Assembly (NCBI GenBank): GCA_007131925.1
Contig: SLPQ01000002.1
Location: 1-36,733, forward strand
Reading direction: 5' to 3'
DNA from: Candidatus Brocadiia bacterium
Lineage (GTDB): Bacteria > Planctomycetota > DG-23 > SLPQ01
Length of the DNA stretch: 36,733 bases
Under the pieces are notes generated by a model, which had not been told where the DNA came from, did no database searches, and worked only from the letters and a program-made list of their open reading frames with translations. Positions within the stretch are counted from its first letter, which is position 1. Each line of letters opens with the position of its first letter. Position numbers and translations under genes: made by a program. Positions 1 through 36,733 of this stretch are shown here, in pieces.

Positions 1-3
1 TCG

Positions 4-10
4 CTCCTTT
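4..10 (-). promoter_or_regulatory. Shine-Dalgarno site of a gene starting beyond the window edge
   Basis: On the minus strand the window ends in AAAGGAG followed by CGA, a near-perfect ribosome binding site with no start codon left inside the window. It suggests a further minus-strand gene starting a few bases before coordinate 1, downstream of the radical SAM gene. Bases 11-106 show no coding frame that I can support. Confidence 0.4.
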
Positions 11-106
11 CGCTGTCTTCAGCTGGGGGCTCTGAGGTGCATGGCCATTATTGCGCCACCGGATTCAAAAGCAATAGAGCTGCGTGCTATCCCGTGGAAG
101 CGAACA

Positions 107-1456
107 TCACCGGCGCAGGTATGATGCGAAAAGCGCCAGCTGGCGGCGCCACTGCGACGGGCGGGCCCTTCGCAAGTGTCGCCAGACATAGGAGGGTCTC
201 AGGTAAAAGGCGCTCATGCCGCGGCGCACCCAGCCCTTGAGCTCCTCAAGCTGTGTGCCGGCTGGCACCAGCGGCAGCGAGAGATCCTCACCGACTGAGA
301 GACCCTCGGAATCAAAAAGCGGCGAGCCAGGGTACGGAGTCGCGAAGTGAAAGCTCGCATAGGTCGGCTCGAGCTCGAGGGCAAAGCGTATGGTCTCCTC
401 GCGCTCTGCATCTGTCTCGCCCGGCAGGCCAAACATGAAAAAACCCAGGGTCTCGATACCCGCCTCCTCCGCCAGGCGTATGCCCTCAAGTATAGCGTCT
501 CTTGAGGTTGCCTTGCCGCTTTTCTCGAGTATGCGCTCGCTGCCGCTCTCCACGCCGACATGCACGAGTCTGCAGCCGGCACCGCGCATCATGGAGACGA
601 TGTGTCTGTCAAGCCTGTCCGCCCTCGTCTGGCAGCACCACTCGATGGGCGAGCCGCGCTCGATCAGGTGAAGGCAGACCGCCTCGGCAAGGTCCCTCGC
701 CACGGTAAACTCAAGATCCATGAAGTACGCCGTCTTTACGGGGGTGTGGTCGAGGGCAAAGTCGATCTCGCGAATGACCTGCTCGGGCGTCTTCTTGCGA
801 AAGCCGGCCCCGTACATCACCTTTGAACAGAATGAACACTGCCACGGGCACCCGCGAGTGGTCTCAAAAAGCAGAAAATTGGGGCCGAGCACCTCGTAAA
901 AATACCTCTCGGTCTCGACCAGGTCAAACGCCGGCACCGGCAGCGACTTCATGTCGACGGGTCCGGCGGGCGCATTGCTCATAATCCTGCCACCTTCGAT
1001 GCGGGATACACCGTCGGCTGCCTCGATATCCATGCCGGCCGCAACCTGGCCGACTGCCGCCTCAGGCTCACCACTTATGACCACGTCGGCTCCGGTAAGG
1101 CGCAGCACGGCGGCGGGGTTAATCGTCGGGTGAAAGCCAGTAAGCGCCAGTTTCACAGCGCGCGCCTTGAGTGAGCGCGCAGCGGCCAGAAACGGGGCAG
1201 GGTCATTGTATGGGCACTGCCAGCGATCGAGGCCGGTAGATGTAAGTATGGCCAGGTCGGCTCCTGCAGCGCGCTCGGCGAGCGCTTCGGGAGGCAGTCG
1301 GAGGGCCTGGGCGTCTATTATAATGGGATGGTGGCCGGCCTCTCTGAGGATGGCTGCGCAGTTCGCCAGCTCGAGGGGCAGCCAGACGCGGTTGTAAGTG
1401 CCCTCTCTGGGTCCCTTCGGATAATCCCAGCATGGCTTGAGAAGTGCGACCTTCAC
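107..1456 (-). CDS. B12-binding-domain-type radical SAM protein
   Basis: This 449-residue protein has the layout of cobalamin-dependent radical SAM enzymes such as BchE or HpnJ relatives: an N-terminal Rossmann-like half (about 1-170) and a radical SAM core (about 190-400). The [4Fe-4S] motif CxxxCxxC is C203-C207-C210 in TRGCPWQCSFC. Later core motifs (HVGVESGSERIL, FGLPGETD) are also present. The DxHxxG cobalamin-ligand motif is missing, as is common in this superfamily, so B12 use is inferred from architecture only. The start is GTG in a GTGA overlap with the stop of the upstream glycosyltransferase gene, so translation is coupled. The substrate is unknown. Its coupling with a glycosyltransferase and a PLP aminotransferase suggests modification of a sugar- or polyprenyl-linked metabolite. 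Confidence 0.85.
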   Translation of the reverse strand: MKVALLKPCWDYPKGPREGTYNRVWLPLELANCAAILREAGHHPIIIDAQALRLPPEALAERAAGADLAILTSTGLDRWQCPYNDPAPFLAAARSLKARAVKLALTGFHPTINPAAVLRLTGADVVISGEPEAAVGQVAAGMDIEAADGVSRIEGGRIMSNAPAGPVDMKSLPVPAFDLVETERYFYEVLGPNFLLFETTRGCPWQCSFCSKVMYGAGFRKKTPEQVIREIDFALDHTPVKTAYFMDLEFTVARDLAEAVCLHLIERGSPIEWCCQTRADRLDRHIVSMMRGAGCRLVHVGVESGSERILEKSGKATSRDAILEGIRLAEEAGIETLGFFMFGLPGETDAEREETIRFALELEPTYASFHFATPYPGSPLFDSEGLSVGEDLSLPLVPAGTQLEELKGWVRRGMSAFYLRPSYVWRHLRRARPSQWRRQLALFASYLRR

Positions 1457-2241
1457 CGGCAGACCCCCGAGGTGTCCCTGTCAAAGCCTGCTCCTGAAGG
1501 CACCGGCAGGGGGCGGATCATTTTTCGTCCGCGCATCAGGTCACTCTTGAGGCGCGCCATGGCGGCAAGATCGTCGACAATGGTGCGCGCAAGCTGCACA
1601 GTCGAGTCCATGTCTTCTATCCATTCCACCGCTATCTCGTGCATGTGAAAGCCCTGCTTTTCAGCAAGTACAAGCAGCTCCGTGTCGAAAAACCACTTCG
1701 GGTCCTGTGTCTGCGGCACAAGGATCTCTTTGGCGGCGCGCGCGAGACCTTTGAAGCCGCACTGAGAGTCTGAAAAGCGCGTGTTGAAGACCGCCCCTAC
1801 CAGAAAGTTCCATCCGCGCGATATTATCTCACGATACCGGCATCTGGTGATGTTTGCCCCCGCAATCAGGCGCGAGCCGAGGATGACCTCCCAGCCCTTT
1901 TCGAAGAGCTCCATCATCTCAGGCACGGCCTTGAGATTAGTTGAAAGGTCGACGTCCATGTACGAGACATAGTCGGCATTCGAGTGCATCCAGGTTTCGC
2001 GCAGTGCGCGCCCGCGCCCCTTTTGCTCGAGGCGATAATAGATCGTGCGCGAGAGACGCTGGGCGAAGCGGCGGGCGATCTCGGCGGTGGCGTCGGTGGA
2101 GGCGTTGTCGGCGATTACGATGCACCAGTCGTACCTGGAAAGGTTGTCTTCGAGGAAAGAATGAAGTGTCTCGATGTTTGCCGCGAGACGTCTTTCGTCG
2201 TTGTGAACCGGTATCACGCAGTCGTAAGTAGTCTGACTCAT
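1453..2241 (-). CDS. Family 2 glycosyltransferase, dolichyl-phosphate glucosyltransferase (DPG)-like
   Basis: A 262-residue GT-A fold glycosyltransferase of the polyprenyl-phosphate sugar synthase type. Visible motifs are the nucleotide-binding start (CVIPVHNDERRL), ADNASTDAT, GRGRALRETW, the metal-binding DVD in MDVDLST, and a C-terminal block SQCGFKG...WFFDTELLVLAEK...EIAVEWIED that is highly typical of DPG-synthase-like GT2 enzymes. No C-terminal membrane helices are present, so it is probably soluble or peripheral. I chose the ATG at 2241 because it forms an ATGA overlap with the stop of the upstream aminotransferase gene; a GTG two codons earlier is possible. It probably transfers a hexose from a nucleotide sugar to a lipid phosphate; donor and acceptor cannot be read from the sequence. 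Confidence 0.85.
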   Translation of the reverse strand: MSQTTYDCVIPVHNDERRLAANIETLHSFLEDNLSRYDWCIVIADNASTDATAEIARRFAQRLSRTIYYRLEQKGRGRALRETWMHSNADYVSYMDVDLSTNLKAVPEMMELFEKGWEVILGSRLIAGANITRCRYREIISRGWNFLVGAVFNTRFSDSQCGFKGLARAAKEILVPQTQDPKWFFDTELLVLAEKQGFHMHEIAVEWIEDMDSTVQLARTIVDDLAAMARLKSDLMRGRKMIRPLPVPSGAGFDRDTSGVCR

Positions 2242-3515
2242 GTGCACCGGCCAGTCTGCTTTCTGCGGCGGATCTCCTCGACCGTCTCACGCACTGCCGC
2301 GGCGATGTAGTCGATGTCGGTCTGAGAGAATGTTGCGCTATTCGGCAGCTCCATGCTTCTCTCAGGCAGTGCGGCAGCTACGGGGCAGTCTGCACGATAG
2401 TTGCTGAAGACCTCGAGTGATGCGCAGTTTCTGAGGTCGTCCGCCTGGGTGTCGACACCCTTTTTTCGAAGCGCCTTTCTGAACTCAGGCCTGTCTTCCA
2501 CGAGTATCCGAAAGTAAAGATAAATGTGCTCTAATTCGCCTGCGGGTATGTCCGGCGCCCTGATGCCGGGTACCTCGGCCAGAAGTGCCGCCAGGCGGCG
2601 GCCGTTGGCAGACAGGCTCGCGTTTCGCTGTGGGAGACGGCTGATCTCGTCAAGGCCGACGGCGGCCTGGAGGTTAGCCATCCGGCCGAGCGCCTTTGGA
2701 GAAAATTGGGTTATCTGCTCGAGCGGCTGCCGCAGGAGACGGTCCAGCGCATCGGAGCCGAGGTTGTCAAGAACTCTTGCTGCCAGGTAGAGCGTCCAGG
2801 GAAACAGGCGCCCGCGCGTGAGCAGCCACGCGCACAGGCTGGCGAGGACCTTCATGTGCAGTGAAGGCCCGTGCGGCGGGGGAGAGGAGCCTGCCAGCCG
2901 TCGTACGCTGCCAGCCAGCGGCACGTCGCTGAATGTGACGGCGCCGCCGCCGAAGCAGGCCATGTTTTTCCAGATGTCAAAGGAGAAAAACCCCGCGTCG
3001 CCGACCGTGCCTGCGGGCCTGCCGGAGCACCTGGCGCCGGCTGCATGTGAGCAGTCCTCCAGGAGCGCGATTCGGGCCTGTGCGGCGAGCGCTTGAAGCC
3101 GCTGCATATTCGCTGCGCGTCCGAAAAGATGCGCCGTGACGAGCGCCCTGGTCCTGTCGGTGACGGCAGAGCGCGCGAGTGCGGGGTCTATGTTGAAGGT
3201 ATGAGGGTCTACGTCCGCGAATACCGGTCGTGCCCCAGTAGCGATGACGGCCGCCGGCATCGACGCAGAGATGTAGGCGGGCATTATTACCTCATCTCCC
3301 TGGCCGATTTCGAGCGCCCTCAGTGTCAGGTAAAGGCCGCCCTGTGCAGAAGACGTCGCGACGCAGGCTTGAGCGCCGAGGCATTCCGCGAATGCCCTTT
3401 CAAACTCGGCCACACTCTGGCCGTAAGAGAGCTCGTCTCCGGTCGCCAGCCGTATGTACCTGCCGAAGGCCGTGATGTCGAGATTGACCGCATGGCGCGG
3501 ATATACCCTGTTCAC
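2238..3515 (-). CDS. DegT/DnrJ/EryC1/StrS family PLP-dependent sugar aminotransferase
   Basis: A 425-residue fold-type I aminotransferase of the family that aminates nucleotide-linked keto-sugars. Substrate and cofactor motifs are in order: TSSAQGGLYLTLRAL, GDEVIMPAYIS, FADVDPHTFNID, and LLEDCSHAAGA with D154 facing the PLP ring nitrogen. The Schiff-base lysine is K183 in SFDIWKNMACFGGGA. The length suits the family (about 370-420). The start is GTG with GGGAG about seven bases upstream; no better start agrees with the family N-terminus. It heads a three-gene coupled unit with the glycosyltransferase and radical SAM genes. A TTGACA hexamer lies upstream at 3576-3581 but has no good -10 partner, so the promoter is uncertain. 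A GnnB-like role in lipid A cannot be excluded but is not supported by position. Confidence 0.88.
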   Translation of the reverse strand: MNRVYPRHAVNLDITAFGRYIRLATGDELSYGQSVAEFERAFAECLGAQACVATSSAQGGLYLTLRALEIGQGDEVIMPAYISASMPAAVIATGARPVFADVDPHTFNIDPALARSAVTDRTRALVTAHLFGRAANMQRLQALAAQARIALLEDCSHAAGARCSGRPAGTVGDAGFFSFDIWKNMACFGGGAVTFSDVPLAGSVRRLAGSSPPPHGPSLHMKVLASLCAWLLTRGRLFPWTLYLAARVLDNLGSDALDRLLRQPLEQITQFSPKALGRMANLQAAVGLDEISRLPQRNASLSANGRRLAALLAEVPGIRAPDIPAGELEHIYLYFRILVEDRPEFRKALRKKGVDTQADDLRNCASLEVFSNYRADCPVAAALPERSMELPNSATFSQTDIDYIAAAVRETVEEIRRRKQTGRCT

Positions 3516-3598
3516 GGACCGCTCCCATTAAGAGAGTAATCGTGCGGCGCATATCTTCTGATGAGCCGGCCCGCATGTCAAGGGAGCCTATTACAGCG

Positions 3599-6439
3599 TC
3601 AATCGAACCACATGCTGATCGTCTCCTCGTAGCGGGCAGCTCTTTCAAGGTGCTCGACCGCTCTCTGGCGGTCTCCTGACCGCATTGCTTCGATGGCAAG
3701 GCCTGTGTAGGTTCCGGTAATCGCATTATAGGCCAGCTGCCAGAGCTCGCGAGACTGGTGTGCGCGCCTGAACTGATGTGTCTCAAGTATGGAGGCCGCC
3801 TCTCGAAACTGTCGGCGCTCGGTGAGCATCACCGCGGTCATGAGCGCGATATTGTCATCTTCCGGAAAGAGCCTGCGGGCCCTCTGCAGAAGGTCTCTGC
3901 GGGACCTGCGGTCGTTCATGGCGTAGTAGATGTCCGCCAGCTGTGCATACGCCTCTGCGTCTTCGGGATCCTGCTCGATGGCCTTGAGATACAGCCCTTC
4001 TGCAGTCCTGAAATCACCGGTAAGCCTGCCGCGGGTAAAAGCGGTGGCCACAATGCGATAAAGCCCCGGCACGTCAAACCGCCCCACGAGGCCCTGCCAG
4101 AGCTCCAGCGCTTCGTCCTGTCGGCCGAGCCAGTAGAGCATCACACCCTCGAAATACCTCGGATAGGCCCCCTCGCCGGTGAGCTCGGCCACGTATCGCA
4201 GCGCCGTAACGGCTTCTCTGCGATGCGGAAAGACGTAGTCGGTACCCATGTCCGCGGCAGTTTCGGCGTATGAGAGCGTCTGCGGATGTTCATCAGCCCG
4301 CCCTGCCAGATACGATAGGTAGTAGTAATAGAGACCCGATTCGGCCAGCCCTTCGCCTGAGCGCGCTACAAGCAGCGCCTCGTCAGTGCGATTGAGGCCG
4401 TCATAGAAGAGCGCCACCTCGAGATACAGGTTTGCATCCGTTCCGAGTGCCTTTCTTATTGCCCGCTGGTCCGCCTCTCCATTGACGAAAAGCCGCTCCA
4501 CCGAAGCTACCGGATCCATCGGGTCGCATGCCAGAGCAGCAGCCAGCGCCTCTACTGCCATCTCATGACGGCCGTCCAGTCGCGCGGCAACGGCCATGCT
4601 GTCCCAGAGTATGCAGCTGTGGCTGTGGCCACGGCCCGCCTTTTCGAATCCTTCAAGAGCGCTGCCGTAGCGACCCTCACGAAGGTCCTCGCGCGCAAGC
4701 AGAAATGCGGCTAGGCGGGTCCACCTGGCTTCTCCACTTATAGACCGAAGCGTATCGATGCCGGCCTCATGATCGATCTTCATCTCGGCAAGAGCAAGGT
4801 AGTAGCGCGCCTCCATATCGGTCGGGTCGAGTGTGGTTGCGCGCCTGAGCGCCTCAACGGCTGCATTGTCGTCAAGCTGGCGGTAGCGCAGTATCCCAAG
4901 CGCTTTCCATGCCGGCTGAAAATCCGGCCACATCGAGACTATCGAGCGGTATGCCGAAGCCGCGGAAACGAAGTCGCCCTCATTTACCTCAAGGTCCATC
5001 GCAGCTGAAAGCTCGTCCCATTCAATGCCGGAGCCACCGAGCTCTACGGTCGGAGGCAGCTCAGGCGTGGGGCCCTGCGCAGGCTGGAGGGACTTTTCGA
5101 AATCAATAAGTGACGATCCATGGCGGTCGACAAGCGTGACCGTGAGCGAAGCGTCCTCAGACAGGCCGCGTATATCAATGGTCTCGCTGATAAGATCACC
5201 TGGCACAGCATCGATGTGCCTTGAAACAAGGGTGCTCATGTCGCTACGGACGGTGAGTGTACCTTCGGCAGCCGTGAGGGTATTGAGCCGAAGGTGCGCC
5301 TCGTTAAAGTCATCGTCCAGCGCGAGTGTCAATGCGGCGACCTCGGAGGCGGCATCGACGCCACCAAGGCCCCTCACAGGATACCAGTACTCGGTCCACT
5401 GATCCATCTGGTGCGGCTCAAGCCAGCCACTCATGTCCTGGACCGGCCACTTACCGCCCTGGATTTCGTTGTAGGATCCCTGTGCTATGGAATACTCGCG
5501 GGCCCAGTAAGACCGCGTGCCCCAAGTCCATATCTTTATCCCACGCGTGTCGCTCGGGTGGGCGTAGCGCACGAGCCCATAGTCTTCTTCGTGAAAGTAG
5601 GCCGCTATGAAGGGCGCGTCCCACCCGAAAACACCCAGCTGGTTCGGAACATTTCTATACAAGCTCTGGTCGCTGTCGCGCGACATCTCAGGCCATTCGT
5701 GCACTCCGCCGAAGCCATGGCCCGCTACATGGTCGACAGGCATTATAAACTGCATGTCGTCGCCGGTGTGGACTGCGGCATTCACCCAGAACTGGTAACG
5801 GTTTCGAACGGGTGTAGGGTTGTAAAGCCGCACTGTAAGGCCCATGCGGGCTGATCCCGGTGAAAGGGATATCTCGTAGGTTGACCAGAACCGGTAGAAA
5901 TGGTCGAAGGCCGACACGAAAACCGAGGCGCTGCCGTCATCTTTTTCGACTATTTTCCAGCGGTAGGGCTCCATCGTATCCTGGCCGTGGTTGCCGACTG
6001 GAAAGGCCAGCTCGATGCCTCCGGCAAGCCAGCCACGCCTGCGCCCCACGCGGATTGGCTTTACCGCATCGTTTGTCCAGAGCAGGTTGCGCCCTGATGC
6101 CTTGTCGATGATGCGCCACACGCGCCCGCCCACCTCGGGCAGCACCTCGACACGAAGCAGGTCGTTTTCGAGGACGACCATCTGGTAGTCCTCGTCTATG
6201 GGCTCAGCAGCCCGAGTTTGCACGCGAAACATCGAGCGAGGGTACGCGCTGTACCAGTCGCTTCTCTCAAAGATTGCCGGCTGGGGGTCAGGCGGGCCCA
6301 TCAGAAAGGTGGGAATGGTCACGGTTTCGACGCTTGCCGAGACGGCCCGGCCGGCCGCCTCCGATGTCGAAAACAGACCAAGAACGACAAGAAAAGTCAC
6401 CAGCAGGGCTGCCATCCGCGTGAGCTTGATCCTTGACAT
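3599..6439 (-). CDS. Exported DUF5107 (mutarotase-like) and TPR repeat protein
   Basis: A 946-residue protein with a signal peptide (basic start, hydrophobic 9-22, cleavage near 28-29 after SEA-A). Residues about 85-385 match the DUF5107 domain, a galactose-mutarotase-like beta-sandwich: LENDLLRVEVLPEVGGRVWRI, GRNLLWTND, GGIELAFPVGNHG. From about residue 510 to the end it is alpha-helical with many TPR-like units, such as ASAYRSIVSMWPDFQPAWKALG and YLKAIEQDPEDAEAYAQLADIYYA. In related proteins this pairing is assumed to bind carbohydrate and protein partners in the cell envelope; no enzyme activity is established and I infer none. It starts at ATG with GGGAG upstream and is probably monocistronic, since an 83-bp gap separates it from the degT gene. 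It diverges from ilvD across a 296-bp region. Confidence 0.82.
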   Translation of the reverse strand: MSRIKLTRMAALLVTFLVVLGLFSTSEAAGRAVSASVETVTIPTFLMGPPDPQPAIFERSDWYSAYPRSMFRVQTRAAEPIDEDYQMVVLENDLLRVEVLPEVGGRVWRIIDKASGRNLLWTNDAVKPIRVGRRRGWLAGGIELAFPVGNHGQDTMEPYRWKIVEKDDGSASVFVSAFDHFYRFWSTYEISLSPGSARMGLTVRLYNPTPVRNRYQFWVNAAVHTGDDMQFIMPVDHVAGHGFGGVHEWPEMSRDSDQSLYRNVPNQLGVFGWDAPFIAAYFHEEDYGLVRYAHPSDTRGIKIWTWGTRSYWAREYSIAQGSYNEIQGGKWPVQDMSGWLEPHQMDQWTEYWYPVRGLGGVDAASEVAALTLALDDDFNEAHLRLNTLTAAEGTLTVRSDMSTLVSRHIDAVPGDLISETIDIRGLSEDASLTVTLVDRHGSSLIDFEKSLQPAQGPTPELPPTVELGGSGIEWDELSAAMDLEVNEGDFVSAASAYRSIVSMWPDFQPAWKALGILRYRQLDDNAAVEALRRATTLDPTDMEARYYLALAEMKIDHEAGIDTLRSISGEARWTRLAAFLLAREDLREGRYGSALEGFEKAGRGHSHSCILWDSMAVAARLDGRHEMAVEALAAALACDPMDPVASVERLFVNGEADQRAIRKALGTDANLYLEVALFYDGLNRTDEALLVARSGEGLAESGLYYYYLSYLAGRADEHPQTLSYAETAADMGTDYVFPHRREAVTALRYVAELTGEGAYPRYFEGVMLYWLGRQDEALELWQGLVGRFDVPGLYRIVATAFTRGRLTGDFRTAEGLYLKAIEQDPEDAEAYAQLADIYYAMNDRRSRRDLLQRARRLFPEDDNIALMTAVMLTERRQFREAASILETHQFRRAHQSRELWQLAYNAITGTYTGLAIEAMRSGDRQRAVEHLERAARYEETISMWFD

Positions 6440-6608
6440 CTGTTCTCCCGGTCATAGTAAGGAGTTGCATAAAATGAACTGCAGCAGGTAGATAATAAAC
6501 TTTACATACAACACGCCCATGCGCAAGCCCCTCTTGCCTTGCGAACACGCGTTTAGAGCATGTCCTGCCGCGCATCCGGCGGGCTGCAGCTCCGTAGCGC
6601 GATTACTG

Positions 6609-6636
6609 TTGACACAAAGCGACGTTTTCCGATAAT
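6609..6636 (+). promoter_or_regulatory. Sigma70-like promoter of ilvD
   Basis: TTGACA (6609-6614), a 16-bp spacer and GATAAT (6631-6636) match 6/6 and 5/6 of the -35 and -10 consensus. Transcription would start near 6643, giving a leader of roughly 93 nt. The leader holds a small perfect hairpin (6654-6667, GGCCG-ATTT-CGGCC). No leader peptide or T-box is visible. The rest of the 6440-6735 divergent region shows nothing else I can support. Confidence 0.7.
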
Positions 6637-6735
6637 CAACCGGTTTGAATCGCGGCCGATTTCGGCCCTATTGAGTGTCGCTCTTGTGCGCAGGCAGCAA
6701 TTGTGGCGGGAAGTGAGCTTGCAGAGGAGATTGCA

Positions 6736-8388
6736 TTGCGAAGCGACGTTGCGAAAAAGGGTCTTGAGCGGATGCCCGCCAGGGCGCTGCTGTGTGCAAC
6801 GGGCATGCCGCGCGAGGAGATGGACAAGCCCTTTATCGGCATATGTTCGAGCTTTACCGACCTTATCCCTGGGCACACCCATTTGAGGCGACTCGAACGG
6901 GCGAGCGAGCATGGGGTGTGCGCTGGTGGAGGCTATCCGCTCGTTTTCTCCGTGCCGGGCGTGTGTGATGGCATTGTGATGGGGCACAAGGGGATGCACT
7001 ACAGCCTCCCGTCCCGCGATCTGATTGCAGACATGGTAGAGTCAGTAGTCACCGGCCACGCGCTTGACGGGCTGGTCATGCTCTGCAGCTGCGACAAGAT
7101 AGTTCCCGGCATGCTCATGGCCGCCGCCCGTCTCGACATTCCGACGGTGGTAGTTACCGGGGGGCCGATGCTTTCAGGTCGCCACAAGGGAAAGCGTCTC
7201 AGCCTCGTGCGTGACACTTTCGAGGCAGTAGGGCGCAGGCAGGCCGGGGAAATAAGCGACGAGGATGTTGCGTGTCTGGAGATGGAGGCGTGTCCGGGCG
7301 CCGGCTCTTGCCAGGGGGCATACACGGCCAACACAATGGCGTGTGTAACCGAGGCACTGGGCCTGTCGCTTGCGGGTTGCGCTACGACGCTTGCTGTGGC
7401 AGCGCGCAAGGACCGCATGGCATATCTCTCAGGCAAGCGTGTTTGCGACCTTGTCCGGCAGGAGGCGCGCGCGCGCACTTTTCTGACCAGGGAGTCATTC
7501 GAAAACGCAATCATGGTGGACATGGCGCTCGGCGGCTCCACAAACACCTGCCTGCATATTCCTGCCATTGCGCACGACGCCGGCATCGATATGGATCTTG
7601 AATGGTTTGACAGGATAAGCAGGGCAACCCCTCACCTTACAGGGCTGAGGCCGGCCGGCGATTACTTCATGGAGGACCTCGACTTTGCCGGCGGCGTGCC
7701 GGGTCTTATGAGCCGGCTCGAGCCGCTGCTTAACGACTGTCCTACCGTCTCAGGCATGTCAACGAGGCGGATCGCCCTCGACGCGGAGGTTACTGATGAC
7801 GAAGTGATCCGTCCGGCGGACAAAGCGCTTCACGACGAGGGAGGCATAGCGGTCCTGCGCGGGAACCTCGCCCCAGACGGCGCCATCATTAAGCAGAGTG
7901 CCGTGGAAAGGGAGGCGATGACGCTCAAGGGCAGGGCGCTGTGCTTTGAGGGCGAGGAGCAGGCCATGGAGGCGATAATGGGCGGAGTGGTGAAGGCCGG
8001 CCATGTCGTCGTAATACGTTATGAGGGCCCATCAGGCGGTCCCGGGATGCGAGAGATGCTCTCGCCTACTGCGGCCATTGTCGGGATGGGGCTGTCAAAC
8101 AGCGTGGGGCTTTTGACCGACGGGCGCTTTTCCGGCGGCACAAAGGGCCCCTGTGTCGGGCACATATCCCCGGAGGCGGCCGCTGGCGGCCCGATAGGTC
8201 TTGTAAAAGACGGCGATACTATAGTTATAGACATCCCCGGGCGCCGGCTTGACCTTGATGTTAAAGAGGCCGAGCTCGAAAAGCGAAAGGGCGAGTGGAA
8301 GCCTTTGCCACCAAAGGTAAACACAGGCTATCTGGCCCGGTACGCCCGGATGGTGCAGAGTGCGGCGACGGGGGCGATACTGAAATGA
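6736..8388 (+). CDS. ilvD: Dihydroxy-acid dehydratase
   Basis: IlvD dehydrates 2,3-dihydroxy-isovalerate and 2,3-dihydroxy-3-methylvalerate to the 2-keto acids that precede valine, leucine and isoleucine; it is cytoplasmic and uses an Fe-S cluster. Family signatures are present: [51 protein letters not shown] and SDG-like [13 protein letters not shown]. The first cysteine-loop position reads PGH ([11 protein letters not shown]) as in the oxygen-sensitive [4Fe-4S] E. coli enzyme, not the TCN of [2Fe-2S] types. I set the start at TTG 6736: GAGGAG lies exactly six bases upstream and the resulting 550-residue protein begins like the family. An in-frame GTG at 6703 would add 11 residues but has no ribosome binding site. 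No other branched-chain amino acid genes are nearby. Confidence 0.93.
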
Positions 8389-8396
8389 GAGCGGCC

Positions 8397-8425
8397 TTGA
8401 AAATCGGTTGTGCGGGCGTCATAAT
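8397..8425 (+). promoter_or_regulatory. Sigma70-like promoter of tRNA-Gln and the glmU operon
   Basis: TTGAAA (8397-8402), a 17-bp spacer and CATAAT (8420-8425) form a good promoter just after the ilvD stop. Initiation near 8432 would put the tRNA about 57 nt into the transcript. A GC hairpin (GGCGC...GCGCC, about 8468-8483) sits between the promoter and the tRNA and could mark 5' processing. Confidence 0.6.
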
Positions 8426-8488
8426 TGTATCCCACCCGGCTGACAAGGGTGCTTTTCTTCATTGAGCGGCGCTTCGCGGCGCCGGCGC

Positions 8489-8563
8489 TACCCGGTGGTG
8501 TAATCGGAAACACAAGAGGTTTTGGTCCTCTCGTTGGAGGTTCGAGTCCTCCCCGGGTAGCCA
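8489..8563 (+). tRNA. tRNA-Gln (anticodon TTG)
   Basis: A full cloverleaf can be drawn. The acceptor stem is TACCCGG with CCGGGTA; the D stem is GTGT with ACAC; the anticodon stem AGAGG/CCTCT encloses the loop TTTTGGT with anticodon TTG; the T arm is GGAGG-TTCGAGT-CCTCC. The discriminator is G73 and CCA is encoded. The weak U1-A72 pair and G73 are identity elements of glutamine tRNAs. It lies 33 bp before glmU, a neighbour it also has in some other bacteria. Confidence 0.96.
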
Positions 8564-8596
8564 TTTGTCTTTTTCCGGAGCGGGTGTTGCCGGATC

Positions 8597-9871
8597 ATGG
8601 GTGATAAACTCAAAGCTGTAATCCTTGCCGCCGGCAAAGGCGTCAGGATGAAATCCGATATGCCGAAGGTGCTCTTCGAGGCCAACGGCATGCCGCTGTT
8701 GTGGTATCCCATGCGGGCTGCCGCTGAGGCCGGCGCTGATGAGATAATCGTAGTGGTCGGAGCGGGCCGGGAGCATGTCGAAGAGGCCTTTGGCAAGGAG
8801 CGCGTAACGTGGGCGCTGCAGGAGAGCCAGCGGGGCACCGGCCATGCGGTGATGTGCGCACGGGGGGCACTTGAAGGCTTTCAGGGGTGCGTAGTCGTAC
8901 TTTGCGGAGATGCGCCCCTTGTGAGACCTGAGACGATTAAGCACCTGCACAGCCGGCTTCTGGAAACGGGCGCCTCATGCACCGTGCTGACCAGCAACGT
9001 GACCGACCCGACAGGCTACGGCAGGATAGTGCGTGGCGACTCAGGCGTGAGCGCCATTGTCGAAGAAAAAGACGCAAGCGACAGCGAGAAAGCCATCCGT
9101 GAAATAAACAGTGGCGCGTACTGCTTTCGCTGGGCGGATCTCGACGGGGTGCTGGACGACCTCTCCGACCAGAACGCCCAGGGCGAGTACCTCCTGACCG
9201 ACGCGTTAGCACTGTTGCTGGAGGCAGGGCGGCGTGTTGAGGCGGTGGTCTGCAAGGATGCCGAAGAGGCTCTGGGCGTAAACACGCGCGCCGGCCTCGC
9301 CGAGGTCTCAAAGGTGCTGCGCGAAAGGGTCTGCCGGCGGCTAATGGATGATGGTGTGACGATTGTGGATCCCGATTCGGCCTTTATAGATCCTCGTGCC
9401 GAGATAGGCACGGACACTGTTATAAATCCCTTTGTCGTAATCGAGGGGCCGGTCCGGATCGGTATGCGGTGCAGAATAGGCCCTTTCACGCATATTCGCG
9501 GCGCCAGTGAGCTGGGCGACGGGGTGTCGGTGGGTAACTTCGTCGAGCTTGTCCGCACGACTCTCGGCGCGGGCAGTCGCGCACGGCATCTTTCATACGT
9601 GGGTGATGCGAAGGTCGCCGGAGAAGTAAATATCGCCGCCGGCGCCATAACCGCCAATTCTGACGGCAAGATGCGCTATCTCACCGAGATAGGCGAGGGT
9701 GCTATGGTGGGAGCCGGCACGGTGCTGGTAGCCCCCTGCAGGGTCGAGCGCGGTGCGGTGACAGGGGCGGGGGCGGTACTCACGAAGGGCAAATCGGTTC
9801 CTGCCGGCAGCGTGTGGGTCGGAGTCCCGGCCAGGCCGCTCGAGAAAGGCGCGAGGAAGAGCGATGGATAA
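8597..9871 (+). CDS. glmU: GlmU-like bifunctional UDP-GlcNAc pyrophosphorylase / GlcN-1-P acetyltransferase
   Basis: GlmU makes UDP-GlcNAc for peptidoglycan and lipid A. The N-terminal uridylyltransferase domain (about 5-235) is intact: LAAGKGVRMKSDMPKVL, QRGTGHAV, LCGDAPL, GEYLLTDAL. A left-handed beta-helix follows (about 255-410). At 424 residues it is about 30 shorter than E. coli GlmU, chiefly at the C-terminus. In the acetyltransferase site, counterparts of E. coli R333, H363 (the base), Y366, N377 and N386 are kept (R301, H331, Y334, N345, N354). K351, Y387 and K392 are replaced by V319, S355 and R360. The tail (VWVGVPARPL) resembles generic hexapeptide transferases. The first activity is secure, while the second may be weak or altered. 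The gene overlaps prs by eight bases. Confidence 0.88.
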   Translation: MGDKLKAVILAAGKGVRMKSDMPKVLFEANGMPLLWYPMRAAAEAGADEIIVVVGAGREHVEEAFGKERVTWALQESQRGTGHAVMCARGALEGFQGCVVVLCGDAPLVRPETIKHLHSRLLETGASCTVLTSNVTDPTGYGRIVRGDSGVSAIVEEKDASDSEKAIREINSGAYCFRWADLDGVLDDLSDQNAQGEYLLTDALALLLEAGRRVEAVVCKDAEEALGVNTRAGLAEVSKVLRERVCRRLMDDGVTIVDPDSAFIDPRAEIGTDTVINPFVVIEGPVRIGMRCRIGPFTHIRGASELGDGVSVGNFVELVRTTLGAGSRARHLSYVGDAKVAGEVNIAAGAITANSDGKMRYLTEIGEGAMVGAGTVLVAPCRVERGAVTGAGAVLTKGKSVPAGSVWVGVPARPLEKGARKSDG

Positions 9872-10823
9872 AATGAAAGTCTTTGCCGCCAGTGCCTCAG
9901 GGCGGCTGACTGACGACATTTGTGAGTACCTCAAGATCGAGCGTGGCAGGGCGTCAGTGGGGCGCTTTCCGGACGGTGAGATATCGATCAAGGTGCTCGA
10001 CGATGTGCGCGGCAGCGATGTCTTCGTGGTGCAGTCCACCTGCGCGCCGGTCAATGATCACCTGATGGAGCTTCTGATACTGATCGACTGCGTCCATCGA
10101 GCGAGTGCATCCCGCATCACCGCTGTGATTCCTTACTACGGCTACGCGCGCCAGGATAGAAAGGATGAGGGGCGGGTGCCGATAACGGCCAAGCTCGTTG
10201 CAAACATGGTAAGCGCGGCCGGCGCCGACCGTGTGCTTACGTTGGATCTTCATGCCAGCCAGATACAGGGGTTTTTCGACATCCCTCTGGATCATCTGTA
10301 CGCGGCGCCGATATTGGGCCGGTATTTTCGGGAGGCCGAGATAGAGGACCTCGTTGTTGTCTGTGCCGACGTGGGAGGCGTCAAGATGGCAAACGCCTAT
10401 GCGCACATGCTCGGAGGAGGGCTTGCAATAGTTGAGAAGTGCCGCATAGACGCCAAGACGACGCGCGCCGGTAACGTGATAGGGGATGTGAAGGACAAAA
10501 ACATCATTATAATAGACGATATGATAGCCACCGGTGGCTCTATTGCCGAGGCTGCCAAGACCTTAAAGGGAAAAGGCGCGCGCGACATCTACGTCGGCGC
10601 CACCCATCCGGTTTTCTGTGACGGGGTGGTAGAGCGACTCGGCTCAGCGCCCATAAACGAAATAGCTGTCACTGACACTATCCCGCTGGGCGAGCGCGGC
10701 GACGGCCTCAACGTGAAGGTACTGTCGGTGGCACAGTTTCTCGGCGAGGCGATGCGCAGGATACATTTCGACGAAAGTGTCTCTATACTTTTCGACGCAT
10801 GGCCGGAGGCGACGTTGTTTTGA
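9864..10823 (+). CDS. prs: Ribose-phosphate pyrophosphokinase (PRPP synthetase)
   Basis: Prs transfers pyrophosphate from ATP to ribose 5-phosphate, giving PRPP for nucleotide, histidine and tryptophan synthesis. The 319-residue length is standard for class I enzymes. Motifs in order are GRFPDGEI, the flexible-loop region PYYGYARQDRKD, the metal/ATP site VLTLDLHASQIQGFF, and the PRPP-binding loop IIIIDDMIATGGS. The ATG at 9864 has AGGA six bases upstream and overlaps the glmU stop; an ATG three codons later has poor spacing. It is cytoplasmic and sits in the conserved glmU-prs-rplY-pth order. Confidence 0.96.
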   Translation: MDKMKVFAASASGRLTDDICEYLKIERGRASVGRFPDGEISIKVLDDVRGSDVFVVQSTCAPVNDHLMELLILIDCVHRASASRITAVIPYYGYARQDRKDEGRVPITAKLVANMVSAAGADRVLTLDLHASQIQGFFDIPLDHLYAAPILGRYFREAEIEDLVVVCADVGGVKMANAYAHMLGGGLAIVEKCRIDAKTTRAGNVIGDVKDKNIIIIDDMIATGGSIAEAAKTLKGKGARDIYVGATHPVFCDGVVERLGSAPINEIAVTDTIPLGERGDGLNVKVLSVAQFLGEAMRRIHFDESVSILFDAWPEATLF

Positions 10824-10870
10824 GCCGGCGCGACTTTGACGATTGAAAGAATGATGAAAGGAGCTTCCCG

Positions 10871-11518
10871 ATGGCCGACAACCCTACGATGGCGGCCCAG
10901 AGACGTGAAAAGACCGGTACGCGAGCGTCGCGCGCCCTTAGACGAAAAGGCCTGGTGCCCTGCGTCATTTACGGCGGGGGTGTTGAGGCTGAGCCTCTGG
11001 CGGTGAGTGCAGAAGAGCTCATGCACGCCATAGAGGAGCGCGCGCGCATAGTCGATGTCAAGGTCGGCTCTAAGAAGCGCCCGGTGGTCATCAAGGAGGT
11101 GCAGTTTGATCACCTTCAAAGTGACATCCAGCATGTGGACTTTGAGATCATCAAGATGGACGAGGTACTTGAGATCGACGTGCCCGTCGAGACGCACGGG
11201 ACGCCGAAGGGCGCAAAGAATGGTGGAATGCTCGAGATCGTCATGAAGCATATTTCCGTGGAATGCAAGCCCGGCGACATCCCGAAGGAGATTCGCATCG
11301 AGGTCGGTGAGCTCGAAATCGGCGATACCGTTGCGGTCGGCGAGATAGAGGCGCCCCCCGGAGTCAAGATACTCGATGATCCCACCATTTCAGTAGTGGC
11401 TGTGCATGCACCAAGGGAAGAGGAGGAGCTCGAAGAGGCCGCCGAAGGCGAGATGCTCGAGCCTGAACTGATCGGGGCCGAGCCCGAGGAAGACGAAGAA
11501 GGCGAAGAAGAGGAGTAG
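10871..11518 (+). CDS. rplY: 50S ribosomal protein L25, CTC family (long form)
   Basis: A 215-residue long-form (Ctc/TL5-type) L25 that binds 5S rRNA. The N-terminal domain (about 1-95) includes RREKTGTRASRALRRKGLVPCVIYGGG and VIKEVQFDHLQSDIQHVDF. The second beta domain (about 96-180) contains VPVETHGTPKGAKNGGMLEIV. The last 35 or so residues are almost all acidic (EEEELEEA...EEDEEGEEEE), an extension seen in several phyla. An ideal AAGGAG lies seven bases before the ATG. Confidence 0.95.
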   Translation: MADNPTMAAQRREKTGTRASRALRRKGLVPCVIYGGGVEAEPLAVSAEELMHAIEERARIVDVKVGSKKRPVVIKEVQFDHLQSDIQHVDFEIIKMDEVLEIDVPVETHGTPKGAKNGGMLEIVMKHISVECKPGDIPKEIRIEVGELEIGDTVAVGEIEAPPGVKILDDPTISVVAVHAPREEEELEEAAEGEMLEPELIGAEPEEDEEGEEEE

Positions 11519-11544
11519 CGGGCTTAATAGAAGCCGTCGACGAT

Positions 11545-12096
11545 ATGAAGCTGGTGATCGGTCTTGGAAATCCCGGCAGGCAGTATGCCCGCACCCGCCA
11601 CAACGTGGGCTTTATGGTGGTGGACGCCGTGGCAGCCGCCAACGGGATAAGCATTTCGAGCAGGGCCGGTCATGCGCGTACGGGCACCGGTGTCGTGGAG
11701 GGAGTGGAGGTGGCCCTGGCAAGGCCGGCCACGTTCATGAACAGGTCCGGCCGTGCGGCGCGGGCGCTCTTGGAGTATTACGGGCTCACCTGTGATGATA
11801 TGCTCATAGTGTGTGATGATTTCCACCTTGATCTGGGCGCGCTGCGCGCACGACGGGGAGGGTCAAGTGGCGGGCAGAAGGGTCTTATCTCGATAATTGA
11901 TGTACTCGGCACGCAGGAATTTGCACGGCTCAGAGTCGGTATAGGGCCGCCGAAGGGCGACCCGGTCGAGTTTGTGCTTGAGAGGTTCAAAAGGAATGAG
12001 CGGCCACTTGTGGAAGAGGCCGTCGAGGCAGCCTCCCGGGCTTGCGCGGTGTGGGTCAGGGACGGCATGGAAGCCTGTATGAGCGCGTTCAACTGA
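11545..12096 (+). CDS. pth: Peptidyl-tRNA hydrolase
   Basis: Pth cleaves peptidyl-tRNA released from stalled ribosomes and recycles tRNA. At 183 residues it has normal bacterial Pth length. Motifs present are GLGNPGRQYARTRHNVGF, with the catalytic His in TRHNVG and the active-site Asn in GLGNPG, then RPATFMNRSG, CDDFHLDLGALRARRGGSSGGQKGL and RLRVGIGPP. The start ATG has only a weak ribosome binding site, but the N-terminus KLVIGLGNPG fits the family exactly. It lies 26 bp after rplY. Confidence 0.96.
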   Translation: MKLVIGLGNPGRQYARTRHNVGFMVVDAVAAANGISISSRAGHARTGTGVVEGVEVALARPATFMNRSGRAARALLEYYGLTCDDMLIVCDDFHLDLGALRARRGGSSGGQKGLISIIDVLGTQEFARLRVGIGPPKGDPVEFVLERFKRNERPLVEEAVEAASRACAVWVRDGMEACMSAFN

Positions 12097-12165
12097 GAAC
12101 CCACCGGCTCGTTGGCGTGCTGCCCCCGTGAGGGGTTGATCCGTCGGAAGATAAGGAGATATGAT

Positions 12166-12702
12166 TTGAGACTGTATGAAGGCATGTTCGTGGTCGACTC
12201 GGCCATAGCTGAGAGGAGCTACGACGAGGTCTGCGATGAGATCCGGTCGACGATCTCAAAACACGGTGGCGAAGTCGTCGACCTGCGCAAGTGGGACGAG
12301 AGACGTCTTGCCTACGAGATAAAGCGCGTCAGGCGCGGCGTCTATGTCCTGGTCCATTTCGAGGCGCCGCCCGAAGCGATGGAAGAGATGCGCAGGGATT
12401 TCGTACTCTCGGATAACATCCTGCGCCAGATGCTGCTTGTAGATATCGACGGCGTACCCTCTGGGGAGGAGAGACCGGGGATAACCAATAGCATCTCAGA
12501 GGCCTCCCACCGTCGCCGGCACAAACCGCGCGAGGATAGCGACAAGGGCGAGGAGGCCGACGATGTCGAGGCCGAAGATGGCGGGAATGCCGATGTGGAC
12601 GAGCCGGACGATCTGAAAGACACGGAGGATACTCAAGAGGATGACGGCGAGCAGGTCGGCGAGCCGCAAGACGATCAAGAGCTCACCGAAAGAGACGAGT
12701 GA
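12166..12702 (+). CDS. rpsF: 30S ribosomal protein S6 with acidic C-terminal extension
   Basis: S6 binds S18 and 16S rRNA in the platform of the small subunit. The core (about 1-97) is recognisable: LRLYEGMFVVDSA, DLRKWDERRLAYEIKRVRRGVYVLVHFEA, ILRQMLLVDID. The start is TTG, since AAGGAG lies nine bases upstream and family members begin at this point; a longer frame from 12112 would add 18 residues lacking similarity. The protein is 178 residues rather than the usual 95-140, because about 80 extra residues rich in Asp and Glu follow the core. It forms the usual rpsF-ssb-rpsR-rplI cluster. Confidence 0.93.
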   Translation: MRLYEGMFVVDSAIAERSYDEVCDEIRSTISKHGGEVVDLRKWDERRLAYEIKRVRRGVYVLVHFEAPPEAMEEMRRDFVLSDNILRQMLLVDIDGVPSGEERPGITNSISEASHRRRHKPREDSDKGEEADDVEAEDGGNADVDEPDDLKDTEDTQEDDGEQVGEPQDDQELTERDE

Positions 12703-12771
12703 AGCGCGCTAAAGTGCATGCGCTGGGCAGCTATGAGGTTGCATGCCGGGTGCGCGAGAGGGAGGATTAGT

Positions 12772-13197
12772 ATGCCGAACTTGAACAAGGTCTTTCTGAT
12801 GGGCAATCTGACCAGGGACCCCGAGCTGCGCTACACGCCAAGCGGCACTGCCGTTGCATCCTTTGGAATCGCCATAAACCGTCGCTACCGCTCACAGAGC
12901 GGGGAAGACAGGGAGGACACATGCTTTGTGGACGCGACAGCCTTTGCAAGGCAGGCCGAGGTCCTCAGTGAATACATGTCCAAGGGAAGGCCGATATTCG
13001 TGGAGGGCCGGCTGAATCTGGACCAGTGGGAGGACAAGCAAAGCGGCCAGCGCAGGTCAAAGCTGACCGTTATCATCGAAAACTTCCAGTTTATCGGCGG
13101 ACGGCAGGGAGATTCCGAGCAGCCGCGCTCCAGTCGCGCCGGCGGCGGCGCCCAGAAGGGCACGCCGGAGCCCTCTGATGATGATATACCGTTTTGA
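12772..13197 (+). CDS. ssb: Single-stranded DNA-binding protein
   Basis: A 141-residue SSB with an OB fold (about 1-105): LNKVFLMGNLTRDPELRYTPSGTAVASFGIAINRRY, then KGRPIFVEGRLNLDQWEDK. A short disordered linker precedes the acidic tip DDDIPF, which recruits replication and repair partners. The chosen ATG has GGAGG six bases upstream; an earlier in-frame ATG at 12718 would add 18 residues unlike the family. Its position between rpsF and rpsR is the classical arrangement. Confidence 0.96.
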   Translation: MPNLNKVFLMGNLTRDPELRYTPSGTAVASFGIAINRRYRSQSGEDREDTCFVDATAFARQAEVLSEYMSKGRPIFVEGRLNLDQWEDKQSGQRRSKLTVIIENFQFIGGRQGDSEQPRSSRAGGGAQKGTPEPSDDDIPF

Positions 13198-13231
13198 AGA
13201 TGTGTCTCTGAACGAGGAGAACTAAGCGAAA

Positions 13232-13465
13232 ATGGCTTACAGCAAGAGAGGTTCAAGACCAAGGGCCGGCAACAAGTGCCGCTTCTGCCGGGCCAATGTC
13301 AAGGAGATAGACTACAAGGACATCGCCACCCTGTCGAAGCTGACGACCCCGCAGGGTAAGATGTTTTCACGCAAGCGCGCCGGCAACTGCGCCTATCACC
13401 AGCGCTCCTTCAAGCGCGCCACGAAGCGGGCGAGGTTTCTGGGCCTTTTGCAGTACGTGGGCTGA
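13232..13465 (+). CDS. rpsR: 30S ribosomal protein S18, zinc-binding (C+) form
   Basis: A 77-residue S18 that pairs with S6. The sequence carries C16xxC19 and C53xxH56, the ligands of a zinc ribbon found in C+ versions of S18; many bacteria have lost them. The core IDYKDIATLSKLTTPQGKMFSRKRAGNCAYHQR and the basic C-terminus are typical. GAGGAG lies about 12 bases before the ATG. Confidence 0.95.
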   Translation: MAYSKRGSRPRAGNKCRFCRANVKEIDYKDIATLSKLTTPQGKMFSRKRAGNCAYHQRSFKRATKRARFLGLLQYVG

Positions 13466-13545
13466 ATGCCGGGGGCGCACCGGGCAGTAGATTATGCTTT
13501 GGGATTTCACTGTTTTTGGGATCATGTCCCGCAAGGGGTGTTGTG

Positions 13546-13989
13546 ATGCAGGTTTTACTACGTGAAAATGTGTCCCGGCTCGGACGACGGGGCGAGGTGG
13601 TAACGGTCAAGAATGGCTACGCGCGCAATTATCTTTTACCCAAGGGCATGGCCGTAGAGGTCAGGCGTGGGGAGGCCGCCGCGATCGAGGCCGAAAAGAA
13701 ACGACTGGACAGGGTTGCTCTGCAGGAGCAGATGGAGGCCGAGGAGCGAGCTGAAAGACTCAAGGAAAGCTCGGTCACCATCACCGCCAAGGCTAACGAG
13801 GAGGGACACCTCTTCGGCAGCGTGGGGCCGGCTGAGATAGCCGAGGCTCTCAGCGCTGAAGTGGCGCCTGTCGAGCCGTCGGCGGTAAGGCTGGAGTCGC
13901 ACATAAAAGAGCTCGGCGTCTACGATGTCACTGTTCACATATGGGGCGACCTCGAAGCTGTCACGAAGGTATGGGTGGTAGGAGAGTGA
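13546..13989 (+). CDS. rplI: 50S ribosomal protein L9
   Basis: A 147-residue L9 with the standard N-terminal domain (MQVLLRENVSRLGRRGEVVTVKNGYARNYLLPKGMAV), a long charged central helix (about 45-80) and the C-terminal domain beginning near VTITAKANEEGHLFGSVG. The ATG follows AAGGGG by eight bases; an upstream in-frame start would add ten non-conserved residues. It binds 23S rRNA and influences reading-frame maintenance. Confidence 0.95.
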   Translation: MQVLLRENVSRLGRRGEVVTVKNGYARNYLLPKGMAVEVRRGEAAAIEAEKKRLDRVALQEQMEAEERAERLKESSVTITAKANEEGHLFGSVGPAEIAEALSAEVAPVEPSAVRLESHIKELGVYDVTVHIWGDLEAVTKVWVVGE

Positions 13990-14021
13990 GAGGCGGCCAG
14001 TCTGCGCGGCCGGTGGGTGAG

Positions 14022-15392
14022 ATGGCATCCGAATCGCTATTGGACAGGGTCCCGCCACAGGACACAGAGGCGGAGGCGGCAGTTCTGGGCTCGATCATCC
14101 TCGACAACGAGTGTGCCGGCGATGTAGTACAGATACTTGATGCAAACTCCTTTTACAGGAGGTCGCACCTGGTCATCTATGAGGCCCTCGTTCACCTGTA
14201 CGACGGCCGTCGCGCCATAGACCTGCTGACGCTTCGAGATGAGCTCGAGCGCCGCGGTGCTATTGAGGATGCAGGCGGTGTCGACTATCTCACGCGCCTT
14301 GTCGATGCAGTACCATCGGCAGCAAATGCAGAGGAATACGCGCGGATAGTCCGTGAAAAGGCTCTCCTGCGCTCACTCATCTCCGCGTGCACGGGCATCG
14401 TGCGCGATGCCTATGAGAGCCGCGATTCTGTGGAAAGCATCCTCGACCAGAGCGAGCGGGCCATCTTTGACATCGCAGAAAACCGCTCAGGCCGCGAGGC
14501 CGACGCGCTGCTTGAAATCCTCAAGCGAACCATGGAAAAGATCGATCGCCACCAGGGTCGAAAGGGCCAGTACACAGGGATACCCTCCGGCTATGATGAC
14601 CTCGACCGGCTCACCGGCGGCTTTCAGAATGCCGAAATGGTCATAGTCGCCGCGCGCCCCTCCATGGGCAAGACAACCCTGGCTCTTAACATGGTCAAGA
14701 ACGTCGCCATGCACGACAACCTGCCGGTCGGCGTCTTTTCGATGGAGATGTCCGAGCAGATGCTTGCGCAGAACCTTCTGTGCATGGAGGCCGAGGTGGA
14801 TGCCTCGAAGCTGCGCAGCGGCTTTCTATCCGGTGCGGACTGGGACAAGATAGGCGGTGCGCTCGGTGAGCTGGGCGAGGCGCCCATATACATTGACGAT
14901 ACGCCCGGCCTGTCGATCCTTCAACTGCGTGCAAGAGCGAGGCGGCTTGCGATGCGCCATCACATCCGCCTCCTGATGGTCGACTACATACAGCTGATGT
15001 CCGCACCCGGAGAGGAGAGCCGGCAGCAGGAGATATCGGCCATATCTCGCGGCATAAAGGCACTGGCCCGCGAGCTTGGCATCCCTGTAATAGCGCTCTC
15101 ACAGCTCAACCGCTCGCCCGAGGCGCGCGAGGGCCACAAGCCGCGCCTTGGAGACTTGCGGGAGTCGGGTGCGCTCGAGCAGGACGCCGACGTAGTGCTT
15201 CTAATACACCGGCCCGGCTACTACAAGGGCTCAGCCGACGAAGAGGGTGCCCCCGCGGCCGCAGGAGAAAAGACCGAGCTCATCATCGCAAAGCAGCGAA
15301 ACGGCCCGACTGGAGTAGTGCCTCTGACATTTCGGAGTCATCTGTTGCGGTTCGAGCGTTGCGCGGAAGGCTTCGAAGGGAGTAATTTCTGA
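14022..15392 (+). CDS. dnaB: Replicative DNA helicase DnaB
   Basis: A 456-residue hexameric 5'-3' helicase of the replication fork. The N-terminal domain (about 8-110, VPPQDTEAEAAVLGSIIL) interacts with primase. The RecA-like domain carries Walker A ARPSMGKTTLALN, Walker B LLMVDYIQLM, and the later motifs ALSQLNRSPEAR and DLRESGALEQDADVVLLIHR. No intein is present, although DnaB is a frequent intein site. I chose the ATG at 14022; an in-frame GTG at 13986, overlapping the rplI stop, is the alternative. It ends the housekeeping run and is followed after 11 bp by bamA. Confidence 0.95.
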   Translation: MASESLLDRVPPQDTEAEAAVLGSIILDNECAGDVVQILDANSFYRRSHLVIYEALVHLYDGRRAIDLLTLRDELERRGAIEDAGGVDYLTRLVDAVPSAANAEEYARIVREKALLRSLISACTGIVRDAYESRDSVESILDQSERAIFDIAENRSGREADALLEILKRTMEKIDRHQGRKGQYTGIPSGYDDLDRLTGGFQNAEMVIVAARPSMGKTTLALNMVKNVAMHDNLPVGVFSMEMSEQMLAQNLLCMEAEVDASKLRSGFLSGADWDKIGGALGELGEAPIYIDDTPGLSILQLRARARRLAMRHHIRLLMVDYIQLMSAPGEESRQQEISAISRGIKALARELGIPVIALSQLNRSPEAREGHKPRLGDLRESGALEQDADVVLLIHRPGYYKGSADEEGAPAAAGEKTELIIAKQRNGPTGVVPLTFRSHLLRFERCAEGFEGSNF

Positions 15393-15403
15393 AGGGAGCT
15401 ACT

Positions 15404-17746
15404 TTGCACTCATGGAAGCTGGTGTCGGTGTTGCCGGCCTTTGTGCTCATTGCTGCGGCATGTCTTGCAGAGGATCTACGCGTTACCAGCGTGCAGGTGA
15501 CCGGTGTGGGCGAGGCGGAGACGCGTGTAGTTCACAGGCGCATGCGTATGAGAGCAGGAGACACCTTTTCCGAGAGCGCCCTTCAAGATGATTACCTTGC
15601 AATACTGTCCCTTGCCTTTGTCCGCTCTGCGACGGTCAGCAGGATCGAAACAGATGAAGGCGTCGAGATTATTTATGAGATAGTTCCGCGCGAGGCTATC
15701 AGGGAGATCAGGTTTGAGGGAAACAGGAGATTCAGAGACAAGAGGATCGAAAGGGTTGGCGAGCTCGATGAGCTGCGGCACTATGACCTGGCCCGCCTTA
15801 ACCGCGCACGCGACCTTATCCTCGAGGAATACAGAAGTAAGGGCTTTCTTCTTGCACAGGTTGACTTCAGGTCAGAACCGGACGGAGTTATAGTTTTTGA
15901 GATTGACGAGGGGCGCCGCACGCGGGTCGCTGAGGTTCAATTCAGGGGAAATGAGAGTATTTCTGACAGGGTCCTGAAGAGGCAGATTGATACCCGGACG
16001 AGACGATACCTGCTGTTTGCCTACAGACTGGACCATGAGGTGCTTGAAAACGATGTATTGAGCCTGCGGGATTATTATCGTGATCAGGGCTATCTCGACG
16101 CTCGCGTGGGGGTGAGCTTTGACGTCGATGAACGCCTCGGCAGGAATATCACCGTCGAATTTCAGATTGATGAGGGGGAGCTATATACCGTCAGTGGTGT
16201 TGATATCTACGGCAACGATGTGCTCTCCACCGCTCAGCTTACCTCCAGGCTCGAGATGACTGTCGGCAAACCCTTCAGCCCGTCCGGCCTGCAGCGCGAC
16301 ATTTCAGCGATGAGAGACGCCTATGGCAGTATCGGCCACATCGATGCATCTGCAACCCCGGTCACCACCATCGAAGAGGAGGAGCCCCGCGTTTACGTAT
16401 CGTATCGTGTAGAGGAGGGTTCGCCCATTTATGTGCACGAGGTCGCGATCATAGGCAATGACAAAACGCGCGACAACGTGATCAGGCGGGACCTGGAGTT
16501 TGCCCCCGGAGAGCTTTTCAATACTGAGGCCATCAGGAGGTCACATAGAAATCTCGAAAGACTCGGCTACTTCAGCAGGGTCGATATAGCCACCGAAAGG
16601 ACCGACCATCCCGACAGGCGGGACGCGATCGTGGAGGTGGAGGAGATGGCCACCGGGCAGCTGCTTCTGGGAATGGCGTATTCGAGCGACATAGGTATAA
16701 CCGGTCAGATCACATTTCGCCAGCGCAACTTCGACTATGCCAGGCCTCCCACCTCGTGGCGCGACCTGGCCGAGGGGCGCGCATGGGTTGGTGCGGGGCA
16801 GATTTTCGAGCTGGATATCATGCCTGGCACGAGGTTTACGCGGTTTGCCGTAAGCTACAAGGACCCGCGCGTTAACGATTCGCCCTACTCGCTGGGTCTG
16901 TCCGCGCAGCGCTGGCACCGTCCCAGGGAGACGTATGAGGAGAGGCGCACTAGCGGGACTGTCTCGGTGGGCAGGCAGTTCGGGCTGGACTACTTCTGGG
17001 AGGTCGCGGCAACCGCCGGAGCTGTCAAGATATCGAACATCGAGCTTCGTGACCGCACTGGCGACGGGCTCATTACGCCGGCAGACATGCCTGACTATCT
17101 TGGCCGGGTAAAAGGCACAAACCAGGTAAACCTGCTTGGCTTTACCATCGGGCGTGACACGCGAGACTCTTTTCTGATGCCCACAGAGGGCCACAGGATG
17201 TCGGGCATGGTTGAGACCTCAAGCGATGCGATCGCATCCGACTTTGACTTTCTGCGCTTTCTGCTCGAAGGGCGCTGGTACCGGACCCTGGCCAGGGACG
17301 AGCTCGACCGGCCGCACGTTATCAACTGGCGAGGCCGCGTGGGCGTGATGGTACCGAAGGATGGTAGAGTGGATTCGCCGATATTCGAGAGATTTTTTGT
17401 GGGTGGCGCAGCGGATATGCGCGGCTTTGGCTTCAGGGGGCTGGGTCCTCATGACTTCGATGAGCCGCTCGGGGGCGAGTTTATGACGGTTGGGGGGCTT
17501 CAGTACGAGTTTCCGTTGGCGGGAGACAACTTTCGAGGCGTGCTTTTCTGGGACAGCGGGATGCTTGTAGACGACCCCGGCGACGCGCGAATGGACCTGG
17601 TAAGACACAGCCTGGGGTTTGGGGTGAGGCTTTACATCCCGCCGCCGCTCAATATTCCATTGGCGCTTGATTTCGGCTTTCCTGTTGTGGAGAAGGACGA
17701 GGACCAGACGCAGGTTTTCAGCCTTGGCTTCGGAAGGGCGATCTGA
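15404..17746 (+). CDS. bamA: Outer membrane protein assembly factor BamA
   Basis: BamA inserts beta-barrel proteins into the outer membrane. The 780-residue protein has a signal peptide (about 1-22, cleavage after CLA), five POTRA domains (about 23-415), and a C-terminal barrel (about 416-780) with the conserved loop-6 motif RGF in GGAADMRGFGF. The start is TTG with AAGGGAG five bases upstream, 11 bp after dnaB, so it is likely cotranscribed with the housekeeping operon. The lpxD gene follows; the frequent intervening skp/ompH gene is absent here. The C-terminus ends FSLGFGRAI, so the final aromatic residue typical of many barrels is missing, though a Phe sits five residues from the end. Confidence 0.94.
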   Translation: MHSWKLVSVLPAFVLIAAACLAEDLRVTSVQVTGVGEAETRVVHRRMRMRAGDTFSESALQDDYLAILSLAFVRSATVSRIETDEGVEIIYEIVPREAIREIRFEGNRRFRDKRIERVGELDELRHYDLARLNRARDLILEEYRSKGFLLAQVDFRSEPDGVIVFEIDEGRRTRVAEVQFRGNESISDRVLKRQIDTRTRRYLLFAYRLDHEVLENDVLSLRDYYRDQGYLDARVGVSFDVDERLGRNITVEFQIDEGELYTVSGVDIYGNDVLSTAQLTSRLEMTVGKPFSPSGLQRDISAMRDAYGSIGHIDASATPVTTIEEEEPRVYVSYRVEEGSPIYVHEVAIIGNDKTRDNVIRRDLEFAPGELFNTEAIRRSHRNLERLGYFSRVDIATERTDHPDRRDAIVEVEEMATGQLLLGMAYSSDIGITGQITFRQRNFDYARPPTSWRDLAEGRAWVGAGQIFELDIMPGTRFTRFAVSYKDPRVNDSPYSLGLSAQRWHRPRETYEERRTSGTVSVGRQFGLDYFWEVAATAGAVKISNIELRDRTGDGLITPADMPDYLGRVKGTNQVNLLGFTIGRDTRDSFLMPTEGHRMSGMVETSSDAIASDFDFLRFLLEGRWYRTLARDELDRPHVINWRGRVGVMVPKDGRVDSPIFERFFVGGAADMRGFGFRGLGPHDFDEPLGGEFMTVGGLQYEFPLAGDNFRGVLFWDSGMLVDDPGDARMDLVRHSLGFGVRLYIPPPLNIPLALDFGFPVVEKDEDQTQVFSLGFGRAI

Positions 17747-17750
17747 GGAT

Positions 17751-17778
17751 TTGCCCTTGTGGTGTTGGGGAATATAAT
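17751..17778 (+). promoter_or_regulatory. Sigma70-like promoter of the lpxD-lpxC-lpxA operon
   Basis: TTGCCC (17751-17756), a 16-bp spacer and a perfect TATAAT (17773-17778) lie right after the bamA stop. Initiation near 17785 would give a leader of about 57 nt that includes the hairpin at 17796-17815. It would let the lipid A genes be expressed separately from bamA. Confidence 0.6.
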
Positions 17779-17795
17779 GTCTTGCGGTAAGAGCG

Positions 17796-17815
17796 GGCCG
17801 TAGCGACTTACGGCC
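17796..17815 (+). other. Perfect 7-bp hairpin in the lpxD leader
   Basis: GGCCGTA and TACGGCC flank a six-base loop (GCGACT). No U tract follows, so it is a poor intrinsic terminator. It lies between the predicted transcription start and the lpxD GTG, where it could affect mRNA stability or attenuate readthrough from bamA. Confidence 0.45.
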
Positions 17816-17841
17816 TTGGCAATATTGGCGGGAGCGCCACT

Positions 17842-18891
17842 GTGGAAAAGACGCTTTCAGAGCTGGCCAGACTTGTAGGCGGCAAAGTCAGCGGTGATAC
17901 CAAGACGCTGGTGACCGGTATAGCTGGCATCCGGGAGTCAAAAAGGGGCGATATTACCTTTCTGGCCAACAGAAAATACCAGCCGATGCTCGCCGAATGC
18001 CGCGCCTCCGCGGTGGTAGTATCACCTGATGTCAATGGCACGCCGATGCCCGCCATAAAGGTAAAGAACCCTGACATGGCCTTTGCAAAGATAGTGGAGG
18101 CCTTTGCGCCCGCCCCCCCGCGTTTTTACAAGGGCATACACCCCACTGTTGTGCTCGGTGAGGACGTATCGATCGGCAAGGACGTTTCCGTCCAAGCCTT
18201 TACCGTTATCCAGGACGAGGTGGAGATAGGCGACGGCACGGTGCTTTCGCCGGGCGTTTACGTGGGCCACGGCGCCAAGATCGGCAAGAACTGCCTTATC
18301 TATCCGCGAGTAGTGGTGCGCGAGAGATGCATAATAGGCAACAATTGCATTATCCACTCAGGTACTGTCATAGGTTCGGACGGGTTTGGCTTTTCCACGG
18401 TGAGCGGCGTCCATCACAAGATACCCCAGATCGGCATAGTGCAGATCGATGATGACGTTGAAATAGGCGCCAACGTCACGATAGACAGGGCGCGCTTCGG
18501 CAAAACGCACATAGGAAGGGGCACCAAGGTTGATAACCTGGTTCAGATAGCCCATAATGTATCGGTGGGCGAGCATTCCTTTATCATAGCCCAGGCTGGA
18601 ATAGCCGGCTCTGCTTCTGTCGGAGACAATGTCATACTTGCCGGGCAGAGTGGTGTGGATGGGCACCGGCACATCGGTAACAACGTCGTGGTCGGTGCCA
18701 AGGCCGGCGTAACCAAGGACGTGCCGGACAACCTGTTCGTTTCTGGTTTTCCGGCGCAGCCGCACGACAAGGAGCTCAAAGTGCAGGCCATCCTCAGGAA
18801 GCTTCCCGAGCTGGCAGGCCAGATCAAAGACCTTGAGGAGCGCCTACGTGAAATCGAAAAGACGGCAAAGGACGCTCGCAGGAAGCGTTGA
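17842..18891 (+). CDS. lpxD: UDP-3-O-(3-hydroxyacyl)glucosamine N-acyltransferase
   Basis: LpxD adds the second acyl chain (N-linked at position 2) in lipid A synthesis. The 349-residue protein has the N-terminal uridine-binding domain (about 1-95; [21 protein letters not shown]), a left-handed beta-helix of hexapeptide repeats (about 98-310) and a C-terminal helix (about 315-349). The catalytic His is in [14 protein letters not shown], and [11 protein letters not shown] is a family signature. The start is GTG with a modest upstream GGGAG. Its end overlaps the lpxC start by 44 bases. Confidence 0.95.
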
Positions 18892-20158
18892 ATTTGCCGA
18901 CATCGCGTTGTTTTCGGGCCAGAAGGTGAAGGTAAGGCTTTTACCCGCACCTGCCGATACCGGCGTGATTTTTGTCAGGACAGACCTTGACGGCAGGCCT
19001 CGCATCCCGGCTGATCCCGAGTCTGTCTCATCCACCATGCGTCGAACAGCCCTCAAGAAAGGCGCGGCAGAGGTCTCCACGGTCGAGCACATACTTTCGG
19101 CCTGTTTCGGCGCGCGAATCGACAATATGTTCATTGAGCTTGATGGCGGGGAAGTGCCCAACGCAGACGGCTCGGCGCGCGGCTTCTATGACCGGATAAA
19201 GCAGGCCGGGGCCGTCGAGCAGCAGCGCGAGCGCGCATCCTATTACGTCAAGGATCCCGTCTCGGTACAGGACGGCGACGTTGCGATGATCGCACTGCCA
19301 TGCGAGAGCGGCCTGTCGGTATCCTACACACTCGATTACGACTCGCACCTCATTGCCACGCAGAGCTTCGCTGCGAGTATAAACGAGGAGGTATTCGCCA
19401 GTGAGATAGCGCCGTCCCGGACGTTTTGTCTCTCTACCGAGGTCGAGGAGCTGAAAAAGCGTGGTCTCGGCCGCGGCGCTACCTATCAGAACACACTCGT
19501 CGTCTCCGAAAAGGGTGTCATAGATAACCAGCTTCGCTTTCCCGATGAGTTTGCGCGCCACAAGGTGCTGGACGTGCTGGGGGACCTGTTTCTACTGGGC
19601 GCTGACCTCTATGCGCGCGTTGTGGCGGTAAAGAGCGGCCACACTCTCAATCTGAGGCTCGTACGGGAGCTGTATAGAGAGATGACCGGCGCTGAGGACG
19701 CAGCTTTGCAGGCGCCGTATGTGCTCGACATTCGCCGGATTCAAAGGATACTTCCGCACAGATATCCTTTTCTGCTTGTCGACAGGGTTCTGGAGCTCGA
19801 GGAAGAGGTGCGTGCGGTCGGCATCAAGAACGTTACAATTAACGAGGAGTTTTTCCAGGGGCACTTTCCAGGCCATCCCATCATGCCGGGGGTACTGCAG
19901 ATAGAGGCCATGGCGCAGCTTTCGGGCGTGCTGCTCCTGCGCAGGCTTGAGCGCTCGGGGAAGCTGGCATACCTGCTTTCTCTGGACGGCGTGAAGCTAC
20001 GCCGTACGGTGGTGCCTGGCGACCAGTTGCGCCTGGAGGCAAATGCCGTCAGGATCAAGAATCGTATTGCCCAGATAAGTGCGCGCGCCCTCGTGGACGG
20101 TCACCTGGCCGCTGAGGCTCAGATAAAGTTCATGCTGGTGGACGCCGAACGGGACTGA
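18848..20158 (+). CDS. lpxC-fabZ: Fused UDP-3-O-acyl-GlcNAc deacetylase (LpxC) / 3-hydroxyacyl-ACP dehydratase (FabZ)
   Basis: LpxC performs the committed deacetylation of lipid A synthesis and FabZ dehydrates 3-hydroxyacyl-ACP in fatty acid elongation. The two compete for one acyl pool, and the fusion ties them. Residues 1 to about 285 are LpxC: E80/H81 in STVEHILSA, the zinc ligands in HKVLDVLGD, the SRTF loop, and SGHTLN. Residues about 295-436 are Fab[14 protein letters not shown] with the catalytic His, and [20 protein letters not shown] with the catalytic Glu. The start is GTG 18848, seven bases after GAGGAG, inside the lpxD end. The residue matching E. coli His19 (GLHTG) is F22 (ALFSG). 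Such fusions are known in Bacteroidota, Planctomycetota and others. Confidence 0.95.
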
Positions 20159-20190
20159 CCAGGCGCCTTCGCGCGAAAAGGGGGATCAGC

Positions 20191-20982
20191 ATAGCACCTT
20201 TCATTCACTCTACGGCCGTCATTGAGGAGGGCGCCACCCTGGCCGACGACGCCCGGATCGGGCCATGGTGTGTGATAGGTCCGCATGTCACGATAGGTGC
20301 AGGCACCCACCTGGTGGGCAGCGTTACTGTCATGGGCAATACAACCATCGGCGAGCGAAACATAGTTTATCCTTACTGCGTGCTCGGAGCCCCGCCGCAG
20401 GATCTCAAGTACCTTGGTGGTGATACGCGTCTTGAAATCGGCAGTGACAACATCATCCGCGAGCACGTCACCATGAATGTAGGCACCGAATCCGGCGGTG
20501 CGCTCACCTCCATGGGCGACGCAAACCTGCTGATGTGCGCCTGCCACGTAGCCCACGACTGTCATATCGGCAGCCGTTGCGTAATATCAAACCAGGTGCT
20601 GCTGGCCGGGCACGTCCGTATTTACGACGGCGCGGTGCTCTCCGGCGCAGTGGCCATACATCACTTTGTGACGGTGGGCGAGTATGCCTTTATCGGAGGC
20701 CTTTCGCGTGTGGTCCAGGACGTAGCGCCCTTTCTGGTGACAGAGGGCAGCCCCGCTGCTGCGCGCAAGGTGAATGTGGTAGGCCTCAGGCGCAACGGCT
20801 TTGGCGCCGAGGCGATAGAGCGGCTGGAACGGGCCTTCAGGCTGATATTCCGGTCGGGGGAGGTTATGTCAAAGGTGCTTGGAGAGATGCGCCGCGAGGG
20901 CGCCACAGATGAGGTGGCTCGCCTTGTGGAGTTTCTCCAGAACCGCTTGGACGGCAAACACGGCCGGGCGCTTCAACCATAG
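20191..20982 (+). CDS. lpxA: UDP-GlcNAc (or UDP-GlcNAc3N) acyltransferase, apparent AUA start
   Basis: LpxA transfers a 3-hydroxyacyl chain from ACP to position 3 of UDP-GlcNAc, the first step of lipid A. The 263-residue frame shows hexapeptide repeats, QDLKY, the catalytic-His block HVAHDC, AIHHFVTVG, and the C-terminal helical region (LRRNGFGAEAIERLERAFRLIFRSG). Similarity to family N-termini (IHSTAVIEEGATLADDARIGPWCVIG) extends well upstream of the first usual start codon, the GTG at 20272. The only site with a Shine-Dalgarno (AAGGGGG) at proper spacing is ATA 20191, giving (M)APFIHSTAV. Starting at the GTG would delete the first helix coils. The H99 position of E. coli LpxA is Asn here. 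Confidence 0.9.
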   Translation: MAPFIHSTAVIEEGATLADDARIGPWCVIGPHVTIGAGTHLVGSVTVMGNTTIGERNIVYPYCVLGAPPQDLKYLGGDTRLEIGSDNIIREHVTMNVGTESGGALTSMGDANLLMCACHVAHDCHIGSRCVISNQVLLAGHVRIYDGAVLSGAVAIHHFVTVGEYAFIGGLSRVVQDVAPFLVTEGSPAAARKVNVVGLRRNGFGAEAIERLERAFRLIFRSGEVMSKVLGEMRREGATDEVARLVEFLQNRLDGKHGRALQP

Positions 20983-20996
20983 GGAGAGAGGGTTGT

Positions 20997-22007
20997 ATGA
21001 GAGTAGGTGTAGTAGGTGTCGGCAGCATGGGCGAGGCGCATGCGCGCTGCTATGCGGCGCTCCAGCAGGCCCACCTCGCCGCCGTGTGTGATATAAACCA
21101 TCAGCGCTGCGATGAGATTGCACGGCGCTACTCGACGGAGGCCGTCTATGATTTTACGGACCTCGATGGTCGTGTGGATGCCGTAAGTGTCGCCCTGCCG
21201 ACGGTACTGCATGCCGAAGCGTCCCAGTTTTTCCTGGAGAGGGGCGTGTCTGTGCTTGTTGAAAAGCCGATGGCGCGCAGCTCAGCCGAGGCCGCCGCCC
21301 TGGTCGATGCAGCCGCAGAGTCGGGCGCGACACTCATGGTCGGCCACATCGAGCGCTTCAACCCCGCATTCATGGCCATACGCCAGCTCGAGCTCAAGCC
21401 CCTCTTCATCGAGTGCGACCGGATAAGCCCCTTTCGCTTTCGTTCGGCGGATGTCGGAGTCGTTTTCGACCTCATGATACATGACATCGACATTATACTC
21501 AGCCTCGCATGCTCCGAAGTCGACCAAGTCGACGCATGCGGTGTGGCTGTCCTGGGCGCTAATGAAGACATATGCAATGCACGGCTGCTCTTTGAAAATG
21601 GCTGCGTGGCAAACATCACGGCCAGCCGTGTTGCCACAAAGTCTATGCGCAAGATAAGGCTCTTCAGCCATGACAGCTACATAACCATAGACTATGCCGC
21701 CCGGCAGGCCCTGATATACCGCAAGTCCCCAAAGCTCACCCTCGATACAGCCAAGACCCTCAAGAGTGGCGCGACCTCCCTTGCCGACTTTGCAGGCATG
21801 TCATTTCCTGAGCTTCTCGACATAAAGGATGTCGAGCTCGATGACCATGAGCCTCTTGCCAAGGAGCTCGAGGCGTTTGTGAGCGCAGTGGAGTCCGGCA
21901 CGCCCCCGCCCGTAAGCGGTCGCGAGGGGATGGAGGCGGTGCGCGTGGCTGAGAGGGTGATCCAGGCGGTGAACGTCCATAGAAAGCTCGTAGAATCCAG
22001 ACACTGA
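20997..22007 (+). CDS. Gfo/Idh/MocA-family oxidoreductase, possibly GnnA-like
   Basis: A 336-residue NAD(P)-dependent sugar oxidoreductase. The N-terminal Rossmann fold begins VGVVGVGSMGEAHARCY and continues to VEKPMA, whose Lys is the usual catalytic lysine. The C-terminal alpha/beta domain includes GHIERFNPAF and DLMIHDIDIIL, with the conserved catalytic His. It lies 14 bp after lpxA with AGGGAGAGAGGG before the ATG, so it is cotranscribed with the lipid A genes. In Acidithiobacillus and Leptospira, GnnA of this family oxidises UDP-GlcNAc at C3 before GnnB transaminates it, giving amide-linked lipid A. A GnnB partner is not adjacent, so that function is only a proposal. Confidence 0.85.
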   Translation: MRVGVVGVGSMGEAHARCYAALQQAHLAAVCDINHQRCDEIARRYSTEAVYDFTDLDGRVDAVSVALPTVLHAEASQFFLERGVSVLVEKPMARSSAEAAALVDAAAESGATLMVGHIERFNPAFMAIRQLELKPLFIECDRISPFRFRSADVGVVFDLMIHDIDIILSLACSEVDQVDACGVAVLGANEDICNARLLFENGCVANITASRVATKSMRKIRLFSHDSYITIDYAARQALIYRKSPKLTLDTAKTLKSGATSLADFAGMSFPELLDIKDVELDDHEPLAKELEAFVSAVESGTPPPVSGREGMEAVRVAERVIQAVNVHRKLVESRH

Positions 22008-22279
22008 AAACCCCTGCCGGCACTTTCCAGAAGGCCCCGAGGTCTTGTCACATTGCGATGGCGCAGCCCGGCTGACGTGCCCATCTGTGCCTCGCCGGTG
22101 GAGTGATTGCGAGCTGTGGGTTGCTGCCGCACGATCTCAAGCGGCCTCAGCAATCCGCCATTTTCTCCAGCGCCACATGCAGCGTGCCCCAGTAGCGTTT
22201 GGCAGGGCTCTCTGTATAATCGTGAGGTGATGAGCCGGCCGCAGGCCGGCCGAATGACTGGACCGCCCCGGGAGCCGGT
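22008..22279 (+). promoter_or_regulatory. Intergenic region with a -10 element and a leader hairpin before prmC
   Basis: This 272-bp gap holds no supportable gene. TATAAT at 22215-22220 is a perfect -10 but has no convincing -35 at 16-18 bp. Downstream, GCCGGCC-GCA-GGCCGGC (22234-22250) forms a perfect 7-bp hairpin. Together they suggest a promoter and structured leader for prmC. No terminator for the preceding operon is clear. Confidence 0.4.
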
Positions 22280-23167
22280 GTGCCTCAGGAGCCGTGGACG
22301 CCCCTTACGATAATCAAGACCACAGCCGACTACCTCGCAGGGCGCGGTGTCGAGGAGCCGAGGCTGGATGCGGAGTTGTTGCTCTCAAATGTACTCGGCA
22401 TAGACCGCATCGGACTCTACACGGGCTTTGAGCGTGTCCTGACCGGCCGGGAGCTTGACCACTACCGGGAGCTTGTCAGGCAGAGGGCCGCAGGGCGCCC
22501 CTGCAAGTACATCACCGGCCGCACGGAGTTTTACTCGATCGAGCTTGCAGTCGACGAGCGTTCACTGATACCCAGACCTGAATCCGAGCATGTTGTCGAG
22601 CGTGCGCTTGATGTTCTGGGGGGGCGTAGAGAAGAGGACTTTGCCCTGGTGGTGGAGCTGGGTACCGGCTCTGGTGCGATTATAATAGCCGTTGCTGCAA
22701 ATGCCGCTGACGCAGGCTTTGTGGCCACAGACGTTTCTGCCGATGCACTGGAGCTGGCACGCTCCAATGCGGCTGCGGCCGGCGTGGCCGGTAAAATAGA
22801 GTTTGTGAGAGGCGATCTCTTCGACCCGCTTGTCGTGATGGGTCTTGAATGCAGGGTGGATATGCTGGTTTCAAACCCGCCTTACCTCAGCGAGAAGCAG
22901 TGGGAGTGCCTGCCTCGATCGATCACTGGTTACGAGCCCCGCGAGGCGCTTGTCGCCGGCCCCAACGGCACCGAGGTCGAGGAGAGGATACTGGAGGGCG
23001 CCCGACTGTTTCTGCGTCCGGGCGGCGTTATCATAATGGAGATAGACCCTTCGCAGCGCGATTATCTCATGACTGCGGCAAGCAGTTTTTGTGAATACGG
23101 GCAGGTGAGGTTTTTCGCCGACTACGCCAGGCGGCCGAGGGTCATGGAAGTGGAGAAGAAGAAGTGA
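22280..23167 (+). CDS. prmC: Release factor glutamine methyltransferase
   Basis: PrmC methylates the Gln of the GGQ motif in peptide release factors, using SAM. The 295-residue protein has the N-terminal helical domain (about 1-85) and a Rossmann methyltransferase domain with VVELGTGSGAIIIAVAA and the signature NPPY in LVSNPPYLSE. YEPREALVAGPNGTE is typical of the family. The start is GTG five bases after GGGAG. Its usual partner prfA is not next to it. Its stop overlaps the next start as GTGA. Confidence 0.93.
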   Translation: MPQEPWTPLTIIKTTADYLAGRGVEEPRLDAELLLSNVLGIDRIGLYTGFERVLTGRELDHYRELVRQRAAGRPCKYITGRTEFYSIELAVDERSLIPRPESEHVVERALDVLGGRREEDFALVVELGTGSGAIIIAVAANAADAGFVATDVSADALELARSNAAAAGVAGKIEFVRGDLFDPLVVMGLECRVDMLVSNPPYLSEKQWECLPRSITGYEPREALVAGPNGTEVEERILEGARLFLRPGGVIIMEIDPSQRDYLMTAASSFCEYGQVRFFADYARRPRVMEVEKKK

Positions 23168-24324
23168 TAGGTATAACCAAGCTGCTTACCGGAAAAGCGA
23201 CCGTCTCCGCCGCGCTCGGTAATACAGGCGACGCGCGAATGTTGCAGTTTAGCGCAGCAGACAGACCCATCGTCGTCTGGAATTGCACCGGCCGGTGCAA
23301 CCTTGATTGCGCGCACTGCTACGCGCGCTCCCATGCGGGGGCATGTGAGCTGGATACGGCCGAGGCGCGCTCTTTTCTTGATGAGCTTGCAGAGATGGAT
23401 GTGCCGGTGGCGCTTTTTTCGGGAGGGGAGCCGCTGCTTCGCGAGGACATACTTGAGCTGATATCATACGCACGCTCAATCGGCCTGCGGCCGGTGCTTT
23501 CCACGAACGGTACGCTGATTACCGCTGATGTCGCACTTAAGCTGCGGGATGCCGGTGCTGTGTACGTTGGAGTCTCGATCGACGGTGCTCGTGAAACTCA
23601 TGACCGCTTCAGGGGTCGCCGGGGTGCCTTTGACGAGGCGCTTGCGGGGATCGAGGCGGCGGCCTCAGCCGGTATCCGTACCGGTATTCGGTTTACGCTC
23701 GTAGCCGAAAACTTCATTGATCTGCCGGTGGTGCTGGAGCTTGTGGAGAAGAGCAAGATCGCGCGCTTCTGCATGTATCATCTTGTCTACACTGGGGGCG
23801 GTGCAGAGATGGCAGCCGGAGACGTGACGAGAGATCAGTCCCGCGCCGCGGTCAGCCTGTTGATAGACACAGCCGCCGACTGGGCGGCCCGGGGCGTGGA
23901 CGCCGAGATACTCACCGCCGACAACCACGCCGACGGCGTCATGCTCTTGCGACATATCGAAAAGAGCGACCCTCGGCGCGCCGAGGATGTTCGGAGGCTC
24001 CTTGTGATGTCAGGCGGCTGCTCCGCGGGCAGAAAGATCGCATCTGTCGGCCCGTCGGGTGAGGTTTACGCATGCCAGTTCTGGTCGAGCGAGCCGCTGG
24101 GTAATGTTCGCAAGCAGCGGGCCTCACATATCTGGAAGAAGCCTGACGGCGGCCTGCTCTTGCGCCTGCGCTCAGGGCCGGAAGGGGCTGAGAGTCGCTG
24201 CGTACGCTGTCGCTACAGCGAGCTGTGCGGCGGCTGCCGCATCAGATCGATGGCCGTCGGAAGGGGCCTGTGGGGCGCAGACCCCCAGTGCTACCTTAGC
24301 GACGAGGAGATCGGGCTGGCTTAG
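23164..24324 (+). CDS. Radical SAM/SPASM protein, AhbC/NirJ-like (heme or heme d1 pathway family)
   Basis: A 386-residue radical SAM enzyme with CNLDCAHC as the CxxxCxxC motif (about residues 43-50) following RPIVVWNCTGR. Internal blocks (FSGGEPLLREDILELI, VGVSIDGARETHDRFRG, FCMYHLVYTGGG, ILTADNHADG) closely resemble AhbC and NirJ proteins, which act on siroheme-derived tetrapyrroles. The C-terminal cysteines (GGCSAGRK...YACQFW, CVRCRYSELCGGC) fit a SPASM-like auxiliary Fe-S cluster. The start is GTG in a GTGA overlap with prmC, so translation is coupled. No siroheme, nir or other ahb gene is in the window, so the substrate is inferred from family likeness only; a peptide-modifying SPASM role remains possible. 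Confidence 0.75.
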   Translation: MIGITKLLTGKATVSAALGNTGDARMLQFSAADRPIVVWNCTGRCNLDCAHCYARSHAGACELDTAEARSFLDELAEMDVPVALFSGGEPLLREDILELISYARSIGLRPVLSTNGTLITADVALKLRDAGAVYVGVSIDGARETHDRFRGRRGAFDEALAGIEAAASAGIRTGIRFTLVAENFIDLPVVLELVEKSKIARFCMYHLVYTGGGAEMAAGDVTRDQSRAAVSLLIDTAADWAARGVDAEILTADNHADGVMLLRHIEKSDPRRAEDVRRLLVMSGGCSAGRKIASVGPSGEVYACQFWSSEPLGNVRKQRASHIWKKPDGGLLLRLRSGPEGAESRCVRCRYSELCGGCRIRSMAVGRGLWGADPQCYLSDEEIGLA

Positions 24325-24430
24325 GACAAGAGCCGGCATGGGTACCGACTCTGCACGCCTGAGAGAAGCACGGCGAAACCGCGCTTTCTACGCCGGATTT
24401 CGCAAGGTTACGCCCGGCCTCTGTCGATAA

Positions 24431-24446
24431 ACACTATATGTAGTGG
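24431..24446 (+). promoter_or_regulatory. NrdR box 1
   Basis: ACACTATATGTAGTGG matches the published NrdR-box palindrome (acaCwAtATaTwGtgt) at nearly every informative position. It lies upstream of nrdR-nrdD, whose repressor is encoded just downstream. It is 31 bp from a second, weaker site, the usual helical phasing of NrdR box pairs. Confidence 0.7.
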
Positions 24447-24461
24447 TGCGCCATTGCGGAT

Positions 24462-24477
24462 ACACAAGATGTAAAAG
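24462..24477 (+). promoter_or_regulatory. NrdR box 2 (weaker)
   Basis: ACACAAGATGTAAAAG keeps the C-A-A-T-T-A core positions of the NrdR box but loses its right flank. Its start is exactly 31 bp after box 1, about three helical turns, which supports it as the partner site. Confidence 0.5.
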
Positions 24478-24609
24478 GGCGATGTCTGGATACTTCAATG
24501 GCGCTTACAGGGAAAATTATGTGCCTTAGGGGCTGTCGTGGTGCATAAGTTCTGTTATATCAAGATGTTAGGCCATTGTAAAATTTGTGTCAAATTGGCG
24601 AGAAAATCC

Positions 24610-24637
24610 TTGATCGCATTGCCGGAGCCCATATACT
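24610..24637 (+). promoter_or_regulatory. Sigma70-like promoter of the nrdR-nrdD operon
   Basis: TTGATC (24610-24615), a 16-bp spacer and TATACT (24632-24637) form a plausible promoter. Initiation near 24644 would fall within the NrdR-box-like site at 24641-24656 and leave a leader of about 119 nt before nrdR. The surrounding gap (24325-24762) is visibly more AT-rich than the coding DNA and holds no supportable ORF. Confidence 0.55.
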
Positions 24638-24640
24638 CTG

Positions 24641-24656
24641 CCACGAGATGTAGTGG
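24641..24656 (+). promoter_or_regulatory. NrdR-box-like site 3 overlapping the predicted transcription start
   Basis: CCACGAGATGTAGTGG shares GATGTAGTGG or TATGTAGTGG with box 1 and is itself a near-palindrome (CCAC...GTGG). It sits directly downstream of the predicted -10, where bound NrdR would block transcription. Confidence 0.5.
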
Positions 24657-24762
24657 TCGCTAGCTTGGGAACGCCCATATCATGTATTTATGTGTAATTT
24701 TTGGGGCTGTGTTGTTTCGGCGCGGTTTTTGCTTTCGGTAGTGATGTGTAGGGAGGCTTTGA

Positions 24763-25311
24763 GTGCGCTGCCCATTCTGCAAGGACGTGGAGGACAAAGT
24801 CGTTGACTCGCGCATGAGCGATGACGGGTCGGTGATACGCCGTCGGCGCGAGTGCAACGAATGCGGGCGACGCTTCACGACGATTGAGACGGTCAAGGAG
24901 CTGAGGCTGCGCGTGGTGAAAAAGGACGGTTCGCGCGAGCCCTTCGACCGCAACAAGATTTTGGACGGGCTGGTTGCCGCATGCTATAAGAGGCCTGTGG
25001 CACTGGCAAAGCTGGAAGCGCTGACGGCACAGATCGAGAGGGACATTCTGCAGAACTTCGACAGGGAAGTCGAGTCACACCACGTCGGCAAGCTTGCCAT
25101 GAAGAGCCTTCGCGAGGTGGACAACGTTGCTTATGTCAGGTTTGCATCTGTTTACAGGGCATTCAAGGATGCCGGCGAGTTTCTCGATGCTCTGAGGCCC
25201 CTTCTGGAATCGCCCGACGATGCAGAAGTCGGCTCGGCTGAGCATGACAGGCAGGAAAATGCGCGAGATTGGAGGGTCAGTGGTTATGGTCAAAGAGGTC
25301 AGGAAGCGTGA
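24763..25311 (+). CDS. nrdR: Transcriptional repressor NrdR
   Basis: NrdR senses dATP/ATP through its ATP-cone and represses ribonucleotide reductase operons. The 182-residue protein has the zinc ribbon C3xxC6...C31xxC34 with RMSDDGSVIRRRRECNECGRRFTT, then an ATP-cone (about 47-140). The start is GTG six bases after GGGAGG. The C-terminal 30 or so residues (after DALRPLLE) extend past the usual family end and overlap the nrdD start by 26 bases. NrdR-box-like sites upstream suggest autoregulation. Confidence 0.95.
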   Translation: MRCPFCKDVEDKVVDSRMSDDGSVIRRRRECNECGRRFTTIETVKELRLRVVKKDGSREPFDRNKILDGLVAACYKRPVALAKLEALTAQIERDILQNFDREVESHHVGKLAMKSLREVDNVAYVRFASVYRAFKDAGEFLDALRPLLESPDDAEVGSAEHDRQENARDWRVSGYGQRGQEA

Positions 25312-27709
25312 CGGAAGGCTGGTTTCCTTCGATGAAAGACGTATAGCCGATGCGATCTTTAAGGCCGCGCTGGCCGTAGGCGGCACGGATCGATCTATAG
25401 CCGACGAGCTCGCGTCGGTTGTCACAATGTTTCTGGAAAAGCACTATGGTGAAAACGACCCCCCCGGCATCGAGGACATCCAGGACCTCGTAGAAAAGGT
25501 CCTCATAGAAACCGGTCACGCAAAGACCGCCAAGGCCTACATACTCTACCGGGATCGACGCTCTCGTATCAGGGAGCAGATGCGTGTGCGCAAGCCAACC
25601 GCCGGAAAGTCCAGCACTACGGACCTGTCTCTTCTGGTGGACGCAGGCAGGCAGGATCTTGTGCACGAGTGGGACAAGTCAAAGATCGCAGATGCACTGG
25701 TCAAAGAGGCGGACCTCGAGCGGGCTCTGGCTGAAGATATCGCGCGCGCCGTCGAGGAAAGGATATTCACAAGCGGCATGCGCCGCATCTCCACATCACT
25801 TATTCGCGAGCTTGTCGATAACGAGCTCTTCGAGCGTGGTCTTTCCAGCAGGCTCGAGATGCAGAGCGTGGTGGGCATGCCGCGATATGACCTTCAGCAG
25901 CTGATATTCTCTAAGAGCAAAGAAAACTCCAACATCACCGCCAACAATCCGGAGGCCATAAACCTTGCAATCGCCGAAGCGACATTGAAGCAGTTTGCGC
26001 TCAAGGAGGTATTCAGTCGTGAGATCGCAGACGCCCACCGCAAGGCCGTGGTGCACCTGCACGACCTGGGCTATCCCACCCGCGTCTACTGTTCGAGCCA
26101 CAGCCTCGAATATCTGAAAAAATACGGCCTCTCCCTGGAAAACCTCGACACCCAGAGCGGTCCGGCCAAGCACGCCAGAACTCTCACCGGCCATCTTAAT
26201 ACCTTTCTTGCGTCCATGCAGGCCTACTATGCCGGAGCCCTTGGGGTTGGCTACATAAACATACTTTACGCCCCCTACCTTGAAGGTATGGATTATGAGC
26301 AGATGCGCCAGGAAGCCCAGCACCTGATTTTCAGCGGGTCGCAGAGCGCCTTTTCTCGAGGCGGCCAGACGCTGTTTCTCGATTTTAATATCCATACCGG
26401 GGTGCCTCGTTACCTGCGGGATATCGCTGCCATAGGCCCGGGTGGCAAGCCGACCGGCAAGACCTACGGCGAGTATGAGCGGATCGCTCAGCAGTTTTGC
26501 CGCGCATTGCTGGACGTATGGCGCGAAGGTGACGTTAATGGCCATGTCTTTGCCTTCCCCAAGTGCGATTTTCACGTCAATGCCGAAACTTTCAGCGACC
26601 CAGACCAGCGCGAGCTGCTCGAATATGCCTGCCAGATCGCCGGAGAAAATGGCAGCCCATACTTCATATTCGACCGGGACGAAGTCACGCTTGCCGCGTG
26701 CTGCCGGCTGCGAACAGCCATCACCGACAACTACATGATCGAGCACCCGGAGTCGATGCGCTTCTGTGGCTTTCAGAATGTTACAGTCAACCTGCCGCAG
26801 GCCGCCTATCGCGCCGGCCGAGGCAACACGAAGGCGCTCTTGAAGGAAATCGACAAGGCAATCGATATAGCCATAGAGGCACACCTGCAGAAGCGACGCT
26901 TTATCGCCCACCTCATGAGTGCGCCGAACATGCCCCTCTGGGAAATCGGCAAGAAGGCGCGCGACGGGCGCCCTTATATCGATCTCGACAAGGCCACATA
27001 CATAATCGGGCTTGTAGGCCTTAACGAATGCGTGCAATACGCGCGCGGCCTGGAGCTGCACGAGGGGGACGAGGCGCTCAAAGCCGGGCTGCAGATAGTC
27101 GCGCACATGTACTTTCGTGCAAAAGAGGCGCAAAAGGAGCACGGCCTGAAGTTCAGCCTCGAGGAAAGTCCCGCCGAAAGCGCCACGCGGAGGATGGCGA
27201 AAGTAGATCTGAACCTCTATCCAGCCCAGGCGCGCGAGGTTATGAAAGGCGACATAGATATGGACCGGATGTACTATACCAACAGTGTTCACATGCGTGC
27301 TGATGCACCGGTAGACCTGCTGACAAGGGTGAAGAAGCAGTCGAAGTTTCATGCCATGATAGAGTCGGGGGCAATACTGCATGCCTTTGTCGGCGAGCAC
27401 CTGCCCCCCGGGGAGAGCATTATGGCCCTCGTGGAAAAGACCTTCGCCAGGACTCAGGCGGCCCAGCTTACGATATCGCCGGAGTTTACCATCTGCAACA
27501 ACTGCAGAAAGATGAGCGTCGGGCTAAGAGATGACTGTGACTGGTGCCACTGTGATGATGTTTATGGCCTTACCAGGATCGTGGGCTATTTCAGCAGGAT
27601 AAAGAACTGGAACAGGTCAAAGCTCGGCGAGCTCGCCGATCGTCGCAAGGGAAATTATCACGTCGTGGGCGACACGGTCGATACACCGCAGACGATGCAG
27701 ACGGCTTAA
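25286..27709 (+). CDS. nrdD: Anaerobic (class III) ribonucleoside-triphosphate reductase, large subunit
   Basis: NrdD reduces NTPs to dNTPs with a glycyl radical and works only without oxygen. From ATG 25286 it is 807 residues. An ATP-cone (about 3-92) provides allosteric control, and a second ATP-cone-like stretch (about 115-205) follows. The catalytic barrel (about 225-740) includes LAACCRLRT, with the likely thiyl-radical Cys. The C-terminus holds CNNC and CDWC zinc-site pairs and the glycyl-radical segment RIVGYFSR with Gly near 767. GGAGG lies ten bases before the ATG; a GTG two codons earlier is possible. It overlaps nrdR, and a redoxin gene and nrdG follow, pointing to a thiol-dependent rather than formate-dependent enzyme. 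Confidence 0.95.
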   Translation: MVKEVRKRDGRLVSFDERRIADAIFKAALAVGGTDRSIADELASVVTMFLEKHYGENDPPGIEDIQDLVEKVLIETGHAKTAKAYILYRDRRSRIREQMRVRKPTAGKSSTTDLSLLVDAGRQDLVHEWDKSKIADALVKEADLERALAEDIARAVEERIFTSGMRRISTSLIRELVDNELFERGLSSRLEMQSVVGMPRYDLQQLIFSKSKENSNITANNPEAINLAIAEATLKQFALKEVFSREIADAHRKAVVHLHDLGYPTRVYCSSHSLEYLKKYGLSLENLDTQSGPAKHARTLTGHLNTFLASMQAYYAGALGVGYINILYAPYLEGMDYEQMRQEAQHLIFSGSQSAFSRGGQTLFLDFNIHTGVPRYLRDIAAIGPGGKPTGKTYGEYERIAQQFCRALLDVWREGDVNGHVFAFPKCDFHVNAETFSDPDQRELLEYACQIAGENGSPYFIFDRDEVTLAACCRLRTAITDNYMIEHPESMRFCGFQNVTVNLPQAAYRAGRGNTKALLKEIDKAIDIAIEAHLQKRRFIAHLMSAPNMPLWEIGKKARDGRPYIDLDKATYIIGLVGLNECVQYARGLELHEGDEALKAGLQIVAHMYFRAKEAQKEHGLKFSLEESPAESATRRMAKVDLNLYPAQAREVMKGDIDMDRMYYTNSVHMRADAPVDLLTRVKKQSKFHAMIESGAILHAFVGEHLPPGESIMALVEKTFARTQAAQLTISPEFTICNNCRKMSVGLRDDCDWCHCDDVYGLTRIVGYFSRIKNWNRSKLGELADRRKGNYHVVGDTVDTPQTMQTA

Positions 27710-27721
27710 GCAAGGGGGTTC

Positions 27722-28015
27722 ATGATGAGAGTGGATGTCTTCGGAAATGAAGATTGCGCCATTTGTGCGTCGACAAAGCGCAAGATTGAGCATTTTCTTC
27801 ATAAGTGGGGATACAAGGAAACAGTTGACATTGCCTTCGTGAATATGGATACTGTAGAGGGTATGGCGGAAGGGGCTTTTCACGATGTATTGGAGATACC
27901 GACTACTATAATCTCCGCCGATGGAAAGGCTCACGGTCGCTGGGAGGGAGTGGTGCCGCCTTCGGAGGAGGTAAGGGGCGTGCTGTCTACATGCATCTCA
28001 AGACTGTCAGGATAA
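27722..28015 (+). CDS. Small thioredoxin/glutaredoxin-like protein of the nrdD-nrdG operon
   Basis: A 97-residue thioredoxin-fold protein with the redox motif C13-A-I-C16 near its N-terminus (VFGNEDCAICASTKRKI) and a cis-Pro-like segment VLEIPTTII, followed by a beta-strand pair and a short helix. It starts 12 bp after nrdD; the second of two tandem ATG codons (27725) has the better spacing to AGGGGG. It overlaps nrdG by 25 bases. By analogy with redoxin-dependent class III RNRs (Neisseria bacilliformis type), it probably supplies the electrons for NrdD in place of formate. Other class I/II RNR-linked NrdH proteins are similar in size. Confidence 0.8.
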   Translation: MMRVDVFGNEDCAICASTKRKIEHFLHKWGYKETVDIAFVNMDTVEGMAEGAFHDVLEIPTTIISADGKAHGRWEGVVPPSEEVRGVLSTCISRLSG

Positions 28016-28701
28016 AAGGGCTCGTCGAGACCTCTCTCATCGACTGGCCCGGCAGGCTGGCAACCGTCATATTCTTACCTGGTTGCAATCTCCGGTGCCG
28101 CTATTGCCACGCTAAGGACATCATCCTCGGTGGTCTTGGCGATGAGCACATACCGATTGAGGCTGTGCTGGAAATGCTCGCAGGACATGAGGGCTGGCTT
28201 GATGGCGTGGTTATCTCCGGTGGTGAGCCTACGCTTTGCCGGGGCCTGGGGCGGCTTTGCGAGGAGATCAGAAACCGCGGATTCTCAGTAAAGCTCGATA
28301 CCAACGGCACCAGGCCGAGTGTTGTAGCGGGGCTCATCAACGACGGCCTCATCGATGCGGTCTCCATGGATATCAAGGCTCCGCTGGACTACAGGTACCT
28401 GGAGGTCACTCAGACGATATTTGGCCTGCGCAGGATTGGTCAGTCGATCGATATCATTTTGAACTCATCCATCGAGTATGAGTTTCGAACTACCGTGGCT
28501 CCGTCGCTGCTTTCGCCGGCCGACGTCGGCGAGATCGCCAGGGCCATTCAGGGAGCGAGGCGCTACGTCCTTCAGCCGTTCAGGCCGCATGCCTGTCTCG
28601 ATAAGAGTATGGAGGCGCTGCCGGCCTGCCCTACGAATGTGCTGCAAGATGCCGCGCGCCTGGCGCAAGGCTTCGTGGAAAAGGTCGTTATCAGGGGATG
28701 A
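27991..28701 (+). CDS. nrdG: Anaerobic RNR-activating radical SAM protein
   Basis: NrdG installs the glycyl radical on NrdD. The 236-residue protein begins KTVRIKGLVETSLIDWPGRLATVIFLPG, the typical start of the NrdG2-type activase, with CNLRCRYC as the CxxxCxxC cluster motif (about residues 32-39), VISGGEPTL and KLDTNGTRP. The ATG at 27991 lies inside the redoxin gene and has only a distant Shine-Dalgarno, so translation is probably coupled. It ends 13 bp from the convergent phosphatase gene, with no visible terminator between them. Confidence 0.93.
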   Translation: MHLKTVRIKGLVETSLIDWPGRLATVIFLPGCNLRCRYCHAKDIILGGLGDEHIPIEAVLEMLAGHEGWLDGVVISGGEPTLCRGLGRLCEEIRNRGFSVKLDTNGTRPSVVAGLINDGLIDAVSMDIKAPLDYRYLEVTQTIFGLRRIGQSIDIILNSSIEYEFRTTVAPSLLSPADVGEIARAIQGARRYVLQPFRPHACLDKSMEALPACPTNVLQDAARLAQGFVEKVVIRG

Positions 28702-28714
28702 CAGTCTCTGCGGG

Positions 28715-29902
28715 CTACTCGGTCGTCATGCCGATGATCGTGACATCATCTTCAACCGCGCCCTCTCCGTCTGCGCCGAAGACCACCTTGCTCACGCGGT
28801 TGATAACCTCTTCTACGGGCAGGCTGTAGTAGTCGAGGCATGCCCGCACAAACGCTTCCTGGCCTGTAGAGCCGTCGCTCCAGCGCGCTGCGTCCACCCC
28901 GTCGGAAAAGAGAACAAGCTTGTCTCCATGCTCAAGCGTGACCCTTTCAGACTCAAAGGTCTCCTCCACTATTCCCAGCAGCGCACCCTCCGCCTCGAGG
29001 CTCGCCGATGAACCATCCTTTCGTATCAGGATGGGGTAGGGGTGACCTCCCCTGGCGTATTCCAGTGAGCGGGTGGCGGTGTCATATATGCAATAGCATA
29101 TTGTCACAAAGGGGCTCTCGCTCAAGTCCTCCGAAATCAGGTCGTTGTTCAGGTTTGTAAGGACTTCGTGAGCCGGAATGATACGATAGTCGTTGCCGGA
29201 TATTTCCTTGGTGCGTATGCCCTTCTTGATGAAGACCGTCAGCAGTGCCGCGGGCACGCCGTGGCCGATGGCATCGACGATATAAAAGCCTACATGCGTC
29301 TCATCGAGGCGGAAAATGTCATAAAAATCCCCCGCGACTCGTCCGGAAGAGACAAATTTGGTCGCGAAGTACACACCAGGTATCTGCGGCAGAGACTGAG
29401 GCAAAAGCGAGGTTTGAAGTTTCTGTGCCAGGCGCAGCTCGCTGTCAAGGCGCGCATAAGCCTCTTCGAGGCGCTCATTGATGTGGGATATTTCGCTGTT
29501 GCGCTGCTCGAGCGAGTCATGGAGTTTCTTGATGCGAAGGAGCGACTTTGCGCGAGCCGAAAGCTCGATCGGGCTTATTGGCTTCGTAAGATAGTCATCC
29601 GCGCCATACTCGATGGCGCGCGTCCGCGTGCGGGGGTCATGCTGCACAGTGGAAATGATCACCGGCAGGAAGTGAAAGCCGTTTTCGTTCTTTATCCGCC
29701 GCGCTATCTCCAGTCCGTCGACTCCGGGAAGGTGCGAGTCTACGATGACGAGGTCCGGCGCCAGCCTTCCTATCAGGTCGATGCACTGCCTGCCGTCGCG
29801 CGCATAACCGACACGGTATCCCTGGGACTGGAGGACCTCGCCGAGCAGAGTTATACTTTCATGGTCAGCGTCAGCGATGAGAATCTTCTGCGCTTTGTTC
29901 AT
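28715..29902 (-). CDS. Response regulator with RsbU-type PP2C serine phosphatase output
   Basis: A 395-residue two-domain regulator. Residues 1-120 are a CheY-like receiver with D11, D13, phospho-acceptor D55 (VIVDSHLPG) and the TKP lysine near 107. A coiled-coil linker (about 125-165) leads to a SpoIIE/RsbU PP2C domain (about 180-395) with metal-binding motifs VAGDFYDIF, DAIGHGVPAALLT, FSDGVDAA and EDDVTI. Such proteins dephosphorylate anti-sigma-factor antagonists in general stress or partner-switching pathways. No kinase, STAS antagonist or sigma factor is nearby, so the target is unknown. It is monocistronic with its own promoter and faces nrdG. Confidence 0.92.
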   Translation of the reverse strand: MNKAQKILIADADHESITLLGEVLQSQGYRVGYARDGRQCIDLIGRLAPDLVIVDSHLPGVDGLEIARRIKNENGFHFLPVIISTVQHDPRTRTRAIEYGADDYLTKPISPIELSARAKSLLRIKKLHDSLEQRNSEISHINERLEEAYARLDSELRLAQKLQTSLLPQSLPQIPGVYFATKFVSSGRVAGDFYDIFRLDETHVGFYIVDAIGHGVPAALLTVFIKKGIRTKEISGNDYRIIPAHEVLTNLNNDLISEDLSESPFVTICYCIYDTATRSLEYARGGHPYPILIRKDGSSASLEAEGALLGIVEETFESERVTLEHGDKLVLFSDGVDAARWSDGSTGQEAFVRACLDYYSLPVEEVINRVSKVVFGADGEGAVEDDVTIIGMTTE

Positions 29903-29938
29903 CTGATGCCCTTAAGGCTTATGCGGTCCCACCAAGGA

Positions 29939-29967
29939 AATATATACCATGCTGCGGCCAAAGTCAA
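29939..29967 (-). promoter_or_regulatory. Sigma70-like promoter of the response regulator/phosphatase gene
   Basis: Read on the minus strand: TTGACT (29967-29962), a 17-bp spacer and TATATT (29944-29939), each 5/6 to consensus. Initiation near 29932 leaves a leader of about 30 nt containing AAGGG before the ATG. The rest of the gap 29968-30161 holds nothing I can support. Confidence 0.7.
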
Positions 29968-30161
29968 AAAGAGGGGAAGCATTTGCCGGCCGGTATGGAT
30001 CGCGCCCCCCGAGGATGCATGCAATCCTGTCGAGACGTGCTCTAAGATGCCCTTGCGCCACGCCATAGCCCCCTTGAGAAGCCCTCGCATCCGCTGACCG
30101 CTCGACCGAAGTGACGGCGAAATGCACCCTGAGAGTGCTGGATCTCAAGGAGGCAGAGCAC

Positions 30162-30204
30162 AAAAAGAAAAGCGACGCCCGACTAATTTCTGGCCGGGCG
30201 CCGC
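30162..30204 (-). terminator. Intrinsic terminator after the DUF3467 gene
   Basis: On the minus strand a 10-bp stem, GCGGCGCCCG with CGGGCGTCGC (one G-U pair), encloses a 13-base loop and is followed by TTTTCTTTTT. It begins 12 bases after the DUF3467 stop and is the clearest terminator in the window. It closes the giant-protein/DUF3467 operon. Confidence 0.85.
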
Positions 30205-30215
30205 GGATGTGTGTG

Positions 30216-30524
30216 CTACTGTGGGCCCTCGGCCTGCTGCGGCGCGGAGACATCTATGGCGCCGAAGCGATCCTCGTAGAGCCTGAGCGCCTGGCCCATT
30301 GCGGCGGCCATTCTCTTGAAGTTTCTGGGACTGACGATAACCCGGTCATTAAGCGTGGCGGTCTTGGAGTCGCCACTTCGCAGGCCGAAGCTGATGATAA
30401 ACTCCTCATAGCCGGTCGAGACCAGGAAAAAATTCGCGTAATTTGTATCAGCATTCGAGTCGTCGATATTTATCTGCTGCTTTTCGTCCTGGGGCTGCGC
30501 GCCCTCCGGTCTTATCTCTTCCAC
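30216..30524 (-). CDS. DUF3467 domain protein
   Basis: A 102-residue small protein whose central part (about 28-92; ANFFLVSTGYEEFIISFGLR, VIVSPRNFKRMAAAMGQAL, YEDRFGAI) matches the DUF3467 family, which has no established function. The ends are charged and probably disordered; it has no signal peptide, so it is cytoplasmic. The start is GTG with AGGAAGG overlapping the stop of the giant-protein gene, only 16 bases downstream of it, so the two are cotranscribed and end at the terminator 30162-30204. Confidence 0.85.
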   Translation of the reverse strand: MEEIRPEGAQPQDEKQQINIDDSNADTNYANFFLVSTGYEEFIISFGLRSGDSKTATLNDRVIVSPRNFKRMAAAMGQALRLYEDRFGAIDVSAPQQAEGPQ

Positions 30525-30540
30525 TGTGCTGTGTCCTTCC

Positions 30541-33500
30541 TTATCTGATAATGCCGATCCTGCCGCCGACCGTCAGCGAGCCGGTGGGGAAGCCGGGATT
30601 CTGGAACTCGTAATCCGGCGGCTGCGCGCCCGGCAGGACGCCGCTTCCGGTCTCAAGAAACGAAAGGTTGCCGGCGATGGTTATGTCGCTGAAGATACGC
30701 CCTGTTACTATCCTGCCGACATTGCCGCCGACGTAGATGTTGTCCTCGACGTCACCTGTGATAGAGGCGATATTCATGTTGCCGCCGACGTTTACTGCCG
30801 CCGCAAGGTTGCTGAAGGTGTCTCTGTCGCCGATATCCAGGCGGGCGAGGTTGCCGCCGATGTTGAAGACGTCGCCCAGCTCTCCTGCGTCTCCTGTCAC
30901 GCTGAGACGGATGAGGTTGCCGCCGACATCGAGAGAGCCGGGGAAGGCCCCTGTGGCGGTTATCAGGCCTGCGTGACCGCCTACGGAGATGTCCGAGAGG
31001 AGGTCGCCGACGGTATTACGGCTGCCGGCGATTACGCGGCCGAGGCGTCCGCCGACACTGATTGTGCCGTCCTCATTGCCGACATCGCCGTTTCGTGCGT
31101 TTATGAGGGACAGGTTAGTAAGTACATCTATGTCGCTGGTTATAGAGCCGTCCCTCGAGACAAGCGATCCGACCATGCCGAAGCCCTCGACCGGCATAGG
31201 AGCGCCTGCAGCCCGCGCATAGCCGACTGTTATCGGCCCCGAGATGTCATCGCCCGCCCTCACGACATTGAGACGCGACCTGAGTGTCACCTCGCCTGCG
31301 ACGCTGCTGCCAGCGTGGACTCCGCCCGAAGAGATAGTGCTGCTGATGGCGTCGGGAGCTCGGACAACTCCGATAGTGGATATTGTGTTGACGTCCCCGT
31401 TGACATTGTCTGCATGGACACTTCCGGCGTTGAGGTTGCCGGTGATCGAGCCTCCCATGGAGACGACAGCGTTCAGAAATGCCCTGATATCGGTATCTCC
31501 ATCCATGGTGCCCGCGGCGCTGAGTGCGCCTACGCTTACATCGCCAGTGACGCTGCCGCCGGCCCTGATCGCCGCGAGCCGGGCATTGATATTGACATCG
31601 CCCATGATGTTGCCGGCAAGAGGCCCGCTCGGCGTTGCGCTGACGCTGCCGACGTTTATGTCGCCCATGACGCCGCCTCCGGCAACGATCGTGCCGACCC
31701 ACGCGCGTACATCGAGGTTGACCGGTATGTCGCCAGCCCAGTCAACGCTTCCAACATTGACATTGGCGGTGATGTTTCCACCGGCTCTTATCGTGCCCAA
31801 CCTTACGTTCAAGGCCGCGTCGTTCACATTGAGATTTGCATTGTCGTTGTCCATGACGCCGATATTTATCGATCCGGAGATGCTGCCGGCCGCCTGTATG
31901 CGAGCGACATTAGCCATGCGGGTCACAACGCCGGGCGTGCTCAGGTGGCCTGATCCGACGGCCGTGATATCGGTATTGATGATGCTGCCGGTGCGTGACT
32001 GTACGACGCGGATATTCTGCGGGGAGAATATCTCGGAGTTAAGTATATCACCAGTGACCCTGACCTGTCCGATATTGCCGAAGGGGCCGGTCGCCTCGAC
32101 GGTGCTGTCCGAGAGGCTGCCGCCTATGCGCACGAGATTGAGCGGGCCGGCTACCCGCAGGGTACTGTTTGTGACGTCGCTTCGTACGATTATCGTCCTG
32201 ATACCCCCCGCTTGCAGGAAACTGTCCTGTATTGTGTCAAAAGTCGAGATGACGCCTATGGTATCAACGTCGACAACGGTGCCCAGGAGCGCATTTGTGT
32301 GAAGCGCCCTGAGACCCGTGACTGCACTGATAGAGCTGTCGGCTATGACACCATCGGGGGCGGTAGTCCGGACGGTACCGATCGCGGCGGCCGCGCGGAT
32401 ACTGCAGTTCACAATGCCGGTGCCGCCGGCCGACACTGAAGTAATACCGCCGCCGTATCCGCGTATTATCGTGTTAAATATTCCCTCGGCGCCGCCGCTT
32501 GTCATGACCTGGAAGACGGTGATGCCGGCAATATGCGATCCGTCGATGAATCCTCCGGGCCCGTCGGATACAACCCTGCCTATATTGCTGGTATGGACAA
32601 TCACCCCTTCAGCGCGATCGACATATCCGGCGAGGATGTAACTTCGCATGCCGTCCACAATCTCCCCGGTGTCCACATTGACCAGGCCGGAGTTTCCGTC
32701 TATCGCCGCGCCCTTTGAGGCAAGGACGAGGCCCACGCCGTAGCCGGTCTCAGGGTCCGCACCCTGCCCCATAATATCCCCGTGGATATCATTTCCCACG
32801 CCGCTGGCGCTGACGGTGAGTACATGGCCTGCAGAAAAGACGCCCGTACTTGTCCAGACGCCGGGCCGCTCACTATAAACCTGGCTGGGATATCTATTCG
32901 TGAAGTCTTCGACTGTCATGCCCAGACCCTCACCGACACGGACGATGCCTATGACTCCCGCGCCGTCCCAGCCTCCCTCCTGGCTGTCGCGGAAGGTCGC
33001 TCCCGTGCCGGTGGAGATGCGGCCGAAGACACCGTCGCCGATGTCATTGTGCACCTTGCCGAAAAAGCTGCCGGAAGATGTCCGCATCATGACTACATTG
33101 CTGCCCAGCATTATCTCCGACGGGTAGCGGACTATGTGCGGCTCGGCCAGCGGTGAGCCGGTGTTGCGCGCGCCGTTGGCATTGGCCACGACGAGGCCTA
33201 TATTGCCGCCCGGGGTACGCACGTCTCCTACGGCTCCTGTGGTATGGATGACGTAGATATTGCCGCCGGCGAATGCTCCGTAGATGGAGTTGTTGCGCAT
33301 GAGCGTGCGCTCGACACCGTACGGGGAGGGGTCGGCGTCCGGGTCGGTGTTGGAGTCAACCCAGACGACGTCGCCGTCCTGGTAGTGCAGAGGACCGCGC
33401 AGCAGATAGGGGGATATCGTCTCGGTATAGCCGATGCCGCCGCCCCCCGGTGTACCTATGTAGATGATGTCGGCGTCTGCGCCGACGGCGACGATGTCGC

Positions 33501-34944
33501 CGTTATTCGTGAAGTTGAGCACTATGGGCACCGTGCCGGCTACTCCGGGACCGGCGGGGGCATACTCGCCCATTGCGTTCACAAAGTAGATATCGGCCTC
33601 GCCCGGCCCCGCAAAGACGAGGCGCGCATAGCCCTCGAGATCCTGAACGTCATTGGCACTCGTAATCTCAAGCTCTTCGATGCTCTGCGGCCCCTCAGGG
33701 TCGTCAAAGTCGCTGGCAAGGCCTTCTGCGAAGGTGAACTCGCCACTGGAGCGCAGCTCCCCGACCTCGACGCTGCCCGTTACGGCAAAGGTGTTGGAGT
33801 AAGTGGTCGCAAGCCGCGTGACAATCACGCCCGGCTGAGCTCCCCGTGCCACCGGCAGAAATCTGAAGGTGGTCTGGCCCTCATACGTGACGATGGTCCC
33901 ATCGTCGAGTCTGAAGTCCGTATCCTGGGGATGGATGACGAGCACGCCGCCCGAATCGTCAACGAGAGTGCGCTCCATAAGCGGCGTCTCGCTTGTTACC
34001 GTGAACTCGCTGGGATAGAAGATCGTGCCCTCGACCCTTAGAAAGCGCACGTTGCCGCCAGGCCCGGCATAAATCGAGGGTATGCCGTCGGCGAGCCTGA
34101 AACCCATCGAGCCGTCATAGAGCGAACCGGCTCTTACCTCTACAAGATCGATAATGCCAGGAGGGCCGGCAGAGTTGGCGTTTGCCCGTATGGTCGTCGC
34201 CCCTGCTATGACTCCGCCGAATATTCCCGTACTCTCAACGCTTGAGCCAAGATCTGTAAGGCCTACACCCACCCGGAGTGCCCCGATATTGCCATTGGCG
34301 GCTATTGTCACAGGGGAGGTGGTGATCCAGTTTCCATCATCATTGAGAAATGCACCAACCGTGGAGCCGACATGCACCTCATATATATCCTCCGTGGCGA
34401 AGACGCTGCCACCGAGGATCCCGACGTCGAGCCTTCCCAGGTTGCCGTTTACAGTGATGGTCGCCGGCACTCCGCCGCCGTACATGCCGCCGATGGTGAT
34501 ACTGCCCATATCGCCATCCACAAAGATATCGCCCTGCACCCATATTGTGCCGACCTCGACAAGCCAGGGCACCTCATCCTGGTCGGGTGTGTCGTCCAAC
34601 GGCATGTCGAGGATAAAAAGCGCCGACTCTTCGGTGCTGCCGGTGATAGTGATGTTTCCGATGTGAAAGCGGTCGAGATCCTCACCGCCAGCCGTATTCT
34701 GTATATGGGCCTGGCCGGGGCCTAAGTAGAAGATCCAGTACGAGTCCGCATCTTCAAAGTCATCTTCCGGGTCGACCGGTATGCCCCATCCGTTTCTGAC
34801 GTCATCCTCGTTATCGTCGACATCGCCGATTATCCATGTAGCGGGGTCCGCCGTGATGATAACCGGTGCGATGCGCTCCTCGAGCTCCTCAATGTACAAC
34901 GTCCTGCGGTCTGGCTGAGAAATGCGTGCGGACTGAACGGTCAT
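30541..34944 (-). CDS. Giant Gly/Val-rich repetitive protein with LEERIAP N-terminal motif (predicted beta-solenoid)
   Basis: A 1467-residue protein of unknown function. Residues 21-27 (LEERIAP, within RTLYIEELEERIAP) resemble the short LEPR/LEERxxP tag at the N-terminus of many Planctomycetota surface proteins, yet no hydrophobic signal peptide exists. An acidic stretch follows (about 43-68). The rest is rich in G, V, I, D, N and T with nearly no cysteine (NCSIRA holds the only one I found) and repeats of the type IxAGGsItGdInVGSV and VGGNlxrLxvtGD, which suggest stacked beta-helix coils. It ends abruptly in GGRIGIIR with no anchor, PEP-CTERM or autotransporter barrel. ATG 34944 has AAGGGGG seven bases upstream; a longer frame from 35025 would begin at the predicted transcription start. 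It is cotranscribed with the DUF3467 gene. Confidence 0.85.
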   Translation of the reverse strand: MTVQSARISQPDRRTLYIEELEERIAPVIITADPATWIIGDVDDNEDDVRNGWGIPVDPEDDFEDADSYWIFYLGPGQAHIQNTAGGEDLDRFHIGNITITGSTEESALFILDMPLDDTPDQDEVPWLVEVGTIWVQGDIFVDGDMGSITIGGMYGGGVPATITVNGNLGRLDVGILGGSVFATEDIYEVHVGSTVGAFLNDDGNWITTSPVTIAANGNIGALRVGVGLTDLGSSVESTGIFGGVIAGATTIRANANSAGPPGIIDLVEVRAGSLYDGSMGFRLADGIPSIYAGPGGNVRFLRVEGTIFYPSEFTVTSETPLMERTLVDDSGGVLVIHPQDTDFRLDDGTIVTYEGQTTFRFLPVARGAQPGVIVTRLATTYSNTFAVTGSVEVGELRSSGEFTFAEGLASDFDDPEGPQSIEELEITSANDVQDLEGYARLVFAGPGEADIYFVNAMGEYAPAGPGVAGTVPIVLNFTNNGDIVAVGADADIIYIGTPGGGGIGYTETISPYLLRGPLHYQDGDVVWVDSNTDPDADPSPYGVERTLMRNNSIYGAFAGGNIYVIHTTGAVGDVRTPGGNIGLVVANANGARNTGSPLAEPHIVRYPSEIMLGSNVVMMRTSSGSFFGKVHNDIGDGVFGRISTGTGATFRDSQEGGWDGAGVIGIVRVGEGLGMTVEDFTNRYPSQVYSERPGVWTSTGVFSAGHVLTVSASGVGNDIHGDIMGQGADPETGYGVGLVLASKGAAIDGNSGLVNVDTGEIVDGMRSYILAGYVDRAEGVIVHTSNIGRVVSDGPGGFIDGSHIAGITVFQVMTSGGAEGIFNTIIRGYGGGITSVSAGGTGIVNCSIRAAAAIGTVRTTAPDGVIADSSISAVTGLRALHTNALLGTVVDVDTIGVISTFDTIQDSFLQAGGIRTIIVRSDVTNSTLRVAGPLNLVRIGGSLSDSTVEATGPFGNIGQVRVTGDILNSEIFSPQNIRVVQSRTGSIINTDITAVGSGHLSTPGVVTRMANVARIQAAGSISGSINIGVMDNDNANLNVNDAALNVRLGTIRAGGNITANVNVGSVDWAGDIPVNLDVRAWVGTIVAGGGVMGDINVGSVSATPSGPLAGNIMGDVNINARLAAIRAGGSVTGDVSVGALSAAGTMDGDTDIRAFLNAVVSMGGSITGNLNAGSVHADNVNGDVNTISTIGVVRAPDAISSTISSGGVHAGSSVAGEVTLRSRLNVVRAGDDISGPITVGYARAAGAPMPVEGFGMVGSLVSRDGSITSDIDVLTNLSLINARNGDVGNEDGTISVGGRLGRVIAGSRNTVGDLLSDISVGGHAGLITATGAFPGSLDVGGNLIRLSVTGDAGELGDVFNIGGNLARLDIGDRDTFSNLAAAVNVGGNMNIASITGDVEDNIYVGGNVGRIVTGRIFSDITIAGNLSFLETGSGVLPGAQPPDYEFQNPGFPTGSLTVGGRIGIIR
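31215..31900 (-). repeat. Six to seven tandem ~34-residue protein repeats in the giant protein
   Basis: Successive copies begin IQAAGSISGSINIG, IRAGGNITANVNVG, IVAGGGVMGDINVG, IRAGGSVTGDVSVG, SMGGSITGNLNAG, VRAPDAISSTISSG and VRAGDDISGPITVG. The period is mostly 34 residues (34-40), consistent with two ~17-residue beta-helix coils per unit. DNA copies have diverged, so this is an old internal duplication rather than a recent array. A second, shorter VGGNxxRL-type repeat series occupies the C-terminal 200 residues (about 30545-31170). Confidence 0.7.
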
Positions 34945-35033
34945 TACAAGTCCCCCTTGTCTCGAGGAAGCTGCCTTTCGGGCTGCCACGATCGGAATCC
35001 GGACCGAACGCTCCAGGCGAATCAAACATGTAA

Positions 35034-35062
35034 CTTATAACTTCATTGCCCGCCATTGTAAA
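35034..35062 (-). promoter_or_regulatory. Sigma70-like promoter of the giant-protein/DUF3467 operon
   Basis: On the minus strand: TTTACA (35062-35057), a 17-bp spacer and TATAAG (35039-35034), each 5/6 to consensus. The start would be near 35027 with a leader of about 83 nt, which supports the ATG at 34944 as the true start. The remainder of the gap 35063-35461 contains AT-rich patches but no gene, RNA or convincing terminator that I can support. Confidence 0.7.
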
Positions 35063-35461
35063 GGCAAAAAAAAGCTTCCATAGCCAATGTTTCTGTAAAC
35101 CCGGCCGTTCCGCAAAAAGACACACACCGTGCGGTAATCCCGCGGCCCGAAGATATCACCTGCCGCGCCCGCAGACTTAAGACGGCCAGCCGCGTAAAAT
35201 GTTCACACTGCCTTGCCCCTGACGCCGTAAAAAGGGTCGTATGCGCCTGTCTAATTTACACTTCGGCAAAAGCTCAGTTGCAAACACGCCACAATGCGGG
35301 GTTGTTTCGCTTTTTTCCCCGAAATCTATCCTTGCCGGCCGAAAGTCCGCCGCGTGGAGTCTCTTGCTGCCCACTTGTCTCTCTGACGCCGACAGACCAC
35401 GACCATGCTCCCTGCATGCCACAGATGTCACAGCGGGATTCACGCCAGGAGGGGCCGCCTC

Positions 35462-36700
35462 CTACCTGCCCGCAAAGACCTCAAAGGCCCCTTCCCTGAG
35501 ATACTTTTCGCGGTCATAGACGCTTATGCCCTCGACGACCCTGTGGATAACGCCCGTCTTTGAAGGCGCATCAGGGCTGTAGCCGAGCTCCATGGACTTG
35601 AAAAGGCCCAGCAGCTGCCCGAATATATTGTCGACGGGGGCGCGCAGGACATCGGGAAGCTTGCTTTTTCCGCGCGGCTGGATCTCTATAACCTCGTCCA
35701 CGGCGCCGCTGAGCTCGCTGTCGGTTTCGGTGGCGACTGCCACGGTCATCATCCCGAGGCCCTTGGCCCGATTTTCCTTGAGAAGGTCTGTCTCGTACCG
35801 GCGCACATACGGGTCGCTGGAGACGTAGGCTACCACGAGCGTGTTGTCATGTATGACCGCCTGCGGTCCGTGGCGCAGGCCGACAAAGGACTCGACGGAG
35901 GACATGACGTCTCCGGAGGTACTCTCCTGGCTCTTGAGGGCCGACTCGGTCGCCGCGCCCATAAGCGCGCCCGTGCCGAGATATACGGTTCGCTGGAAAT
36001 CCATGGCGGCGAGCTTGCGGGCCACGTCAGAGCCTTTTGCGAGCATGCGCTCGCCTGCAGCGGCCATCTTTTCGACGAGCCTTGGAAAGCCCCTGTACTT
36101 CTTTATATGCGCCAGGGCCAGTCCGGCGACCACCATGCCCGAGAAAGATGATGTCATCACGAGCGATTCGTCATTTGACTTCTCATGGAGCAGGAAGGAA
36201 TAGGCCAGGTCCGGGTACTCGCGGGCGAACTGCGCGAGCTTGCCTTCGCTGTTGCAGGTTATGGCAAGGTGCCGCACCTGGCTTGCCGTCTCGTTTGCAA
36301 AGCGGAAAGAGCCCACTGACTCGGGGCTGTTGCCGGAGCGGGCGAAGTTTATGAGCAGGTAGCGGTTTTTGGGGATAAAGGTCGCCTCCGGCTGCGTAAC
36401 TATGTCGGTAGAGGGTACCGCGCGCGCCTCGGCTTTGAGCACGGTTCTCAACGCCGGCTCGATGCAGCGGCCCACGTAGTCACTTGTGCCGGCTCCGGTC
36501 ATTACTATGCGGCCGCGTGCGGTGAGAGCGCCGGAGTCCTTGAGAAAATCCATGATCCTGTCGCGCTGCCCGCCGAAGCGCTCGGCCGTGTCGCGCCAGA
36601 TAAATGGCTGCTGGGCTATCTCACGAGGGGTGTGAACTGCACCCAGGCGCTCCTTTTCCTCCTGGGGAAGCTCGAGGAGTTTTTTCAGTGCGTCCGCCAT
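35462..36700 (-). CDS. agaS: AgaS-type SIS-domain sugar isomerase/deaminase
   Basis: A 412-residue protein closely resembling E. coli AgaS, which acts on galactosamine 6-phosphate in amino-sugar catabolism (annotated as tagatose-6-phosphate ketose/aldose isomerase). Two SIS domains are visible: the first with VMTGAGTSDYVG, PSTDIVTQPEAT and NFARSGNSPESVGS, the second with VYLGTGALMGAATESALK, GLRHGPQAVIHDNTLVVAYVSSDPYVRRYE. The C-terminal region keeps SPDAPSKTGVIHRVVEG. ATG has AGGAAGG six bases upstream. Its promoter lies outside the window. Partner genes (phosphotransferase, aldolase, deacetylase) are not visible here, so the exact substrate is inferred from the family. Its gene end is 517 bp from the giant-protein start. 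Confidence 0.88.
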   Translation of the reverse strand: MADALKKLLELPQEEKERLGAVHTPREIAQQPFIWRDTAERFGGQRDRIMDFLKDSGALTARGRIVMTGAGTSDYVGRCIEPALRTVLKAEARAVPSTDIVTQPEATFIPKNRYLLINFARSGNSPESVGSFRFANETASQVRHLAITCNSEGKLAQFAREYPDLAYSFLLHEKSNDESLVMTSSFSGMVVAGLALAHIKKYRGFPRLVEKMAAAGERMLAKGSDVARKLAAMDFQRTVYLGTGALMGAATESALKSQESTSGDVMSSVESFVGLRHGPQAVIHDNTLVVAYVSSDPYVRRYETDLLKENRAKGLGMMTVAVATETDSELSGAVDEVIEIQPRGKSKLPDVLRAPVDNIFGQLLGLFKSMELGYSPDAPSKTGVIHRVVEGISVYDREKYLREGAFEVFAGR

Positions 36701-36733
36701 CTTTGCCTTCCTTTCTTTGTGAGAGGTCCGAGA

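Follow-up and report, generated by a model that had tools for sequence, protein, structure and literature searches.

Daptide precursors share a conserved N-terminal motif, ELExMEAP, and are cleaved directly behind it; in these systems an RRE is fused to a site-2 protease (PMC10036551). For further daptides, cleavage after ELExxxxx has been described (PMC12338566). A second group of short N-terminal tags, the LEPR-type tags, including that covered by the LEPR-XLL model (NF012209, "LEPR-8K"), occurs on very large bacterial proteins and is annotated without a function. Giant adhesin-like proteins are also the cargo of type I secretion (HlyB/HlyD/TolC), which uses HlyD-type adaptors, a TolC channel and a C-terminal signal. 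Leader processing by proteases of the M50 family extends to the YydH/LiaK epipeptide protease (NF058609); to our knowledge, the known YydH/LiaK proteases have no fused HlyD domain. A literature search, with most subscription journals outside its reach, yielded no description of LEERIAP, of the function of LEPR-XLL or DUF3467, or of a system that combines them.

Here we describe a giant protein gene that begins with a LEERIAP tag and lies in the window, the 36,733-nucleotide stretch of contig SLPQ01000002.1 from Candidatus Brocadiia bacterium that was analysed. We propose that the tag is probably a RiPP-style leader that directs giants to an export machine of the RRE/site-2-protease/HlyD type and that it is removed by a cut at Pro27 or close to it. 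The features of the locus are as follows.

30216..30524, minus strand: DUF3467 gene, 102 aa (PF11950, E=1.8e-19), starting 16 bases after the stop of the giant
30541..34944, minus strand: giant tag-bearing protein gene, 1,467 aa; ATG at 34944, stop at 30541; orthologue L039
30544..32667, minus strand: predicted all-beta, solenoid-like region, residues 760-1467 (AlphaFold2; weak 34-residue periodicity)
34864..34944, minus strand: predicted leader, residues 1-27, ending in IEELEERIAP (from the portability of the tag across passengers and genomes and from the daptide register)
34864..34893, minus strand: tag core IEELEERIAP (residues 18-27); the cut is predicted after Pro27, or near Arg24 in the alternative register
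34952..34958, minus strand: ribosome-binding-site-like sequence AAGGGGG, 7 nt upstream of the ATG of the giant

RESULTS

The window ORF encodes a giant protein that lacks a Sec-like signal

The ORF is a real gene, since a full-length orthologue with 44% identity (L039) exists at a syntenic position in another Planctomycetota MAG, AUK274: in both genomes an AgaS-family isomerase gene lies upstream, with one HAD-like gene between. The original prediction described its product as a nearly Cys-free, Gly/Val-rich protein of 1,467 residues, and both the ORF and its composition bear this out (one Cys, C847; Gly, 15.7%; Val, 10.4%; Lys, 0.1%). The C-terminal residue is Arg. Searches of Pfam and NCBIfam with the giant gave no match at E<=1, a PDB search returned no sequence relative, and the tag alone matched nothing in any of the three databases.

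The claim that a signal peptide is absent also held. In a Kyte-Doolittle scan, the first 80 residues contained no hydrophobic segment of the Sec type; the best 15-residue mean at the N terminus was 1.54, compared with 2.2 to 2.6 for HlyD adaptors that have a signal peptide. With regard to the beta-solenoid fold that had been predicted, AlphaFold2 modelled residues 760-1467 as all beta (pLDDT, 87.3; pTM, 0.81), and this region has a weak periodicity of 34 residues; for residues 1-759 (pLDDT, 36), there was no confident prediction. The C-terminal half is confidently predicted to be all beta, consistent with a beta-solenoid, and it is for this half that the proposed fold stands. A Foldseek search of the PDB with the model gave no significant fold match, and viral structure models gave low-TM matches only. 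The lack of a Sec signal or hydrophobic segment near the N terminus would suit a giant that stays in the cytoplasm and whose tag has no sorting role, but the protein is solenoid-like, Lys-poor and nearly Cys-free, and the partner genes described below encode envelope-type proteins, so a cytoplasmic giant deserves hardly any weight.

The tag is found on different passengers

In the giant and L039, all 12 residues of the tag, IEELEERIAPVI, are identical despite synonymous changes in 6 of the 12 codons, and the tag is unchanged where its flanks diverge. Its coding pattern has five matches in the source genome and one in the reversed control, and the tag therefore exceeds chance. Four of the five matches lie at the start of real large ORFs. 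Besides the window giant (C41), three ORFs of the 3.03-Mb genome start with the tag, namely, MTRILHLEELEERIAPTII (C63), MRQRLRVEELEERIAPTII (C181) and MTTTEQQTAPLPRKGEPLRLEELEERIAPTML (C243); the fifth match (C137, L006) does not open a large gene and was discarded as a chance match. By BLASTP, the C63 and C181 proteins are related to each other, and at an E value of 1e-5 neither C41 nor C243 had a direct match to these two or to each other; the orthologue of C41 weakly matched the start of C63.

In other genomes, the tag stands at the start of a 2,929-aa protein from a Sedimentisphaerales MAG (L040/L055) and of large proteins in G053, G073, G023, G255 and G165 (with the variants LEQRVVP, LEDRIVP and LEERVAP). 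It also begins a protein of 107 aa in G160 and, in the distant Planctomycetota genome G187, five tandem peptides of 54 to 74 aa. Judged by these sequence comparisons, the tag is portable and sits on passengers that are in part unrelated. Matches of a first tag profile at E values of 0.01 to 0.1 were mostly noise. Two weak tag matches (G136:C3:45126-45209 and G193:C1:2554404-2554487) contain an in-frame TGA, as do the RRE-M50 frames of G196:C120 and G229:C366; these are perhaps pseudogenes or assembly errors.

An RRE-M50-HlyD fusion is related to the daptide leader protease

The tandem peptides of G187 are followed by a gene (L057:8519-10732) for a 737-aa protein that combines an RRE/PqqD-like N terminus, an M50 site-2 protease and a HlyD adaptor region. 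The five peptide ORFs (L057:7146-8383, plus strand) lie directly before it and have their own starts, the same leader tag and Gly/Pro/Asn-rich tails; they are possible unmodified exported peptides. The homologue of the fusion in the source genome (C253:15688-17808) forms an operon with a HlyD protein and a GAF-HlyD protein. This gene order recurs in G055, G075 and G057, and in G057 a giant LEERIAP gene lies directly upstream of the fusion gene.

In NCBIfam, the protease part is matched best by the model for the daptide biosynthesis intramembrane metalloprotease (NF041824, daptide_HExxH), with E values of 1e-51 to 1e-66. The C253 fusion aligns with positions 18-367 of the 379 in this profile (E=7e-53) and scores 180-182 bits, below the equivalog cutoff of 300 bits; by sequence, it is classed as a homologue of the daptide leader protease and not as a daptide equivalog. 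It has the zinc-protease motifs HExxH and NPxxxDG, and the M50 catalytic motifs are intact in nearly all fusion proteins. The RRE region alone matched PqqD weakly (PF05402, E=0.048), and the best PDB matches of an RRE-region profile, weak at E values of 0.04 to 0.16, were mostly RRE/PqqD proteins (TbiB1, TfuB1 and PqqD); the daptide model NF041824 aligns across this region. The epipeptide protease, which belongs to the same M50 leader-processing family, was a much weaker match (E 1e-10).

The window tag ELEERIAP can be aligned with the daptide motif ELExMEAP with ELE and AP in register, Met(-4) being replaced by Arg and Glu(-3) by Ile. The cut is therefore predicted after Pro27, in a register in which Arg takes the place of the essential Met(-4). 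If LEELE is aligned with LExME instead, the two essential hydrophobic positions match better, and the cut would fall near Arg24. Common to this system and the daptide leader with MpaP/DapP are the ELExxxAP motif and an intramembrane site-2 protease with an RRE or, here, an RRE-like domain at its N terminus, and clustered short precursor-like ORFs, as in daptide systems, are also present in G187. In contrast, the substrate here is a protein of 1,467 aa that has no C-terminal Thr, not a short peptide, and the protease carries a HlyD domain and scores under the equivalog cutoff. Reading of the ORFs in the C253 operon and beside the window giant revealed no recognizable oxidative decarboxylase, aminotransferase or methyltransferase gene.

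DUF3467 links the window to the fusion

The C253 fusion gene is on a different contig from the window giant, so that linkage within the window comes from DUF3467 alone. The window DUF3467 gene is the only one found in the source genome, and in other genomes members of this family lie next to tag giants and RRE-M50-HlyD genes (L109, L166, L165 and L163). Among 48 genomes, it was present in 17 of 25 fusion-positive genomes and in none of the 23 fusion-negative genomes, whose choice had not depended on DUF3467. The occurrence of DUF3467 follows that of the RRE-M50-HlyD system, for which it may be a chaperone or gate. Downstream of the DUF3467 gene and on the same strand, the window contains a response-regulator-SpoIIE phosphatase gene (28715-29902, minus strand).

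Tags and fusion co-occur in Planctomycetota

In a sample of 294 genomes drawn evenly from the phylum, an RRE-M50 query matched 73 genomes, or 67 once six weak M50-only matches were removed. The LEPR-XLL model, which was curated independently of the present analysis, matched 36 genomes, 33 of which have the fusion, compared with 67 of 294 overall (Fisher 1e-21); at E<=0.01, the fusion was present in 25 of 26 matched genomes. In the opposite direction, a detectable LEPR-XLL tag was present in only 33 of the 67 fusion genomes. A profile of the LEERIAP tag itself, built solely from the source genome, matched eight genomes, of which seven have the fusion. Exceptions to the co-occurrence of tag and fusion are G164 and G012; the tag match in G012 was taken as chance, yet it was counted as an exception in the test.

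Phylogeny was controlled roughly, by counting families: the fusion is present in 20 of the 21 families with a tag, compared with 29 of 92 overall, a count to which G023, G053, G165 and G255 were added by hand, most of them after their linkage had been seen. At a distance of no more than 15 kb from a fusion gene, nine LEPR-XLL genes were counted by hand, compared with 1.34 expected (P=1e-5). Tag type also clusters on the protease tree, with 3 changes for the LEERIAP type versus 10.4 in shuffles, species phylogeny not being separated in this comparison. When local linkage was assessed with a loose motif, E.[LM]E.R, it was found in 24 ORFs over 62 loci, versus 7 to 13 in scrambled controls; this excess is modest, and the curated LEPR-XLL model and the plasmid loci described below were therefore used instead. 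In G204 (L109:2919-6410) and G120 (L110:3387-6737), the tagged proteins encoded next to the fusion gene have a WCPHC thioredoxin-like motif near the N terminus, and the one in G204 ends with a metalloprotease-like HELGHVAGLEH.

LEPR-XLL and LEERIAP are both short tags at the N terminus of very large proteins and have the core [LMI]E[EP]R in common; giants of the two types have the same partner genes (RRE-M50-HlyD and DUF3467). LEERIAP differs in that it ends in IAP and not in xLLSADP, and the NF012209 model gave no match to the window giant, to its tag or to its family relatives, nor any in G000, G055 and G075. The resemblance to LEPR-type tags that had been pointed out earlier therefore extends to the partner genes but not to the LEPR-XLL model.

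Proteobacterial plasmids encode related loci

Plasmid records were chosen solely by homology to the C253 fusion protein, and 13 loci were readable, i.e., had a large neighbour that could be read from its start. At 12 of these 13 loci the giant has an LEPR-type N terminus ([LMI]E[PS]R), compared with 3 of 672 internal 110-aa control blocks. The 12 loci are from Pseudosulfitobacter, Thalassospira, Pontibrevibacter, Methylosinus, Azospirillum, Kosakonia, an E. coli plasmid, Cupriavidus, Tistrella, Mesorhizobium, Sinorhizobium and Rhizobium, and only three of their giants are labelled LEPR-XLL in the records; the giant at the remaining readable locus, from Phyllobacterium, has no LEPR-type N terminus. 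The usual order is giant, DUF3467, GAF-HlyD, RRE-M50-HlyD, SecA-like ATPase, HlyD and TolC, with variations. Matches to the fusion were found in 18 Escherichia plasmid records. On an E. coli IncF-type plasmid (L210:2313-22064), an Ig-like giant of 4,459 aa whose N terminus carries ALESRQLFDGA is accompanied by TolC, two HlyD proteins and RRE-M50-HlyD.

Alternatively, the tag could be merely the conserved start of one domain family, such as a helical solenoid cap, its link to the protease reflecting shared genome ancestry. The co-occurrence is indeed partly phylogenetic, and some tagged proteins are paralogues. However, the same tag is found on unrelated passengers and on peptides of 54 to 74 residues, it stays constant while its flanks diverge, and the genes are linked in distant families and on proteobacterial plasmids, all of which makes a mere domain start very improbable.

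Dedicated SecA-like genes adjoin the fusion in many relatives; the proteins examined are 638 to 674 aa long and match SecA_DEAD at E values below 1e-89. SecA-like ATPases of about 640 to 730 aa beside RRE-M50-HlyD (L162:12981-15005, L163:12168-14084, L164:12048-14006, L165:12085-14070, G204:C69, G120:C10 and others) are annotated as SecA, prepilin peptidase or DEAD/DEAH helicase. In the source genome a dedicated SecA was not found.

The source genome has one SecA only, of housekeeping size, and several TolC-like channels, and its C253 cassette has no ABC exporter. These findings would agree with a tag that serves as a recognition and retention signal for RRE-M50, the machine anchoring the giant at the envelope while export proceeds by another route (e.g., SecA/SecYEG or a type I exporter). 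A control genome, Deinobacterium chartae, also favours this reading: it has LEPR-XLL without a daptide-type M50 match, and another reader may therefore exist there. On the other hand, the fusion of HlyD to the protease, together with the TolC and SecA-like genes that adjoin it in relatives, suggests a dedicated conduit, and we regard retention with export by another route as unlikely. HlyD-type adaptors, a TolC channel and giant adhesin-like cargo are shared with type I secretion, but the signal is N-terminal here, and the cassettes examined have no ABC transporter, with a protease and often a SecA-like ATPase in its place; type I export was set aside as the route because the cassettes have no ABC exporter.

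DISCUSSION

The suggestion in the original prediction that the tag directs an export or cell-surface route has gained strong indirect support and, in the RRE-M50-HlyD cassette, a candidate machine. The giant may, as was also suggested there, be a fibre, an adhesin or an S-layer-like element. From homology, linkage and co-occurrence we infer recognition of the tag, cleavage of the leader, export and a surface location, as well as the roles of DUF3467 and the SecA-like ATPase. In the RiPP-style leader model that we prefer, the 27 N-terminal residues would act as the leader of a giant that is made without a Sec signal, and the tag core (hydrophobic-E-x-L-E-x-R-I-A-P) would be bound by the PqqD/RRE-like domain of the fusion, a predicted membrane protein that would be an M50 site-2 protease and a HlyD-type periplasmic adaptor simultaneously. 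This machine, joined by a TolC-type channel and, in many relatives, by a dedicated SecA-like ATPase, would carry the giant across the envelope. The protease would meanwhile cut off the leader at Pro27 or beside it, leaving a mature protein that would start near VIITADP. DUF3467, encoded directly behind the giant, may be an accessory protein, perhaps a chaperone. A removable leader that is read and cut by a membrane machine would explain how giants without an ordinary export signal leave the cell.

Taking a wider view, we lean slightly toward LEERIAP, LEPR-XLL and LExR-FDAA being one leader class of an undescribed secretion system that exports and trims giants, the longest of about 12,900 aa, in both Planctomycetota and Proteobacteria. 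Such a system would be built from the RRE-site-2-protease-HlyD fusion, HlyD adaptors, TolC, DUF3467 and often a SecA-like motor; RRE/site-2-protease leader processing would be applied to giant proteins, and RiPP leader biology and giant-protein secretion would have a common origin.

If the export role is shown, this would be a new secretion system. LEPR-type tags, if the proposal is right, would gain a reader, a protease and a conduit, and the maturation of peptide natural products would be linked to the export of surface proteins, with a predicted cut site for mass spectrometry. The combination of RRE-M50-HlyD and DUF3467 would then also provide a genome-mining handle for giant exported proteins that are missed by signal-peptide predictors.
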